Below are positions 1 to 57,999 of a DNA stretch of 57,999 bases, one piece after another; within the stretch, counting starts at the first letter, position 1; each line of letters starts with the position of its first letter. The translations under genes and the position numbers were made by a program. The stretch lies in the IMG/VR virus record IMGVR_UViG_3300047560_001295, positions 1 through 57,999 of that record. One strand, written 5' to 3'. The notes beneath the pieces were generated by a model that was not told the origin of the DNA, did not search any database, and worked only from the letters and a program-made list of their open reading frames with translations. The DNA is from a virus.

Positions 1-889
1 AATTAACAGAAGCTCCAGTAATCGAAGAGGAAATCCCTGTACCGCCAGTTCCTCCCACTCCTCCAGAGCTAGCACTACCAGTCCCACCAGCACCGCCGCC
101 CCCGCCGCCGGATGAGGTTGCTCCAGAACCACCAGCAGAGCCTTGTCCAGCAGTCCCACTTCCGGCTGAGGTCGTAGACCCGCCGCCACCGCCACCGCCC
201 GAGCCTCCCGATGTTCCGTTAGTACTACTATATCCGCCACCCGTACCGCCGCCAATGGATGTTACAGTACCTAAAGAAGAGCTTATTACGCTGTTTGACC
301 CGTTGGAGGAGCTACCTCCAGCGCCAACAGTTATTGTGTAAACCGTTTGGGTATATAAAGTAAAACTTGCCGATTGTAGTACACCACCAGCACCGCCGCC
401 GCCCGCTATACCTCCACCACCGCCCGCGACAACAAGATAGGAACTTGAATATGGCTGCGAGAGGTAGTTTGTATTCCCAATAGCTATATCGACCCAACCT
501 TGCGTCGAATCGACGTAGACCAAAGTAATAGATGCTCTGCTTGTCGAAACAATCGCGTTAACCACACTGCCATTGATCTTCCCGCCATTTGGATTGACCG
601 TAATGTTATTAGAAGCGGCTGTGCCAGCATAATCGAACACATTGATCTGTTGGCCGGGGGTAGGGGATGCCGGAAGCGTTACCGTTACCGGACCAGTAGT
701 CGTATTGACGGGGTAACTATTCCAAGCGGCAGCAGTAAAGTTCGCTGTTTGAACAGAAGCCTGTTTGAAAGCCAGCACTATGGCCCCATCGACCGACGGT
801 ACAGAAACGGTTGAGTTTACTGCGGTATCTGTACCGGTGAGAGTGGTTGATCCACCAGACGGCAGTAAGAACTTAACAGCCCCGCTCAT
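1..889 (-). CDS. Gly-rich tail fibre/adhesin, N-terminal part (continues at right end)
   Basis: These are the first 296 codons of a gene that runs off the left end and resumes at base 57999. Joined across the ends, the frame stays open and gives a 375-aa protein. Residues 1-150 are beta-rich and include [19 protein letters not shown], which is almost identical in the neighbouring paralogue at 1254-2492. From about residue 155 the protein becomes very Gly-rich, with runs of five to seven Gly, as in polyglycine-II adhesin tips such as phage S16 gp38 (family knowledge). The ATG overlaps the upstream stop as ATGA. A role in receptor binding is inferred from composition and from the surrounding fibre genes. 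Confidence 0.85.
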   Translation of the reverse strand, partial: MSGAVKFLLPSGGSTTLTGTDTAVNSTVSVPSVDGAIVLAFKQASVQTANFTAAAWNSYPVNTTTGPVTVTLPASPTPGQQINVFDYAGTAASNNITVNPNGGKINGSVVNAIVSTSRASITLVYVDSTQGWVDIAIGNTNYLSQPYSSSYLVVAGGGGGIAGGGGAGGVLQSASFTLYTQTVYTITVGAGGSSSNGSNSVISSSLGTVTSIGGGTGGGYSSTNGTSGGSGGGGGGGSTTSAGSGTAGQGSAGGSGATSSGGGGGGAGGTGSASSGGVGGTGGTGISSSITGASVN

Positions 890-1257
890 TGTTCAACCCA
901 AGTCAGTGTCGATTCGTCCCACGCGTAGTGTTTTCCGTCCTCGGGATAAGCTACAGGTGCTTCCCACAACCAAGTCGTTTCGTTCAATGTCCAGCTTGGA
1001 AAAGGTCTTGGCGGGTAAAAGACATCATTAGTGTGGTCATAAGTGAAACCAATGCCAGCGTAATTACCTCGAAGAGCTTTACTTTGGTCAGCTGACGGTT
1101 CTCCGGTTTCAGTACTATAGTGAACATTTCCGCGAGTATTGTACGATGTTTGAATCCATGTGCCGGGGGAAGAATCGATGAAAGATTCAAAGAATTCTGC
1201 TTCAGCGACAATGACTTGAATGACTTTTCCGTCGAGGACTTTTGCGTAATGGCTCAT
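886..1257 (-). CDS. Conserved phage virion-associated small protein
   Basis: The protein is 123 aa and starts [19 protein letters not shown]. It has many aromatic residues in its second half (YDHTNDVFYPPRPFPSW). I recall this type of protein as common near tail-fibre genes in cyanophages and other aquatic myoviruses, where its function is unknown. Both ends overlap neighbouring fibre genes as ATGA, so it is translated with them and is probably a fibre-associated structural or assembly protein. There is no signal peptide or membrane segment. The placement among fibres is seen directly; the role is inferred. Confidence 0.8.
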   Translation of the reverse strand: MSHYAKVLDGKVIQVIVAEAEFFESFIDSSPGTWIQTSYNTRGNVHYSTETGEPSADQSKALRGNYAGIGFTYDHTNDVFYPPRPFPSWTLNETTWLWEAPVAYPEDGKHYAWDESTLTWVEQ

Positions 1258-2492
1258 GCTGTGTAGCTCCCTGAAGAAGTGAACTTAATAATGGTGTTTG
1301 AACCAGAGGTTGTAACCGTCGGGGAACCTGTGGTTATTCCTGAGTAAGCGATTGTTGGTACAGAGAGGATGACGACACCCGAGCCGCCTGAACCTCCGGC
1401 CATGGATGATTGGACAGCTGCCCCACCACCGCCACCTGTGTTCGCTGTTCCATTATTTCCGGCAGTACCGCCGCCGCCACCACTACCGCTACCACCACCA
1501 GAAGCGGTGCCGCCACCGCCGCAATAATAAACCGCAGATCCAGTAATGGAACTTGAAATTCCGACGCCACCGTAAGCAGTTGCCCCCGAACCACCGGCAC
1601 CACCGGCACCGCCACCACCACCACCAGTGCGGTAAGTAACATTGTCCGATGATCCAGCCCCGCCGCTATTGCCTTGTCCACTTGTACCTGAACCTCCAGC
1701 TGACGCGCCTCCATTGGAGCATCCACCACCACCACCAGACCCACCGCTGCCGCCTGCTTGATTGGTTGAACCTGCTCCACCATAGCCTCCAGCTAAAGCG
1801 GTTAAACTCAAGCCTGTTGTGTTATTACCGGGACTTCCATTATTACCATTACCTGCACCGACGCTACCACCAGCACCAACTACAAAAGAATAATTAGTAC
1901 CAACAGAAAGGGTCGATGTCCCAGTCAACAATCCGCCTGCGCCACCCGCACCGCCGGAGCCACTACTATAACTAGCACCACCACCCCCACCAGCCGCGAT
2001 GAGATATGAAATTGAATAAGCTTGCGGGAGATATGTGGCATTCCCGATTGCGACATCAACCCATCCTTGAGTCGCATCAGCATAAGCTAAAGTCACTGAT
2101 GCGCGGACCGCTGAAACAGTCGCAATAGCACCAGAGCCATGGATCTTACTACCGTTCGGATTGATCGTAATGTTATTGGTCGCAGCCGTTCCCGCATAGT
2201 CGAACACATTGATCTGTTGGCCGGGGGTAGGGGATGCAGGGAGTGTAACAGTAACAGCACCTGAGGCCGTATTGACCGGATAGGAATTTCCCGCAACCGC
2301 TGTAAAATTTGCCGTCTGAACCGATTGAAGTAGTAAATTGCCGCCTGACACCCAAGCAGAACCGTTCCACGTTTCAACACTGGCTATGGTACTGTTGTAT
2401 CCTTGTTGTCCCGGAGTTGGAGATGCCGGACGCGTAGCCGTAGTCCAAGTAGCATTTCCAATCCCGTTAGTACCGGAAAGCGTCAGTGTCAT
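1254..2492 (-). CDS. Gly-rich tail fibre/adhesin (paralogue of the end-spanning gene)
   Basis: This 412-aa protein has three parts. Residues 1-170 are beta-rich, with [11 protein letters not shown] and a second [15 protein letters not shown] motif. A long Gly/Ser/Ala-rich region follows at about 170-385, with short GGGGG and GGSGG blocks. A C-terminal strand motif ([15 protein letters not shown]) closes it. Domain order and sequence match the end-spanning gene, so the pair is a duplication. The Gly-rich blocks suggest a polyglycine-II sandwich with variable loops that contact the host surface (family inference). The gene is coupled to both neighbours by ATGA overlaps. Confidence 0.85.
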
Positions 2493-5044
2493 AAGATCAC
2501 CCAGATAGAATTAGCGGCTATAGTCACGGTTACCCCATCAGCGATACTTATTGGCCCGGCTGACATAGCGTTATTGCCGGAGGCTATGGTGCAATTGCTG
2601 GTTATTGTATTCGCGTTAACCACAATACCATTTGAAGCCGTTAATTGAGGTGCTACCAATTCGCCAGTTAATGGTGTGTATTTAAGTTTCGCCAGATTGA
2701 TTTTACTGGTGGAAACAGGCCCAGTTGCTCCAACAAATACTGGATACAGCGCTGTCGCTGTTGAATTGTCATCAGAGACTGTCGAGTATAACCCCGTGGG
2801 TCCGGTCGCCCCGGCTGGGCCAGTCGCGCCAACCGGTCCTGTTGCTCCTGTTAATCCAGTAGGTCCTGTAGCACCAGTAAGCCCAGTAGGTCCAGTCGCA
2901 CCAGCTGGCCCCACAGAACCTGTAAGTCCAGTAGGCCCTGTTGCCCCGGTTAATCCGGTCGCTCCGACTGGGCCAGTCGCGCCGATAGGACCGGTTGCGC
3001 CGATAGGACCGGTTGCTCCAGTTGCGCCAGTAGGCCCAAGCTGCGTGTAAAGAACTTGTTGAACTGAAACTATAACGCCCGGCGCCACCGGCCCAACACT
3101 CGGTGTTACTGTGGGAATACGGATTGCGGTATTGTCCGTTGCCCACATTAACTGAATGTAATCCCCGGCCAATAACTGCAACGTCATCGGTACTGTAACG
3201 ATTACAAATCCCGGAACACCACCATGCGAGTTTGGAACTGATACATCACTACTGCTGTCTGCGATATCTCCGGTCGCTCCAGTATCGTTTTTACGGAACC
3301 ACAGTAACCCATTGTGGATTTGAGTGTCCGTATTTTCGAACATTACGGATGCATTAATCGTATAGATACCGGCGTTTGCAAAAGTAATACGATTACTCGA
3401 CACAATAGAAACACCATTGCTGTTTGGGTCGGTGTTGCTAATGTTTATCGAATAAGCTGTATTTGTTGCTGCTGCCGATTGGTTTGTTGTATCGTAAAAA
3501 GCACCCCAATAACCATACGCACCACCAGCTCCGGTAGGACCCGTAGCCCCGGTGGCGCCCGTAACACCGACTCCAGTTGGACCGGTAACGCCAGTGGGTC
3601 CAGTAGGCCCAGCAATTCCTTGAGGCCCTGTGGCCCCGATAGGGCCTGTGGCTCCAGCCGGCCCGGTGGCTCCGGTTAAACCGGTGGCCCCAGTTAAACC
3701 TGTAGCCCCGACAGGTCCTGTTGCACCAACAGGCCCAGTTGCGCCAACATCTCCCTGAATTCCTTGCGGACCAGTAGCTCCCGTTAATCCGGTTGGCCCG
3801 GTAGCACCAACGTCTCCCTGTGGGCCTGTAGCCCCTGTTAATCCGGTAGGGCCGGTAGCTCCGACGGGACCTTGCGGGCCGGTAGGGCCAGTTGCACCAA
3901 CATCACCCTGTATACCTTGAGGCCCCGTAGCGCCGACAGGGCCTGTTGCACCGGTAGGTCCATCAACACCCTGCGCACCGGATGGGCCAGTCGGGCCGAT
4001 ATCACCTTGCGGACCCGTCGCCCCGGTCGGCCCATCTAATCCAGCCGGGCCAGTAGCTCCAGCTGGCCCAGTAGGCCCGACGATACTACCGACGTCATCC
4101 CACGCTAATCCAGTCCAGACCCAAAGATGACCGGTATCAGAAGTGATATAGCCATCGCCGGGTAGATTTCCGACAGTTGGTAAATCACTAGATGTTGGAA
4201 CTGAACCTTTGATTGTTATTGAAGTCCCTTGTGGGCCGGTAGCGCCCGTAGGCCCTGTGGGGCCGGTCGACCCCGACGGACCTGTTGCACCGGTAGCGCC
4301 TGTTGCACCTGATGGACCAGTCGGGCCTACGTCACCGGCGATTCCGGATGGGCCAGTAGCACCTGCGGGTCCTACGTCTCCTTGTGGGCCAGATGGGCCA
4401 GTAGCCCCGACGGCGCCCTGTAAACCACTAGGCCCAGTAGCTCCAATAGCTCCTTCAGGTCCTGTGGGACCTTGAACCCCGGATGGACCGGTTGCGCCAA
4501 CATCTCCCTGTAAGCCCTGTGGTCCAGTTGCTCCAACATCTCCCTGTGGTCCTGTTGCTCCAACATTACCTTGAATCCCTTGTGGACCGGTTGAACCAGT
4601 TGGCCCAATTTCGCCGATAGGACCCGTAGCGCCGGATGGACCGCTTGGACCAATGGGGCCTGTCGCACCACTGGGACCGGTAGGACCTATCTCACCCTGA
4701 ATCCCACTGGGTCCGGTAGCCCCAGTAGGTCCAGCTGGTCCATCGTTACCCTGCGGGCCGGTCGGACCAGTCGGCCCCGGAATCGTCGAAGCAGGCCCTG
4801 TGGGTCCTCGAACGTTGCCTGCGTCAAAAAGAACCCCATCATTACGCTCGATGTAAAGGTCATCGCCTTCGACGTAAGCATTTTGAATACCAGTTTCCAG
4901 CGCTAAAGCGGCAGAGGCCGCGGCTTGTTCCGCATATACTTTAGCCGCTAGTGCTCCGCCGAGGTCTTCAGCTCCGACAATAACGACAGCGGTTCTATAT
5001 TCTGGGAATACATCGACAGTATAAAGCGGAGTAACTTCAATCAT
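2489..5044 (-). CDS. Collagen-like tail fibre with internal C1q-like domain
   Basis: This 851-aa fibre is mostly Gly-X-Y triplets ([12 protein letters not shown]), giving a predicted collagen triple helix. The first 90 residues are a non-collagen attachment region. Near residue 280 there is a small module ([13 protein letters not shown]...GHLWVW) also found in both spike proteins. At about 555-690 the triplets are interrupted by a globular domain ([32 protein letters not shown]) with a C1q/TNF-like jelly-roll pattern. More triplets and a C-terminal cap follow. It ends by overlapping the adhesin start (ATGA). Probably a long trimeric fibre shaft. Confidence 0.85.
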
Positions 5045-5402
5045 GCGTTTCCCCAGTCTCTACCGGAAGCACTACAGTCTGAGAACTAACAATCTGACCG
5101 TCAATAAAGAACTTGATATCCATGTGGCAAAACTCAGAGGGCCAGTCCATGGTGTCGACTGGTGCCGCAGACAAAGTAAAAGTGCCCGGGCTTGACGTCT
5201 GGTCTCCTTTAACCACAGTAAGTTCTTGGACCAATTCCCCGGCCATCGAGCGGATCATCGAGCGGATGAGAACTCCCGTCAGATTTTCAGGTACGCCAGA
5301 GGAGTCCTTTTTAATGCAACCAAGAAGAAAGGTGTCCCCAATCTTAAAAGGTGGCAGTTCTGGAAAGTTATCTGTACCGAGGTACTCTTGACGCATTGTC
5401 AT
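5037..5402 (-). CDS. Small head/fibre-region structural protein, unknown
   Basis: The protein is about 121 aa from the ATG at 5402 ([19 protein letters not shown]). A second ATG lies two codons on, and the frame is open further upstream, so the start is uncertain. The sequence reads as one beta-rich domain ([26 protein letters not shown]), like small phage proteins that carry an extended Ig-type fold. It overlaps the preceding connector gene by about 35 bases and the collagen fibre start by 8. It lies at the boundary between head-completion and fibre genes; a baseplate or fibre adaptor role is possible but unproven. Confidence 0.65.
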
Positions 5403-5766
5403 TTCGGTCCATGCTCTCGCAAATAGCTTCGTAAAATCCCTCACCGAACTTCGGATACGGGTCCAGATGCCGAACTAAAAAATGGTTGCCATTCAAAATA
5501 ATAACATCCGGTTGGTATCCCGGAACCTGCCCGTGCAGAGGAAATTTCGTAATAAAAGAAATGGTGCTCGTCATAACTTCGAAATCATCATGTCTTTCAA
5601 GGTCATTCGGATGGTCTCTGGTTTGGACCCCGATGACGTTGTGGTAAGCTGTTTCCTTCAGTTGGGAACGGCCGTGTTCGTCGATGATTTCCTGACGGCG
5701 AATTACGGTAACTCGAGTAGCAAAATCCGGATCAAGTAAAACATCCGAAACATTTAACAGTGGCAT
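5368..5766 (-). CDS. Head-tail connector / head-closure-like protein
   Basis: The 132-aa protein (MPLLNVSDVLLDPDFATRVT) has the size and beta-strand pattern of head-closure proteins in siphovirus and myovirus neck modules (VTVIRRQEIIDEHGR, HGQVPGYQPDVIILNG, FLVRHLDPY). It follows the DUF4054 adaptor and the HK97-gp10-like gene, the usual place for such a protein. The start shares one base with the upstream stop (TAATG). Assignment rests mainly on position and length; no catalytic motif is present. Confidence 0.6.
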   Translation of the reverse strand: MPLLNVSDVLLDPDFATRVTVIRRQEIIDEHGRSQLKETAYHNVIGVQTRDHPNDLERHDDFEVMTSTISFITKFPLHGQVPGYQPDVIILNGNHFLVRHLDPYPKFGEGFYEAICESMDRNDNASRVPRYR

Positions 5767-6317
5767 CAGCGTTTCCGGATAACGTAATTGATACTATTTC
5801 TAAGCTGACCAGTTTGAATAAGAGGTTTCGCTGTTGCAGTTGAAGGTTCGTTTCCTTCTGCCCGACTTTCGAGTTCAGCTTTCGCCCCTTTTGCAGCTTT
5901 TCCTGATCTAATTCGTGCTTTTAACGTAGAATCAGCGAGCGGCGGTGGAATACCTTGGTTAATTATAGCGCGGATGCTCCGCTGGGCAATGAGCCCGGCT
6001 TCGTGGAGGGCGATATTTAAGGCGTCGGAGTTTCCATCTAAAGCTCTTAGAGCCCCGCGGAGAAAAGCTTTTGCCACGGAGGCCTTAGCCGCCTGAATGC
6101 CGGGCCTCATAAATGGTCGAGCTGGGATATTAGCTGCGGGTGACCCATTGTCATGAATATAAGCTAATGTCGCGTTATTCATTTCCCGCGAACCAACTTC
6201 TTTACGGTCTGCCGTTTCTTGTGGTACACCAACTAAAACATCAGCCGATGCCAGCTCTTTAAGCTGTTTCATCAGCTGAGGTAAATTATCCGTCACCTTT
6301 TCGAGTGACGTAGCCAT
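5766..6317 (-). CDS. HK97 gp10-like / virion morphogenesis neck protein
   Basis: The 183-aa protein starts at the ATG just after the upstream stop (MATSLEKVTDNLPQL); an in-frame extension to 6377 would overlap the DUF4054 gene and is less likely. It contains the pattern NATLAYIHDNGSPAANIPAR followed by PFMRPGI, characteristic of neck or tail-completion proteins (HK97 gp10, Mu gpG-like virion morphogenesis). A second half rich in Ala, Arg and Lys (TGQLRNSINYVIRKR) matches their usual C-terminus. Its place in the head-completion block supports a role in joining head and tail. Confidence 0.75.
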   Translation of the reverse strand: MATSLEKVTDNLPQLMKQLKELASADVLVGVPQETADRKEVGSREMNNATLAYIHDNGSPAANIPARPFMRPGIQAAKASVAKAFLRGALRALDGNSDALNIALHEAGLIAQRSIRAIINQGIPPPLADSTLKARIRSGKAAKGAKAELESRAEGNEPSTATAKPLIQTGQLRNSINYVIRKR

Positions 6318-6318
6318 A

Positions 6319-6792
6319 TTAGTTTCCGAAAGTGGTGAACCCGGGCATGGTGTCTGGACCGGGCCATGCCGGGCCATTTAATGGAGGTGTATACCCAGCA
6401 CCGAGTTGAATAGGACCGGTCCCGAAAATGTTGACCATCCAAATGAATCGCGTTCCGTAATTGGTCAGATTCCAGTGACCAGCTCCCGGTTCCGTTCCAG
6501 CCCCGGTATCGTAGCTGATAGATACTTTGTCCACAGACTTACTAGAGACGGGTCCGCCGACTCCCATACCGGGAATACCGCCTGAGCTGGACTCCAGCAG
6601 GCTTCGAGCTTCGAGCGCGATAAAATGAGCGGTGAACAAGGAAGCGCCCATATCAATTTCATTCATCCAGCGGCCGGGATTAAGCATCCGGTAGGCGAAG
6701 TTGAGCCAGAACTGAATTCCAGAGGTCGGATACGTCAGAGTATTCGAAAACTCTGGAAAATTGATCCTAAACTGTTCTACCGTCAGGGCCAT
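6319..6792 (-). CDS. DUF4054 head-tail adaptor
   Basis: The 157-aa protein begins MALTVEQFRINFPEF and carries the DUF4054 signatures: an N-terminal helical part with TYPTSGIQFWLNFAYRML, then SSKSVDKVSISYDTGAGTEP, then a Trp-rich end around WNLTNYGTRFIWMV. DUF4054 proteins sit next to the major capsid gene in many myoviruses and are taken to be the adaptor ring below the portal (family knowledge). It is preceded by a short gap and followed within two bases by the gp10-like gene. Confidence 0.85.
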   Translation of the reverse strand: MALTVEQFRINFPEFSNTLTYPTSGIQFWLNFAYRMLNPGRWMNEIDMGASLFTAHFIALEARSLLESSSGGIPGMGVGGPVSSKSVDKVSISYDTGAGTEPGAGHWNLTNYGTRFIWMVNIFGTGPIQLGAGYTPPLNGPAWPGPDTMPGFTTFGN

Positions 6793-6805
6793 TGGATGCT
6801 CCTAT

Positions 6806-7414
6806 TTAAATGGTTTCCTTACCAGCATTAGCCATAGCCTGTTCAAAGGTTTCGAATGCTGGAGCTAGGCTTTTCAGAGCGGCTTTCAGTTTCTCGTCGG
6901 TGAGCTTACCTTCGAGACTTTCGGCGGCATGCTCAAGCTCTTCGAACTGAATCTGAAGGTGGGCCAAAAGAGCTCGAAAAGTAGCCACTTCTGAATCGGC
7001 ATCCTTGCTTTTGTAATCCGGAAAAGGGTCTACAAAAGTCTTGATTCTATCTCGATCGACGGGCTGTGTATGCCCATCTGGAAATTCAACATTGTATAGA
7101 TTAGATCCCTGATAGGTCTTGACCTTAATCCTTGTCCCAGCCGGATATGAACCTCCACCGACTTTAGGAACGGTGCGGATAAGCATGGCCACAGTGTCAG
7201 CATCTTTTACACCAAGGCTTTTCAATTCGCCGCGAAGCTGTTTCAGCTTTTCGGCCGTCTTTGCTTTTTCCTGAAGCGGAGCACTGCCAGTGTAAGCGTT
7301 CATCCGGCCTTCGAGGCGTTTGATCTCTGCCTTGACTTGAGAAATACGGTTCTCAGATGAATTAGCATCACGCGCTTTACGAAGACGAAGATGGATGTGG
7401 ACATGCTTAGTCAT
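6806..7414 (-). CDS. Unknown head-module protein with His-rich leader and coiled coils
   Basis: The 202-aa protein is of unknown function. Its first residues (MTKHVHIHLRLRKARDA) form an alternating His strand that recurs in the next gene and inside the scaffold. Residues 22-70 are a predicted coiled coil (ISQVKAEIKRLEGRM), followed by a small SH3-like stretch around GGSYPAGTRIKVKTYQG and a C-terminal Glu/Leu-rich helix pair (FEELEHAAESLEGKL). It lies between the capsid and connector genes and is separated from the next gene by two bases. It could be a minor head or assembly protein. Confidence 0.7.
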   Translation of the reverse strand: MTKHVHIHLRLRKARDANSSENRISQVKAEIKRLEGRMNAYTGSAPLQEKAKTAEKLKQLRGELKSLGVKDADTVAMLIRTVPKVGGGSYPAGTRIKVKTYQGSNLYNVEFPDGHTQPVDRDRIKTFVDPFPDYKSKDADSEVATFRALLAHLQIQFEELEHAAESLEGKLTDEKLKAALKSLAPAFETFEQAMANAGKETI

Positions 7415-7416
7415 GA

Positions 7417-7635
7417 TTAAACCTTTTTAGAAAGAACTTGCATCATACGCATGTAAATGCCCGGGCCGCGGAAATCTCCACCAATCTTGTAGGCTTCCTG
7501 CTTTACCTTACGGGCAAAAGCTTCGCATTCAGATTTGAGCTGAGCTTCACGGGTCTTTTCATCTGGACTAATAGTACCATCTGGATTTGCATCCTTTCCC
7601 CGGCCTTTCAGATAAACATGAATGTGCTTTGCCAT
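7417..7635 (-). CDS. Small protein with HIHVY leader
   Basis: The 72-aa protein starts [17 protein letters not shown], echoing the MTKHVHIHLRLR leader of its downstream neighbour. The rest is charged and helical (EAQLKSECEAFARKVKQEAY), with a C-terminal IYMRMMQVLSKK. The ATG shares one base with the upstream stop (TAATG), which fixes the start; six codons further upstream are open but inside the neighbour. Function is unknown. Confidence 0.7.
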   Translation of the reverse strand: MAKHIHVYLKGRGKDANPDGTISPDEKTREAQLKSECEAFARKVKQEAYKIGGDFRGPGIYMRMMQVLSKKV

Positions 7636-7856
7636 TATTCGTCCCCGTAACAATGAGAATTAGCTTCCAGCTCAGCCTGACTCACCTGAGACGGGAGAGT
7701 ATCCAATTTCCCCATTTCATATTCAGGAATTGCGTCATTTGCTCGCTGGGTAGCGTAACCAATAGCCGCCGCCTGCTTCGGGTCTTTCCCGTGCTCAATT
7801 TCGGTGGCGATATTCTTTTGCAGGGCTTCTTCCGAAGCAGACTGAATTAGCGGCAT
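7635..7856 (-). CDS. Small conserved phage head-region protein
   Basis: The 73-aa protein starts [19 protein letters not shown] and continues with [18 protein letters not shown]. This N-terminal pattern (MPLIxS...A...N...E...G.P.KQA.AI.Y) occurs in many small uncharacterised phage proteins located near capsid genes. The C-terminal half is acidic. The start overlaps the upstream stop by one base. No enzymatic motif is visible. Confidence 0.75.
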
Positions 7857-8371
7857 TAGAAACTCCCAAGCTGTTCTGAAGCGTTTTTAAGGGCATCCCG
7901 TGCCTTGGTCAGTGCTGCAGTCTGTTCTTTGGTTAAATCGCTAAGCTTTTCCAACAAAGCGCCAAGCTCCAGCTGAGCGGAATTAGCCTTCGCCTTGATA
8001 GAGTCAAGAGCTTGCTTAGCCGGGAAACCGGTTACAGAAGCCGTATCCGGAACACCAACAATCACGGTACCACAAGCCTTACTGTACCAGCTTTCGGCGT
8101 GAGCTCTTGGCATAACTACATTGCCCGGCATATAAGTAACCCGACGATGATGGTCAAGACTAATAGTATAACGCTGAGTGACTTTCGCCACCACTAAATC
8201 TTCAGCCGGACTTTCGGTGGTATCTTCAGAAACGGAATCATCCGTTTCGGTCTCTGGTACAACCGGTTCTTCTGCGGCCGGAACTGGGGTTTCTTCTACG
8301 ATCGGGGCGGAGGTGGCTTCTTCTGCAGGTGCCTGTGCTGGAGCCTGCCACGGGGCGTCTTTCTTAGCCAT
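7856..8371 (-). CDS. Ala/Pro/Glu-rich protein of the head module
   Basis: The 171-aa protein begins at the ATG preceded by AGAGG seven bases upstream ([18 protein letters not shown]); a TTG two codons earlier is less likely. Residues 8-70 are low-complexity Ala/Pro/Glu/Thr-rich and probably disordered. A compact middle region follows ([36 protein letters not shown]), then a C-terminal helix ([19 protein letters not shown]). It directly follows the homing endonuclease gene, which probably inserted between it and the major capsid gene. A minor capsid or head-associated role is possible; I do not recognise the family. Confidence 0.65.
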
Positions 8372-8373
8372 GT

Positions 8374-9117
8374 TCAATCCTCTAGTTTAGGTTTCTTAAT
8401 CATACCGTAGACCCAGCCATCTGGTAAGGGTTCCCCGGCTTTCAGTTGCTTCATCTCGATTCCATCGTTAATAAATCGAGACCCCAGCTTTTTTGCGGAA
8501 GCAGTTGGGAGTTTGGTCCCTGTGTGTGCTTCTCGCATCCGTTCTTTCGTTTCTTCGGAAAACGGTGTTCTTTTCTTTCCCAGTTTAGCCTGTCGAATTT
8601 TCTCATTTCGGGCGGCTATCTGTTCTTGGGTTAAATTCTGATGTGGGTCTATTCCCCGCTTTGCTAAACCAGCCGCTTTAACCTTTTCTGAATTACGCAA
8701 CGATTCACTTAATTTGCGCCTAACTTCTTCTGAATGCGGGATTCCTTTACGATACTGGTTACCGAGGTTTTGACCCCGAAGGCTGGCGGCTATTCGGTCT
8801 CGAACTTCTTGGGTAGGATTGACTAAGCCATCACCACCAATAGTTCCGTTGACCACAGTATCGGCGTAATGCTCAATCCAATACTGTTCGCGTTCTTGCC
8901 AGTTCTCCTCAGAGACTTCCTCAAGAATCAATATCCCCGGACGAATCCCATCGTCCGTTAAACTGTTGAGCCAATGATGACGGTGGCTCTTTCTCTTTTT
9001 CTTCGCCTCGGTCAAATGTTGAATGAGACGAAATTCCGCAGTGTACTGGGTGTATCCGACATAGCGGATCACGTTCGGTTCAATACGCGGATCAAACAAT
9101 CCGTAGATAATCGCCAT
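8374..9117 (-). CDS. Free-standing GIY-YIG homing endonuclease
   Basis: The 247-aa protein starts with a GIY-YIG-type nuclease domain at about residues 1-100: IIYGLFDP, then RYVGYTQ, then a conserved Arg/His stretch and QYWIEHY. Two NUMOD3-like DNA-binding repeats follow (GIPHSEEVRRKLSESLRN and KRTPFSEETKERMREAHTG), and a C-terminal segment SRFINDGIEMKQL. This resembles Seg/mobile endonucleases of T4-like phages, which cut related phage DNA and spread their own gene. It sits alone between the major capsid gene and an accessory head gene. Its ribosome site lies in a hairpin. Confidence 0.88.
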   Translation of the reverse strand: MAIIYGLFDPRIEPNVIRYVGYTQYTAEFRLIQHLTEAKKKRKSHRHHWLNSLTDDGIRPGILILEEVSEENWQEREQYWIEHYADTVVNGTIGGDGLVNPTQEVRDRIAASLRGQNLGNQYRKGIPHSEEVRRKLSESLRNSEKVKAAGLAKRGIDPHQNLTQEQIAARNEKIRQAKLGKKRTPFSEETKERMREAHTGTKLPTASAKKLGSRFINDGIEMKQLKAGEPLPDGWVYGMIKKPKLED

Positions 9118-9123
9118 TTGGGG

Positions 9124-9154
9124 AATCTCCCTGCTTGTTTAGAACAGGGAGATT
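9124..9154 (-). promoter_or_regulatory. Hairpin sequestering the homing endonuclease ribosome site
   Basis: A perfect 10-bp inverted repeat (AATCTCCCTG / CAGGGAGATT) with an 11-base loop lies between the major capsid stop and the endonuclease ATG at 9117. In the minus-strand RNA the 3' arm contains GGGAG, the Shine-Dalgarno element nine bases before the ATG, so folding would hide it. T4 homing endonuclease genes use this kind of sequestration (known). There is no T-run, so it does not look like a terminator. Confidence 0.75.
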
Positions 9155-9187
9155 TTACCTTAGGCCCTAACGGCTTTTCAACCGTTA

Positions 9188-10294
9188 TTATAACCCATCG
9201 AAGTAGCCCAAAAGTTCCGGGTACACGATTTCCACAGCACCGAGCTTACAGAAGTAAGTGGTCTTGTGGAAAATGGAATCGTACTGTACCGGGGTGCGGT
9301 TCAGCAGGGTCATCGGGAAGCGAACGCGATCCCGTTCCTGCTTGTAAACTACAGCTCGGTCAACAGTACCGGCTACGCCCAGCGTACCGCCTGCACCTGC
9401 ACCGACGAGCCACTTGACCGGCTTGATGTCCAGTTCCTTACCTTCAGAACGGGTAAAGAGGTTGTTCTCAAGGATGTACTTGAGGATGGACACGTTACCA
9501 GCGTTCGAGACTTTCTGGGTAGCGATGTAACCGTACTGAGCCGGCGGAAGCAGGATCTTGTCAGAGATGACAGCCCAACCTGAAGCAGTCCAAGTGCTAA
9601 CGAGCATTTCGTTAACATCAGCGAGGATTTCGTCAGGAGTCTTCTTGGTCCACTGAGAGAAACCGCTGATACCGTCTGGGAGGCTGGTCTGCGTACCGTA
9701 CTGGGCTACCAGCGGGTTGTTGACCAGACCATACAGACCAAGGCTAGTATCACCGATATAAACCTGTTCGTCGATGTCCATCTGATGCTTCAGCTGGAGA
9801 GCTTCAAACTTCTGCTGGTCGATCGGACGGCCGAGCTTTGCAGCTGATTCCAATTCGAAGAGGGTGTAAGCCAGCTCATTACCCCAAGGAGTAAGCGGGT
9901 TTGCAATCTTCGCGATGTCGATAGAAGTGCCGGGAACCTGATTTGATTTACGGCCGATCCATGACTTACCGTTACCCACAGCCTGACCGTCTCCGAGGCC
10001 ACCGGCTGAAGCAAAGCTTGAAACGGTGAAGCTGGAAACGTCGTCAGCAATGGTCACATCGTCACGGAGGTCGATATCTCGGCCCCAAGTGACAGCCGCA
10101 AGCGGCTTGTGAAGGGTAAGATCCAAACGCTCCAGTTCACCGACGAGGAATGCACCAGTTGAGTCAACGGTGCGACCATCGTGGGTCTGGAAATTGGTGC
10201 CGAGCAGTCGGCCCCGTTCGGTGCCGGCCTGATCGATAACCTGCTTGCCAGCGGCATCGAAGGTCATCATATCACGAGTCTTCATTCTTTTCAT
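9188..10294 (-). CDS. Major capsid protein (DUF2184/encapsulin-like)
   Basis: The 368-aa protein forms the icosahedral shell. It follows the DUF2184 capsid pattern: LTLHKPLAAVTWGRDIDLRD near residue 60, DDVSSFTVSSFASAGG, then NELAYTLFELESAAKLGRP, and a C-terminal ELDIKPVKWL...YKQERDRVRFPM typical of HK97-fold P-domain strands. Length fits the family. It follows the cement and protease-scaffold genes in classic head order, 14 bases after the cement gene. AGAGG lies ten bases before the ATG; a second ATG three codons on is also possible. Confidence 0.9.
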   Translation of the reverse strand: MKRMKTRDMMTFDAAGKQVIDQAGTERGRLLGTNFQTHDGRTVDSTGAFLVGELERLDLTLHKPLAAVTWGRDIDLRDDVTIADDVSSFTVSSFASAGGLGDGQAVGNGKSWIGRKSNQVPGTSIDIAKIANPLTPWGNELAYTLFELESAAKLGRPIDQQKFEALQLKHQMDIDEQVYIGDTSLGLYGLVNNPLVAQYGTQTSLPDGISGFSQWTKKTPDEILADVNEMLVSTWTASGWAVISDKILLPPAQYGYIATQKVSNAGNVSILKYILENNLFTRSEGKELDIKPVKWLVGAGAGGTLGVAGTVDRAVVYKQERDRVRFPMTLLNRTPVQYDSIFHKTTYFCKLGAVEIVYPELLGYFDGL

Positions 10295-10308
10295 CTGTTG
10301 ATTACCTC

Positions 10309-10848
10309 TTAGATGTTGAACGCAATTTCAGCGTAGCCGTTGGCGTCAGCGCTGCTGTTCCAGTAAGCGTTGAGCACTTCGATTGTGTTGCCAGCACTAG
10401 CCTGTGCTTCAAAGCCACCCTGTACATGAGAACCCGTTGAGGCTTCATACCATACGTAAACTGGGTTGCCCTTCAGCGGGGTCTGACCTGTGGGAACGGC
10501 GACGATCATAAAGCCGCGGCACATAACGTCCACTTCGCCGGAGACCGGAAGACCAGAAGCACCGATGCCAACAGCACCGAAGTTCTGATTGGTCTGAGCC
10601 TGCTGGAACGGGTACGGACGAACCGTAATACCGTAAAGTGAGATGTTAGCGTCATCCGTGGCGATGATCTTACGGATAGCGTGTGAGGTTGCATCGATAA
10701 CCACAGCCTGACCGAAAGCGGTCGGAGGATTCGTGGTATCCATCAGTGAAGGAAGAATGTCTACCGGATGGGTACGGTTGACATCACCGGGATAGCCAGC
10801 ACCCATGCGGTACTTGAAGGCTACGTCCTTGAACTTTGCTCTTTTCAT
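10309..10848 (-). CDS. Capsid decoration/cement-like structural protein
   Basis: The 179-aa protein starts at the ATG preceded by AAGGTG (MKRAKFKDVAFKYRMGAGYPG). It is beta-rich (GLPVSGEVDVMCRGFMIVAV, GNPVYVWYEASTG) and lies between protease-scaffold and major capsid genes, where small cement or decoration proteins are usual (P22 gp24-like structural cement fold, by pattern). It starts 11 bases after the scaffold stop. An in-frame extension to 10896 would overlap the scaffold gene and lacks a ribosome site. Confidence 0.75.
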   Translation of the reverse strand: MKRAKFKDVAFKYRMGAGYPGDVNRTHPVDILPSLMDTTNPPTAFGQAVVIDATSHAIRKIIATDDANISLYGITVRPYPFQQAQTNQNFGAVGIGASGLPVSGEVDVMCRGFMIVAVPTGQTPLKGNPVYVWYEASTGSHVQGGFEAQASAGNTIEVLNAYWNSSADANGYAEIAFNI

Positions 10849-10858
10849 GTGTTTCACC

Positions 10859-11713
10859 TTATTTCTTGGAAGAGTAAGACTGCTTGTTAAGCTCATTCAG
10901 CTCCGCAAGAGTCATGACCGGCTTTTTGGCCGGACGACCCATGTCAGGAATTGAATCCCGAACCTGACCGCTTGCGTTACTGTTACGCTTAACAGCCGCC
11001 GCAGAACGGAACAGGACTCGAGCTGCATCACAAGTCATCCGACTGGTATCAAGAACCTTGCCATTCATAAGGTCTTCGATAATTGGACGAGTTGCGGCGG
11101 TACCGTAAGCCATATCCAGAGCCTGCTTGCGCAGTTTGCAGATACGCTTTGCGGTAACCACGGGAGCTGCAGCCGAATCAAAAGTAGGAATGCGAATGCC
11201 CGGAGAAAGAATCTCAGCCAGTGCAATCGTATCCTTAAAGCTATCCTTCAGGTAGCGTGAATCGCGAGCCTTGGTGACTTCTTCCTCTGAAACACCTTCA
11301 GGGGCTTCATCCTTGAGGAATTCTTCAAGCTTCTCGCCTTCTTCACCTTCTTCGTCAAGAGTCTCAGCCGCAGGCGGGGTATCCCCAGCAAGCTTAGCTT
11401 CGAGAGCTTCAAGACGCGAACGGAATTCATCATGGTCAGAATCATTGCGTGCGATAAATTCATTGATGTCGTCGTCGGAGAAACCAGTGCGGCCACCGAA
11501 ATCGTCGTCATCCTGTGAACCAGCGTGGATGTGGATATGAGAGCCGCCAAGCTCTTCGTCCAGCATACCAACTCGTTCTTCTTCGGTCAGCGCTTCATCC
11601 TGAGCCATCTCTTCAGCGATTTCGCTGATTTCTTCGGCATCCTTTGCCTTATGAGCCCGGAACAGATAGTCATAGAATCTGCCCAGACCCTTCGTCTTCT
11701 TACTTTTCGCCAT
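10859..11713 (-). CDS. Nested scaffold protein from an internal start
   Basis: In frame inside the protease gene, ATG at 11713 (MAKSKKTKGLGRFYDY) is preceded by AGAGG eight bases upstream, a strong ribosome site. The product would be 284 aa, exactly the acidic helical scaffold part without the protease. Lambda C/Nu3 and other phages make scaffold this way. A His-rich HIHIH motif and an Asp-rich patch (SQDDDD) lie in the middle. The start signal is seen directly; expression is inferred. Confidence 0.6.
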   Translation of the reverse strand: MAKSKKTKGLGRFYDYLFRAHKAKDAEEISEIAEEMAQDEALTEEERVGMLDEELGGSHIHIHAGSQDDDDFGGRTGFSDDDINEFIARNDSDHDEFRSRLEALEAKLAGDTPPAAETLDEEGEEGEKLEEFLKDEAPEGVSEEEVTKARDSRYLKDSFKDTIALAEILSPGIRIPTFDSAAAPVVTAKRICKLRKQALDMAYGTAATRPIIEDLMNGKVLDTSRMTCDAARVLFRSAAAVKRNSNASGQVRDSIPDMGRPAKKPVMTLAELNELNKQSYSSKK

Positions 11714-12271
11714 TGGTGTAGCCTCTAAGTTAGGTTTCTGGTCTTTGATTGCACATCTTGAACCACAGCGCCCTTGTTCCACAAGAGCAATATGGTTGAT
11801 GATGATATTAGACTGCTTCCCCATACCATCCCCAGTAATTTCGTAATCTGCATCGTATCCGAGGCTGATTTCTCTCTTACCACTCTGGACGGCCTCAATA
11901 CCTTCCGTCGTGGTTATCATTAAGTCCATCAAAAGAAGATCATCCATAGCTCCTTCACCGCGCCGGACATTCAGGGCTACACCGTGGGCTTCACCTTTCC
12001 AATTCGCGGGAGTGACGTCTTCTTCGGGATGGTCATTTGTGACAGGTTTACCAATTGCGCTAGCAATAGTAGCCTGAGAGAAAACGTCTTCCTCATTACG
12101 GAAGATTTTGACAATACCGTCTGGACCCGGCTCGATAGGCGTTTCTTCAGGCCCGTAGATCATCATGCCGGTTCTGGCCACAGGTACATCCCGACACAGC
12201 AAAAAGCCTTCGGGGGTGAGTTCCTGATTCGGCCCGATTTTCTCGACAGTATAGATACTAGCCCTAATCAT
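10859..12271 (-). CDS. Prohead protease fused to scaffold (DUF2213)
   Basis: The 470-aa protein starts MIRASIYTVEKIGPNQELTP. Residues 1-185 are the DUF2213 prohead protease: FLLCRDVPVARTG, GKPVTNDHPEEDV with a candidate catalytic His, GKREISLGYDADY with a candidate catalytic Ser, and NHIALVEQGRCG. Residues about 187-470 are acidic and helical like a scaffold (EEISEIAEEMAQDEALTEEE, EEGEEGEKLEEF) with a basic tail. An internal start would give the scaffold alone. A GTG seven codons upstream is an alternative start. It would guide and then mature the capsid shell. Confidence 0.85.
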   Translation of the reverse strand: MIRASIYTVEKIGPNQELTPEGFLLCRDVPVARTGMMIYGPEETPIEPGPDGIVKIFRNEEDVFSQATIASAIGKPVTNDHPEEDVTPANWKGEAHGVALNVRRGEGAMDDLLLMDLMITTTEGIEAVQSGKREISLGYDADYEITGDGMGKQSNIIINHIALVEQGRCGSRCAIKDQKPNLEATPMAKSKKTKGLGRFYDYLFRAHKAKDAEEISEIAEEMAQDEALTEEERVGMLDEELGGSHIHIHAGSQDDDDFGGRTGFSDDDINEFIARNDSDHDEFRSRLEALEAKLAGDTPPAAETLDEEGEEGEKLEEFLKDEAPEGVSEEEVTKARDSRYLKDSFKDTIALAEILSPGIRIPTFDSAAAPVVTAKRICKLRKQALDMAYGTAATRPIIEDLMNGKVLDTSRMTCDAARVLFRSAAAVKRNSNASGQVRDSIPDMGRPAKKPVMTLAELNELNKQSYSSKK

Positions 12272-12360
12272 ACTTATCGTTCCAGAATTCACGTGAAAAC
12301 AAAATAAACAATCAACACGGTAAATTTAAATCCAAGAGCAACTATCAGTCACTTGATTTT

Positions 12361-12789
12361 TTAAATTTTCGCTAATTGGAAATGCATACCATCTGGACGC
12401 TTCCAATTACCGCCCCATTCAAATCCCGCGTCAGTAAAACACTTAACGAATTTTGCTGACAAAACGGGAGGTTTACCCAGTCGGTTCCAAGTGGCATTGA
12501 GATCGATTGCAATGCCCCAAGAATGAAGACTGGGGGATGGGATAATAGTTCCACGAATGTTGCGAATGTTGAAACATCCATCCCAAGTCTTTAGTTCGTG
12601 AACACATCCGGTTGAAATCAGATTCTTAAATGCGGCTTCTAATGGGCCGGGCATTAGTTTGTTACAGTAAATACGTTTTGGGATTACCCCAATTTCGAGA
12701 TTTTCCGGTACATCCCACATCACCATGAACTTGCGTTCATTTTCCTTTGGGTTTCCCCACTTAGCAAAACAGTCTTTTGAAGTAGTCAT
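12361..12789 (-). CDS. Endolysin, M15-type peptidase
   Basis: The 142-aa protein is a zinc peptidase of the VanY/M15 type. The metal ligands are visible: His89 and Asp96 in SLHSWGIAIDLN and His136 in RPDGMHFQLA. The region between is Trp-rich (AGFEWGGNWK). Such phage enzymes cleave peptide crosslinks in peptidoglycan to release progeny (family knowledge). There is no signal peptide, so export would depend on the adjacent holin. Its ATG overlaps the stop of the upstream small membrane protein (ATGA), forming a lysis cassette. Confidence 0.9.
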   Translation of the reverse strand: MTTSKDCFAKWGNPKENERKFMVMWDVPENLEIGVIPKRIYCNKLMPGPLEAAFKNLISTGCVHELKTWDGCFNIRNIRGTIIPSPSLHSWGIAIDLNATWNRLGKPPVLSAKFVKCFTDAGFEWGGNWKRPDGMHFQLAKI

Positions 12790-12977
12790 CTAAACCATCC
12801 TTTATCAAAAGCCATGGTGATGATTGAAGCCAGCGCTCCCACTGTAAAAGTGACTCCGGCTATAAAACCTCTTTGCTTTGTCTGATTTTCCAATATCAAA
12901 TCAACCTTGTCAGCTACTTGTCCCATATGCTCTACTCTTTCTTCGAGCCGGGCGAGGCGGCATGGTACGTCTGGCAT
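12786..12977 (-). CDS. XhlA-like small membrane protein of the lysis cassette
   Basis: The 63-aa protein starts MPDVPCRLARLEERVEHMG, with AGGG eight bases upstream; a longer frame to 13100 overlaps the holin gene and is rejected. An N-terminal amphipathic coiled coil (LEERVEHMGQVADKVDLIL) is followed by one membrane segment (GFIAGVTFTVGALASIITMA). This layout matches XhlA/haemolysin-type accessory lysis proteins. It lies between holin and endolysin and overlaps the endolysin start. It could be a second holin. Confidence 0.7.
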   Translation of the reverse strand: MPDVPCRLARLEERVEHMGQVADKVDLILENQTKQRGFIAGVTFTVGALASIITMAFDKGWFR

Positions 12978-12981
12978 TGCT

Positions 12982-13260
12982 TTAACCCTTTTTGATTCCA
13001 GCGTCTTTGTTCGAGGCTGTTTGAATGAGCTGGCCCAATGTGACGCCAAGAATAGCAGCCCCATTAGCAAGAGTCTGAACATCGGTTGCTCCAATACCAA
13101 GACTAATTCCCTGACTCTCCAGAATCGAAATAACTAGAGCCGCTAACGGACCGAGAATCGAAAGAGCTGAAGCTCGTGAGCTCCAAGTCGAGGCATTTGA
13201 TAGTTGTTTGCCGTATTCGAGGGCTTTTGCAAAAGAAGTGACTGCTTCGAAAATGTTCAT
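12982..13260 (-). CDS. Putative holin
   Basis: The 92-aa protein has two hydrophobic segments, about residues 32-52 (ALSILGPLAALVISILE) and 62-82 (TLANGAAILGVTLGQLI), with a charged C-terminus (NKDAGIKKG). This two-helix layout, its size and its place upstream of an endolysin suggest a holin that makes the lethal membrane hole. GGAG lies six bases before the ATG. Sequence family is not recognised, so the call rests on topology and context. Confidence 0.7.
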   Translation of the reverse strand: MNIFEAVTSFAKALEYGKQLSNASTWSSRASALSILGPLAALVISILESQGISLGIGATDVQTLANGAAILGVTLGQLIQTASNKDAGIKKG

Positions 13261-13272
13261 AGTGTTCTCCGG

Positions 13273-14040
13273 TTAAAGTTCTTCCTCGAGGATAGGTTCT
13301 GGATAACACCGGCAATTTGGGAACATCCCCGCGTGGTACCGATAACCCGGATCAACCTCTGGAGGATCATCCCAAGCAATTATCCTACCGTTAAATTTCT
13401 TATGGCTCGCCCTTACATCCCCGTCTCCTGAGGTTCTCCAGTAATAATGCGTTGCACCCACGTGTTTTGAGCGCGCCATGGTAAGACCTGAAGCCGTTCG
13501 AGCCACTTCTGTGCGGGCGATTAGCTGGGCACGACTTTTAGTAACAGAACCTGTTTCGAGGATTTTTGCCGCTATGCTTGAAGCCCTTTCCCCGGTGGTT
13601 ATCCCTTCAAGCGTCATTTTATGGACCCGTTCAGCCGCTTCAATAGGGAGGCTCTTTATCAAGACTACCTGTTCGGCCATAAATGACCGAAGCGTTTCTC
13701 CAACTGGGGCATCTTGAAGTTCTTTGCGGAGGGATCGATTGATTTGTTTACCTAGACGGGTCCAGTTGTTCTCGTCGATGGATTCAACTCGTTTGACCAT
13801 TTTCTCAGCAGCGCTTTCAGCCCACGGAGTAATGGTTTCACCGTATTGCCTAAGCATGGCTTGAAGTCGGGCTTGCGCTCGCTCCAATTCGTATTGAGTC
13901 ATTTTAATGTTGACCATACCTTTAACCATGTGGTCAATCTGGTTGGTCAGCTTGCGGATGTTTCGAAGATAATCCCGTTCGACCCGGGAGGCTACCGCAT
14001 ACCGTTCTCTTGCCTGACGTTTGAGCTGTCTTTCGTTCAC
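13273..14040 (-). CDS. Minor head protein (Mu gpF / SPP1 gp7 type)
   Basis: The 255-aa protein begins with GTG; its start overlaps the portal stop as GTGA. The N-terminal 130 residues are helical and basic. The C-terminal half has the MuF signature: AQLIARTEVARTASGLTMAR, then YYWRTSGDGDVRASHKKFNG, then a WDDPP and PGYRYHAGMFPNCRCYPEP end. MuF proteins bind the portal inside the procapsid and may be injected (family knowledge). No toxin or enzymatic extension follows the domain. It is directly coupled to the portal. Confidence 0.9.
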   Translation of the reverse strand: MNERQLKRQARERYAVASRVERDYLRNIRKLTNQIDHMVKGMVNIKMTQYELERAQARLQAMLRQYGETITPWAESAAEKMVKRVESIDENNWTRLGKQINRSLRKELQDAPVGETLRSFMAEQVVLIKSLPIEAAERVHKMTLEGITTGERASSIAAKILETGSVTKSRAQLIARTEVARTASGLTMARSKHVGATHYYWRTSGDGDVRASHKKFNGRIIAWDDPPEVDPGYRYHAGMFPNCRCYPEPILEEEL

Positions 14041-15938
14041 AGCTTGTCCGCAAGACCTTTAAGCCTATCGGCAAATCCCGGATACATTTCATATGGGAGC
14101 TCGTCTGGCTTTACCCACAAATGATCGTAATGCTCGTCGCTGAGCTGGGGCTCGAATGGCAATACACCCTTGACCAAGAACAACGTAAACCCATCTTTTG
14201 TATCAAGATACTCAATAGGTGCCTTTGGATCGAGGGTGTATCCGGTTTCTTCACTAAATTCACGGCGAGCACCAGCACGTAAGTCTTCGCCGGCTTCGAC
14301 CCAACCACCGGGACAAGACCAAGTGAACGGACCGGTGGAGGCTAGAGCGGAACGGCGGAGGAGGAGAAGGTAACCGTCTTTATCCACATAAAGGATTCCA
14401 GCCGCTTGCTGTGCACTATCCCTAGCCGGGCCTTTGAACTCAATCATATCTTCCGGTTCATGACCAAGCGGTTCTTCAGGAAGTGGCGGTTCTTCATTCT
14501 CGGCGTCGGTAATGAGTTCATCAGTTACATTGCTGAAAATACCAGTTACGCGGGATTGTTGTTTTAGTTCTTTGAGTGCGGTGCCTCTGTCGATAAGCCC
14601 GGATTCCTCGACACTACTTACTGTGCGCGCCGTGGTCTCTGCAATGGATGCTTTCTCCGTCTCGCTTAACTGCCACAAGCTGTTAAATTCGATGCGGAAG
14701 CCTTCGGGAAGTTCGACGCCTTCAGAGGCTGCTATAGCGCGGTAGACCTTGGTCATTGAAGAACGTAGGTCTTTTTCTTGTTGCTGTTTGATTGTATCGT
14801 AATAATTCCGGAGATCCGTTTCTCCGGTACTAAACCCAGACGGGGACTGGCCGAACAGACGCACTAGCGGGATCTGCAAAGAGCCGGACAATTGCTGGGC
14901 AAACTGGGTAAGTGCTTCAGACAAGCCACCGAATGCAGCGTGGGTATCGGCGCTGACCTCATCCTCGGCATCAAGCAAAGTCATGCCTTCGATACCTTGA
15001 AACCTACGCATCATTTCGACATACTTTGTAAGACCGTTTAGGGCATCTCCGCCCGCAGCCACCACCTGTCGAAGATTCTTGATTTTGTAATTGCGGATGT
15101 AGGACTTATAGACTAATTGGGCGGCACCTGTGGTCGCGGAGTCGAATGCAATCATCCTATCGTAAAGGCGTTCGAGAACACTGAGCCCCCACAGGTTCTC
15201 CATAACGCGTTGCCAATAGGGAAGGCGGATACCTTCTAAACGAATGCAACGACTATAATGAATCTTTTGATTCATTAGCGCAGGTGCCATAGCGGTGACC
15301 CTGTAGTACTTCGGGTTACCCATGTTTGGTCCCATTTCCTGTACAAGGTCATAAAGAGTCGGCTCTACCATCCAACGATCCAGTGGTAGAATGCCTTTGA
15401 ATTGATCTTTGCGAATGGTGTTGAGGCGAAGCGGGGTCGAAAGGTCTTGCCCCTCAACCAACAAAACTCCCAAAGCTCCACCATAAAGGCGAGCCCATTT
15501 AATTGTCTCGTTGACGGACTTCCAGATCCCTAGTGTCACAGCGGCTTCTTCTATTGCCAGCACTTGGCCGGGCTCCATCTCCCCGGTCAGTGATACCCCG
15601 GCTCTGGTCATATCGTCAGCTACAACGTCGACGGCGACGCCGCCAAGCCAACTGCCCCGGTGAATCCATTCCAGCAAGACACGAATGCGGGTGACAGGAT
15701 TAAATCCGTAGGTACTGGATGACATTGCGTTGTCACTACCAATACCGAGATTGTGGGCAAAGTTGACAAAGCTATCCAACGTTTTATCGTTGGATACTTC
15801 GGGGACGTCTTCCCCAGTGATTGCTTGAGAGATTTTCTTAGCGGCGGCATCGGCAACTTCTGCCCGGATACGCTGGTCTTCCTCAAGCTGCTTGTCGACT
15901 ACGCTTTGAATACCGACTCGTTTATTTCTTCGTGACAT
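14037..15938 (-). CDS. Portal protein with C-terminal Nudix domain
   Basis: The 633-aa protein is a DUF1073-type portal over residues 1-480: GFNPVTRIRVLLEWIHRGSW, ADDMTRAGVSL, MIAFDSATTGAAQLVYKS, and LFGQSPSGFSTGETDLRNYY. After an acidic linker (EEPPLPEEPLGHEPEDMIE) residues about 505-625 form a Nudix domain with an intact box at 545-567: G-X5-E-X7-RE-F-S-EE-T-G-Y. Nudix enzymes hydrolyse nucleoside diphosphates linked to another group. The domain would be carried on each of 12 portal subunits. GAGGG lies before the ATG; the stop overlaps the MuF-like gene. Confidence 0.9.
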   Translation of the reverse strand: MSRRNKRVGIQSVVDKQLEEDQRIRAEVADAAAKKISQAITGEDVPEVSNDKTLDSFVNFAHNLGIGSDNAMSSSTYGFNPVTRIRVLLEWIHRGSWLGGVAVDVVADDMTRAGVSLTGEMEPGQVLAIEEAAVTLGIWKSVNETIKWARLYGGALGVLLVEGQDLSTPLRLNTIRKDQFKGILPLDRWMVEPTLYDLVQEMGPNMGNPKYYRVTAMAPALMNQKIHYSRCIRLEGIRLPYWQRVMENLWGLSVLERLYDRMIAFDSATTGAAQLVYKSYIRNYKIKNLRQVVAAGGDALNGLTKYVEMMRRFQGIEGMTLLDAEDEVSADTHAAFGGLSEALTQFAQQLSGSLQIPLVRLFGQSPSGFSTGETDLRNYYDTIKQQQEKDLRSSMTKVYRAIAASEGVELPEGFRIEFNSLWQLSETEKASIAETTARTVSSVEESGLIDRGTALKELKQQSRVTGIFSNVTDELITDAENEEPPLPEEPLGHEPEDMIEFKGPARDSAQQAAGILYVDKDGYLLLLRRSALASTGPFTWSCPGGWVEAGEDLRAGARREFSEETGYTLDPKAPIEYLDTKDGFTLFLVKGVLPFEPQLSDEHYDHLWVKPDELPYEMYPGFADRLKGLADKL

Positions 15939-15987
15939 AGAACCCTCGAGAGTGTGCGGTAATTATCCGGGCCATAACCAATCTTTT

Positions 15988-17385
15988 TCAACTACGCCCT
16001 AAACGCTGCCAAGTCATTAGACTGTCTTGCGCCAATTCGTTAAAAGCATCAGCTGATGCATCCACTTGGTCATCATGTGCTGTGCTGGGGAAAGCCTCAA
16101 GCTCGTCGAAGTAAGCTTCGTTCCAAGCCCCTCTAACCACATCTACATTACCGTGCTGCCATTGAGCCGCGAAGGGTTCGGCCCGAGTTACTTTGTCTCC
16201 GGTTACCCGATTTGTACGGACGGCAAAGCCAGCGAGGTCTTGAACATAACTTTCGACTTGGTCTTTACCGGCTTGTCCGGGATCTTGCGCCAGTCCGACA
16301 AGACAAGAGTAACCGTCAATGAGAGCGGTGTTTTTGACGAGCTCCCTAATCTTACCGGATCTCTCTCGGGCACGAATAACGTGGAGAACCACGTAGCGCC
16401 CATTCTTGCGAAGCCCGATTTTCACCCCTGCAGTCCAATCTGGATTTGGCGAAGTATCGGAGACTTCAGTTGCAGCCAAATCCCAGTATCGGATAAAGCC
16501 TGTAATATCGCTCGGCGCTTCTTCGAGCATGGTGATTTCAGTTCGTTTGAAATACATCCCGGCGACTGGTCTGATTTTCCAGTTACCCCCGAGAAGGCGC
16601 TCTCTTTCGACGCGACTTAACGCCAACAGATTAGCCCGGTAGCCCGGGTCATTACGCATTAAGATTTGGTTGTCTTCAAGTCGGGCGGGAATGAAAGTAA
16701 AAGATTTCGGTTCAACTTCCTTTCCGTATTCAGCTATAAGCTGTTTGCGGCTGTCTCCCCAGACAATGGTATCCTGAAGCCGGATAAACCAGCGGACTAC
16801 ACCTGACCGCTCTGGAATCGGATAACCAGTCTTTTCGTCAATCCACCAGCTAATAAACTCAGCTACCCAACTGTCCGCATCAGGGTTTGTGGTAGCCCTG
16901 ACATAAGGCCGCACCCCGCAAAGAGAACGGTTACGGGAGAGCATGTAGAAAAACTGGTTCTTCGAAAAGTGGGTCAGCTCATCGAACATAATAAGCGGGA
17001 CCTGAGCTCCCTGCCAATCAAGAACCGTATTTTCATTCTCAAGGTGGGCCATTTTGACCTTGCCACCATCTTTCCAACGCCATTCTAGCTGATGGCTTAC
17101 CGCCCGAGCCCCGGAGAAAGGAAACAGCTTAAAAGCCTCATCCCATAAGCCGCCCGGGTTTCTAACCTGCGTTGAATTCCGTCGAAAAATGACGGCTGAG
17201 AATTCTGGATTTGACGGAGTATGCCTAAGGCACTCCATGAGGATAGCGAAGCTTTTACCGCCCCCGGCCGCTCCACCAAACAAGACGATGTCGGCAGAGC
17301 TACCTAAGAATTGTTCTTGAGGACCGGGCTGAGGGCGGAATTCATTCTTCGCTAGTCGTTTCTTCTTCGGTTTGGTCTCTTCCAT
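15988..17385 (-). CDS. terL: Terminase large subunit
   Basis: The 465-aa packaging motor begins at ATG 17385 (MEETKPKKKRLAKNEFRPQPG); an upstream GTG at 17424 is an alternative. The ATPase domain shows Walker A FGGAAGGGKSF and Walker B PLIMFDELTHF, followed by a coupling motif RATTNPDADSW. The RNase H-like nuclease domain shows its acidic residues in RYWDLAATE, AQDPGQAGKDQ and STAHDDQVDASADAF. It pumps DNA into the prohead and cuts it. It overlaps the small subunit gene by 44 bases. Confidence 0.93.
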   Translation of the reverse strand: MEETKPKKKRLAKNEFRPQPGPQEQFLGSSADIVLFGGAAGGGKSFAILMECLRHTPSNPEFSAVIFRRNSTQVRNPGGLWDEAFKLFPFSGARAVSHQLEWRWKDGGKVKMAHLENENTVLDWQGAQVPLIMFDELTHFSKNQFFYMLSRNRSLCGVRPYVRATTNPDADSWVAEFISWWIDEKTGYPIPERSGVVRWFIRLQDTIVWGDSRKQLIAEYGKEVEPKSFTFIPARLEDNQILMRNDPGYRANLLALSRVERERLLGGNWKIRPVAGMYFKRTEITMLEEAPSDITGFIRYWDLAATEVSDTSPNPDWTAGVKIGLRKNGRYVVLHVIRARERSGKIRELVKNTALIDGYSCLVGLAQDPGQAGKDQVESYVQDLAGFAVRTNRVTGDKVTRAEPFAAQWQHGNVDVVRGAWNEAYFDELEAFPSTAHDDQVDASADAFNELAQDSLMTWQRLGRS

Positions 17386-17911
17386 TGTGGGGGATATAGA
17401 ATTGAACAAATGATTCTTTCTCACCAGACGGATCTGTGAGGGCTGTTTTTGTGGGCATGTCTAAGCCCAGCAGGCGAGCTCGGCGCTCGGATACTTTGAC
17501 CACACGGTCAATGGCTTGGAGCAAGGGGCCTTGATCTCGAAGTCGGACGGTCTTTGGCTTTCCGGTTTCTTCGTCAATGATGATTCTGCCTTCGGCATCT
17601 TCGATTACGTCCCGGACAACTGCCCCGGAATTAACCATGGGATGAAAGGCTTCAAGCACTTCCATGGCTTTGCGATGGAGGTGGTCGAGTCGGGCTAATT
17701 CGATTTTGCGATGCGTCTCGACATCATCGACGATGATAGCCTTGAGCGCCTGCTTATACATTTTGCGGACGTAGGTCTCGCTATATCCAAGATCCCGGGC
17801 AATCTGGTTAAGGTTCGGATTGTCCCGGTACATCTCGAGGATTTGACGTTGGACCAGTTTACCGGCTTCTGTGGGCCGGCAGTCTTTACGGGAGCGGGGT
17901 AGCTGCGACAT
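17342..17911 (-). CDS. terS: Terminase small subunit
   Basis: The 189-aa protein has an N-terminal helix-turn-helix (LEMYRDNPNLNQIARDLGYS, ETYVRKMYKQALK), a central helical oligomerisation region (RKIELARLDHLHRKAMEVLE, LQAIDRVVKVSERRARLLG) and an acidic C-terminal tail. This is the usual plan of small terminases that recognise the packaging site and recruit the large subunit. The gene directly precedes terL. No clear Shine-Dalgarno is seen; a large inverted repeat occupies the region just before the ATG. Confidence 0.85.
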   Translation of the reverse strand: MSQLPRSRKDCRPTEAGKLVQRQILEMYRDNPNLNQIARDLGYSETYVRKMYKQALKAIIVDDVETHRKIELARLDHLHRKAMEVLEAFHPMVNSGAVVRDVIEDAEGRIIIDEETGKPKTVRLRDQGPLLQAIDRVVKVSERRARLLGLDMPTKTALTDPSGEKESFVQFYIPHNGRDQTEEETTSEE

Positions 17912-17913
17912 AT

Positions 17914-17955
17914 GCGTGCGATAATTTGTTTCGATGGCTGGATATTACCGCACGC
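17914..17955. repeat. Inverted repeat immediately upstream of terS
   Basis: Arms GCGTGCGATAAT (17914-17925) and ATTACCGCACGC (17944-17955) are complementary at 11 of 12 positions, with the twelfth a possible G-U pair in RNA, around an 18-base spacer. The element ends two bases before the terS ATG and covers its ribosome-binding region. A related GTGCGGTAAT copy lies at 15954-15963 before the portal gene. Candidate roles are the terminase recognition site or a translational control hairpin; which one is not decidable here. Confidence 0.6.
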
Positions 17956-17964
17956 CAATAGTCT

Positions 17965-18045
17965 TTACCAGAGCTCTTCAAACCTCTTGGCTCGAATAAG
18001 GGAAGCTCGTCTCCGGCGTTCTTTGCGGTTAAGCTGACAATCCAT
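17965..18045 (-). CDS. Very small basic ORF before terS
   Basis: A 26-aa frame (MDCQLNRKERRRRASLIRAK...) starts inside the end of the upstream gene, overlapping it by 17 bases, and stops shortly before the terS upstream repeat. It is strongly basic. No good ribosome site is visible; coupling to the upstream stop is the only support. It may be a leader peptide or not a gene. Confidence 0.3.
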   Translation of the reverse strand: MDCQLNRKERRRRASLIRAKRFEELW

Positions 18046-18331
18046 AATCGTCGGATTGCCGAACCGGTCTCGGATCGGAAACTTCCTCGGCAGTGTTTTT
18101 GGTGGCTTGTTCTTCATGGGTATCCTCGGCAATCATTTGTTTCCAACGCATGAGCGTTGCTATGGTTTCATCAATATCTTGCTCCAGTGATTTAACAGAA
18201 CGCCCGGCCCGAAGCAGTTTTTTGATTGCGTGCTGTTGAGCCGGGTCTGTAATCTGGTAAATCCTAAAAATGCGGTAGGGATCAATTCGAATCCCTTTGT
18301 AATCGAAGCTATAGTGGTTTCTTGAGGCCAT
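18029..18331 (-). CDS. Conserved small phage protein, unknown
   Basis: The 100-aa protein starts MASRNHYSFDYKGIRIDPYR and continues with IFRIYQITDPAQQHAIKKLL. This pattern (YKGIxxDPYRI...Y.ITDPAQxxAIKKLLRAG) is familiar from small proteins of many unrelated phages and has no assigned function. A central helix (LEQDIDETIATLMRWKQMI) and an acidic, probably disordered tail follow. The start shares one base with the upstream stop (TGATG). It is the last gene of the accessory set before the packaging genes. Confidence 0.75.
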   Translation of the reverse strand: MASRNHYSFDYKGIRIDPYRIFRIYQITDPAQQHAIKKLLRAGRSVKSLEQDIDETIATLMRWKQMIAEDTHEEQATKNTAEEVSDPRPVRQSDDYGLSA

Positions 18332-18900
18332 CAATGTTCTCCTATCCCGTGAAATCCTTCGGCGGCTCGAATGCCGTGTTGAAACCCAGAAATGAAATCC
18401 GAACTATCCCCATCTTTAATGCCCGCCATCATTACTTCATCCGTCATCGGCTTCCTTGCTGGCTCGGGTCTGGGTGGGTGAAGGTAGAGAGGGGCTATTG
18501 GCGCAAGACTATCGTGGTATTCTTCGTGCCTTTTTCTGTCCATACTGACCCATTGGCGGTAAGACCCGTCCTGCATTTCGGATTCAATGATCCACGCCAC
18601 AGGCTCCGCTTCTGGCTTTGGTCTGATGTATTTGCAATAAGATGTTCCGCCCTCATCACCCCACGGCCCGCCTTCGGTGCATTGACCTGCTGCTAGCGCA
18701 AAGTTTTCTTTTCGATAGTCTTCAATCGTCTCTTTCAACGTGCAAATGAGATCGGTAGTCGAGCCTTCTCTGGCTTGCCGCTCATCAAGCTCTTTGATAT
18801 GAGCCTCGAGCGATTCAATGATTTCTTGGCGTCTTGCCCAGTTACCTCGGTTAATAAGGAACAAGTAAATATCTTTCAGTAATTTTTCAGTATCAGTCAT
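18331..18900 (-). CDS. Ead/Ea22-like accessory protein
   Basis: The 189-aa protein has an N-terminal coiled coil (NRGNWARRQEIIESLEAHIK) and then the modular tail seen in many phage accessory proteins: EPVAWIIES, APLYLHPPRPEPARKPMTDE, and a final FQHGIRAAEGFHGIGEH helix. Such modules (lambda Ea22/Ead and relatives) are shuffled among phages without known function. A Cys/Gly patch (GTSYCKYIRP) lies in the middle. It overlaps its upstream neighbour by ATGA. Confidence 0.7.
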   Translation of the reverse strand: MTDTEKLLKDIYLFLINRGNWARRQEIIESLEAHIKELDERQAREGSTTDLICTLKETIEDYRKENFALAAGQCTEGGPWGDEGGTSYCKYIRPKPEAEPVAWIIESEMQDGSYRQWVSMDRKRHEEYHDSLAPIAPLYLHPPRPEPARKPMTDEVMMAGIKDGDSSDFISGFQHGIRAAEGFHGIGEH

Positions 18901-19091
18901 TTGTTCCTCCTTGAAAACGGTGAGCGCAAGTGTAGGATGCTAGCCCTGTTTTTCAGTGATGATGGTGTTCGGCTTGGAAAGGCGTCTCGAACGGCTTTCA
19001 TTCCACCGTTTCGATAGGCTTCTTTAAATACATCATCTTCTGGCTGAGTCCAGCGCCGGTAGGTATTTGGACCCCGCTTAACAAACATCAT
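18897..19091 (-). CDS. Small SANT/Myb-like DNA-binding protein
   Basis: The 64-aa protein has one compact helical domain: RRWTQPEDDVFKEAYRNGGM, then AVRDAFPSRTPSSLKNRASI. The spacing of Trp, the acidic pair, the FPSRT turn and the third helix resembles SANT/Myb-like DNA-binding domains found as single-domain phage proteins. It is coupled to both neighbours by ATGA overlaps. It may regulate transcription; there is no catalytic motif. Confidence 0.65.
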   Translation of the reverse strand: MMFVKRGPNTYRRWTQPEDDVFKEAYRNGGMKAVRDAFPSRTPSSLKNRASILHLRSPFSRRNK

Positions 19092-19297
19092 TCTTCCTCC
19101 AACACTTTCAGAGCGGCTCGGGCCTTAATGGCGGACTCCCATCCCATGCTTTCGCCGCCTTTAATCATGTCTTCCAACCCCTCGACCAAATCACCCACTA
19201 GGTCTGCGCGGACATAATCAACATCGTCATCAGATTGTTTTTGAACATCATCCCAGTCCATGTGCCGGGATAACCAAATTCGTTTTGGTGCTTTCAT
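19088..19297 (-). CDS. Small accessory protein with YVRADLV module
   Basis: The 69-aa protein starts MKAPKRIWLSRHMDWDD and contains DVDYVRADLVGDLVEGLEDM, a module repeated in many enterophage and pseudomonad phage accessory proteins. The C-terminal helix is Ala/Glu-rich (SAIKARAALKVLEEE). It belongs to a run of overlapping small genes, with ATGA at both ends. Function is unknown. Confidence 0.65.
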   Translation of the reverse strand: MKAPKRIWLSRHMDWDDVQKQSDDDVDYVRADLVGDLVEGLEDMIKGGESMGWESAIKARAALKVLEEE

Positions 19298-19476
19298 TTT
19301 TCCTCCAGCTTGTTAGTGTGGTAAATGATTGTACATTCAACTTGTTTAGCCTGAGTACTCTTTTCTTGATGCCACAATTCCCCCATCTGGTTAAATCCCC
19401 AGATGAAGAAGACTGCGAAGCCTATCCACATGATAGCAAGGATCGCGCCGATTACAATATCACCGAGCGTTTGCAT
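19294..19476 (-). CDS. Small single-pass membrane protein
   Basis: The 60-aa protein starts at the ATG that shares one base with the upstream stop (MQTLGDIVIGAILAIMWIG); the open frame to 19527 is a longer alternative inside the neighbour. One strong membrane segment (IVIGAILAIMWIGFAVFFIW) is followed by a polar tail (ELWHQEKSTQAKQVEC). Its role is unknown; the context is an accessory gene run, not the lysis cassette. Confidence 0.65.
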   Translation of the reverse strand: MQTLGDIVIGAILAIMWIGFAVFFIWGFNQMGELWHQEKSTQAKQVECTIIYHTNKLEEK

Positions 19477-19922
19477 TAGAAATCTCCGGGAGCCACTTGA
19501 AGGCAGGTCAGGCCAAGACCCCGCCACATATCTACCACGCGCTTTCGATCTTCAAAAACACAAAAGATCCGGTCCTTGTTGATGTAGCCCTCGTTGACCC
19601 ATTTCAGCTTGAGAGCATCATCCGGGGTGTGATCCCCATCCTTACGCATAAACAATTCGAAGTCCTGACCAATAGGAGCCCAAGCGTTCAGCCATTCCAT
19701 CGTCTCATCTAAAACAGCATCGCTACGGCCGGTCATAATGACAATGCGATACTCCCCAGCAGCCATCTCCTGCAGAATACCTATGATGGTGTTAATTGGC
19801 TTATCGTGTACGCAGGCCTTAAAGAATGCATCCCAATCTTTGTCCGGGCCTTCGATGTAATGGAGCCTGTGTGAGATGTCCGCCAGAGTCCCGTCCAAGT
19901 CAAAAATGACTGTGTCTTTCAT
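19476..19922 (-). CDS. HAD-family phosphatase, polynucleotide 3'-phosphatase-like
   Basis: The 148-aa protein has the HAD motifs in order: I, VIFDLDGTLADISHRLHYI with the Asp nucleophile and acid/base Asp; II, RIVIMTGRSD; III/IV, VFEDRKRVVDMWRGLGLTC. The spacing and the DISHRLHYI start match the phosphatase half of T4 polynucleotide kinase and similar stand-alone phage proteins. No kinase domain is present, so it probably removes 3' phosphates from nicked nucleic acid or acts on nucleotides. It overlaps both neighbours. Confidence 0.8.
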   Translation of the reverse strand: MKDTVIFDLDGTLADISHRLHYIEGPDKDWDAFFKACVHDKPINTIIGILQEMAAGEYRIVIMTGRSDAVLDETMEWLNAWAPIGQDFELFMRKDGDHTPDDALKLKWVNEGYINKDRIFCVFEDRKRVVDMWRGLGLTCLQVAPGDF

Positions 19923-20098
19923 TTTAGTTTGTCCTCAAATTCCTGCAATTTCTCGATGAGCTCTTTAGACGAAAGCATCTCGCTTTCGAAAACTGTTTTC
20001 CAGAGCCTGTTTAGCTGGGCTAGTACGAAATCCTCGCGGACGTAAGCTGAATGCCCGAATGGTGTGGCTACTTGAATCCGGTGGGGTACGCCGCTCAT
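19919..20098 (-). CDS. Small protein (59 aa), unknown
   Basis: A short gene fills the space between the HAD gene and the Cys-rich gene. It starts MSGVPHRIQVATPFGHSAY, continues with VREDFVLAQLNRLWKTVFES, and ends in a charged helix (SSKELIEKLQEFEDKLK). Start and stop each overlap the flanking genes as ATGA, which strongly supports it being real despite its length. No family is recognised. Confidence 0.65.
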   Translation of the reverse strand: MSGVPHRIQVATPFGHSAYVREDFVLAQLNRLWKTVFESEMLSSKELIEKLQEFEDKLK

Positions 20099-20322
20099 TC
20101 GTCACCCCGTTGAATTTTGATTTCCGGTGGGCGGCTGGGGTATTTGATGTAGTGACCACACTCCGTAGCATTCGTGGCGCGAGGCATGGCATCCCAATCA
20201 AAGAACGGAGTCCGGTAACCCGTATCTGCCCGGGCGATATAACGCAGACAAGATTCCCGGTCGACACAGGCTTCGTTGGCGCACCGGCAACAGTCCCAAG
20301 GCATGTAGACGTAGCCGCTCAT
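20095..20322 (-). CDS. Small Cys-rich protein, probable metal binder
   Basis: The 75-aa protein contains a cluster of cysteines in its first half (CCRCANEACVDRESC) and one more in ECGHYIKYPSRPP. The spacing could bind zinc or an iron-sulphur centre. The end is basic and acidic in turn (EIKIQRGDE). Both ends overlap neighbours by ATGA. It is likely a small nucleic-acid- or protein-binding factor; function is not known. Confidence 0.6.
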   Translation of the reverse strand: MSGYVYMPWDCCRCANEACVDRESCLRYIARADTGYRTPFFDWDAMPRATNATECGHYIKYPSRPPEIKIQRGDE

Positions 20323-20705
20323 ATATCCTCCACGAAAGTCGGTACGTCACGCCATACCGATTTGTCTCCGCTGACCCAGCGCTGTTGAAGGATCTGAACA
20401 TCAATCCGTTTTGAACCTTCAGTTCCTTTAACCGGATCGTATCGATGAGAGTTGCGCCACAACAATTCCATAGTGGGCTCCCAGACTTCCGGTTCCGCCT
20501 CAAACATGAACAAGTCATATGAGGTCTTCGTTCCATCTGGACGAAACACCCCGTTGAAATCCCACCGGTAAACGTTGTTTTCAATAACACCATAAAGCGG
20601 CTCTTTTCCGGTTAATTCAAACAATTTCAACTGGGTCACTTCTCTACCATCCCGGGTCACCACCGGGGCGCCGGCTAATGCGGCTTCTAGGTCAAACGGT
20701 TTCAT
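20319..20705 (-). CDS. Conserved accessory protein (MKPFDLEAAL type)
   Basis: The 128-aa protein begins MKPFDLEAALAGAPVVTRDG and continues with REVTQLKLFELTG, a module widely shared at the N-terminus of phage accessory proteins. The fold looks beta-rich (YGVIENNVYRWDFNG), and the C-terminal part is polar. A strong ribosome site (GGAGG) precedes the ATG. Function is unknown. Confidence 0.65.
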   Translation of the reverse strand: MKPFDLEAALAGAPVVTRDGREVTQLKLFELTGKEPLYGVIENNVYRWDFNGVFRPDGTKTSYDLFMFEAEPEVWEPTMELLWRNSHRYDPVKGTEGSKRIDVQILQQRWVSGDKSVWRDVPTFVEDI

Positions 20706-20708
20706 TGC

Positions 20709-20909
20709 TTACCTCCAGGAGTAGTAGCGGATGTGGTCGTGAGTAAAATACTTGACAAAGCCCATACGGACCAAGACTTCAAGTTCTTTCCGAACAGTCT
20801 TGTAGACCGTCTCCTGAAAAGACTTCTTCATCACTTCGTCTACGGTGAACGATTGGTTTGGATGGGAATGCAAAAAATGAGCAATAGACTCGAACGTTTT
20901 CTTAGCCAT
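20709..20909 (-). CDS. Small winged-helix-like protein
   Basis: The 66-aa protein reads as a single winged helix-turn-helix: SIAHFLHSHPNQSFTVDEVM, then YKTVRKELEVLVRMGFVKY, then a wing FTHDHIRYYSW. It resembles DpnI-C/MarR-type DNA-binding modules made as stand-alone phage proteins. It overlaps the stop of the dCMP deaminase gene slightly. A regulatory role is likely. Confidence 0.65.
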   Translation of the reverse strand: MAKKTFESIAHFLHSHPNQSFTVDEVMKKSFQETVYKTVRKELEVLVRMGFVKYFTHDHIRYYSWR

Positions 20910-21357
20910 AGTTTTCCTCGCAATAGCGAACTACGTTAACGCCACCCTCACTAAGAATGAGGACGGCCCATCTGTGATCCCTAAGCCAGTAATCATTGAC
21001 TTCAATCTCTTTCATGTTCGGAGCAAATACTTGTTTGATCCCGGCTTGAACAATTAGTTTAGAACACTCAGAACACGGAAATCTAGCTGTTAAAATGAGA
21101 TTTGAACCAAAAAGTTTGATCCCTTTTCGGGCCGCTTGTGCCACGACATTAGCCTCAGCGTGGCTGATCAATTTAAGCTTTACATCTCGGTCTCGGTATC
21201 GAGAGACATCGTCATCAAGGCCTCGCGGAAAGCCGTTGTAGCCTCCCGCAAGAATGGTGCCATCGTCTGCCACTGCCAATGCCCCGACTTGGACGCTGGG
21301 GTCTTTCGATAGTCTGGCTATCTCTCTGGTTACCCCGACAAACTTGAGCGGGTTCAC
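20902..21357 (-). CDS. dCMP deaminase
   Basis: The 151-aa protein starts at GTG 21357, which overlaps the dUTPase stop as GTGA and has GGAG nine bases upstream; a longer frame to 21420 is unlikely. Zinc-deaminase motifs are present: SHAEANVVAQAA with the His and catalytic Glu, and RFPCSECSKLIVQAG with the two Cys ligands. NGFPRGLDDD is the usual dCMP-deaminase substrate loop. It turns dCMP into dUMP. With the adjacent dUTPase it feeds dUMP to thymidylate synthesis, which must come from the host because no thymidylate synthase is seen. Confidence 0.88.
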   Translation of the reverse strand: MNPLKFVGVTREIARLSKDPSVQVGALAVADDGTILAGGYNGFPRGLDDDVSRYRDRDVKLKLISHAEANVVAQAARKGIKLFGSNLILTARFPCSECSKLIVQAGIKQVFAPNMKEIEVNDYWLRDHRWAVLILSEGGVNVVRYCEENYG

Positions 21358-21764
21358 AGCCCGGAGCTCCCGAAGCCATCTCCCCGAGAGGTCACATCCA
21401 AGTCGTCGACATAAGTCCATTTAACATATTCATGCTTAACAATCATCAACTGAGCTATGCGCATGCCCGGTATTACTTCAAACTGCTCTTTCCCGAAGTT
21501 GGCCAGAATAACTCCGATGTCCCCAGTGTATTCAGGATCGATGAGCCCCGGCGCATTCAAAACAGTGATACCATACGTTGCTGCAAGCCCACTTCTGGGG
21601 ATAACCAAGCCCGCGTGTCCATCCGGTAGGGCGATTTTTAAGCCGGTGAGGATGATAGCCCTCTCCATCGGTAAAATAATGTGACACCCCTTTGACACGA
21701 GGTCGAATGCGGCATCGTAGCGGTGAGCCTTGGCCGGCTCTGGGCCGTTATACGCGATTTCCAT
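21354..21764 (-). CDS. dut: dUTPase
   Basis: The 136-aa trimeric dUTPase carries its five motifs: DAAFDL; PRSGLA; GLIDPEYTGDIGVILANFG with the catalytic Asp; RIAQLMI; and SRGDGFGSSG at the C-terminus, the flexible P-loop-like lid. It hydrolyses dUTP to dUMP, keeping uracil out of DNA. Length is normal. GGAG lies six bases before the ATG. It is translationally coupled to dCMP deaminase. Confidence 0.93.
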   Translation of the reverse strand: MEIAYNGPEPAKAHRYDAAFDLVSKGCHIILPMERAIILTGLKIALPDGHAGLVIPRSGLAATYGITVLNAPGLIDPEYTGDIGVILANFGKEQFEVIPGMRIAQLMIVKHEYVKWTYVDDLDVTSRGDGFGSSGL

Positions 21765-21774
21765 GTTTGTCTCC

Positions 21775-22029
21775 TTAGTTTAGATATCCAGACTCGGTTG
21801 AATTTAAACCCTGCTGCAACTCAGGGCATCTGTCAAAATGCAAGTTGAGAAGCTTAACCCCGACACTGAAAGGCGGTTCGGTGAGATGACGTTTTTTAAG
21901 CTCGTTGAGAGTATGCGCTGGAACCATGGTGTAGTTGGCCACATCACGGATGCCCATGTTCCGTTCGGCCAAGTTCTCCAGCAGGCGCCGCCAGTCAATT
22001 TCAATGTTCAGGTAATGGGTTGGGGTCAT
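21775..22029 (-). CDS. Small helix-turn-helix protein (XRE-like)
   Basis: The 84-aa protein shows a helix-turn-helix pattern: DWRRLLENLAERNMGIRDVA, NYTMVPAHTLNELKKRH, then FSVGVKLLNLH. This resembles XRE/Cro-type small regulators in which a five-helix bundle binds operators. GGAG lies before the ATG. Its target is not known; palindromic operator-like sites occur at 30888 and 31381, but no link can be shown. Confidence 0.6.
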   Translation of the reverse strand: MTPTHYLNIEIDWRRLLENLAERNMGIRDVANYTMVPAHTLNELKKRHLTEPPFSVGVKLLNLHFDRCPELQQGLNSTESGYLN

Positions 22030-22201
22030 CGTTTTTCTCCGTTTCGCATTCTTTTGGATTAGTCGCCGTTATCTCATGGCGTTTGATTTGTTCGCAGCGG
22101 CTTGGGGTTTCAAGAGCGGGTCTTGTGTAAATGCCGGCATTGGCGTCGTGATACACCTGAAGCCCGGCTCCCGCTATTAACGACAGAATTTCAATCACCA
22201 T
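22001..22201 (-). CDS. Small protein with hydrophobic N-terminus, unknown
   Basis: The 66-aa protein, starting MVIEILSLIAGAGLQVYHD, has a short hydrophobic N-terminal segment and then a polar, charged remainder with two Cys (SRCEQIK, PKECETEK). The segment is short for a membrane anchor and could be a signal peptide. It overlaps the HTH gene by 29 bases and its upstream neighbour by 11. An in-frame TTG two codons earlier is an alternative start. Function is unknown. Confidence 0.45.
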   Translation of the reverse strand: MVIEILSLIAGAGLQVYHDANAGIYTRPALETPSRCEQIKRHEITATNPKECETEKNDDPNPLPEH

Positions 22202-22391
22202 CTTCAATCATCCTCAGTAGCTGAAATTTCAGAGTCTCTAAAACACCCACAGCGGTGACGATAGTCACCATCCCATCGAAAGAGTTGAGGACCTCCCGCA
22301 ACCGGTCAAGCATTTCGTTCGCATCATCAATAGATTCGCCCAATAGCTCATCTTTCTGTCGTTCTTTCAAACGCTCTTCAAAAGTGGTCAT
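22191..22391 (-). CDS. Small coiled-coil protein, unknown
   Basis: The 66-aa protein from ATG 22391 (MTTFEERLKERQKDELLGES) is almost wholly helical and amphipathic, with heptad-like leucines (MLDRLREVLNSFDG, GVLETLKFQLLRMI). GAGG lies six bases upstream; two earlier in-frame ATGs exist. It overlaps the small membrane protein gene upstream by 14 bases. Probably a small oligomeric protein; no family recognised. Confidence 0.5.
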   Translation of the reverse strand: MTTFEERLKERQKDELLGESIDDANEMLDRLREVLNSFDGMVTIVTAVGVLETLKFQLLRMIEDGD

Positions 22392-22497
22392 GGTCATCCT
22401 CATCTACATCGTAACCAATGATTGCAATACAAAATTCAATGAAACATCCGCACAAGATTAACCCCAACAAGATTGCAACAACATCAAGCCAACTCAT
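22378..22497 (-). CDS. 39-aa membrane protein with acidic/His tail
   Basis: A short gene encodes MSWLDVVAILLGLILCGCF followed by IEFCIAIIGY and a tail of Asp and His (DVDEDDHDHF). It has one long hydrophobic stretch of about 27 residues. Its ATG overlaps the upstream stop as ATGA and its end overlaps the next gene, which supports translation. The function is unknown; the tail could bind divalent metal. Confidence 0.6.
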   Translation of the reverse strand: MSWLDVVAILLGLILCGCFIEFCIAIIGYDVDEDDHDHF

Positions 22498-22784
22498 ACC
22501 GGGGTCCTCACGGAATCAATCAAAACTCTTGTAATGCATTCGGCGACGTCTCGGCTCCGCTTTGCTTTTTCGTCATCTCCAACCAACAGATGCGCCTCCC
22601 CGTAAGACACAAACAGTTTGCGTAACTCGTGCAATGCGTCGAACATCACCGGGGCGTGATTCATCATCTGCTTCTCTAAAGCCCCAGCCGGAATGCCCGG
22701 CTTAACCATCAACTGACTTTTCCCGTCCATGCCGGTGGCCCAATGCATCTGCCACGGTTTCGTCTTGTTTAAAAAATTACTCAT
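22494..22784 (-). CDS. Small protein, unknown
   Basis: The 96-aa protein starts MSNFLNKTKPWQMHWATGMD and has a helical C-terminal half (FDALHELRKLFVSYGEAHLL, RSRDVAECITRVLIDSV). GGAGG lies about ten bases before the ATG. It ends by overlapping the 39-aa membrane gene (ATGA). The family is not recognised and no catalytic residues stand out. Confidence 0.6.
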   Translation of the reverse strand: MSNFLNKTKPWQMHWATGMDGKSQLMVKPGIPAGALEKQMMNHAPVMFDALHELRKLFVSYGEAHLLVGDDEKAKRSRDVAECITRVLIDSVRTPV

Positions 22785-22810
22785 CGTCTTATCTCCTCCT
22801 CAAAATTAGA

Positions 22811-23257
22811 TTATACAAATTCAGCATTCTTTGAGTCTAGCTCCCAGATGATTCGTCTCTCGAAATAGCATAGGAAATCCTCGAGCGTGATGTCCACCGG
22901 AGCGCGCACCCTTCCCCCGACTCCATTCGGTCCAATCATCAAACTACCGACCAGCATAACACGCCATTTCACTCTACTCTGCTTATACATCAAAACAGGC
23001 ACTCTAGTCTCCCCAGCCTGCTTCAACGTCTGAGTCCACCACGCATTGATATGCAACGTCTCCTGAAACTTAATCTCAAGGGCCAACCAATCCAATCCCA
23101 CAATATCATGTCCGCCTTTCATCGTCTGCATCAGGTTCCTCTCCAGCTTAGGCACCTCCAGCCCTCTCTCCTCATACACCTTGGTAACCACAGGCTGAAG
23201 CACACTAATCGCCAACCGTTCTCCCCGTTGACCCTTGTCTCGTCCGAACTTACTCAT
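22811..23257 (-). CDS. PD-(D/E)XK nuclease-like protein
   Basis: The 148-aa protein starts at ATG 23257 (MSKFGRDKGQRGERLAISV) with GGAG five bases upstream. The core pattern of a PD-(D/E)XK nuclease is visible: a Glu in the first helix (GERLAI), then GGHDIVGLDWLALEIKFQ with Asp and the E-x-K pair, then a Gln/Trp-rich helix (INAWWTQTLKQAG) and a strand (VPVLMYKQS). It resembles stand-alone phage Holliday-junction or VRR-type nucleases. A role in recombination or DNA processing is inferred. Confidence 0.65.
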   Translation of the reverse strand: MSKFGRDKGQRGERLAISVLQPVVTKVYEERGLEVPKLERNLMQTMKGGHDIVGLDWLALEIKFQETLHINAWWTQTLKQAGETRVPVLMYKQSRVKWRVMLVGSLMIGPNGVGGRVRAPVDITLEDFLCYFERRIIWELDSKNAEFV

Positions 23258-23302
23258 TTGTTCTCCGTTTAAAGCACTTAATCCCATCATAAATCCCCAC
23301 AA

Positions 23303-23495
23303 GCCCCGGTTCTTATAGGAATTCTATATATAGTTTAAAGTTTAATAAGTTTAATAAATATATAAATACCTATTATTATGACTCTATTTGTTCTACTTTT
23401 CTGCCTTAAAGCATTAAACCCTTAAACTTTCGCTAACCGCTTGAAATTAAAAAAGAAATTCAGTTTATTGACCATTAAGCTTTATTAAACGTGTT
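23303..23495. other. A+T-rich intergenic region, candidate origin or promoter region
   Basis: This gap between the primase gene and the nuclease gene is strongly A+T-rich and has repeated short elements: GTTTAATAA twice in tandem near 23340, TTATTAAAC near 23480 in inverted orientation, and ATTAAACC and TTAAACT between them. A TGTTCTA half-site like those in the plus-strand promoters is at 23389-23395. Its place beside the primase-helicase fits an origin, but promoter use is equally possible. No ORF is credible here. Confidence 0.4.
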
Positions 23496-25721
23496 TTATA
23501 CAAAATTCGTTCCGAGTGCGTACGCAACCCCACCAAATGAGTGATTCTTAATCATATCACTCTTAGAAAACTCGATTAACTCACCTGTTGCAACCGCCGA
23601 ATCTAACGCTCTCTTGAGTGCAGCGGTGGCCCCCAGTCTATCCTGTCTGTATGAAGCAAGACTGGCTGTGGCCTGCAACAAATAGGCGTACGGGATGATT
23701 CCCTTTTTCTGAAGAATCTTGAATCTTTCCCGGGCTGTCTTGGATGGGTTGTGCAAATAGTTCTTGATAGCTCGCATCAAATCTGAAGTTTGTTTATCGT
23801 CTCCATACCCCACCTGACCATCAGCAAAGCGCCCGGCAAGAGTGGTGATTTCTTCTTCCACGAATCGAATCGCCCAGACAGCTGTGTGGCCATCAATGAC
23901 GGGGTTGTAGGGGTTCAAACCGACCGCAATCACCGCGGCTATCTTCAGCGCTTTCAAATGGCCGCGATTCCACAATTGGATAACAGTCTCTTGACTGGAT
24001 TCATTAATAACCAAATCCACGTAGCGATCGAAGCTATTCAAGGCCTCGAGGGCTTCTTGAGAGTAGGTGACTGGGGTGCTTAGATTGGAGGTCAGAGCGG
24101 TGACAGCGGCCGCGGTTAAGTCAGCCAATTTCTGCACTAGCCCTTCGGTGGGCGGGTGGCCGAAACGAGGATTTTTTGCAGGCCTTTTGGCGCCGCGATA
24201 CTCCACAATGGAGAACCGGGGCAGAAGACCGCTGGCAATGTGACTGGCGTCTAATCCTTCAAAAAAGCTGTCCGGAGTGGAATCCCCAATCATGGTGAAG
24301 CAGGGGGACCGAATGGTTTTGGTGTTCTTTGTCTTATCACTATAAGCCATCGGGTGGAGGTATTGGTCTGGCCCGGACTTACTCCAGGCATCCAGTAACA
24401 CCTGCCTTTTTATAAGGTCGACGGGATTAGCCCGGGGATGACAGATAGCTTGCAAGGTCAATCCGAATTCGCCAAACAGACTAAGTACACAGGGATTGTC
24501 TTCCAACACTTTGATTAGCCCTTGCCCGGAGCCTAATTGACTGGGACCGCGAAACATAATGGCAGATGGGCATTTGTTGTAGACATGGGCAAAGAGCTTG
24601 TCGATACTGGAAGCCATAGCTTCTTTACCTGTTCCGGACCCGGCCAGTAAGACCAGATACAAATTCAAACCGGTTCCGCTAATGTTAAAGGCTCGGGCAG
24701 AGATCCCGGCGACCAGCCCCAGCGCCCCGACAATGGCCGCAGCCTTTGTGGGCCTGATAGAAGAGCTGTAAATGTATTCGGCCACTTCGCCAACTAGTCC
24801 TGCCGGGAACGTCAGGTCTTCGTCTTTGGCTATGGGCTCTTGTTTCATCTTCTCCATAACCTCTTTCGTTTTCTGTTCGATGGCTTGAAAGTCAATCGGC
24901 GGAACGTAATAAAACTTCCGTGCCTTGGGGATGGAGTGCTTGTAGATGTAGTTGTGGAGCGTCCGGCCGACTCGGTGGTTGCGTTTACCGCGGGGCGAGT
25001 TAAGGAAGAACCGGGCTACCTGCTCATCGCATTGGCTGTGGAAGCAGAGCATAGTAATCAAAGCAAAGTCGACGGTGGACTCATCGTTCCCGTAATCCGC
25101 TTTGTCCACAGTATTGTTCCAAAGCGCCAAGAACTTTTCAGCGTTCTCTGCCTGCGTTGCCCTTAACCAGACTTCTTCATCTGCAAGAGATTGTTCTTTT
25201 GATTCATATGCGGGAGGCGGAGCACCAACAGCTTGAATGATGGCATCCAAATGGGCTTGCCCGTCTCGGATGGGCTTTTCGATTTCGCAATCGCCGGTCA
25301 GGATGTAGTAGTGTTCCTTTCCGCTGATTTGAATATGGGTAGAGACAAGGGCTTGTGGGATTTGCCCAGTTACAATGATGTGTATTCCTCGACCTGAGCG
25401 GGAGATTTCCGTATAGCTGTCGAAAGCTACTTTCATCTCTTCGAACTGGGTTAATACTTCCGGTGCGGCCGGGCGTTCCGGTTTGTTGTCAAGGTCGATA
25501 ATGACGAACGGGTCGTCTGCATCCAGCATAAACCCAATATGCATAGCATGGTCGATGGCGTAATGCGCCGCCTCCATGAAAGTGCATCCTGCCTTTGCTT
25601 TTGTTGGGTCGATGGGGTAGTTGGTTCCCATCCTAGGATCGTAGGGGCGTCCTTGGTCATCCGCCACAAGCCATTGGGATCTATCCCTTAGCTCTTGGGG
25701 AATCTTATGCCACTGATTCAT
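23496..25721 (-). CDS. Primase-polymerase/helicase-like replication protein
   Basis: The 741-aa protein has an N-terminal AEP primase domain (about 1-170): FMLDADDPFVIIDLDNK with the paired catalytic Asp at 76 and 78, and SRSGRGIHIIVTG with the conserved His. A middle linker follows. An ATPase domain begins near residue 300 with Walker A at 361-366 (AGSGTGKEAM), then LSLFGEFGLTLQAICH and CFTMIGDSTPDSFFEGLD, similar to DUF3987-type helicase-like primases. It would open DNA and lay primers for the phage polymerase. GAGG precedes the ATG. Confidence 0.82.
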   Translation of the reverse strand: MNQWHKIPQELRDRSQWLVADDQGRPYDPRMGTNYPIDPTKAKAGCTFMEAAHYAIDHAMHIGFMLDADDPFVIIDLDNKPERPAAPEVLTQFEEMKVAFDSYTEISRSGRGIHIIVTGQIPQALVSTHIQISGKEHYYILTGDCEIEKPIRDGQAHLDAIIQAVGAPPPAYESKEQSLADEEVWLRATQAENAEKFLALWNNTVDKADYGNDESTVDFALITMLCFHSQCDEQVARFFLNSPRGKRNHRVGRTLHNYIYKHSIPKARKFYYVPPIDFQAIEQKTKEVMEKMKQEPIAKDEDLTFPAGLVGEVAEYIYSSSIRPTKAAAIVGALGLVAGISARAFNISGTGLNLYLVLLAGSGTGKEAMASSIDKLFAHVYNKCPSAIMFRGPSQLGSGQGLIKVLEDNPCVLSLFGEFGLTLQAICHPRANPVDLIKRQVLLDAWSKSGPDQYLHPMAYSDKTKNTKTIRSPCFTMIGDSTPDSFFEGLDASHIASGLLPRFSIVEYRGAKRPAKNPRFGHPPTEGLVQKLADLTAAAVTALTSNLSTPVTYSQEALEALNSFDRYVDLVINESSQETVIQLWNRGHLKALKIAAVIAVGLNPYNPVIDGHTAVWAIRFVEEEITTLAGRFADGQVGYGDDKQTSDLMRAIKNYLHNPSKTARERFKILQKKGIIPYAYLLQATASLASYRQDRLGATAALKRALDSAVATGELIEFSKSDMIKNHSFGGVAYALGTNFV

Positions 25722-25728
25722 GCAAACC

Positions 25729-25944
25729 TCAGAAATTGAGTTTGGTGCCGGTCAAGTGTTCGTATAGATATTGAATCCGGTTAACTGATGGGCTTTTGGT
25801 TTTGCCGGAAGCCACGGTCTTGAGCCAGTAATAAGGAATCCCCGTGTCTCTATAAATATGGAGTAGGTTCTGCCCTTTAAGCAGTTCCAAAGTCTTGACC
25901 AGCAAGGTGCTCTGCTCGTCGAAATCATCGTTTTTACTAGACAC
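25729..25944 (-). CDS. XRE-like helix-turn-helix regulator
   Basis: The 71-aa protein starts at GTG with AGGAGA just upstream (first residues MSSKNDDFDEQSTLLVKTLE). The helix-turn-helix is in LLHIYRDTGIPYYWLKTVAS followed by GKTKSPSVNRIQYLYEHLTG, typical of phage Cro/C1-type small regulators. It is the first gene of the leftward transcript and lies next to the divergent promoter region, so it may control that region. No integrase is present, so this is unlikely to be a lysogeny repressor. Confidence 0.7.
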   Translation of the reverse strand: MSSKNDDFDEQSTLLVKTLELLKGQNLLHIYRDTGIPYYWLKTVASGKTKSPSVNRIQYLYEHLTGTKLNF

Positions 25945-25971
25945 AAAAGTCTCCTGTTTAAGTGGAGGGAT

Positions 25972-26001
25972 ATTATAGGAAGTAAAAATTTAACTTATCA
26001 A
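25972..26001 (-). promoter_or_regulatory. Leftward sigma70-like promoter
   Basis: On the minus strand, TTGATA (26001-25996) and TATAAT (25977-25972) are separated by 18 bases. The upstream context TTGTTGATA is shared with the two plus-strand promoters near 30878 and 31371, which also have 18-base spacers. It would drive the regulator, primase and following leftward genes. Confidence 0.7.
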
Positions 26002-26020
26002 CAATAGCATCTAAATAATA

Positions 26021-26061
26021 TGTGGCCGAAAGCTCTTTTCCTTTATAATGGCTTTCCACCT
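26021..26061 (+). promoter_or_regulatory. Leader element before the rightward operon
   Basis: TGTGGCCGAAAG at 26021-26032 is identical to 12 bases at 35959-35970. Downstream, GCTTTCCAC can pair with GTGG and AAAGC of this leader, forming a broken hairpin around a TATAAT at 26044-26049. A TAATAT -10-like element lies just before at 26016-26021, but I see no good -35 for it. The exact rightward promoter is uncertain. Confidence 0.35.
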
Positions 26062-26076
26062 TTATAGGAGCCCCAC

Positions 26077-26517
26077 ATGATAGATCAAGAGAAGTTGAAG
26101 CGCTGGGCTGAGCTCCAGCAAAAGATCATCGCCTTTAAACCAGTCATCGATGAAGAGATGGCCCTGCGCAAAGAATTGGCCGGTGCATTGACAGGAGGTC
26201 GCAAAGGAACTTTCTATGAAGACTTGGCCGGGGGCTATCGCCTCAAGGGCGTTGGCAAAGTCGAATACAAATTGGAGAAGGAAAAGATCGAGGCCGTTAC
26301 AAAGGCTTTGGCCGAAAAGAATGTCTCCATTGATTTGTTTGTTTCTAGTGAGCCCAAGCTGAATTCCAAAGCGGTAACGGAGGTAGAAAAGCTTAACCCG
26401 GAAGTCTTTGCTATCCTAGCAGACATGCTGGTCAGTAAGCCGGGCACCCCGACTTTGGAGATCGTTCCACCGAAACCTGAAGAAGTGGCTATGCCTAAGG
26501 GACCGGAGAATCTATGA
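26077..26517 (+). CDS. Unknown protein of the recombination operon
   Basis: The 146-aa protein is helical and charged (LKRWAELQQKIIAFKPVIDE, LEKEKIEAVTKALAEKNVS) with a Pro/Glu-rich C-terminus. Small proteins of this kind precede the Sak4-like ATPase gene in many phages and may be single-strand or recombinase partners; I do not recognise a named domain. AGGAG lies six bases before the ATG and the stop overlaps the next gene as ATGA. Confidence 0.7.
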   Translation: MIDQEKLKRWAELQQKIIAFKPVIDEEMALRKELAGALTGGRKGTFYEDLAGGYRLKGVGKVEYKLEKEKIEAVTKALAEKNVSIDLFVSSEPKLNSKAVTEVEKLNPEVFAILADMLVSKPGTPTLEIVPPKPEEVAMPKGPENL

Positions 26518-27344
26518 GCATTCTCGCTTCTGTAAATTCTACTGTTATGACTCCGGGTATGCGCGGCATCATTGCGGGTGTCGAAAAGATCGGTAAGACC
26601 ACTTTTGTCTGTTCAGCTCCCCGTCTTTTGTTAGTTCCTTTGGAGCAGGGCGTTGGCCATTTAAAAGTTCAAAAGACCCCCACTCTGGAAAGCCTGCCCC
26701 ATGTGTTCCAGTTGTTAGGTGAAATCGAAGCCCAAGCGCAAGCCGGGCAATTTCCCTATAAGACAGTCGCATTTGATTCGGCGACTGCTTTGGAACGCCT
26801 GATACATGACGCTGTACTTAGGACTGATCCTACTTACGCCAAAGGTAATGCCCGAGCTTTGACGATGGAAGCCGCTTTAGGGGGCTACGGTAAGGCTTAC
26901 CAGTATGCCAACGAACTTTTCCACAATTTCCTGACCCATTGCGACACACTGGCATTCAAGTATGGGATCAACATTTTGTTGACTTGTCATGTGTTCGCCG
27001 CTAAAGTTGTGGACCCGACCGCGGGTGAGTATGACACGTGGGACTTGCTACTGCATTCCCCGAAGAATCAAAAGGCTTACGGGAAGCGTGAGATGATTAC
27101 CCAGTGGGCTGATTTGGTTGGATTCTTGCACGAACCTATTTTTGTTTCCGAGGGCAAGACCCTTAACAAAGCGGTGAGTGCGAATAAGGGCCGGGTCATG
27201 GGCGTATCTCGAACTCCGGGATATGTCGCCGGCAATCGTTACGGGCTCACCAATGAGCTTGGTATTCCCCAGACCGGGGGCTGGAACTATTTGGCGGACG
27301 CTATTTATCAGTCCTGTCAATTAGACTTTTACAATCGTGATTAA
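26514..27344 (+). CDS. Sak4-like RecA-family ATPase (AAA_24)
   Basis: The 276-aa protein has Walker A in IIAGVEKIGKTTFVCSAP and a Walker B-like TVAFDSATALERLIHD, followed by GINILLTCHVFAAKVVD with the conserved polar His. This is the AAA_24/Sak4 pattern of phage single-strand annealing recombinases, which work with a ssDNA-binding protein (family knowledge). It lies directly before the DUF669 gene and shares its operon with a nuclease and a helicase. Confidence 0.82.
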   Translation: MSILASVNSTVMTPGMRGIIAGVEKIGKTTFVCSAPRLLLVPLEQGVGHLKVQKTPTLESLPHVFQLLGEIEAQAQAGQFPYKTVAFDSATALERLIHDAVLRTDPTYAKGNARALTMEAALGGYGKAYQYANELFHNFLTHCDTLAFKYGINILLTCHVFAAKVVDPTAGEYDTWDLLLHSPKNQKAYGKREMITQWADLVGFLHEPIFVSEGKTLNKAVSANKGRVMGVSRTPGYVAGNRYGLTNELGIPQTGGWNYLADAIYQSCQLDFYNRD

Positions 27345-27356
27345 GGAGAAATCCAA

Positions 27357-28061
27357 ATGGTAGCTGTTAACTTTGATGCTAGTACCGTTGCCCCCGCTTC
27401 GGCCCCAGAGGCCATCCCCGCGGGCTGGTACAAAGCGATGATTACCAAGTCGGAAATGAAACCGACTTCTAATGGACAGGGAGCTTACCTTGAAATCGTT
27501 CTTCAGATTCTTGAGGGCCAGTATGCAGGCGTTAGTCTTACTGATCGCCTCAATCTTCAAAACCAGAATCAAACGGCAGTAGAAATTGCGTACCGGACGT
27601 TGTCTGCTATCTGCCATGCCACCGGTGTTATCCAGATTCAGGATACCGGGGCTCTCCACAATCGTCCGCTGGAAATGAAGGTCAAGGTTCGTGCAGCGGG
27701 CAAGGGCGCAGATGGTCGAGACTACGAAGCTTCAAACGAAATCTCAGGTTACCGGGCCATCACTGTTGGAACGGTTCCCGTAACTGCTCACGCGGCCGCT
27801 CCGTTTACTCCTCCCCCAGCGGCTCCCGCTCAACAGGCTTGGCAACCACCGGCACCGCCCGCTGAAGCCCCAGCACAACAGGCTCCTGCTCAACAGGCGT
27901 GGCAGCCTCCTGCGCAACAGGCCCCAGCAGAACAACCACAAGCTTGGCAAGCACCGGCTCAGCCGGCCCCAGCGCAACAACCTCCGGTTCAACAGGCACC
28001 TGCCCAGCAAGCTCCGGCCGCTGGCGGAGAAGTTCCACCGTGGATGCGTACGGCTGAATAA
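27357..28061 (+). CDS. DUF669 ssDNA-binding-like protein with Pro/Gln/Ala-rich tail
   Basis: The 234-aa protein has an N-terminal DUF669 domain (about 1-140): EAIPAGWYKAMITKSEMKPT, GAYLEIVLQILEGQYAGVSL, and DRLNLQNQNQTAVEIAYR. The C-terminal 85 residues are repeats built on QQAW/QPP and PAQQAPA, ending EVPPWMRTAE. An OB-like core with a disordered tail and conserved tip is the plan of single-stranded DNA-binding proteins. AAGGAG precedes the ATG and a terminator follows, so it may be highly expressed. Confidence 0.8.
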   Translation: MVAVNFDASTVAPASAPEAIPAGWYKAMITKSEMKPTSNGQGAYLEIVLQILEGQYAGVSLTDRLNLQNQNQTAVEIAYRTLSAICHATGVIQIQDTGALHNRPLEMKVKVRAAGKGADGRDYEASNEISGYRAITVGTVPVTAHAAAPFTPPPAAPAQQAWQPPAPPAEAPAQQAPAQQAWQPPAQQAPAEQPQAWQAPAQPAPAQQPPVQQAPAQQAPAAGGEVPPWMRTAE

Positions 28062-28080
28062 CAGCGTTCCCTACCTTAAT

Positions 28081-28106
28081 AACCCCTCTCCGGAGGGGTT
28101 CTTTTT
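28081..28106 (+). terminator. Rho-independent terminator after the DUF669 gene
   Basis: An 8-bp stem (AACCCCTC / GAGGGGTT) with a TCCG loop is followed at once by CTTTTT. It lies 20 bases after the DUF669 stop and 10 bases before the next ATG, so read-through is probably needed for the nuclease and helicase. Confidence 0.85.
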
Positions 28107-28115
28107 CTAAAGATT

Positions 28116-29012
28116 ATGCGACTAGCTACAAAAACCTTAAATGCAATCGAAACACAGCTTGAAGCAGATCAAGGTGCACGATTCCGTGGGCTCTTACGTA
28201 AGTATATGGAGCAGGCAGGTGACCCTTTCGACGACTCAGAAGAAGCGTTCCGATCCCATCTTGGTGCATCGCTCATTGGCCGGGAGTGTTCTCGTGAGAT
28301 ATGGTACAGCTTTCGCTGGGCTAGCAAGAAACAGTTTTCTGGGCGAATGCTTCGCTTATTTAATCGCGGTCACTTGGAGGAACCACGGTTCTTGGCATTG
28401 CTGGAGATGATCGGATGTCAAATCCATAGCCAGAACGAAGACGGTACTCAATTTCGGATGAAAGGCTACAAGGGCCATTACAGTGGTTCCCTTGACGGTG
28501 TCGGCATAAATATCCCTGACTTAGACCCTGAAATCCCGGCGCTATTGGAGTTCAAAACACACAAAGACTCCTCATTCAAAAAACTTAAGGAGGAAGGCGT
28601 CCTCAAAAGCAAATGGGAACACTTTGTCCAAATGCAACAATACATGGGCTTCTACGGTTTGAACTGGGGGCTTTATGGTGCAACCAATAAAGACACCGAC
28701 GAGCTTCATTTCGAGCTTGTGGCCAAGGACCCAGCGATTGAGCAACGCTACGGTAGCCGGGCTGAACTTATCATAGACTCAAAAACCCCTCCTCCGAAGA
28801 TTAGCACTAACCAGACTTTCTTCAAATGTAAGATGTGCGATATGGTCAGTATTTGCCACAAAGGGACTCAAATGCTGGTCAACTGCCGGACCTGCGTTCA
28901 TCTCGAACCTATCTTTGGTGGGCAATGGTATTGCTCAAAGCAGGCATCGAATCGTTCTAAAGAGGAGCAGGGAAAGCCCTGCGATGATTACCTAGCCATC
29001 AAAAACGTTTAA
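28116..29012 (+). CDS. Cas4-like PD-(D/E)XK exonuclease
   Basis: The 298-aa protein shows the Cas4/RecB-like core: RMLRLFNRGHLEEPR, then GHYSGSLDGVGI with the metal-binding Asp, PALLEFKTHKD with the E-x-K pair, and HFVQMQQYMGFYGL with the QxxxY-type helix. A C-terminal Cys cluster (CKMCDMVSICH, NCRTCVH, WYCSKQ) could hold an iron-sulphur cluster or zinc. It probably resects DNA for recombination with the Sak4-like and DUF669 proteins. Only a weak ribosome site precedes the ATG; the stop shares a base with the helicase start. Confidence 0.8.
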   Translation: MRLATKTLNAIETQLEADQGARFRGLLRKYMEQAGDPFDDSEEAFRSHLGASLIGRECSREIWYSFRWASKKQFSGRMLRLFNRGHLEEPRFLALLEMIGCQIHSQNEDGTQFRMKGYKGHYSGSLDGVGINIPDLDPEIPALLEFKTHKDSSFKKLKEEGVLKSKWEHFVQMQQYMGFYGLNWGLYGATNKDTDELHFELVAKDPAIEQRYGSRAELIIDSKTPPPKISTNQTFFKCKMCDMVSICHKGTQMLVNCRTCVHLEPIFGGQWYCSKQASNRSKEEQGKPCDDYLAIKNV

Positions 29013-30724
29013 TGATACTCAGGGATTACCAAGAGGCCGCAGTCGACAGCCTCTTTACCTATTTCGCCAAGAAGTCGGGCAATCCTATTATTGCCCTGCC
29101 CACCGGGACCGGGAAAAGCGTAGTCATAGCAAGCTTCATTCAGCGGGCTTGTTATCAGTATCCCGGTACGCGGATCATGAAGCTGACCCACAGCAAAGAG
29201 CTTATCGAACAGAATTACGAGCGGTTTTTGCAGCTCTGGCCTACTGCTCCGGCCGGAGTTTATTCGGCTGGGCTCAAACGGAAAGACACCGGAAACCCCA
29301 TAGTGTTCGGCGGCATTAGAACGGTAGCCAACGCAGATCCCGAAATCTTCGGTCGCATAGACTTGTTGCTTATCGATGAATGTCATCTGCTTTCCCCAAA
29401 GAATACTACCCAGTATCAAAAAGTCATTGCAGGCCTAAAAGAGACCAATCCCTATTTAAAAGTTGTTGGGCTGACAGCGACCCCTTATCGAATGGGCACC
29501 GGGATGCTTACCGATCCCGGCCAGCTGTTTACTGACTTGGCCTTCGACCTGACAGACTTGGAGTCTTTTAACTGGCTATTGAATCAAGGCTACCTGAGTA
29601 TGCTGGTCCCGAAGATGACTGCGCTCGAATTGGACGTTAGCGGAGTTCATTTATCCGGTGGTGAATTTAAGCAAAATGAATTGCAGGCGGCTGTCGACCA
29701 AGATGCTGTTACCCGGGCGGCTGTGGCCGAGATGGTGGAACATGGAGTCAACCGGAATCATTGGCTCATCTTCGCTTCAGGCATAGAGCACGCAGAACAT
29801 GTCACCGACATCCTTTTGGAATATGGAATCCGGGCCACTTACGTTCACTCGAAGATTAGTACCGAGCTCCGGGATGCCCGAATAGATGGATTTAAGGCAG
29901 GTTACTACCAAGCCGTCGTAAACAACGGGATTTTAACCACGGGGTTCGACTTCCCGGGCATCGACCTTATCGGGGTACTTAGACCCACACATGCGGCTTC
30001 ATTGTGGGTACAAATGCTGGGGCGTGGGACGCGTCCGGTTTATGCTCCGGGATTTGATTTATCCAGTCCGCAGGGGCGGCTGGATGCCATTAAGCAGGGG
30101 CCTAAACAAAATACGTTGGTCATGGATTTTGCCGGGAATTCTCGAAGACTTGGGCCGATCAACGATCCGATACTGCCCAAGAAAAAAGGGAAAGGCAAAG
30201 GGAAAGGCATGGCCCCAATTAAGGTGTGTCCGGCCTGTATGACATACAATCACGCCAGCGTCCGGTTCTGCACTAACTGCCTTGAGGAATTCCCAAAGGA
30301 TGTCAAGATAGAACACGAGGCCGGGACTGCTGCGCTTATAGCTGATGCAGCCATCCGTGTTTCAGACTTGAAGGTAGACAGGGTCACCTATCGAATCCAC
30401 GAAAAAGAGGGCCGGCCCCCATCCATGCAAGTGTCCTATTTTTGCGGGCTATCCATGTTTAGAGAATGGGTGTGCTTTGAGCATCAGGGCTATCCAAAAC
30501 ATAAAGCACATCAGTGGTGGCGTGAGCGGGCAGGGACTATCTTGGTCCCGACTACCACAGCCGAGGCCATGACTTATGTGGATGACCTACGTATTCCGGT
30601 TAACATCCGGGTTCAACATAAGAAATCATTTGACGAGGTAATTGGTTATGACTACACCGGACAAGCATTCTCCGAAAGCAAAAATGATGATGCGGGACCC
30701 AAGCATCCACCGGATGCTCATTGA
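29012..30724 (+). CDS. DEAD/DECH superfamily 2 helicase
   Basis: The 570-aa protein carries SF2 motifs: Walker A ALPTGTGKSVVIASF, motif II LLLIDECHLL, motif III VVGLTATPYRMG, and helicase C-terminal motifs (TTGFDFPGIDLI and QMLGRGTRPVY). A basic patch (KKKGKGKGKGM) precedes a zinc finger (CPACMTYNHASVRFCTNC). The final 120 residues (YFCGLSMFREWVCFEHQGY) resemble the DUF3305-like or nuclease-associated tails of phage repair helicases. It probably acts with the Cas4-like nuclease whose stop overlaps its start. Confidence 0.85.
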   Translation: MILRDYQEAAVDSLFTYFAKKSGNPIIALPTGTGKSVVIASFIQRACYQYPGTRIMKLTHSKELIEQNYERFLQLWPTAPAGVYSAGLKRKDTGNPIVFGGIRTVANADPEIFGRIDLLLIDECHLLSPKNTTQYQKVIAGLKETNPYLKVVGLTATPYRMGTGMLTDPGQLFTDLAFDLTDLESFNWLLNQGYLSMLVPKMTALELDVSGVHLSGGEFKQNELQAAVDQDAVTRAAVAEMVEHGVNRNHWLIFASGIEHAEHVTDILLEYGIRATYVHSKISTELRDARIDGFKAGYYQAVVNNGILTTGFDFPGIDLIGVLRPTHAASLWVQMLGRGTRPVYAPGFDLSSPQGRLDAIKQGPKQNTLVMDFAGNSRRLGPINDPILPKKKGKGKGKGMAPIKVCPACMTYNHASVRFCTNCLEEFPKDVKIEHEAGTAALIADAAIRVSDLKVDRVTYRIHEKEGRPPSMQVSYFCGLSMFREWVCFEHQGYPKHKAHQWWRERAGTILVPTTTAEAMTYVDDLRIPVNIRVQHKKSFDEVIGYDYTGQAFSESKNDDAGPKHPPDAH

Positions 30725-30866
30725 AAACTCCATAGACCGCAGTTGTTTGAATTGTGGGTTGTTCGATGCGGGGAAAGAAATCTGCCGCAACTGGGGTGTC
30801 CGGCCTCCAGCTGAGATCATCGTTTTCTCTTGCATCGAAGAATGGGAAAAAGACATCCCATTTTAA
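30684..30866 (+). CDS. Small zinc-finger-like protein
   Basis: The 60-aa protein starts in one of several ATGs near the helicase end (MMMRDPSIHRMLIENSIDRS); the exact start is uncertain. Cys residues in SCLNCGLFDAGKEICRNW and FSCIEEWEKD could hold one zinc. Small proteins with this layout follow helicase or nuclease genes in many phages. It overlaps the helicase stop by about 40 bases. Function is unknown. Confidence 0.6.
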   Translation: MMMRDPSIHRMLIENSIDRSCLNCGLFDAGKEICRNWGVRPPAEIIVFSCIEEWEKDIPF

Positions 30867-30877
30867 ACAAATAGTTG

Positions 30878-30907
30878 TTGATTCATTTAGAACAACTGTT
30901 CTAGAAT
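30878..30907 (+). promoter_or_regulatory. Promoter with internal palindromic operator
   Basis: TTGATT and TAGAAT are 18 bases apart. The spacer holds a perfect palindrome, TAGAACA-AC-TGTTCTA (30888-30903), running into the -10. The leader then folds into a hairpin around GCCGGGGGA. This promoter would drive the small membrane-protein genes and perhaps later genes. The palindrome core GAAC-N4-GTTC resembles repressor sites of LexA-type proteins, but the binder is unknown. Confidence 0.7.
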
Positions 30908-30956
30908 TAGATCCATGCCGGGGGAGCAGTTCCTTTGGCCCTTTTGGAGAAAATCA

Positions 30957-31133
30957 ATGGCCGCTTTTGTAACGCTTTGGATCTTTGCTGTCTTTACCCT
31001 GCTCACATTGGTTGTTTTTGGTGCTATCCAGTTCTTCAATAAAGTCCGGGATGGCCACAGGCTTACCCGGGATGAGCGTAAGCGCCGGACTCGTGATGCT
31101 AAGTATTCCCGTTTCCTTGGCGGCATCCATTAG
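30957..31133 (+). CDS. Small single-pass membrane protein (58 aa)
   Basis: The protein starts MAAFVTLWIFAVFTLLTLVV, a strong membrane segment, followed by a basic cytoplasmic-type tail (RLTRDERKRRTRDAKYSRF). GGAG lies seven bases before the ATG; an open frame to 30915 is upstream but lacks a ribosome site. It is the first of three consecutive tiny membrane proteins behind a regulated promoter. A role in host takeover is possible; nothing more can be said. Confidence 0.65.
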   Translation: MAAFVTLWIFAVFTLLTLVVFGAIQFFNKVRDGHRLTRDERKRRTRDAKYSRFLGGIH

Positions 31134-31142
31134 GAGGTTATC

Positions 31143-31280
31143 ATGTTCGAACGATTCCTGATTATCGCACTTGCTTTCATGTGTTTTGTGTTGGCCAGTG
31201 AAATGGACTACCAAGACTGGGAACGCTCTCACGATTGTGCTCCAGTATTAACAAAACCCAATCAAACAGCGGTGGGCTAA
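31143..31280 (+). CDS. Tiny membrane or secreted protein (45 aa)
   Basis: The protein starts MFERFLIIALAFMCFVLASE, a hydrophobic helix or signal peptide, with a short polar tail (YQDWERSHDCAPVLTKPNQ). A very strong ribosome site (TAGGAGG) sits five bases before the ATG, nine bases after the previous stop. One Cys in the tail could form a disulphide. Function is unknown. Confidence 0.65.
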   Translation: MFERFLIIALAFMCFVLASEMDYQDWERSHDCAPVLTKPNQTAVG

Positions 31281-31364
31281 ATGGAACATTTAATTGTTTT
31301 CGGGATGTGGTTCTTTTGTTTCTTTATGGTTGTTGGCTACATTATCCCTTGGATTTTGTTTTAA
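31281..31364 (+). CDS. Tiny membrane protein (27 aa)
   Basis: The frame follows the previous stop without a gap (TAAATG) and encodes MEHLIVFGMWFFCFFMVV followed by GYIIPWILF, almost entirely hydrophobic with many aromatic residues. Translation would rely on coupling. It looks like a single membrane helix; phages use such peptides to modify host membrane complexes, but there is no direct evidence here. Confidence 0.5.
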   Translation: MEHLIVFGMWFFCFFMVVGYIIPWILF

Positions 31365-31370
31365 AAGTTG

Positions 31371-31400
31371 TTGATGCTTTTAGATCATCTGTTCTATAAT
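31371..31400 (+). promoter_or_regulatory. Second promoter with internal operator-like palindrome
   Basis: TTGATG and TATAAT are 18 bases apart, preceded by TTG as in the promoter at 30878. The spacer carries TAGATCA-TC-TGTTCTA (31381-31396), matching the upstream operator at most positions with one mismatch between arms. The leader contains a CGGGG/CCCCG hairpin before the ribosome site. It would drive the three KVW-domain genes and possibly the deazaguanine cassette. Confidence 0.7.
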
Positions 31401-31446
31401 TACTCATGGTTCGGGGAATGGCCCCGGCCCCTACCGGAGATCAACA

Positions 31447-32040
31447 ATGAAGACCTTTTCCTCTAAATCTAATGCTCGTCGTGCGCTTAAAGTTGTTGGT
31501 GATAAGGCTCTGGAAAGAGCGGACCAACTTCTTTACCAGCTCGCTGATGGCAAGTGGGGCTTTGACGAAGAGCTTGCCGAGCTCGCTCAGTACGCCGCAG
31601 TGGCCGATACCGATATTGATTTCGACGCCCCAAGCCGCATCGTTGGTGAATTCAAAGGAATGAACACAGAGCGTTGCCCAGAATGCGGTTCCACTGAACT
31701 GTATCTTGGTGAATGCCAGCCCGGAAGCGGCGGTATTGGTTTTGTCGTCAATGAGGATTCAGTAATCGGATGCCACGCCTGCGGTTGGGAGCATCGTGAA
31801 GTAAAACAGGTTAAACATAAGAATGAAAAAGCAGCTCCGAAAGCTAAAAAGGAAACGGGTAAAGTAGAGCGAGTGTCTACGACGACTCGCCCGTGTCAGA
31901 AAGTGTGGGAAATAGCAGATGAGATGTTGAAGGCCGACCCAGCCACCAAGCGTAAGGCAATTCTCGAGAGATGCGTTGCAGCCGGGGTCGCCTATAATAC
32001 GGCTCGTACCCAGCTTCAATACTTCCTGTCTAAAAAGTAA
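31447..32040 (+). CDS. Zinc-ribbon protein with C-terminal KVW domain
   Basis: The 197-aa protein has an N-terminal helical region (SKSNARRALKVVGDKALERA), then a zinc ribbon (CPECGSTELYLGECQ and CHACGWEHREV), a Lys-rich linker, and a C-terminal domain of about 50 residues starting QKVWEIADEMLKADPATKRK and ending in an AxTQLQYF pattern. The last domain recurs in the next two proteins. This suggests nucleic-acid binding, but no family function is known to me. GGAG precedes the ATG; the stop shares a base with the next start. Confidence 0.65.
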   Translation: MKTFSSKSNARRALKVVGDKALERADQLLYQLADGKWGFDEELAELAQYAAVADTDIDFDAPSRIVGEFKGMNTERCPECGSTELYLGECQPGSGGIGFVVNEDSVIGCHACGWEHREVKQVKHKNEKAAPKAKKETGKVERVSTTTRPCQKVWEIADEMLKADPATKRKAILERCVAAGVAYNTARTQLQYFLSKK

Positions 32041-32528
32041 TGTATTACCTTATCGATCATTCAACTATGACCATCGTGGAGGTTTCGGAGAATTTCTCCT
32101 ACCTCTGCGACGTCATGGTCGACAACGCAATCATGGCCGCTAGCATTTCGCATCTTGACCATTTGTTCGACGCTTTTGACGCTTTCGCTATGCTAACAGT
32201 GTACGAAAAGCTCGCCTCGACCCAATGGCGCGGACAGCTCAATCGGGATGAGTTGGTTAAAGCTTCCACCGAATTAGCTTCGATAATTAAGCCCCGTAAA
32301 AAGATAAAGCCTGTGGCCGTATCGCCTCAAGAAGAGCCTGCCACAAAGGAAAAACCCCGGACTGGGGCTACGGCCAAAGTCTGGAAGATAGCCACAGAAC
32401 ATAAACACATCCTTGAGCATGGTTGGCCTTTATTCAGAGCCCGTGTTCTGGAGGAGTGTGCGAGCGCCGGGATTAACCCCGCGACCGCTCAAGTACAGCT
32501 TAGTAAGTGGAAGCATCAAAATACTTAG
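32040..32528 (+). CDS. Unknown protein with C-terminal KVW domain
   Basis: The 162-aa protein has an acidic helical N-terminal part (MYYLIDHSTMTIVEVSENFS), a basic linker (KPRKKIKPVAVSPQEE-like), and a C-terminal domain beginning TAKVWKIATEHKHILEHGWP and ending INPATAQVQLSKWKHQ. This domain matches those of the flanking proteins. The start overlaps the previous stop (TAATG). Function is unknown; paired expression suggests a shared process. Confidence 0.6.
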   Translation: MYYLIDHSTMTIVEVSENFSYLCDVMVDNAIMAASISHLDHLFDAFDAFAMLTVYEKLASTQWRGQLNRDELVKASTELASIIKPRKKIKPVAVSPQEEPATKEKPRTGATAKVWKIATEHKHILEHGWPLFRARVLEECASAGINPATAQVQLSKWKHQNT

Positions 32529-32575
32529 AAAAAGGAACTATCCATTAGTTTTGAGTTTCGCTAATATAGGATTGC

Positions 32576-32591
32576 GTTCTTAGTTAAGAAC
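32576..32591. repeat. Perfect palindrome upstream of the third KVW gene
   Basis: GTTCTTA-GT-TAAGAAC is a perfect 7-bp inverted repeat in the 91-base gap before the ATG at 32620. It shares the GTTC/GAAC halves of the two promoter operators but in opposite order. No canonical promoter hexamers with good spacing are seen around it. A repressor site or a transcript hairpin is possible. Confidence 0.45.
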
Positions 32592-32619
32592 TTTTCAACC
32601 CACAACTATTGGAGTTAAC

Positions 32620-32907
32620 ATGACCGAAGAAGCAAAAGCCCCGAAGAAAGAAAAAGCCCCGAAGAAAGAAAAAGTAGTTCAGCATGGTGTTGTTCGTCCG
32701 AACGCCGGTACCAAAACGGCAAAGGTTTGGGACATCGCTGATGCACTGAGCGCAAAGCATCAGGCTCCGGCCGCTCGCAAGGATGTTCTTGCTGAAGCCA
32801 CTAAGGCTGACATCAATGTTTCAACAGCCGCTACGCAGTACGGCCAGTGGCGTAAGTTCCACAATCTGGGTAAAGAACCCACCGAAAAGACTGCTGCAGC
32901 AGAATAA
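32620..32907 (+). CDS. Lys-rich protein made mainly of a KVW domain
   Basis: The 95-aa protein has a repeated basic N-terminus (KAPKKEKAPKKEKVV) and then the shared domain: TKTAKVWDIADALSAKHQAP, AARKDVLAEATKADINVST, AATQYGQWRKFHN. It is the smallest of three consecutive genes with this domain and lacks the zinc ribbon. A Lys/Pro/Glu tail plus a small helical domain recalls DNA-binding accessory proteins. GGAG is five bases before the ATG. Confidence 0.65.
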   Translation: MTEEAKAPKKEKAPKKEKVVQHGVVRPNAGTKTAKVWDIADALSAKHQAPAARKDVLAEATKADINVSTAATQYGQWRKFHNLGKEPTEKTAAAE

Positions 32908-32917
32908 GTCCCCCGAA

Positions 32918-32941
32918 GAGGGGTAGCTCCGGTTACCCCTC
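32918..32941 (+). repeat. Hairpin before queE
   Basis: GAGGGGTA and TACCCCTC form an 8-bp stem with an 8-base loop between the third KVW gene and queE. There is no following T-run, so termination is doubtful. The sequence does not match a preQ1 riboswitch. It may stabilise the upstream mRNA or partly attenuate entry into the queE operon. Confidence 0.5.
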
Positions 32942-32960
32942 GCCCTAATGGAAGCAACCC

Positions 32961-33695
32961 ATGCTAAAAACTAATACCCAAGAACCAGAAAAGAAAGCCC
33001 CGCAGACCGGGGTTTTTTTAGACGTGCACAGCATCTTTCACACTATTCAAGGTGAAGGTCCTTTCTGTGGAGTACCAGCTGTCTTTATCCGCTTAGCCGG
33101 ATGCAATCTTCAATGCCCTCTTTGCGATACTGATTACACTGATGGCCGCAAGGAATTGCCGACCGGTGAAATCGTCGACACTGCTCTAGAACTCACGGCC
33201 TTAAATAAAACTAGGTTAGTAGTGATTACAGGAGGTGAGCCTTTCCGGCAAAACATTAGTAATCTCGTCTTCCAATTGCTTGGCCTCGATTTTTTTGTTC
33301 AGATCGAAACCAATGGTACTATGGCGCTCCCTTCCCGGTTCCCGGCCATGTATCTTGAAAAGGATATTAGTTTAAAAGAAGGTGTCTACATTGTAGTCAG
33401 CCCAAAAACCGGGACCGTTCATCCCAGCATTACCGAAGCGGCCTGCGCCTATAAGTATGTGGCCACAATGGAATCCATCTGTGAGGACGGACTCCCGGAC
33501 AAGGCCTTGAATCATCCGGCGCATCCAAGGCTAGCTAGGCCACCAGAGTGGTTTGCGGGATCTGTTTACCTGCAACCTGTGGATGAACGGGACATGGAAA
33601 AAGACGACGCCAATCTTGCAGCCTGTATCGAAGCTTGTTACAAGCACGGCTACACCCTTCAACTTCAAATCCACAAATACATTGGAGCTCCATAA
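32961..33695 (+). CDS. queE: QueE, 7-carboxy-7-deazaguanine synthase
   Basis: The 244-aa radical SAM enzyme has the cluster motif C48-X3-C52-X2-C55 (GCNLQCPLCDTDYTDG), a SAM-binding VVITGGEPFRQN, and IETNGTMALP. The N-terminal VHSIFHTIQGEGPFCGVPAV is the classic QueE start. It converts the QueD product CPH4 to 7-carboxy-7-deazaguanine. It is the first gene of the cassette, with GGAAG before the ATG, and its stop shares a base with the queC start. Length and motifs are normal, so activity is expected. Confidence 0.92.
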   Translation: MLKTNTQEPEKKAPQTGVFLDVHSIFHTIQGEGPFCGVPAVFIRLAGCNLQCPLCDTDYTDGRKELPTGEIVDTALELTALNKTRLVVITGGEPFRQNISNLVFQLLGLDFFVQIETNGTMALPSRFPAMYLEKDISLKEGVYIVVSPKTGTVHPSITEAACAYKYVATMESICEDGLPDKALNHPAHPRLARPPEWFAGSVYLQPVDERDMEKDDANLAACIEACYKHGYTLQLQIHKYIGAP

Positions 33696-34477
33696 TGACT
33701 ACAAAAGCCTTAGTCGTCCTTAGTGGCGGACAAGATTCAACAACGTGCCTTTTCTGGGCGCAGAAAACGTTTGATGAGATTCACGCTATTACTTTTGATT
33801 ACGGTCAGCGCCATAGTCTTGAGCTGGAAGCCGCTTTAAAAGTGGGGGAGATGGCCGGCGTTATAACCCATGAATTTGTAAAAGTCCCTAATTGTTTGGT
33901 TTCGGTTAGCCCGCTTACCAGCGACAACGAACTAGAAGAATACGATAGCTTCGAGCAGATGGACGCAACTATCGGGAATCGTCGGGAGCTGACCTTTGTG
34001 CCTATGCGCAATGCTTTATTCCTGACCATCGCAGCGAACCGGGCTGAAGCTTTGGGTATCCAAAACATCGTGACTGGTGTCTGCCAGATGGACAATGCCA
34101 ACTATGATGATTGCCGGCTGGTTTTCCTAGAAGCTACTGAGAATTACATCAACACTGCTCTTGGTCATGACCATCGTGGAACACCCCAGATTGAAATCTA
34201 CGCACCGCTCCTGATGTTGAGTAAAGCTCAAACTGTTCTCCTTGCCCGGGAGCTCCCCGGTTGTTGGGAAGCTCTGGCCTATAGCCACACGAGTTATGAT
34301 GGGCTCTACCCGCCGACTGGAATGAATCATTCCAACGTTCTTAGGGCGCAGGGTTTCCTTGAGGCCGGTCATCCAGATCCTTTAGTCCTTCGTGCTCATC
34401 GGGAAGGTCTGATGGAGCTCCCTGACACGGACAACTATAAAAACCTCCAGCTTGACTGCTTTGATGGTGGCCTCTGA
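33695..34477 (+). CDS. queC: QueC-like preQ0 synthase lacking zinc cysteines
   Basis: The 260-aa protein starts at the ATG sharing a base with the queE stop. It has the PP-loop ATPase motif VVLSGGQDSTTCLFWA, FDYGQRHSLELEAA and VTGVCQMDNANYDDCR, all typical of QueC, which converts 7-carboxy-7-deazaguanine via an amide to preQ0. The usual C-terminal zinc site C-X7/8-C-X2-C-X2-C is present in position but not in residues: Ser200, Thr208, Asn211, Asn214 (HTSYDGLYPPTGMNHSNVLR). The fold around it is otherwise conserved. Activity may be kept, altered or stopped at the amide. Confidence 0.88.
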   Translation: MTTKALVVLSGGQDSTTCLFWAQKTFDEIHAITFDYGQRHSLELEAALKVGEMAGVITHEFVKVPNCLVSVSPLTSDNELEEYDSFEQMDATIGNRRELTFVPMRNALFLTIAANRAEALGIQNIVTGVCQMDNANYDDCRLVFLEATENYINTALGHDHRGTPQIEIYAPLLMLSKAQTVLLARELPGCWEALAYSHTSYDGLYPPTGMNHSNVLRAQGFLEAGHPDPLVLRAHREGLMELPDTDNYKNLQLDCFDGGL

Positions 34478-34593
34478 TGATTACTATTCAGCAGGAACTT
34501 AGACAATACAGTACCCACTGTGGTATCTACGCAATAACCCACTCTGAAGCAAGAAAACGTTACTGGGAGAGGAAAAGAAATGAGAACAGCTGA
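34477..34593 (+). CDS. Small ORF (38 aa) between queC and queD
   Basis: The frame starts at an ATG overlapping the queC stop (TGATG) and ends 14 bases inside queD. It encodes MITIQQELRQYSTHCGIYAI and a basic end (EARKRYWERKRNENS). It may be a real coupled peptide or only a path for ribosomes toward queD, whose GAGAGG site lies inside it. No family is recognised. Confidence 0.4.
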   Translation: MITIQQELRQYSTHCGIYAITHSEARKRYWERKRNENS

Positions 34594-35050
34594 ACGTGTT
34601 CATGATTTTTCGTATGGCCATCGGGTGCATAACCATGAAAGCAAATGCGCGCATCTTCATGGTCACAACGGTAGAGTAAAGTTTGTTGTTACCGCGCCGG
34701 AATTGGATGCTTTGGGTCGGATAATGGATTTCGGTGTTATTAAAGAAAGGTTGTGTTCTTGGCTTGAAGATAATTGGGATCACAAATTTCTTGCTTGGGA
34801 AGAAGATCCTCTTATGCAAACAATGCTTTATGCAGCTTCCGATACTCAATCTGGACAAATGCTAGAAGCATCTATTGTGTGGGTACCGTTTAATCCAACC
34901 GCCGAAAATATGGCTCAATATCTAGTTGATGTGATCGGGCCTAAACAATTGGCTGGAACAGAAGTGACGCTTATTTCGGTTACTTTCGACGAAACTCGAA
35001 AATGTTCATGCACTCATTCTCTAGAGAATTTTTATGTATCATCTATCTAA
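34580..35050 (+). CDS. queD: QueD, 6-carboxytetrahydropterin synthase
   Basis: The 156-aa T-fold enzyme shows zinc ligands His14 (DFSYGHRV) and His27/His29 (KCAHLHGHN) with the catalytic Cys23 just before, and a C-terminal VTFDETRKCSCTHS with the conserved Glu. It turns dihydroneopterin triphosphate from FolE into CPH4. GAGAGG precedes the ATG. Its last 17 bases overlap the folE fusion. Length is slightly above bacterial QueD. Confidence 0.9.
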   Translation: MRTAERVHDFSYGHRVHNHESKCAHLHGHNGRVKFVVTAPELDALGRIMDFGVIKERLCSWLEDNWDHKFLAWEEDPLMQTMLYAASDTQSGQMLEASIVWVPFNPTAENMAQYLVDVIGPKQLAGTEVTLISVTFDETRKCSCTHSLENFYVSSI

Positions 35051-35924
35051 TGTTGAAATAGCTGAGCTCGCCATAGATTTGGCTGCACGTATTGAGAATG
35101 AACTTCCTTTGGCGACTCGCCGATGCTACCCGATTCCCCGCGGGGGTGTCCCCGCGGCTTACGCTTTAGCCAAATACCTTCCCGGGATGGTTATTGTGGA
35201 TACAGCTGAGGATGCGGATTTCTTTATCGATGATCTTATCGATTCGGGGACTACCGCAGACCACTGGTATAAACGTTTTCCCCAGAAACCGTTCTACGCC
35301 CTCATTACAAAGGCTTTTGGTAAGTTCGAATATGAATGGCTCGTCTTTCCTTGGGAAGGAGATGCAGAAGGAAGCATCGAAGATAACATCGTTCGCCTGC
35401 TTCAATTCTTTGGAGAAGATCCGGCGCGTGGTGGTCTGCTGGAAACACCGAAGCGCGTAGCCAAGGCTTGGAAGCATTGGACATCCGGATACACCCGGGA
35501 CCCAATGGAAGTGCTCAAAGTCTTTGAGGATGGGGCTGACCGTTGTGATGAAATGGTCGTGGTCCGGGACATCCCGTTCTACTCCCAGTGCGAACACCAT
35601 CTGGCTCCATTCTTCGGAACGGCCACCGTTGCTTACATCCCAGACGGAAAAATCGTCGGCCTATCAAAATTGTCCCGCCTTGTGGATATCTTTGCTCGCC
35701 GGTTGCAGGTTCAAGAACGGTTGACCAACCAGATTGCGGATGCTTTGGTAGATGGCCTTGATCCAAAAGGTGTGGGCGTGGTTATCCAAGCTCGCCACCT
35801 TTGCATGGAGTCTAGGGGTATCTGCCAGCAGGGCCATTCAACGGTTACATCTGCGCTACGCGGAGTCCTGAAAGACACCCCGTCAGCCCGGGCGGAATTC
35901 TTGTCGCTTGCATCACACAAATGA
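35034..35924 (+). CDS. folE: XGPRT-like phosphoribosyltransferase fused to GTP cyclohydrolase I
   Basis: The 296-aa protein has two domains. Residues 1-110 are a type I phosphoribosyltransferase: YPIPRGGVPAAYALAKYLPG and the PRPP loop FIDDLIDSGTTAD at 64-76, then FPQKPFYALITKAFGKFEYE and a WLVFPWEGD end, which align with xanthine-guanine phosphoribosyltransferase. Residues 115-296 are GTP cyclohydrolase I: LLETPKRVAKAWKHW, SQCEHHLAPFFG with Cys186 and His189, and CMESRGICQQGHSTVTSALR with Cys257. The second domain makes dihydroneopterin triphosphate from GTP; the first could supply GMP by guanine salvage (inference). Confidence 0.9.
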   Translation: MYHLSNVEIAELAIDLAARIENELPLATRRCYPIPRGGVPAAYALAKYLPGMVIVDTAEDADFFIDDLIDSGTTADHWYKRFPQKPFYALITKAFGKFEYEWLVFPWEGDAEGSIEDNIVRLLQFFGEDPARGGLLETPKRVAKAWKHWTSGYTRDPMEVLKVFEDGADRCDEMVVVRDIPFYSQCEHHLAPFFGTATVAYIPDGKIVGLSKLSRLVDIFARRLQVQERLTNQIADALVDGLDPKGVGVVIQARHLCMESRGICQQGHSTVTSALRGVLKDTPSARAEFLSLASHK

Positions 35925-35953
35925 TTGACGGCGTTTTTCGTTTAAACTAAAAT
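35925..35953 (+). promoter_or_regulatory. Sigma70 promoter after folE
   Basis: TTGACG and TAAAAT are separated by 17 bases, immediately after the folE stop. This is the best consensus promoter seen in the window. It would start transcription near 35960 and drive the DenV-like, dpdA, clamp and polymerase genes. The start point falls inside the stem of the following hairpin. Confidence 0.75.
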
Positions 35954-35984
35954 AAGGGTGTGGCCGAAAGGTTACGCCCTTTTT
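35954..35984 (+). terminator. GAAA-loop hairpin with short T-run overlapping the promoter start
   Basis: AAGGGTGTGGCC (35954-35965) and GGTTACGCCCTT (35970-35981) pair over 12 positions, four of them G-U, around a GAAA loop, followed by TTT. In read-through RNA from folE it would form a terminator. RNA starting near 35960 would lack most of the 5' arm and could not form it. Confidence 0.6.
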
Positions 35985-36003
35985 AATCAAACGGAGAAAG
36001 ACA

Positions 36004-36396
36004 ATGAGAATGTGGATGGTCGACCCAATGATTATGTGCCGCCAGCATCTTCTTGGTGAACACGTGGAATTGCATATGCTGGTAGGGACGCTCAAGCGGG
36101 GTATCTCTGTACGGGGTTATCTCCGGGACAAGTTGTTCGAGCCGGAGTCCTTGTACCAGCGCCATGAAGACCTTGTCAACGAAATGGAATGGCGTGGGTA
36201 TAACCACAAAAGTCCTCTTGATGTGGTTCCGCTGGACCATCTTCCAGACAATCCGATTGACCGGATGGCTTCGTTAGCGGAGCTTATTCGCCGGTGCCCG
36301 GAATGCCAAGCCCGGTATCATGACCTGCAGGCTGATGATGGATTACTTACAGGTCTCGCACCTCTTGAACCCAGAGTTGTTTCTTTCGAATTATGA
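36004..36396 (+). CDS. DenV-like pyrimidine dimer glycosylase family protein
   Basis: The 130-aa protein matches the pyrimidine-dimer glycosylase/endonuclease V family in its first half: MCRQHLLGEHVELHMLVG aligns with the T4 enzyme around its catalytic Glu (Glu22 here, Glu23 in T4). A conserved RHEDLVNEMEWRGYNHKSPL follows. T4 DenV uses Thr2 as nucleophile; here residue 2 is Arg after the start Met, so the same chemistry is doubtful. The C-terminus adds CPECQARYHDLQAD. It lies between folE and dpdA with its own promoter, so a role in modified-DNA handling is worth considering. Confidence 0.75.
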   Translation: MRMWMVDPMIMCRQHLLGEHVELHMLVGTLKRGISVRGYLRDKLFEPESLYQRHEDLVNEMEWRGYNHKSPLDVVPLDHLPDNPIDRMASLAELIRRCPECQARYHDLQADDGLLTGLAPLEPRVVSFEL

Positions 36397-37322
36397 AGCT
36401 ATTCTTAGCTGGTCTTTACACGAGCAATTTTGACGTGGGCGGGCGGCTTTTCGCCCGCTGCACGGAGTACGAGAGATACCAGAGGCTGTATGCGAAAAAT
36501 CTGCTGGAGTCTTATCACTACGTTCATCGACAAGCTTACGTGGATCGTATGCGGAAAGATGGTGTTCAAGTATTTCTTGACTCTGGAGCTTTCTCGGCTT
36601 GGTCTAAAGGTGTTTCAGTAGACCTCCCCAGTTACTGCCATTACATCAAGGAGAACGATGACATCTTGTTAAAGGTCGACGGGGATCTGTGGGCCTCGGT
36701 TCTTGATGCTATCGGCGATGACCAGAAGACTTTTGAAAATCAGAAGGCGATGGAAAAGCTAGGGGTTCGTCCGCTCCCCTGCTTTCACTACGGGGAAGAC
36801 CCACGCTACCTCGAGTATTATGTTGCGAACTACACTTCGATTACCATCGGAGGTCTTGTCGGTAAACCAGACAATCTAGTCCGTCCTTGGCTGGATATGA
36901 TTTGGGAAAAATACATGATTGACGGAGCTGGCCGGGCGAAGACCCGGGTCCATGGCTTCGGTCTTACAAAACCGGAAATGATGCGCCGGTATCCGTGGTT
37001 TTCCACAGACTCGTCTTCGTGGGTCCAGATAGCCGCGGCCGGTGGTATTTTGCTTCTTCCCGGCGCGAACGTAATGAGCGTGTCAGCACAAAGCCCTTCC
37101 AAACGGATTGAGAATCAACACCTAACTACACTTGCTCCCGTATTGCGAGATGCCGTCGAGGAGCGTATTCGCTCTTATGGGGGTGACCCGGAACGCCTTC
37201 AGACCGAATACCTTAGCCGTTGGTGTTACAACATCTACGCTTACACTTTACTGGGGGATACCATCACCGCAGAGAAGGCGGGGAACCCCGTGTACCAAGG
37301 CGCTCAGATAGGACTCTTCTAA
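36393..37322 (+). CDS. dpdA: DpdA-like DNA 7-deazaguanine transglycosylase
   Basis: The 309-aa protein belongs to the phage DpdA branch of the queuine tRNA-ribosyltransferase (TGT) fold. The first active-site Asp is Asp63 in FLDSGAFSAWSKG; the second region HGFGLTKPEMMRRYPWFSTD carries Asp206. TSITIGGLVGKPDN is a conserved barrel strand. Known phage DpdA enzymes exchange guanine in DNA for preQ0 or relatives. It starts with ATGA overlap on the DenV-like gene and ends one base into the clamp gene, so it is expressed with the replication proteins. Confidence 0.85.
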   Translation: MKLFLAGLYTSNFDVGGRLFARCTEYERYQRLYAKNLLESYHYVHRQAYVDRMRKDGVQVFLDSGAFSAWSKGVSVDLPSYCHYIKENDDILLKVDGDLWASVLDAIGDDQKTFENQKAMEKLGVRPLPCFHYGEDPRYLEYYVANYTSITIGGLVGKPDNLVRPWLDMIWEKYMIDGAGRAKTRVHGFGLTKPEMMRRYPWFSTDSSSWVQIAAAGGILLLPGANVMSVSAQSPSKRIENQHLTTLAPVLRDAVEERIRSYGGDPERLQTEYLSRWCYNIYAYTLLGDTITAEKAGNPVYQGAQIGLF

Positions 37323-38275
37323 TGTTAGACGCTATTCGTTTTGTCCAAGGTTCTGTGGCTCGAAAAGGCTTTGTGCCGGAGCTAACCCATTTCAACATCA
37401 CCAACAAAACAATTAGAGGTTTTAATGGGCATCTTAGTCTTTGCAGCCCTATCGACTTCGACTTGGATGTCAGTCCGAAGGCCGTTCCGTTCGTCAAAGC
37501 TATACAGAGCTGTGATGAAACTATTCAGCTGAATGTAACAGCTACCGGGCGGCTTTCCATTAAGTCCGGGAAATTTAGGGCGCAGATCGAATGCCTCCCA
37601 ACTGATTTCCCCGAGGTGCTTCCAGAAGGGGAAGAAGTCCCCCTGACACGGGGTATCCGGGACGTTTTGAAGAAACTGTTACCTTTCATCGCTGAAGACG
37701 CCTCCCGGCCTTGGGCGCGGGGAATCCTCCTCCGAGGCCAATCAGCTTTTGCGACAAACAATATCAATCTGGTAGAGCATTGGCTGGGCTACCAATTTCC
37801 GGTCGAAATCAACATTCCACGCTCTGCGGTAGTCGAATTGGTCCGCATCGGAGAAGAGCCTACTTCGCTGCAGATGACGGATACGAGTTGCACTTTTCAT
37901 TTCCCGGGAAAGCGTTGGCTCAGGACCAATCTTAATTCAACCGACTGGCCTGACGTGTCCCGTGTGTTGAACATGCGGGTACCGAACTTAAAGCATATCC
38001 CAGAAGACTTGTGGGTAGGGCTGGAAAAGATTGAACCTTTTGCGGATGACATGGGGCGTGTTTACTTCAGCCCCGGAATGATAGCCACAGGGGATACCGA
38101 AGACGCCTCGTCAGCCGTTCAAGTTACTGGGCTAGATGGGACTGGGGTCTACAATATCAAGCAAATGCGGCTTCTTCAGGATGTCGCGACTCGCTGGTGC
38201 TTTGGGGAGGGTGCTAGCCCGTCCCTATTCTTTGGCGAAAATATACGAGGGGCCATTTCAGGCCTACGAGGATAA
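37322..38275 (+). CDS. DNA polymerase sliding clamp (beta-clamp-like)
   Basis: The 317-aa protein starts at the ATG sharing a base with the dpdA stop (MLDAIRFVQGSVARKGFVPE). The strand-rich repeats resemble DnaN-type clamps: TRIRGFNGHLSLC-like N-domain, LNVTATGRLSIKSGKFRAQI, FPVEINIPRSAVVELVRIG, and a C-domain with GVYNIKQMRLLQDVA. Phages of this type encode a divergent beta clamp next to a family A polymerase. It would tether the polymerase to DNA. The length is a little below bacterial DnaN. Confidence 0.75.
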   Translation: MLDAIRFVQGSVARKGFVPELTHFNITNKTIRGFNGHLSLCSPIDFDLDVSPKAVPFVKAIQSCDETIQLNVTATGRLSIKSGKFRAQIECLPTDFPEVLPEGEEVPLTRGIRDVLKKLLPFIAEDASRPWARGILLRGQSAFATNNINLVEHWLGYQFPVEINIPRSAVVELVRIGEEPTSLQMTDTSCTFHFPGKRWLRTNLNSTDWPDVSRVLNMRVPNLKHIPEDLWVGLEKIEPFADDMGRVYFSPGMIATGDTEDASSAVQVTGLDGTGVYNIKQMRLLQDVATRWCFGEGASPSLFFGENIRGAISGLRG

Positions 38276-38276
38276 C

Positions 38277-38480
38277 ATGGCGATTGCTCTTCTCCCAGCC
38301 TACGGGCGCAAATACAAAACAAGAGACGCCTTGCTGGCCGATTGGTACGCCGGGAAGGATTTTAAAATCGAGAATGGCCCTTATACCAACATTCATGATT
38401 ACCCGAAGCTTGCGGAAAAATACGGGACTGTTCTTCTAGTGCACGGGCTTAACTCTTACATTGCCACTTATCCTAAATGA
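38277..38480 (+). CDS. Small conserved protein between clamp and polymerase
   Basis: The 67-aa protein starts MAIALLPAYGRKYKTRDALL and continues with ADWYAGKDFKIENGPY, a pattern seen in many small phage proteins of unknown function. GAGG lies five bases before the ATG, one base after the clamp stop; the stop overlaps the polymerase start as ATGA. It may help replication. The open frame upstream lies inside the clamp gene and is rejected. Confidence 0.75.
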   Translation: MAIALLPAYGRKYKTRDALLADWYAGKDFKIENGPYTNIHDYPKLAEKYGTVLLVHGLNSYIATYPK

Positions 38481-40474
38481 GAATTGACAGCATCGGTTTC
38501 TTTTGGGAAGACCTTCAGTCTACTGGAAGAAACAAAACCGTTCGGGCAATGCCACCCATTCCGGAAACGGGATGGGTTAAACCCAGCTACCTCCCGGATT
38601 TATCCCAAGCCCCAGCAATCGCCATCGACTGTGAAACCTATGACCCAGAGCTGTTAGATAACGGCCCCGGCTGGGCTCGTGGCAAAGGCCATATCGTCGG
38701 CGTTTCTATAGGGGTCCCCGGTGGGCACCGTTGGTATTTCCCGCTTCGCCACGAAATCGAGAAAGAGGATAACTGGCCAGTCGAACCGGTAATGGCTTGG
38801 CTCTCCGCCATGCTGGGCAATCCTAAGCAACCGAAGATTGGTGCGAACCTAATCTATGACGTGGGCTGGCTTCGTCAAGAGGGTGTAATTGTTCGTGGTG
38901 AGCTTATGGATGTCCAGTTCGCTGAAGCCCTACTGGATGAGCGGTCAGAAGTGGCTTTGGAAATCTTGGCGCAGAAGTATCTTGGAGAGGGAAAGGAATC
39001 CTCATTGCTCTACCGCTGGAGCTCAGACTTCTACGGTGGACCGGTTACCGGGAAGCAAAGGGCGAACATCTATCGCTCACCACCAAGGCTTGTAGGTCCA
39101 TACGCCGAAAGCGATGCCGACTTACCGCTCCGCTTAATTGAAAAACTATACCCGCTCCTCATCAAGGAAAACCTGCTCAACCTTTTCCGGATGGAATGCG
39201 ACCTGATATATGTGCTCATTGAAATGCGCTTCGCCGGGGTTACCGTTGATATCCACAAGGCTGAGAAGCTCCGGGATGAATTGCAGGAGCGTGAGCGGAT
39301 AGAGCAATTGAAGCTTAATGACTTGGTGGGATTCCAAGTCGACATTAACGCCGCACAGTCACTTGCCCGGGCTTTCGACCATATTGGGCTCAAATACACC
39401 CGAACAGCAAAGGGCGCCCCAAGTTTTACTAAGCAATTCCTGACGGACTTAAAACATCCGCTTGCAGATCATATCCGGGAAATCCGTAAGTTAGCGAAAC
39501 TCCGTGGAACATTTGTTGAATCCTACATTTTGGATTCACATGTCAACGGAAAGGTCTATGGCCAATTCCATCCCATGCGCGGCGATTCCGGAGGGACGCG
39601 AAGTGGCCGGCTAAGTAGCTCTACTCCGAATCTTCAGAACCTGCCCAGTAGGGACGATGAGTTGGCCCCAATGGTTCGCGGCCTTTTTATTCCGGACGTA
39701 GGACATCAGTTCTGGCGCAAATACGATTACTCTCAGATTGAGTACCGTTTTCTTATCCATTACGCGGTAGGTCCCGGAAGCCACGAAGCTCGGCAGCAGT
39801 TCAATGACAATCCGGATATGGATTACCATGAATGGACACTTGACCTTGTGGCACCCGTCGCCGGCTGGGACATCAGCACCCCGGAGAAAAGGAAGCCGTT
39901 CCGTAAACCTACGAAGAACGTTAACTTCGGTATGATCTACGGGATGGGGGAAGCAACGCTAGCCGCCAATCTTGGTTTGTCCAAAAAAGAGGCGAAGGCC
40001 TTTTTTAAGGCTTACCGGGGTGGAGTACCTTTCGCAGCCCCAACAATGGAAGCCACTATGGCAGAAGCCGCGAATACCGGAGTCATTACGACAATCCTTG
40101 GACGCCGCTCACGCTTCGATTTGTGGGAACCGGAAGACTGGGGAGCCGAGACTATTGCCCTCCCGTACCATCAAGCAATTCTTAAATACGGCAAAATCCG
40201 GCGCGCGTATACCCACAAGGCTCTCAACCGAAGGCTTCAGGGATCTGCCGCGGATCTGATGAAGACGGCTATGTGGAAGTGCTGGAAAGACGGTGTCTTT
40301 GACGCCACGGGTATTCCCCGGCTCACGGTGCATGATGAATTGGACTTCAGTGATCCTGGAGGCCGAGATGAAGCTTTTAGAGAGATGCAGCACATAATGG
40401 AGACTGCTCTTCCTTTATCAATTCCGGTTCGCGCTGACGGCGATATAGGACCGGATTGGGGTCACGCCAAGTGA
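38477..40474 (+). CDS. Family A DNA polymerase with 3'-5' exonuclease
   Basis: The 665-aa protein has the exonuclease motifs IAIDCETYDPE (Exo I), GANLIYDVGWL (Exo II) and YAESDADLPLRL (Exo III), then the polymerase motifs A (YDYSQIEYRFL), B (RKPTKNVNFGMIYGMG) and C (LTVHDELDFS). The thumb region contains NAAQSLARAFDHIGL, and FHPMRGDSGGTRSGRLSSS is the conserved template-binding stretch. All catalytic residues seem present, so it is an active replicative enzyme. It is the last gene of the rightward unit, with a bidirectional terminator 120 bases on. Confidence 0.93.
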   Translation: MRIDSIGFFWEDLQSTGRNKTVRAMPPIPETGWVKPSYLPDLSQAPAIAIDCETYDPELLDNGPGWARGKGHIVGVSIGVPGGHRWYFPLRHEIEKEDNWPVEPVMAWLSAMLGNPKQPKIGANLIYDVGWLRQEGVIVRGELMDVQFAEALLDERSEVALEILAQKYLGEGKESSLLYRWSSDFYGGPVTGKQRANIYRSPPRLVGPYAESDADLPLRLIEKLYPLLIKENLLNLFRMECDLIYVLIEMRFAGVTVDIHKAEKLRDELQERERIEQLKLNDLVGFQVDINAAQSLARAFDHIGLKYTRTAKGAPSFTKQFLTDLKHPLADHIREIRKLAKLRGTFVESYILDSHVNGKVYGQFHPMRGDSGGTRSGRLSSSTPNLQNLPSRDDELAPMVRGLFIPDVGHQFWRKYDYSQIEYRFLIHYAVGPGSHEARQQFNDNPDMDYHEWTLDLVAPVAGWDISTPEKRKPFRKPTKNVNFGMIYGMGEATLAANLGLSKKEAKAFFKAYRGGVPFAAPTMEATMAEAANTGVITTILGRRSRFDLWEPEDWGAETIALPYHQAILKYGKIRRAYTHKALNRRLQGSAADLMKTAMWKCWKDGVFDATGIPRLTVHDELDFSDPGGRDEAFREMQHIMETALPLSIPVRADGDIGPDWGHAK

Positions 40475-40595
40475 TCCCCTCAAGGAAACCGTGGGTAACG
40501 GAACCATCCTAATCGGCGGGCTCAAGTACAGCTTCATTGTCTGTCCTCCGGAGAATCCTGATTAGGCGTTGCCGGATCGCAACCGGCGTAAACAA
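40475..40595 (+). other. Gap after polymerase: mini-ORF and long-range stem
   Basis: A GTG frame at 40491-40565 with AAGGA upstream would encode a 24-aa peptide (GNGTILIGGLKYSFIVC in its core). The same bases hold CCTAATC (40508-40514) complementary to GATTAGG (40560-40566), and a small GCCGG/CCGGC hairpin near 40570. A structured RNA or a peptide is possible; neither is proven. It is too short for a tRNA. Confidence 0.3.
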
Positions 40596-40619
40596 AAATG
40601 GCCCCTTTCGGGGCCATTT
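40596..40619. terminator. Bidirectional terminator at the convergence point
   Basis: AAATGGCCCC and GGGGCCATTT form a perfect 10-bp stem with a TTTC loop, flanked by A-rich sequence on the left and T-rich on the right. It lies between the rightward polymerase gene and the leftward tail fibre assembly gene, and would stop transcription in both directions. Confidence 0.88.
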
Positions 40620-40621
40620 CT

Positions 40622-41080
40622 CTATTTAGCTTCTGGTTTATTTGGTGGAACTGGCATCGTCTCGAAGAAAGAAGAAACATCGAAGTTGTCTACTACCTTT
40701 GCTAGTTCTGGATAAGCCCAGAGCCATACCGAATCCCGCCAAAGTGAAAGACTTTTAGCTTCACCGGAAAAGGTAGTGTTTTTACTCGAAATGTAAGAAA
40801 TCGCCGAAAGGATGTTGAAATAACCCCATTCCTTAGCCGTAGCGTCGATCCGGTTTTGAATCTCGCTGGTCAAGGCTAATACGATAGCTTCTGCCTTAGT
40901 AGACGGGATTTCACCCAGAGTTGGAAAACCATTTTCATCACTAAGCAGTGGCCGGCCTTCGGCCATTCCACGAACTAGGCTTTTCCAAATGTCGTTTGAA
41001 ATCTCGACTTTATCTTCTGGGATTAAAGTTGAAATTGAATCATCGAAAAAACTATTTGTCGTTTTTGAATAAAAAAGCAT
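40622..41080 (-). CDS. Tail fibre assembly chaperone
   Basis: The 152-aa protein starts at ATG 41080 with AAGGTG upstream (MLFYSKTTNSFFDDSIST). The pattern ENGFPTLGEIPSTKAEAIVL and a C-terminal domain with VWLWAYPELAKVVDN are typical of Tfa-like phage chaperones that fold and attach fibres. It follows the short tail fibre gene by 8 bases, the usual pairing. An open frame further upstream is in the neighbour and rejected. Confidence 0.8.
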   Translation of the reverse strand: MLFYSKTTNSFFDDSISTLIPEDKVEISNDIWKSLVRGMAEGRPLLSDENGFPTLGEIPSTKAEAIVLALTSEIQNRIDATAKEWGYFNILSAISYISSKNTTFSGEAKSLSLWRDSVWLWAYPELAKVVDNFDVSSFFETMPVPPNKPEAK

Positions 41081-41088
41081 GTTACACC

Positions 41089-41679
41089 TTAGCGTCCTAA
41101 CGCAATAAAAAATTGACCGTAGCTTCCAACAGCCCATCCAGATCCATTCCAGCCCAGAGCCCAAGCAGTGTAACCCGCTGTGTTTGGAGCGCCTGCCGCA
41201 TGAACCGTTGGATTGTAAGCTCCCCAAATTGGAGCATTACCGTCTTCTTCACAAACGAGAACACCAAAACAAGCGTTTGGGAAAGTTATTGGGAAAGTAA
41301 CCGGCTGACCCAATGTTCCTTGATAGACTGAAATTTTACCCCACTGTAAGATAAAACCGCCCGGAAGGCGCTGGTATCCAGCCGTACCGTAAACGGACCC
41401 GGGATTGATACCGCTAATAGTGGCTTCCAACTGTGCAATAAAGGTCGTAATGTTTCCATCATCATTGATAGCCTCACCTGTGATATTCGCCATCAATTGA
41501 GCAACAGCTGCGGCTACGAATGAACTTTGGCGCCAAACAGTATTCAATGTTTTTGATTCTGCAATACCTTCAACGAATCCCCCAGACAAGAGATCGGTCA
41601 TAGTTGCATATTCAGCCGGGGTGAGGGTATTTGCTCCAGCGCCGGCTGCGAAAGTTTTAAATTGTGATGATCCTGACAT
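41089..41679 (-). CDS. Short tail fibre protein
   Basis: The 196-aa protein has an N-terminal baseplate-attachment region (MSGSSQFKTFAAGAGANTLT, FVEGIAESKTLNTVWRQSSF), an Asn/Asp-rich connection (ANITGEAINDDGNITTFIAQ) and a C-terminal receptor-type domain (GTAGYQRLPGGFILQWG, SYGQFFIALGR), as in gp53-like prophage tail fibres. It is followed by its assembly chaperone. A host-recognition role is inferred. Confidence 0.8.
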   Translation of the reverse strand: MSGSSQFKTFAAGAGANTLTPAEYATMTDLLSGGFVEGIAESKTLNTVWRQSSFVAAAVAQLMANITGEAINDDGNITTFIAQLEATISGINPGSVYGTAGYQRLPGGFILQWGKISVYQGTLGQPVTFPITFPNACFGVLVCEEDGNAPIWGAYNPTVHAAGAPNTAGYTAWALGWNGSGWAVGSYGQFFIALGR

Positions 41680-41697
41680 AATAATTCCGTAACGTGT

Positions 41698-42426
41698 TTA
41701 GAAGGGAACACCAAATGAACCAGTATCAAAACCTGCTGCATACTGGGAATTTGAGTCAAAAGCGAAAAGCGGCGAACCACCTACTGACGCGATTTCGAAC
41801 GATTTAATTCCGACTCCCTCCGGTTTTAGTATTCTAACCATCAGTTTCATAATAGCAATGAGAATAGCGGTAAAGCCAACACCGACAACGTACACACTCA
41901 TGGTCATGTCTTGGTTATCCACAACCAGCATCGTTATTCCCGGACCGGGCTGATCTGTGCCTAGAATCCCCGGAGTTGTACTTATACCCAACACCAAACC
42001 GTTTATGTCCGGCATAATTGTGGACAAGATTTGATTCAATTGTTCCAGTGTGCCGTTCCAGACGTTTGCCATGATTTTTGTTTTTAGCAAAAGTCTATAG
42101 TAGTCATCGGTAAGCTCTATGATGCCCGCAGTTGGATCATACGGTCCTTTCCATGTTCCACGATCAAAACCAAGTGTTGCGTTATCAAACGAAAAATAAA
42201 CTTCGAGAGGTGTTGAAAGAAAGCGTGTGATACCGATCCATTGGCCAACCACGTCAAGTTGATTTCCGACAGCGGTATCAACATCGTAGGCCGAAGTTAC
42301 CCCAGAAAAAGTATCGGCCGTATCTGCGTATGGTTGGGCGGAATACCCCACCATCTCCATGTATTTTGGTTTGTCGGAGTGCTCCGAAGTAATTAAGTCT
42401 TGATACGGGGTAACTGAACCAGTCAT
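41698..42426 (-). CDS. DUF2612 baseplate protein
   Basis: The 242-aa protein is a DUF2612 family member: YSAQPYADTADTFSGVTSAY, LDVVGQWIGITRFL, DDYYRLLLKTKIMANVW and a C-terminal KPEGVGIKSFEIAS. DUF2612 proteins follow the gpJ-like gene in contractile-tail phages and occupy the place of gpI, linking baseplate and fibre (family knowledge). The start overlaps the gpJ-like stop by one base. Confidence 0.85.
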   Translation of the reverse strand: MTGSVTPYQDLITSEHSDKPKYMEMVGYSAQPYADTADTFSGVTSAYDVDTAVGNQLDVVGQWIGITRFLSTPLEVYFSFDNATLGFDRGTWKGPYDPTAGIIELTDDYYRLLLKTKIMANVWNGTLEQLNQILSTIMPDINGLVLGISTTPGILGTDQPGPGITMLVVDNQDMTMSVYVVGVGFTAILIAIMKLMVRILKPEGVGIKSFEIASVGGSPLFAFDSNSQYAAGFDTGSFGVPF

Positions 42427-43613
42427 TAGACCACCGTCAAAGTTATATCAGAAGTTGAACATTTCGCTATTCCATTGAAAGGAATCACAACGTCTGAAGT
42501 AGTTGGTGTATTTCCGACAATCGCCGCTAGCAAAGTTATTAATTCAAACGTCGTTGATGCTGAAATACTGTTCAGCTGGGCTGGGACGTATAGCTTCGTA
42601 ATGAGAACATCCTGTCCGATTAGTAGGGCGTTAATGTAGTCAGCGACAGCTGTCTTAATAGCTTCCCCGGTGGTTGACGAGTATCCGGCAAATGCACGCA
42701 AAGTAATTTCTACCGCGATATTTTCTTGCGATGGAACGAAAAATCTGATGTTATGGGTTAAACCAAGATTATCCGTTACGGGGACTACAGTGCTACCGTA
42801 GGTGTAAGCCCCCGGAGTCTTCTTGTTCATAATAGCCGTTGCGATAGCCGTTGCGTCACCACCTTCAACAACCATGGATATTGAGTGCGGAGGTAGCCCG
42901 TCTGAATCGGTGGTCCCGGTATCATTCTCGTAAGCTTTGACCTGTGTTACCCCGGTAATGTTGGCGATAGCTCCGGCAATCCCATCAAGAACTGTTAAGG
43001 AGCCAAGGGCTGTTGACTGTGTCTGGCGCAATCTTAGTTCAGCATCAGATTCAACCGGGGCACCAACACTAGCGTCTGTCGTGCTGTAAAATTCTTGCCA
43101 ACCAAGCTGGGGGTTGTAAATCTTGTTAATTGTCCCTGCCGATGCCCCAATGGCTCCGGGTTTCTGGGCAATGACAGTGACAAGAATCTGGCCGGCTGGT
43201 GGAATAGTGACGGAAGCCGGCAAATTCCAGAGATTGCCAACACTGTCTTGAACAACACCATTAGTGATAGTTCGACCCACTTCACCTACAACATAACCGT
43301 CAGCGGTAGAGTAACCTGATATATTTCTGGCTATACCATTGATTTTGACCACAGAGGATAACTGGTTACCTTGGGCGTAAGTCGGGGAGAAAGACATGAA
43401 GGTGCTTACGGCGGCTTGGTTGCTATCGTCGATAGCTTTTGCCAATACGGCAAGCCACTGCCCGTCCTGTGAATCAGCAGAGACGTAAATGTCAGAACCG
43501 TAAATTTGTTGGAATTTAGCTATGAGGCTCAAATAGACATCGGTGTAGCTTGGAATGCTAATTCCGGTAGCGGTAATAATCGGGCCAAGCGTTGGTAAGG
43601 GATAAGTGCTCAT
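42426..43613 (-). CDS. Baseplate J-like protein
   Basis: The 395-aa protein has the baseplate J signature: SYTDVYLSLIAKFQQIYGSD, DGQWLAVLAKAIDDSNQAA, VEGGDATAIATAIMNKKTPG, and ENIAVEITLRAFAGYSSTTG. It forms the wedge ring that contacts gpW/gp25. The stop shares a base with the DUF2612 gene and the start overlaps the gp25-like stop as ATGA. Length is normal for the family. Confidence 0.9.
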   Translation of the reverse strand: MSTYPLPTLGPIITATGISIPSYTDVYLSLIAKFQQIYGSDIYVSADSQDGQWLAVLAKAIDDSNQAAVSTFMSFSPTYAQGNQLSSVVKINGIARNISGYSTADGYVVGEVGRTITNGVVQDSVGNLWNLPASVTIPPAGQILVTVIAQKPGAIGASAGTINKIYNPQLGWQEFYSTTDASVGAPVESDAELRLRQTQSTALGSLTVLDGIAGAIANITGVTQVKAYENDTGTTDSDGLPPHSISMVVEGGDATAIATAIMNKKTPGAYTYGSTVVPVTDNLGLTHNIRFFVPSQENIAVEITLRAFAGYSSTTGEAIKTAVADYINALLIGQDVLITKLYVPAQLNSISASTTFELITLLAAIVGNTPTTSDVVIPFNGIAKCSTSDITLTVV

Positions 43614-43957
43614 AGAACCTGCTCAATGGTGGTCTGCCCGTAAATTGTATCAACAGTCGCCGTTATTGTAACATTGCGATTATCGATGTAGCTTGAGTAA
43701 TTGATAATACTCGAAACTCCCGGCGTATTTAGTATTGCATCCTTAATAGCGAAATCGTAATAGGGAATTGTCCCAAAACCAAGGACTTGCGTGTTGTATG
43801 GGACCCCGGCTTGGATGTCTAAAAACCATTCACCTTGGATCAATTTTAAGCGGGTAGAAATGGCTTGGGCTACAGCCGCTGGTGAATCGACTAAAAAGTT
43901 AGAAGCTCCGCGACCGAAAGTATAGTCACCGAAAGTGTCTAGTTTTCTATAAATCAT
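43610..43957 (-). CDS. gpW/gp25-like baseplate wedge protein
   Basis: The 115-aa protein contains SPAAVAQAISTRLKLIQGEW, FLDIQAGVPYNTQVLGFG and TPGVSSIINYSSYIDNRN, matching the gp25/DUF2634-like wedge proteins that start sheath assembly (family knowledge). It overlaps both neighbours by ATGA and lies between the spike and baseplate J genes, the usual position. Confidence 0.82.
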   Translation of the reverse strand: MIYRKLDTFGDYTFGRGASNFLVDSPAAVAQAISTRLKLIQGEWFLDIQAGVPYNTQVLGFGTIPYYDFAIKDAILNTPGVSSIINYSSYIDNRNVTITATVDTIYGQTTIEQVL

Positions 43958-44613
43958 ACCGGCGCTCCTGTATTTGAACCACCTGTGGACACCCCGGAAT
44001 GAACGTGGGTCTTTAAATGAACGTTGTCTGCGATGACGTCTTCCAACGATCTAATGGTTCCGGTAACGGTGAGATCACCAAGAACAGTTACACCATTGGG
44101 TGCTACAAGACGGACTTTCTTTGCAACCGGATCAAGCCCGACCAAAGTCTCCCCGTCAACGCTACGAAGAGTAGCTTCAGTATTGCTGATGAATTTTGGG
44201 ACATTCGGAACAGAGCTAATCCCCGGAATAACAAAACCATCCGAAAGCGAATGCATTCTAATTTCGGCTTGTTTCTGAATCCCACCAGACTGCCACCAAG
44301 CATCGATGCATCTGGATGAAAAAATGACGAGGCACTCATCTCCTTTAACCACAGGAAAAGTAAGGGTGCATCCGCCGCCGCTCGGGAATTGGATCGGGCA
44401 GTCAAGTAAAAGCGGAAGATTTACATCTGTGTAAGTCCCGTTCAGTTCGTCTTCAAGCTGGGCTTGGATAGCCGGCTGAACTGAGCAAATCTTTTCGTCA
44501 AGATTAACATCTTGAACGATGCCGGGCAAAGCGGTCCAGACATTGCTTTGGCTTCCCTGTATGGCGGCAAGCAAGGCTTCCTGCGGATGCTCAATACGTT
44601 CTAATCTATCCAT
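43954..44613 (-). CDS. Baseplate central spike, Gp138-like
   Basis: The 219-aa protein has an N-terminal OB-like Gp138 domain (WTALPGIVQDVNLDEKICSV, FPVVKGDECLVIFSSRCIDA, WWQSG) and a repeated beta-helix region (VRLVAPNGVTVLGDLTVTGT). The tip motif LKTHVHSGVSTGG carries the H-x-H pair that binds iron at spike tips in P2 and related phages. It would puncture the outer membrane. It is coupled to both neighbours. Confidence 0.85.
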   Translation of the reverse strand: MDRLERIEHPQEALLAAIQGSQSNVWTALPGIVQDVNLDEKICSVQPAIQAQLEDELNGTYTDVNLPLLLDCPIQFPSGGGCTLTFPVVKGDECLVIFSSRCIDAWWQSGGIQKQAEIRMHSLSDGFVIPGISSVPNVPKFISNTEATLRSVDGETLVGLDPVAKKVRLVAPNGVTVLGDLTVTGTIRSLEDVIADNVHLKTHVHSGVSTGGSNTGAPV

Positions 44614-45557
44614 TACTGAGCCAATGTCTCTTTTTTAGTTGCATCGAAGGCAAGGCACACTAAATTGGTATACCACGGAGTTCCTCTATTATCGCCCTCG
44701 TGTTCCGCTACCATCACTCGGTAGATACCATCATCTGATAGCGGAGCTAATGGCATCAACCCGGAGTAACGATCATAAGGAACAGCCGCTGTATTTGTGT
44801 TTTGGTAGACTGTTTTATTTACTGTCGAATTGTCTATTTGGATTAGACCACCTATGCGGATGCGACTATTGAGAAGGCATTTCATACGGATGCCTTCATC
44901 CGTTTGCTCCGGTATTCCAATTAAGCCGGTGTCTGAATTGAGGACAACAGTTTCTCCGTCGAGATAGCCTTTGTTATCTACGACTTGGACCACGCCGTTT
45001 TGAATCGACCAGTTTGCGTTCAATGTGGACGCGGCATTGCGCATGTATGCCCGGGCCATTCCGAACAATACTTTTCCTCTAATGCTGGGGACATACTGAA
45101 GCTCAGTTTTAAGTGAGCCGTAATCTATTGGAATCCCCATTGCTTGCGCGGCGGCTGTCATTGTCTCTTGGGGTGTTACCCCTTTTTTGAGCGATTCGTT
45201 GATATAGCCTTGATTGTAGGCAATGTCTCCGTCTGCCGCCAAAATATCTAAATAAGTAGTGGTTGCGCTTTCTTTCCCTACACGATACTGTTTTATTTGC
45301 CCTTGGAAGACTACTCCGTAATTTCCGTTCACATACCCCGCGTTGAGAGACACACTCTTGTATTCACTGTTTTGGGTAAGTTTCTTAACCGTGTTCTGGG
45401 CAAGATTGTAGATTCGAATTGTCGCGTTATTGGGAGATTCGACATCCGCGTTTGCAACATCAAATTTAACGTGAAAGTCGGACAGGTCTATAGTCTCTTT
45501 GTCAGAAAAGACAAAAAGTCCTAATTTTCTAATCCATTGGTCGCAAATAGTCGTCAT
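44613..45557 (-). CDS. Baseplate hub protein
   Basis: The 314-aa protein carries beta-strand patterns typical of gp27/gpD-like hubs: VKFDVANADVESPNNATIRI, YNLAQNTVKKLTQNSEYKSV, LNAGYVNGNYGVVFQGQIKQ, and KGVTPQETMTAAAQAMGIPI. It would form the ring that holds the spike. It lies between spike and plug genes and shares a base with the spike start. The family match is by pattern and position. Confidence 0.8.
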   Translation of the reverse strand: MTTICDQWIRKLGLFVFSDKETIDLSDFHVKFDVANADVESPNNATIRIYNLAQNTVKKLTQNSEYKSVSLNAGYVNGNYGVVFQGQIKQYRVGKESATTTYLDILAADGDIAYNQGYINESLKKGVTPQETMTAAAQAMGIPIDYGSLKTELQYVPSIRGKVLFGMARAYMRNAASTLNANWSIQNGVVQVVDNKGYLDGETVVLNSDTGLIGIPEQTDEGIRMKCLLNSRIRIGGLIQIDNSTVNKTVYQNTNTAAVPYDRYSGLMPLAPLSDDGIYRVMVAEHEGDNRGTPWYTNLVCLAFDATKKETLAQ

Positions 45558-45868
45558 GGGACTATGAAGTAAAGTTCCCCGGTGACACCAAGGTTCGAGT
45601 AAGTCGGCGGTACATTAAGGTCGTTTGTGGTTTGCGCGATTAGCTGTCCACCGAAATTCAAATATGAATACTGCTCGAGTAAGTCGGTCCCAGCGACAAC
45701 TAGCAAACTAGTCAGAATAGCGATCCCGGTTAAGCTGTCTGAGATATCAAGTTGCCAGACGTTTGCATAGCTATTCCAAATTAGCCGCATAGCATACGCT
45801 TTTCCATTCAACGAAATCGTGAACAGCTGAGCCTCTGGTGTTAACGGAATTCTGTAAGTAGTGCTCAT
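45554..45868 (-). CDS. Baseplate plug protein (Pam3 gp18-like)
   Basis: The 104-aa protein is one beta domain: YRIPLTPEAQLFTISLNGKA, YAMRLIWNSYANVWQLDISD, and YLNFGGQLIAQTTND. This matches the small plug proteins of simple contractile baseplates such as cyanophage Pam3 (by recall). It overlaps the hub gene by ATGA and its start shares a base with the upstream gene. Confidence 0.75.
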   Translation of the reverse strand: MSTTYRIPLTPEAQLFTISLNGKAYAMRLIWNSYANVWQLDISDSLTGIAILTSLLVVAGTDLLEQYSYLNFGGQLIAQTTNDLNVPPTYSNLGVTGELYFIVP

Positions 45869-46560
45869 TAGCCGGTAACTCCGGAAGAGACTGGGGATGG
45901 AGACTGTGTTCCTTTATTTACCGGAGAAGCTGTGGCACTGGGATTTGCCTGCTGGTTTGCTGGCAATGGGGCCGTCCGGGTATTCACCAATATAATTTCT
46001 TGACACTCCATTGTAATCGGTAGTGTGTGAGCGTTACGAAAGTCGCTTACGGTAGACAAGGAACGGCAGACCATGTTACGATAAACGCGTTTACCTGTAT
46101 AAAGTGTAAAAAGTGTTCGAAACTGCTGCATTTCAAGCAGTCTATCGTAAATGGCTCGTATACCCAAGACCCCCGAGCCAGTAATCAACGACTGTGTAGT
46201 CGGGCCGGGTCCACCGGCACTATCGACGAGAGCGCTTGGACCGTTGATGGCCACAGAATTAACGGTGGACCCGAGCATCCCGCTGGATAGGCTGAGGCTA
46301 TCAGACCATCCAAGCTGAAGGGAAACTCGCGCCGGGAGCTTATACATGTGGTCAGTAATGGCGGCGCCTTGCTCAACTGGATGCTCCGTGATTTCCATCT
46401 CGTCGAGATGTTTTTCTTCGATTGTTGCTTGGGCGGCAATGCTTGGGAGCAAAGAGCCATCCGGTAAAGTTAGGTTATAGAAACCTCTCTGCGGAGAAAC
46501 CAGAATAGCGGAGCTACCAAATTCGGCCGCGGCTGTAACGACTCCGGCTAAACCACTCAT
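45868..46560 (-). CDS. Dit-like tail protein
   Basis: The 230-aa protein follows the tape measure gene and has IAAQATIEEKHLDEMEITEH, PVEQGAAITDHMYKLPARVS and LFTLYTGKRVYRNMVCRSLS, which match the N-terminal domain of Dit-like or DUF6046 proteins of contractile baseplates. The final 35 residues are Pro/Ser/Thr-rich. It probably connects tube and hub. It overlaps the tape measure stop as ATGA. Confidence 0.75.
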   Translation of the reverse strand: MSGLAGVVTAAAEFGSSAILVSPQRGFYNLTLPDGSLLPSIAAQATIEEKHLDEMEITEHPVEQGAAITDHMYKLPARVSLQLGWSDSLSLSSGMLGSTVNSVAINGPSALVDSAGGPGPTTQSLITGSGVLGIRAIYDRLLEMQQFRTLFTLYTGKRVYRNMVCRSLSTVSDFRNAHTLPITMECQEIILVNTRTAPLPANQQANPSATASPVNKGTQSPSPVSSGVTG

Positions 46561-48032
46561 CTTGCACGCTCCTTAAATTGCCGGACGGTGTTCGCGTTTA
46601 CACGATCTTGCTGGGTAGCGATTTCTTCTGCTATCTTTTTCGCTTCAGTCCCTGTCACATTGAATGTATTATTCTGTGTGACTTGAACCGCTTGTTGAGC
46701 AGAGCCTGATTGGAGCCCTAACCGAGTAGTTTCAAGCGCCCCCATGATCTCACGTGGTGAAACGGAAGCTTTGTTACCAGCAACTCCTGCGTAATGACTC
46801 TGTCCTGTAAACGGATCTGCTATACTAGCCCATTCGCGGGCAGCCGCAGCGGCAGCTCCTACGATATCATCTGTCTTACCGCTCAGGTAATCACCAATCG
46901 CTTTTTGCTTATGCGACAATAGATACTTTTCGAAAATCATATCTTGTGTCGCTTTATCGAATTTCTCTGAACCAGACAGGCCAAGGTCTTTAACAGCGTC
47001 TGCAAGAGTTCCTTTGATTAGTTGGTAACGGCCTGCGGCGTTAAACTGTCCGGAACGTTGAGCGGCCATAACCTGAGAAATCGTCATGTTCTCAAGGTCC
47101 GCTTTACCGGCACGGTAACCCCCGGCTTTGCCGAGGTTAATAGAGCTGTATCCACCCTCGCCACGAGAAATTAATTTTCCAAGCGCAGAACCGGCAAGGC
47201 CTCCCGGATGGAGCGCGTCAATCTCCCTCTGCGCGGTTTCTACCCCGCGCTTAGCCTTCGTGGCTAAATCGTCAAACATGTCTCCCGAGGTCATGTCCCC
47301 AGTTATCCATTTCGACATGTCGGACATTGATTCATCTAACCATTTTGTAGCCTCCTTGAATGGAGCAACAAAATGCATCAAAATCGCTTCACCTAGGATC
47401 TCAATCCGAACTTTGAGGTTATCGAGGATTTGGGTATATTCAAGAACGGTCTTTTTAGCCGCATCTACGTCGACACCCATTTCTTGATACAGCTCAGCAT
47501 GCTCTTTTTTCTTTTCGAGGAGGGTATCCAGATGATTTACCATTTGGTGATACTCATCCGGGCTAATCCCGAACATGCCGGCAATTTGTGTCGCTTGATA
47601 CTCCGGCATTTTAGACAGAGCCGCGACAAGGTCGACCATAACATCGCTCATGTCTCTACCGGTTACTGGGACACCGAGGCTATTTAGGAATCCAGTCAGG
47701 CCCGGATTGAGACGAAGAGCCTGAGCCATGTCGTGTATCGAAGAAGCCATCGCTTCTCCGGATACTCCGATCTGCTGACCGGCATATTCCATGCCCTTCA
47801 GATTTTTGACGGAACTGTTGGCTAATTCGGAAGCGAAATACATCTTTCGCATCGAATAAGAAAAAGCGGCGGCGGCTGCGGCCGTGGTGGTAACCACACC
47901 AGCAACAGCAATACCTGCGGCGGTTACTCGCTTCTGGACGCCGGTAAGATTCTGCGTAAACTTAGCGAGCGAAATAGTATCAGTTTTATACCCAAGCTTG
48001 ACTAAGTATTCTTGTAAGATTTCACTGGGCAT
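46557..48032 (-). CDS. Tape measure protein with muramidase-like domain
   Basis: The 491-aa protein has a hydrophobic Ala-rich stretch near residues 33-60 (AAGIAVAGVVTTTAAAAAAF), long helices, and a peptidoglycan-hydrolase-like domain at about 285-400: LGKLISRGEGGYSSINLGK with a candidate catalytic Glu, then AAGRYQLIKGTLADAVKDLG. If tape length sets the tail at about 1.5 angstrom per residue, the tail would be about 70 nm. The start overlaps the chaperone stop (ATGA). It would guide tube assembly and open the wall on infection. Confidence 0.87.
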   Translation of the reverse strand: MPSEILQEYLVKLGYKTDTISLAKFTQNLTGVQKRVTAAGIAVAGVVTTTAAAAAAFSYSMRKMYFASELANSSVKNLKGMEYAGQQIGVSGEAMASSIHDMAQALRLNPGLTGFLNSLGVPVTGRDMSDVMVDLVAALSKMPEYQATQIAGMFGISPDEYHQMVNHLDTLLEKKKEHAELYQEMGVDVDAAKKTVLEYTQILDNLKVRIEILGEAILMHFVAPFKEATKWLDESMSDMSKWITGDMTSGDMFDDLATKAKRGVETAQREIDALHPGGLAGSALGKLISRGEGGYSSINLGKAGGYRAGKADLENMTISQVMAAQRSGQFNAAGRYQLIKGTLADAVKDLGLSGSEKFDKATQDMIFEKYLLSHKQKAIGDYLSGKTDDIVGAAAAAAREWASIADPFTGQSHYAGVAGNKASVSPREIMGALETTRLGLQSGSAQQAVQVTQNNTFNVTGTEAKKIAEEIATQQDRVNANTVRQFKERAR

Positions 48033-48193
48033 CAGGAAATGTTCCGTATCCTAAACTGGTTTTCGGCTTGGACATCCAACGCCTCGTTCATCTTACAGAT
48101 ATCTAAGAGATCGAGGTTCCCATTCTTTAAGGACTCGTATTGGCACATCCCTCTTAGGACTGGCCGGAGGAGGTAATCCTCCTCACTGGCCAT
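48032..48193 (-). CDS. Second tail-chaperone frame (frameshift region, 53 aa if alone)
   Basis: This frame, read alone from ATG 48193 (MASEEDYLLRPVLRGMCQYE), gives 53 aa, but the frame is open upstream through the end of the first chaperone gene. A -1 slip at A-AAT-TTG (48232-48226) joins them into a 187-aa product, the equivalent of lambda GT. The tail EALDVQAENQFRIRNIS ends at the tape measure start. Confidence 0.75.
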   Translation of the reverse strand: MASEEDYLLRPVLRGMCQYESLKNGNLDLLDICKMNEALDVQAENQFRIRNIS

Positions 48194-48213
48194 CGTGGCC
48201 GCGTCCGCTGATC

Positions 48214-48594
48214 CTACACCTGAGCCAAATTTGGTAGGGCGGTACGCAAAAAATCCCCGAGGTTGTCCTCGATTATTTTGGCCGTGATATCAAGGATGTC
48301 TTTCATTGCAAGATCATCAAACATCATAACCCCACCTGAGGACATGACTTTGCTCAATTTTCCTTCTGAATCCTTGCGCGCTACGACTGAAAGACATTTT
48401 TCAACTACGTAGGCACTGTCCTTGTCAGGAAGCTGGCTTAGGATATAGACAACTAGGATGCCCATATCCTTGCCAGCATTTTCCTCACGAACAAGACCAT
48501 CCACGATAGGTAGAGCGGGGGATAGCTTCCGAGCAACATTAAGCTGGTCAAAAGCGTTCAACTTTCCCGTGATGTGGTACTGTTCAATTGACAT
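48214..48594 (-). CDS. Tail assembly chaperone, unshifted form
   Basis: The 126-aa protein (MSIEQYHITGKLNAFDQLNV) lies between the tube and tape measure genes and has the helical pattern of phage tail assembly chaperones (ARKLSPALPIVDGLVREENA, MKDILDITAKIIEDNLGDFL). The start shares a base with the tube stop. It is the abundant form; the frameshifted form adds a tail domain. Both would coat the tape measure before tube polymerisation. Confidence 0.85.
   Translation of the reverse strand: MSIEQYHITGKLNAFDQLNVARKLSPALPIVDGLVREENAGKDMGILVVYILSQLPDKDSAYVVEKCLSVVARKDSEGKLSKVMSSGGVMMFDDLAMKDILDITAKIIEDNLGDFLRTALPNLAQV
48226..48232 (-). promoter_or_regulatory. Programmed -1 frameshift site
   Basis: Read on the minus strand, A-AAU-UUG fits X-XXY-YYZ exactly in the frame of the first chaperone, four codons before its TAG stop. 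After the slip the reading frame enters the second chaperone frame without a stop. A GGCC/GGCC hairpin around the following ACGAT could act as a stimulator. Confidence 0.75.
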
Positions 48595-49037
48595 TAGGTA
48601 GTTGCTCCAAGGATGGTGTCGACGATACCTGCGTCAAACTGCCATTCATTGATACCGGCATCCTTTGCGTAAGTCAAAGGTACGCCGCGCTTGAAGGCTA
48701 CCTGCTGACAGATGACGGTGTCCTGTGTTGCTGAATTCGACAGCGTCATGGTATTAGCACCATGAGTTTGAGCGGCCGCTGTCTGAACAGCGTACAGTGT
48801 GGATAGCTTTTGATTAACCGGAGAGGTCTTCAAAAGGCGTACCGTGATAGTACGGGATTTATTAGCGCCGAGTGAATGCATGACAGCACCATCTGCTCCA
48901 ACAGTCATGGTGTTGATGTCTTCGTTCGGCTCAAGGGTAATCCCTTCTTCGGCGACCGATGCCCCAGCGCCAAGATTGATTGAACCACCGGGGCCAACCA
49001 AAGCGCAGTTAGTGTTAAGAAAACTATAAGTGCCCAT
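48594..49037 (-). CDS. Tail tube protein (DUF3277)
   Basis: The 147-aa protein has the DUF3277 pattern: YSFLNTNCALVGPGGSINLG, GITLEPNEDINTMTVGADGA, VMHSLGANKSRTITVRLLKT and INEWQFDAGIVDTILG. It follows the sheath gene by nine bases, with AAGGA upstream, and precedes the chaperones. It would form the inner tail tube. Confidence 0.88.
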   Translation of the reverse strand: MGTYSFLNTNCALVGPGGSINLGAGASVAEEGITLEPNEDINTMTVGADGAVMHSLGANKSRTITVRLLKTSPVNQKLSTLYAVQTAAAQTHGANTMTLSNSATQDTVICQQVAFKRGVPLTYAKDAGINEWQFDAGIVDTILGATT

Positions 49038-49046
49038 GTTGTATCC

Positions 49047-50864
49047 TTAGCGGTTAACGTTAATGAGGATGTCCACAGTGCGGATGGCTCCGGCCAGCTT
49101 TGCCGCAATTTGGAAAGTCACTGATTTACGTGCCGACCTATCTGCAATGTTCTGAGTTGCGACAGGCGGTGCGTAAACATAGAAGCCGGTAGACAGGAAG
49201 TCCCCGTTGCTGAGAGCTCCAAATCCATTCGAAGTCCAAACACCCGGCGCAAGAAGACCATTTGTCCGGGCCTGAGAAAGGACTCCCATGATGGTTCCAA
49301 CGATAAGGTTGTTCCCAGCATCCGTCTGAGGAATTTTTGTCGGGCTCAAATAAAGCAGATTGTAAACGGCGTTCTGGATTGCCAAGGCTAACCAGTCGGT
49401 CCCGGTCACGATATCAATTGGGGTACCAGAACTCATATTACCCTTCTCGATAATTGCAGTGTTGTTATTGTATGCTACAAAAACGTTGCAGTTCTTTGCT
49501 TCAAGAGCGTTGAGCTGATTCACGTTAAGCGTTTCAGCGACAACTAATGGCTCTTGCTTATACATGGTGTCTATAACGGTGTTGTTACCGTTATAGTCAA
49601 CAGTCAATGCTTTGGCACACAGGGAAGCAATTGCGTATGGTGAATTGCTTGAATACTGTACCGCGGTACGATTAACGCCAAGTGCTTTGAGCTCAGAGGC
49701 AATGTCCGTGGTGCTGACAGGACTAATGATCCCAGCTTCCTGAGAAGAGACCCAGTAAGTATGCTTGTTCGTCGTGCTTTCGATGAACGAGGCCACTTCC
49801 AAATGGCCTGCGTCAGAGATCGCAGTAAACATCAAACCGTACCACAGCTGGCCGAAATTGATGTCGAAAATAGCTGCGGCTTCGACGGGTGTTTCGGGTG
49901 CAATCCCATCTGATACGTAAGCACCGGAACTATTTACCGTACCACCAAGCATCCCCGAGATGTCAGTTCCAGCCCCACCGGTAAAAGTTGCTCCTGACAC
50001 GGTAATGACACCGCTTGAGCGCGCTAAGGTATAAGCATCACCGGCTGGGCCGGTAAGTTTAGCGACAAAATAAATAGTATCGGACCCGGGTACCCAACTC
50101 GCCGTTACTAGTGAGATGTTTGCATCTGTTGAGCTGTTAATCTCGATATGTAACGCCGTGATGGTATCTTGGACGGTACCACCAATCAAAACTTGGTTAT
50201 CACCAGTAACAGCGTTTACAAAAGTGAGGTCAGTCCCAGCAATAGTTAACGTATCATTGGCTGCAGGATTTGCGCTAAAAGTAGCGAAAGCAAAAGCAGT
50301 CGGTGCTGTCAAAAAACTAATGGAAGAAGTAATTCCGGTAGTTCCGGAGGTAATAAGGAATTGAGAATAATCAGAATTCCAGACCACAGTGCACCCCGGA
50401 CTTACTAGATCCAGAGCTTGCTGAATTACATAAGCTACACCATTTAGATTGGTCTGAGCAGAGAAATCTAAACCGTCTACGGTAACCGGAATTCCGTCAA
50501 CATAGACAGAAAAAGCACCGTCGCTAATAGCAGACCATAAACCGGGAACTTTTTGAGCTGTTGAAAGCGTTGCTCCGACCAAAACCGCGGCTGTAGCCGT
50601 TTCAGCCCAGCGCCCAATCAAAAGATTAAGCGGCTGAGGAATCTGGCTTTCCCACAATAGGGCCGCTTGGTATTCCGGGGCCGAAGTCCCAAAATCAGCG
50701 GCAACAGCTGAAGCGCTGTCGTACTGGCGGTACCTTTCGGTTACGTTGATTACATCGGAAGAACCGAGAATTAGCAGCGTCGAGATGTTCTGCATCTGCG
50801 CGGCGTTCGGCTCCAAATTTACGGTGGCCTGAATCAGCCGGTTAATCGACAGTGAAGTCGTCAT
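49047..50864 (-). CDS. Tail sheath protein (DUF3383)
   Basis: The 605-aa protein is a DUF3383 sheath: MTTSLSINRLIQATVNLEPN, STLLILGSSDVINVTERYRQ, LLIGRWAETATAAVLVGATL, and a C-terminal FYVYAPPVATQNIADRSARK with VDILINVNR. An inserted beta-rich segment (about residues 185-320) contains a repeated SFLTAPTAFAFATFSAN-like region. Presence of a sheath shows a contractile tail. GGAG precedes the ATG. Confidence 0.9.
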   Translation of the reverse strand: MTTSLSINRLIQATVNLEPNAAQMQNISTLLILGSSDVINVTERYRQYDSASAVAADFGTSAPEYQAALLWESQIPQPLNLLIGRWAETATAAVLVGATLSTAQKVPGLWSAISDGAFSVYVDGIPVTVDGLDFSAQTNLNGVAYVIQQALDLVSPGCTVVWNSDYSQFLITSGTTGITSSISFLTAPTAFAFATFSANPAANDTLTIAGTDLTFVNAVTGDNQVLIGGTVQDTITALHIEINSSTDANISLVTASWVPGSDTIYFVAKLTGPAGDAYTLARSSGVITVSGATFTGGAGTDISGMLGGTVNSSGAYVSDGIAPETPVEAAAIFDINFGQLWYGLMFTAISDAGHLEVASFIESTTNKHTYWVSSQEAGIISPVSTTDIASELKALGVNRTAVQYSSNSPYAIASLCAKALTVDYNGNNTVIDTMYKQEPLVVAETLNVNQLNALEAKNCNVFVAYNNNTAIIEKGNMSSGTPIDIVTGTDWLALAIQNAVYNLLYLSPTKIPQTDAGNNLIVGTIMGVLSQARTNGLLAPGVWTSNGFGALSNGDFLSTGFYVYAPPVATQNIADRSARKSVTFQIAAKLAGAIRTVDILINVNR

Positions 50865-50873
50865 TTGTAGCTC

Positions 50874-51467
50874 CTAACTAATAGACGGTTCAGAATAACT
50901 TTCGTTGTGGATAACAGCTTCACTCGAAAGTAAGTTTTCGACAGGATAATCAAAAATCATCTGGCGCCTTATTTCGATAGAAACATCAATACGGTTCACC
51001 CATTTCAGTTTGATTAACTCGGGAACGGTGACTTGATCGTTTACCGCTATTAACCCCATACTCATCAACTGAAGACTTTCAAGGTTCTGTGCAAGATAGG
51101 CTCCACGCGACAAACGAAAAGTCGTTCTTTCCGCATTTGGTCCATACACCGAACAGCTCACGGTAAATTCATCATGAGCACGCAATTCATCATAACCATT
51201 CGGAAAAGTTTCGTTCCCCGGAAAATGCCCTTCATAAGGAGTACCGCGCAACATAGCGCGTCGCGTAATACCGAAAGCCATCCAATCCGTGTCAACTTCT
51301 GGGATGTTTGGAGGTTCCGGTTGCCAACGCGGCCTTACCGACTGGTTAGGAAGCCCGGTAATCCCGGCCAGCCAGTCGTGAATGAAATCCTGAAGCGCAT
51401 TATCGGCAAGTGGCTGCGGATTCCCAGTCGGAGCTAAATATCCACCAGTTGCGCTTGTATTTGTCAA
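50874..51467 (-). CDS. Tail/neck terminator-like protein
   Basis: The 197-aa protein starts with TTG (first residues read MTNTSATGGYLAPTGNPQPL), with AGGA upstream and no nearby ATG. It has ALQDFIHDWLAGITGLPNQS, VRPRWQPEPPNIPEVDTDW and a beta-rich middle (EFTVSCSVYGPNAERTTFRL), matching gp12-like neck terminators that stop sheath and tube growth. It lies immediately upstream of the sheath gene. Confidence 0.75.
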   Translation of the reverse strand: MTNTSATGGYLAPTGNPQPLADNALQDFIHDWLAGITGLPNQSVRPRWQPEPPNIPEVDTDWMAFGITRRAMLRGTPYEGHFPGNETFPNGYDELRAHDEFTVSCSVYGPNAERTTFRLSRGAYLAQNLESLQLMSMGLIAVNDQVTVPELIKLKWVNRIDVSIEIRRQMIFDYPVENLLSSEAVIHNESYSEPSIS

Positions 51468-51520
51468 GGTAGTTTCCTAAATTGAACTACAAAGAATTAT
51501 CCGCTGGAGAATATGAACTG

Positions 51521-52627
51521 TCACCGATTCCAAACGGCGTTGGTTGCTTCTGTGGAATACCATCCCTTACCTTTTAGATTTTGAAGTTGATTAACAATTG
51601 CGTCCATTTGTTTACCTACCGTCTGTAAGGAGTAAGTTCCTCTCGCTTGGGAGGCTATAGCCCTACGATTTAAAAGCTTTACTGAACGAATGGCTTGTAA
51701 CCAATCTCCAAGGGTGTGGCAGCGATAACCATTGAATCCGTGAAATACCGTTTCGGAGAAAGCACCAAAATCTGAAGCGATAAGTGGAGTACCACACAAA
51801 AGACCTTCAACACCAGCCCCACCAAAAGGTTCCACGTAGCGGGTCGGCATCAACATGGCGTAAGCATTTCGAAGCAATTCGCTTCTCGCTTTTCCGGTTA
51901 CTGGTTGCTCATACGTAAGATTTGACGGGGCATCGGCCATAAAATCGGCTAACCACATGGGATTCGTTTCGCCGACAATCCGTACTGGCATGTCAACATT
52001 TCTAGCTATTTCTTTGACAATCTGAAGGCCTTTACATTCGATAACCCGGCCAAAGTAGAGCAGGTATGAACCATCCGCATACTGTGGCTCCCAATCATCA
52101 ATATCGTAGCCCATTGGGCATACCCATTGATAATCATTACCCCAAGTCTGTTCCTTACCCTGATGCCAACTCATCCATTGGTATGTTTCATATACCCGAA
52201 ACGGCATAGCGCACTGGGTATATCCGATACCTATCTCAAGATGCTTTGCACTAGGAAAAGCGTGAGCCAGATCGGCGTGAGCAATACCAAAAGGATGACA
52301 AATAATATCATCAGGCTGAACGCGAGATGCAAGCTCCCGGCGAAGAATACAAGTGAATTCCCGATAAAGCGTTGAATCCGTTGATGCTGCTTCATTGGGT
52401 TGCTCCTGTTTGTAAAGAGTTTTGAGTTCTGTAAAACGTTCTGACGGAAGAATAGTGACGTGCTCATCTGCATAGGCTTCCGACCCCTCGTTGGCATACT
52501 CAATGATTTTGTGACCAAAAGGTTCCATCATCTTCCCAAACCGAATTACGCGCCCAGTAAAAGCACAATGTGAAAATTCTGCTTTTGGGATAGTGTGGAA
52601 AAGACCGAGAAGATGAAGCGTCGCCAT
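51521..52627 (-). CDS. Glycosyltransferase family 4-like protein
   Basis: The 368-aa protein has a C-terminal Rossmann domain with YLLYFGRVIECKGLQIV, MPVRIVGETNP, and the donor-binding ARYVEPFGGAGVEGLLCG-type stretch followed by TPLIASDFGAFSETV, as in GT4 enzymes. The N-terminal half is divergent. GGAGG precedes the ATG. It lies between the neck gene and the tail spikes. Possible targets are virion fibre proteins or host surface sugars; the sequence does not say which. Confidence 0.85.
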   Translation of the reverse strand: MATLHLLGLFHTIPKAEFSHCAFTGRVIRFGKMMEPFGHKIIEYANEGSEAYADEHVTILPSERFTELKTLYKQEQPNEAASTDSTLYREFTCILRRELASRVQPDDIICHPFGIAHADLAHAFPSAKHLEIGIGYTQCAMPFRVYETYQWMSWHQGKEQTWGNDYQWVCPMGYDIDDWEPQYADGSYLLYFGRVIECKGLQIVKEIARNVDMPVRIVGETNPMWLADFMADAPSNLTYEQPVTGKARSELLRNAYAMLMPTRYVEPFGGAGVEGLLCGTPLIASDFGAFSETVFHGFNGYRCHTLGDWLQAIRSVKLLNRRAIASQARGTYSLQTVGKQMDAIVNQLQNLKGKGWYSTEATNAVWNR

Positions 52628-52639
52628 GGTTCCTCCGAA

Positions 52640-54697
52640 TTAGGGTAGAAGTATTTCTGTCCAACCAACACCACCTGAAAAAGAGCCAGTGAGCTCTATT
52701 CGGTAAGTTGATTGCGGAGGAACAATACCGTTTACAAAACCAGCTTGCCCACCGGGAATAGTCATTGCGGCTAACGATAATCCTGAACCGACTCCGGTTC
52801 CACCCAACCACATTGACACTCCAATAGTGCCTGATGCTATTCCCCAAACGGAGACAAACATTGGTCTGTTTGAACTATTTGAAATGTTAGTATTGAACGA
52901 CCGCGAAACTGAGTTTACCACAGTATCATCAGCTATTCCAACATTACTCTTTATAGAGCTTCCGCCTGCGCCGGGAGAAGAATTTGTTAGCCCACCAGAA
53001 CCGTTCGAAGTAGAACTGTTTCCGACCACCGTAAAATTAGTGCAGCTCGAACCAATCAATAAACCGTAAGCCGCATTGTAGTTGAGCATATTTCCCGTAA
53101 CGGAAAAATTAGCGCAACTGTTCCCGACTTTAATCCCATAAGACTGCTGGCCTATACCGGCGGAACCACCAAGGATACATCCAGAGATAACAAAGTTACC
53201 ACCTCCGCTTTGGATCTCAATGCCGGCATAACCGCTTCCAGCGCGGCCATTAGCCCTAGCGGAGAAACCGGTAAATTCAACAGCCCCAGCGTTACTAGTT
53301 ATTGAAATACCATGCTGGTCGTTATTGACAGCTCCGCCACCAACAAAACGTACACTATCACAGTAGTCAACATAGCAACCGGATGACGGGCGATTACTGA
53401 ACCAGCAATTAGTGAAATCAAAATCCAATACTTTGTTGATATAGCAACCATTTGACGCACTATCGAAGAAGCAATTTGTAAACTTATTGAAAGCTGGGCA
53501 CGAGCCGTAAGCAAAAACTGAAGCATCAGTAGTTAAAGCGTAGGTTCCCTGATACGTTTGCCCATTCGAAAAAGACATTCCCTCTACTTGGTTGCTAAAA
53601 TGGATCGCCCCAAGAGCCCCATAGCTACTTGTGTTATCACAAAGACAGAAGAAATTATCGACCATCCAGTTGGCTGAAGCATTCCTTGGATAGAAACCGC
53701 TTGAAGCATAATTGTAAAGAACGATATTACTGAACGTGTTTGAATTACTGCTTACGCCTTCGATTGCATTAAATGCTTTTTCAATCCAGATGTTGTCGAA
53801 ATTACAGTATTGCGGATAGACCGGTGAAGGTGCGAGATAAATAGCGCTGGCACCCGTGATACCAAGCGTTTGATACTGAAGATAAACGTCTCGCAAAGTA
53901 AAGTTATACGAGGTTATATTCAGTATTTTTGCATTATTGGTGTATTGTTTAATTACAGTGCTTCGCCCAGCACCAACAAAAGTTAGATACTGAGTGTTAA
54001 CGTTGATCGCGCCAGTGATTTTGTATATTCCTGACGGAAAATAAATACTTCCGCCAGACGGAAGTGCTGCTATAGCGGCATTTATTGCCGGCAACCAATC
54101 GTAACTTGGATCTGTCTCAGACCCCGCTGGAGCGAAATCCCGGATGCTAAGGTAGTCCCCGAACATATCGCTTATAAGCCGAGAAGACGCCCCAGAAATA
54201 GGACTTCCATTATTCTTAGTGACAGGAATGGGTGAAGCGGTAGCGACCGGACCCGTAGCGCCGGTAGCACCTGCAGGACCAGTTGAGCCTGCAGGACCAG
54301 TTGGCCCAGTTGCTCCCGTCGGTCCGGGAATACCACTTAATCCGGTCGGACCGATTGGACCTGTGACACCTTGAACCCCTGTAGGACCAGTCGGACCTGT
54401 AGGTCCAATAGGACCAGTCGGGCCAACGATTACGCCGGCGTCAAACCAACTGCTTCCGCCCCAGATGTAAAGATGGCCGTTAGAAAGAACGATATAGGCA
54501 TCGTTAATCTCAGGGTCCGGCGGCAAGTCAGCTATTGTGGCCACAGAACCTTTGATAGTAGCCGAGATCCCTTGTGGCCCGGTAGCGCCGACAGGGCCGG
54601 TAGCCCCGACAGGGCCGGTAGCTCCTTGCGATGCTTCCTGAAGAGCTTGATTTAAAGCTTCAGCCGTTAAAATTTCACCATCGACGAAAATTGTCAT
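52640..54697 (-). CDS. Collagen-like/beta-helix tail spike 1
   Basis: The 685-aa protein has an N-terminal attachment part ([20 protein letters not shown]), a short Gly-X-Y shaft, the module [20 protein letters not shown] with NGHLYIWGG, more collagen triplets to about residue 155, and a pectate-lyase-type right-handed beta-helix at about 175-600 ([38 protein letters not shown]). The last 80 residues form a cap. Such spikes bind or degrade host surface sugars. Its first 90 residues are almost identical to spike 2. Confidence 0.87.
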
Positions 54698-54703
54698 TGT
54701 TTA
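54420..54703. repeat. Direct repeat copy A (spike N-terminal module)
   Basis: This 284-base stretch encodes the start and first module of spike 1 and is nearly identical at the DNA level to copy B in spike 2, including many silent positions. The few differences cluster in the collagen codons. The pattern indicates recent duplication or ongoing conversion. Confidence 0.9.
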
Positions 54704-54707
54704 AATC

Positions 54708-56912
54708 CTATGCTTTAGCGCGGCCGATTTCATACCATTGATTTCCATCATGGCGCAAGGTCAGTGTGTCGTATTGATTAAAGACCATGCTGAAAACATA
54801 AGATGGCCCAGCTAGTTTGATAGCAATTTGATTGCTTGAAATGCTACTATAAATACCGACACTTGCACTGAAAATCAAAGTAACTATTCTCCCCGGCCAG
54901 CCGTATTTTAAGGCTCCCATGTAAGACCCATCGCCGGATGCAACACTAAAAGTTGAGCCCATTTGATTAAGCGTCAGTACTGAGCTTGCTACATTACGCT
55001 GTTGGACAGATCCCCATACACCAGAACCAGCAGAACCAAATGGGAAGTCCAAAGCATCCGTATAGTTTGTATCCCCGTATATGACCATCGGGTTCGTTGT
55101 GGCTAAATTGACAGTTTTACCAACACCGATGAATGAATTGTCTTCGATTGTTATTGAAGAGCTTGAATTACCGGAGTCAGTGCTAATCCCGTTTGAAACA
55201 TTGTTAAAGCCGCAATTTGTTACAATCGCGTTTCCGTAAGCAACTAACACCCCGTGCTGAGTCGGCCCAATAACGTCGGTGTCACTAATCACCACTTCCT
55301 GAGGTACGGTCAATCCGACATACACCCCAGAAGTGACCTGAGCTGCCATTGAGCATCCGACGATTCTGGTTCCCTGCGCAAGCCCTGCGATGTAAATACC
55401 GTGTGATGCAGAGCTCGAACCCGGAACATTATCGAAACCGCAATTCATTACGGTGACGTTGTTTGTTCCGCTTGCCTGTCCGTACAGCTGAAGACCTTTT
55501 GCATAACCGTAGGAGAAGCAGTTCGTCAGCTTTGCCCAGTCGGCGGTGTCTTGTAATTGATAAGCTATACCACTTCTCTGCAGAGGACCGCCACCGGCAA
55601 TAGTTGCAAAAGGCCATGCGTGGCAGTTTTCTACATACGGTATATCGTATGAGTTCTGGATAAATACTCCGTTGATGTTATCCAGATTCAAATACGAAAG
55701 GCGCGGGCGTGACCCAATCGGCGGAACTCCTCCAATTCCGGGGAATGGGTTGCTACAGATGACAGCCATATTGAATCCAAGGATGGCGCATTTTTCGACT
55801 AGTACATCATCACCTACAATGGTAATTGCCGTGCCTGAAAACGAGGCTACACTCGATGCCGGTAAAGAAACCCCAGCGTTTCGAATCAGCAGTCCAGAAA
55901 TCGAACCGCTACTCATTATGGCTACGGTAGAGGCTCCGTTTACCAGCAAAGCCCCGCCCATAGAGGCATACGGTGTATTAGCGTTAGACCCGGGAGATCC
56001 GGTAAAAGTGTGCGGTCCTTGAAGAGTGCATCCTTGCGGGATAACCAAGTTACCATTGATTAAACAACGCAAAGTATCTGGGATACTAACAGTTCCACCA
56101 AAACCAGTTTTGAGGGATATCGCATTCCAACCACTGGTGTAAACGTAGAGCTTTCCGTCGTAGGAACTAACGTAAGCATCGTTTGCGGCTGGGGAAGATG
56201 GGAGCACCCCGGAGTTGGCCACAACGCCTTTATAGGTGATGGTTCCAGTGTATCCGATTAAGCTGAACAATGCTTTTTGTATCGCGGCAGTATCGTCGGT
56301 CACACCGTCCCCAACAGCCCCAAAATCAAGCACTGACAAACGCTCACCAAGCATATCCGCAGCGGTCCGGGCAATGGCATTTGGAATCGGAACCCCACCC
56401 TGTGACACGGTGAGACTATTTACGCCCGGCCCAGTTGGTCCAGTTGGCCCTACCGCGCCTGTGGCGCCTGTGGCGCCTATATTTCCGGATGTTCCAGTTG
56501 GTCCTGTAACCCCTTGTGGTCCTGTAACCCCTTGCGGCCCAGTTGGGCCAGTTGGGCCTGTTGCTCCGGTTGGGCCTGTTACCCCAGTAGCCCCGACAGG
56601 GCCGGTAGCTCCTTGCGCACCAGCCGGGCCGCTAGGGCCAACGATTACGCCGGCGTCAAACCAACTGCTTCCGCCCCAGATGTAAAGATGGCCGTTAGAA
56701 AGAACGATATAGGCATCGTTAATCTCAGGGTCCGGCGGCAAGTCAGCTATTGTGGCCACAGAACCTTTGATAGTAGCCGAGATCCCTTGCGGCCCGGTAG
56801 CGCCGACAGGGCCGGTAGCCCCGACAGGGCCAGTAGCCCCTTGCGAGGCTTCCTGAAGGGCTTGATTTAAAGCTTCAGCCGTTAAAATTTCACCATCGAC
56901 GAAAATTGTCAT
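54708..56912 (-). CDS. Collagen-like/beta-helix tail spike 2
   Basis: The 734-aa protein has the same N-terminus as spike 1, then different collagen triplets, then the spike start motif [20 protein letters not shown], a second sugar-binding-like module ([20 protein letters not shown]), and a beta-helix with repeats such as [17 protein letters not shown] and [20 protein letters not shown]. The cap ends [20 protein letters not shown]. The pair gives two receptor specificities on one attachment site. Short spacing to both fibre neighbours. Confidence 0.87.
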
Positions 56913-56918
56913 TGTTTA
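56635..56918. repeat. Direct repeat copy B (spike N-terminal module)
   Basis: Second copy of the 284-base repeat, in the same orientation, 2215 bases from copy A. Recombination between the two would delete one spike or make a hybrid with the same attachment domain. Confidence 0.9.
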
Positions 56919-57764
56919 GCCCTCGTAGATGATGTTGACTGAGCCGCCAGTAAAATTAGTTAGCCCACTCCCGCCGTAAATTTGAATGCGATCAAGGGCT
57001 CCGCTTAATGCTATAAAGCCGCCGTATGTATACATTGTTGACGCAGAAGAAGAATAAAAGCCGCCCGATATCGCCCACGCATTCGTAGCCGAATTAACGA
57101 GCGTAAAAATTACTGATCCACTAAGAGCCGTGGTAGAGCCTATAGGCCACCCATTATTGACCGTTGAGGCAAACGTAGTAACTGCGTTTGATGCTGTTCG
57201 TGTCTCAAAAGTGCTGTACCCAGAGGAAGCATAACTACCTGAACCCAGATTTATAAAAGTACCACCTGTATTCAATACCCCGCTAAAAACTAAAGTAAGC
57301 CGCTTACACCAGCTTGGTATGCCGGTATATCCGTAAGTATTAGCTCCATTAGTTGTTTGCGCCGTACCTTGAACCATTCTGGCCACAGGTACGTTGTTAT
57401 TTACCGTAAGGTTACCAGATGCATCAAAACCACCGAGTTTTGCAGGACTAGCCGGTCCGTTGTTATAGAAACTTACCCCGTCAGAAGCACCGGCAATAAC
57501 GCGCGCTGTTCCGGCTACGTAATCTAAGACGACACCATCTGAGAAGCTTCCAGCGTATTGGCCGGGAATAAGAATACCACCTGCTGTTATTAGATCCCCA
57601 TTAGCATCTATGGTAAGAACGTCTTGCGTAATTGCATCAACGTTTCCACGACCCAACCGAATACTACCGTCTGGCGTATTCGGCTGATACCAAGTCATGT
57701 TATTCGTTGGAGTTGCCGATTGTCCTACTTGAACGGCGTTTGTTTTAAGCGCACTTGAACTCAT
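56916..57764 (-). CDS. Tail fibre protein, upper fibre set
   Basis: The 282-aa protein has an N-terminal part rich in Asn/Thr (SATPTNNMTWYQPNTPDGSI) with short strand repeats (VLTIDANGDLITAGGILIPG, KLGGFDASGNLTVNNNVPVA), typical of trimeric fibre shafts, and a C-terminal beta domain (IPSWCKRLTLVFSGVLNTGG, SGALDRIQIYGGSGLTNFTG). It is the gene downstream of the end-spanning adhesin, overlapping its stop as ATGA. Probably a fibre or spike partner of the Gly-rich adhesins. Confidence 0.78.
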   Translation of the reverse strand: MSSSALKTNAVQVGQSATPTNNMTWYQPNTPDGSIRLGRGNVDAITQDVLTIDANGDLITAGGILIPGQYAGSFSDGVVLDYVAGTARVIAGASDGVSFYNNGPASPAKLGGFDASGNLTVNNNVPVARMVQGTAQTTNGANTYGYTGIPSWCKRLTLVFSGVLNTGGTFINLGSGSYASSGYSTFETRTASNAVTTFASTVNNGWPIGSTTALSGSVIFTLVNSATNAWAISGGFYSSSASTMYTYGGFIALSGALDRIQIYGGSGLTNFTGGSVNIIYEG

Positions 57765-57999
57765 GCCGTGTAGCTCCCCGAGGAAGTGAATTTGATGATG
57801 GTGTTAGAACCTGAAGTGGTCACAGTAGGAGATCCTGTGGTAACGCCGGAGTAGTTCGCCGTGGGAACGGAAAGGATTACAACGCCTGAACCTCCGTTGG
57901 CCCCCTGCCCAGCGTAGCCACCACCGGACCCACCACCAGTGTTTACAGTCCCTGCGGTTCCTGAAGCTGTATTTCCAGCGCCTCCGCCATAAGAAGCTG
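57761..57999 (-). CDS. Gly-rich tail fibre/adhesin, C-terminal part (continues at left end)
   Basis: This is the 3' part of the gene that begins at base 889. Read across the join it gives [19 protein letters not shown] in one open frame, matching [13 protein letters not shown] in the paralogue. It ends with a motif close to [15 protein letters not shown], the same C-terminus as the paralogue at 1254-2492. The TGA stop overlaps the ATG of the next fibre gene (start 57764) by four bases. The conserved C-terminal beta segment after the Gly-rich zone probably caps the fibre tip. Confidence 0.85.
   Translation of the reverse strand, partial: ASYGGGAGNTASGTAGTVNTGGGSGGGYAGQGANGGSGVVILSVPTANYSGVTTGSPTVTTSGSNTIIKFTSSGSYTA

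Follow-up and report, generated by a model that had tools for sequence, protein, structure and literature searches.

In E. coli, DpdA together with the Gat-QueC of phage 9g suffices for modifying plasmid DNA (Hutinet et al. 2019, PMC6884629). Vibrio phage VpKK5 and other Queuovirinae have a gene layout related to that of the DNA analysed here, and in CAjan, SD04 and others a gene located just 5' of queE is annotated as encoding a "transcriptional activator FtrA domain". The same label has been given to genes of R7M, BA3 and Iggy. FtrA is an AraC-type regulator.

The window (57,999 nt, positions 1 to 57,999 of IMG/VR record IMGVR_UViG_3300047560_001295) carries genes from queE to dpdA and so can be assigned to a phage with a 7-deazaguanine pathway. 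Just before these genes are three consecutive + strand ORFs, here called A, B and C, that have in common a domain of approximately 55 residues. C is of the same type as the FtrA-labelled genes. No experimental work on A, B or C was found in the literature.

Genomic context

On the 5' side, the trio is preceded by genes for a Sak4-like protein, a DUF669 single-strand-binding protein, a Cas4-type exonuclease (28116-29012, + strand) and a ResIII/DEAD helicase (29012-30724, + strand), the last two of which belong to a conserved upstream block. A small Cys-rich protein (SCLNC...SC...DIPF; 30648..30866, + strand) is encoded in a syntenic position between the helicase and A and matches phrog_23504 (E-value: 6.7e-15). 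On the 3' side, the window encodes QueE, QueC, QueD, FolE, a pyrimidine-dimer glycosylase and DpdA (32961..37322, + strand), followed by a sliding clamp and DNA polymerase A. The placement of the trio before a modification cassette, as described in the initial annotation, is therefore correct: queE, queC, queD, folE and dpdA lie directly downstream, in an arrangement kept in many phages. Of the relatives found, IMG/VR contig 3300047457_000466 is the closest, with 84-91% DNA identity over this region. The first 25 kb of the window has no megablast neighbour in the phage collection, and no RNA polymerase gene was recognised among the part of the window ORFs that was searched.

A number of other features were observed in the window. 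Three tiny tandem ORFs (approximately 58, 45 and 27 aa; 30957-31364) between the helicase block and A resemble small membrane proteins and are conserved at the DNA level in the close relative. The glycosylase gene between folE and dpdA (36004-36396; Pyr_excise, E-value: 9e-16) is kept in the close relative and had no match in the other loci searched. FolE (35034-35924) has an N-terminal extension of approximately 110 aa with a phosphoribosyltransferase-like motif (IDDLIDSGTT) that Pfam leaves unassigned. On the - strand, 22814-23290 encodes a Holliday-junction-resolvase-like protein (phrog_244, E-value: 1.5e-12), and a similar N-terminal GxRGE motif occurs in ORFs near the A-type gene of contigs in which that gene is outside the que block (L080, L083, L085 and L088). 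A small ORF at 18900-19091 (- strand) weakly matches Myb-like and T5 D5-like regulators (E-values: 0.004 in Pfam, 1.7e-4 in PHROGs), and a 71-aa protein encoded at 25732-25944 (- strand), where the left and right arms diverge, matches the transcriptional repressor family phrog_9425 (E-value: 2.8e-6). Two adjacent ORFs of 685 and 734 aa (52643-56912, - strand) with an identical opening sequence have the appearance of a collagen-like tail gene tandem duplication.

A domain shared by three consecutive proteins

Gene A (31447..32040, + strand) encodes a 197-aa protein with an N-terminal MKTFSSKSNARRA motif, a Cys4 zinc ribbon (aa ~75-118), a linker and the shared domain (aa ~144-194; 31876..32037, + strand; profile E-value: 2.1e-22). 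Gene B (32040..32528, + strand; 162 aa), whose start overlaps the stop of A (TAATG), encodes an N-terminal alpha/beta domain (aa 1-83) followed by the shared domain (aa ~107-162; 32355..32525, + strand). Gene C (32620..32907, + strand; 95 aa) encodes a Lys-rich N-terminal arm, an (N/H)GVxRP motif, the shared domain (32695..32865, + strand) and a short tail. This agrees with the earlier description of A as carrying a zinc ribbon (CPEC...CHAC, residues 77-112) and of B as carrying an acidic domain (12 acidic and 4 basic residues in aa 1-83). The description of C requires amendment: its Lys-rich stretch exists but is N-terminal rather than a tail, and a domain position described as C-terminal in all three proteins holds for A and B but not strictly for C, as 14 residues follow the domain.

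The consensus of the domain is rpxxgtxtgxVWeiaD...Rkxvxaacxa-Gin-xaTAxTQygxWxk, with a near-invariant core VW-IAD ... R ... G ... TA-TQ-..W (n = 227 domain copies). For a non-circular test of homology, separate HMMs were built from A-, B- and C-type copies of other phages, excluding the window and its close relative, and searched against all 1068 window frames of at least 30 aa. The A-type profile matches C (E-value: 4.3e-15) and B (3.8e-9), the B-type profile matches C (1.3e-21) and A (3.7e-13), and the C-type profile matches B (2.7e-11) and A (4.5e-11). Each profile also recovers its own window gene, and no other frame among the 1068 falls below an E-value of 0.3. Profile-profile comparison of the three sets (hhalign) gives probabilities of 99.3-99.9%. 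Resemblance by chance or low complexity might be suspected from the shortness of the domains and from the low identity (26-38%) among the three copies in the window; the cross-profile E-values and the conserved synteny refute this explanation and leave it with practically no probability. The domains of A, B and C are thus confirmed as homologous, and the tandem trio recognised from the letters alone (cross-profile E-values of 1e-21 to 4e-9) is real.

The zinc ribbon is a minority trait of the A type, as CxxC is entirely lacking from 38 of 55 A-type proteins. Two zinc-ribbon types are found. Many C proteins have long charged tails rich in Lys, Ala and Glu. In Seuratvirus, the N-terminal domain of B stands alone without the shared domain (L004, 4799-5293; phrog_7864, E-value: 2.6e-56), which is kept only in the C-type gene. 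The domain is basic in all three types (median pI 9.2-9.7 and median net charge +3, counted over the whole domain), whereas, taken at full length, neither A proteins (median pI 6.2) nor B proteins (7.8) are basic.

Predicted fold and database matches

An AlphaFold2 model of B (pLDDT 89.7) consists of an N-terminal beta-beta-alpha-beta-alpha-alpha domain and a C-terminal domain of three helices (residues 110-127, 129-142 and 147-161). The AlphaFold model of C has the same three helices (residues 32-47, 53-62 and 67-80), with a domain pLDDT of approximately 83-87, low-confidence Lys-rich ends and a 4-residue turn in the H2-turn-H3 arrangement. The same core is assigned to A through profile homology only. 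Unrelated folds at the three C-termini, the outcome against which the initial annotation set its proposal, are not seen: the helices follow each other in the same order in the models of B and C, and the three profiles, which provide the link to A, align at 99% or more.

Foldseek comparison with solved structures gave nothing significant, with best E-values of 2.9 for C and 1.3 for B. In a second structural ranking (VIA), Z-scores reach 5.8 and all are below 8. For C, this ranking is composed mostly of helix-turn-helix and winged-helix DNA-binding proteins (MCM winged helix, Z 5.7; KAT6A WH with DNA, 4.3; LuxR, 4.3; TetR types; LexA, 3.7; KorA, 3.2), and for the B domain it includes homeodomains, sigma region 4, StbA and DeoR domains. 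Middling Z-scores to three-helix bundles are common. Pfam yields single weak, sub-threshold matches to KorA, GcrA and HTH_29. These results are consistent with, but do not prove, a basic three-helix, helix-turn-helix-like fold for the predicted B and C domains.

Neither Pfam nor NCBIfam contains the shared domain. PHROGs divides it among several families of unknown function; the phrog_7864 profile covers the C-terminal domain of A (E-value: 2.9e-6), B (3.8e-6) and C (3e-5). The statement that the domain could not be matched to a known function therefore holds after database searches. A PDB sequence search with the C alignment returned nothing significant. For the N-terminal domain of B, no PDB match is listed in the fold searches with whole B, and its matches in the viral library are all phage proteins to which no function is assigned. 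Lar is the best or nearly best zinc-ribbon match of A in both Pfam (E-value: 0.02; 15.6 bits against a cut-off of 28.6) and NCBIfam (E-value: 0.056). Both matches are below the cut-offs, and identification of A as a Lar restriction alleviation protein is not supported. The FtrA annotation of C-type genes is also unsupported: no AraC family appears among the Pfam matches of 41 C-type proteins up to an E-value of 1, or among the NCBIfam matches of the window, STP-SP5, Iggy and RHEph04 proteins.

Distribution and evolution

A tblastn search with C (E ≤ 1) finds 192 phage records, of which the weakest need a profile for recognition. Searching IMG/VR with the alignments of C and A yielded approximately 80 loci, which were merged to 68 contig groups. 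These encode 159 distinct domain proteins, each with a single copy of the domain. The order A-B-C occurs in 28 of the 68 groups and any other three-gene order at most once. The longer order of Cas4-nuclease, helicase, small Cys protein, A, B, C and queE-queC-queD-folE-dpdA recurs in dozens of distant phages. On a tree of the domains the types cluster, with 10 label changes compared to 71.7 in shuffles; the tree is based on 65 columns and resolves few forks, and the type labels were assigned by similarity. This separation and the recurrent gene order suggest that A, B and C form old lineages that are for the most part separate, and that the triplication probably predates the divergence of these phages. 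A bacterial origin of the domain was rejected: only two GTDB species genomes have matches, of which one is weak and the other, a contig of a Desulfocapsa MAG, has the same B- and C-type domain sequences as a viral contig. A plasmid search gave no matches.

QueC is encoded in 42 of 50 domain-bearing records and DpdA in 40, counts in which que-bearing phages are over-sampled because the scans used patterns from such phages, and which include IMG/VR contigs that may be incomplete. Of the records without QueC, two are contigs that end just past the locus. In six others the A-type genes lie outside the block, and these six have neither QueC nor DpdA. The complete genome of Salmonella phage BP63 (Rosemountvirus) encodes the helicase, the small Cys protein and then a C-like protein (profile E-value: 1.6e-5) with a similar N-terminal arm and a charged tail, with MazG and thymidylate synthase further along, and contains no QueC or DpdA. 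Although the first count made an exclusive tie of the domain family to the que and dpdA genes attractive, it was rejected because BP63 and the six A-type contigs lack both. The block is a replication block into which que genes are set.

Transcription

The promoter reported 5' of the trio is found as a sigma70-like site, TTGATG-N18-TATAAT (31371..31400, + strand; 10/12), which precedes A and whose core is kept in the close relative. Across loci, promoter-like sites (within 130 nt upstream of the first ATG of the frame) and terminator-like hairpins (within 90 nt downstream) were counted by simple consensus rules. Promoter-like sites precede A in 30 of 49 loci, C in 25 of 49 and B in 0 of 41, the last being an imperfect control as the 130 nt upstream of B are mostly coding sequence. 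Hairpins follow A in 6 of 49 loci, B in 2 of 41 and C in 32 of 49. These counts suggest that B rides on the promoter of A, and that C is a unit of its own, often closed before queE. In the window, the hairpin 3' of C (32918-32941) has no T-run.

A perfect inverted repeat, GTTCTTA-GT-TAAGAAC (32576..32591, + strand), lies between B and C. Both arms are kept in the close relative while the loop is changed. It is a single site in the window, which contains no repeated operator of this sequence. Inverted repeats upstream of C number 13 in 50 loci where 3.2 are expected (approximately fourfold), but the excess upstream of B, where no promoter-like site is seen, is as high (10 where 2.1 are expected), and the palindromes differ from phage to phage. 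No operator is therefore established. Two other operator candidates were rejected. TAGANCANCTGTTCTA is exact at 30886, before the small ORFs, and at 31379, before A, and absent elsewhere in the window; it is considered a local promoter duplicate rather than a shared operator. In the close relative the palindrome at the A promoter is not fully kept, its left half being degenerate, and the 30886 copy is missing. For a LexA-like GAAC-N4-GTTC operator, the number of sites is no higher than chance. The promoters at 30886-30907 and 31379-31400 also have TTTAGANCANCTGTTCTANAAT exactly in common, in just two copies in the window, the first of which is missing in the close relative.

Possible functions of A, B and C

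The most likely role of A, B and C, proposed here with moderate confidence, is that of DNA-binding regulators of the phage's own replication and modification region. The homology, triplication, conserved order, predicted fold, basic charge and transcription layout described above come from computation; what we infer comprises DNA binding, its sequence specificity, autoregulation and the direction of regulation. The proposed model is as follows. A, B and C would be paralogues of ancient origin, built around a single phage-specific DNA-binding domain that is basic and has three helices (helix-turn-helix-like). The partner segment would differ between them: a zinc ribbon in A, a small alpha/beta domain in B and a charged tail in C. 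A and B would be co-produced from the promoter before A, and C would have a promoter to itself and form a short unit apart from them, which in most cases ends in a terminator. Together they would regulate the replication and modification region of a genome presumably read by host RNA polymerase. Several observations weigh against this model: structural matches are not significant (Foldseek E-values above 1, VIA Z-scores below 8), the palindrome before C has no second copy in the window that would make it a repeated operator, the palindrome excess is as high before B, where no promoter-like site is seen, the palindrome at the A promoter is partly lost in the closest relative, and the FtrA activator labels have no AraC or FtrA match behind them. 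The main rival, which is rather unlikely, holds that A, B and C are abundant, largely non-specific architectural or replication-accessory proteins, which would cover or arrange the phage DNA during replication or help the helicase, exonuclease or single-strand-binding protein encoded nearby. The strict neighbourhood with the Cas4-exonuclease and helicase, between the replication genes and the clamp and polymerase, fits this rival, as do the long Lys/Ala/Glu-rich tails of many C proteins, the same slot being filled in BP63 in the absence of a modification cassette, the lack of a repeated operator in the window, and a separate promoter-terminator unit for C that suggests strong expression. However, a bulk DNA coat would not need three distinct paralogues with a fixed gene order, and neither full-length A nor full-length B is basic overall.

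The initial annotation had suggested nucleic-acid or host-factor binders. The nucleic-acid part is favoured by the predicted helix-turn-helix-like fold, the basic domain and the zinc ribbon fused to it in A; for the host-factor part no support was found. That the shared domain is a protein-interaction module for host factors such as RNA polymerase or host defence is improbable. The solitary N-terminal domain of B in Seuratvirus, which suggests a role of its own, and the weak, sub-cut-off Lar score of the A zinc ribbon would be in keeping with it, but the same basic domain is kept across phages of very different hosts and no known host-takeover family is matched. It is very improbable that A, B and C are accessory factors of the 7-deazaguanine system that recruit DpdA or recognise modified DNA. 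QueC and DpdA accompany the domain in most records and queE directly follows C in most loci; however, BP63 and the six A-type contigs have the domain without QueC or DpdA, mycobacteriophages with DpdA gave no tblastn match to C, and the 9g proteins named above are enough for plasmid modification. A more novel and speculative reading, scarcely more probable than an accessory role, is that the three proteins work as a small regulatory group. They would sense the replication or modification status of the phage genome and set the moment at which replication and base modification give way to late transcription, each with an output of its own owing to its partner (zinc ribbon, alpha/beta domain or charged tail).

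Comparison with known systems

KorA/TrfB and other small helix-turn-helix regulators of plasmids and phages likewise consist of a small basic multi-helix domain, and KorA appears at Z 3.0-3.2 and as a weak Pfam match. However, the domain of A, B and C has no significant sequence or structure match to this type, and its partner segments differ. Lar has a zinc ribbon weakly like that of A but does not have the shared domain. Two earlier readings can be corrected: the FtrA label on C-type genes of CAjan, SD04 and other phages is not supported by the family searches, and the domain family is not exclusively linked to the modification cassette. Despite lacking an entry in Pfam and NCBIfam, the domain occurs next to the replication genes in many Queuovirinae and related phages, among them CAjan and other well-studied phages of E. 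coli. PHROGs places the B family in phrog_7864, which matches the C-termini of all three proteins, and C-type proteins in phrog_18634, phrog_11298 and phrog_21588, without linking the four as one domain or giving a function. Naming the domain joins these entries into a single family that is ordinary in kind but has an unnamed, triplicated domain, and that is a testable candidate for the control of replication and DNA modification in these phages.
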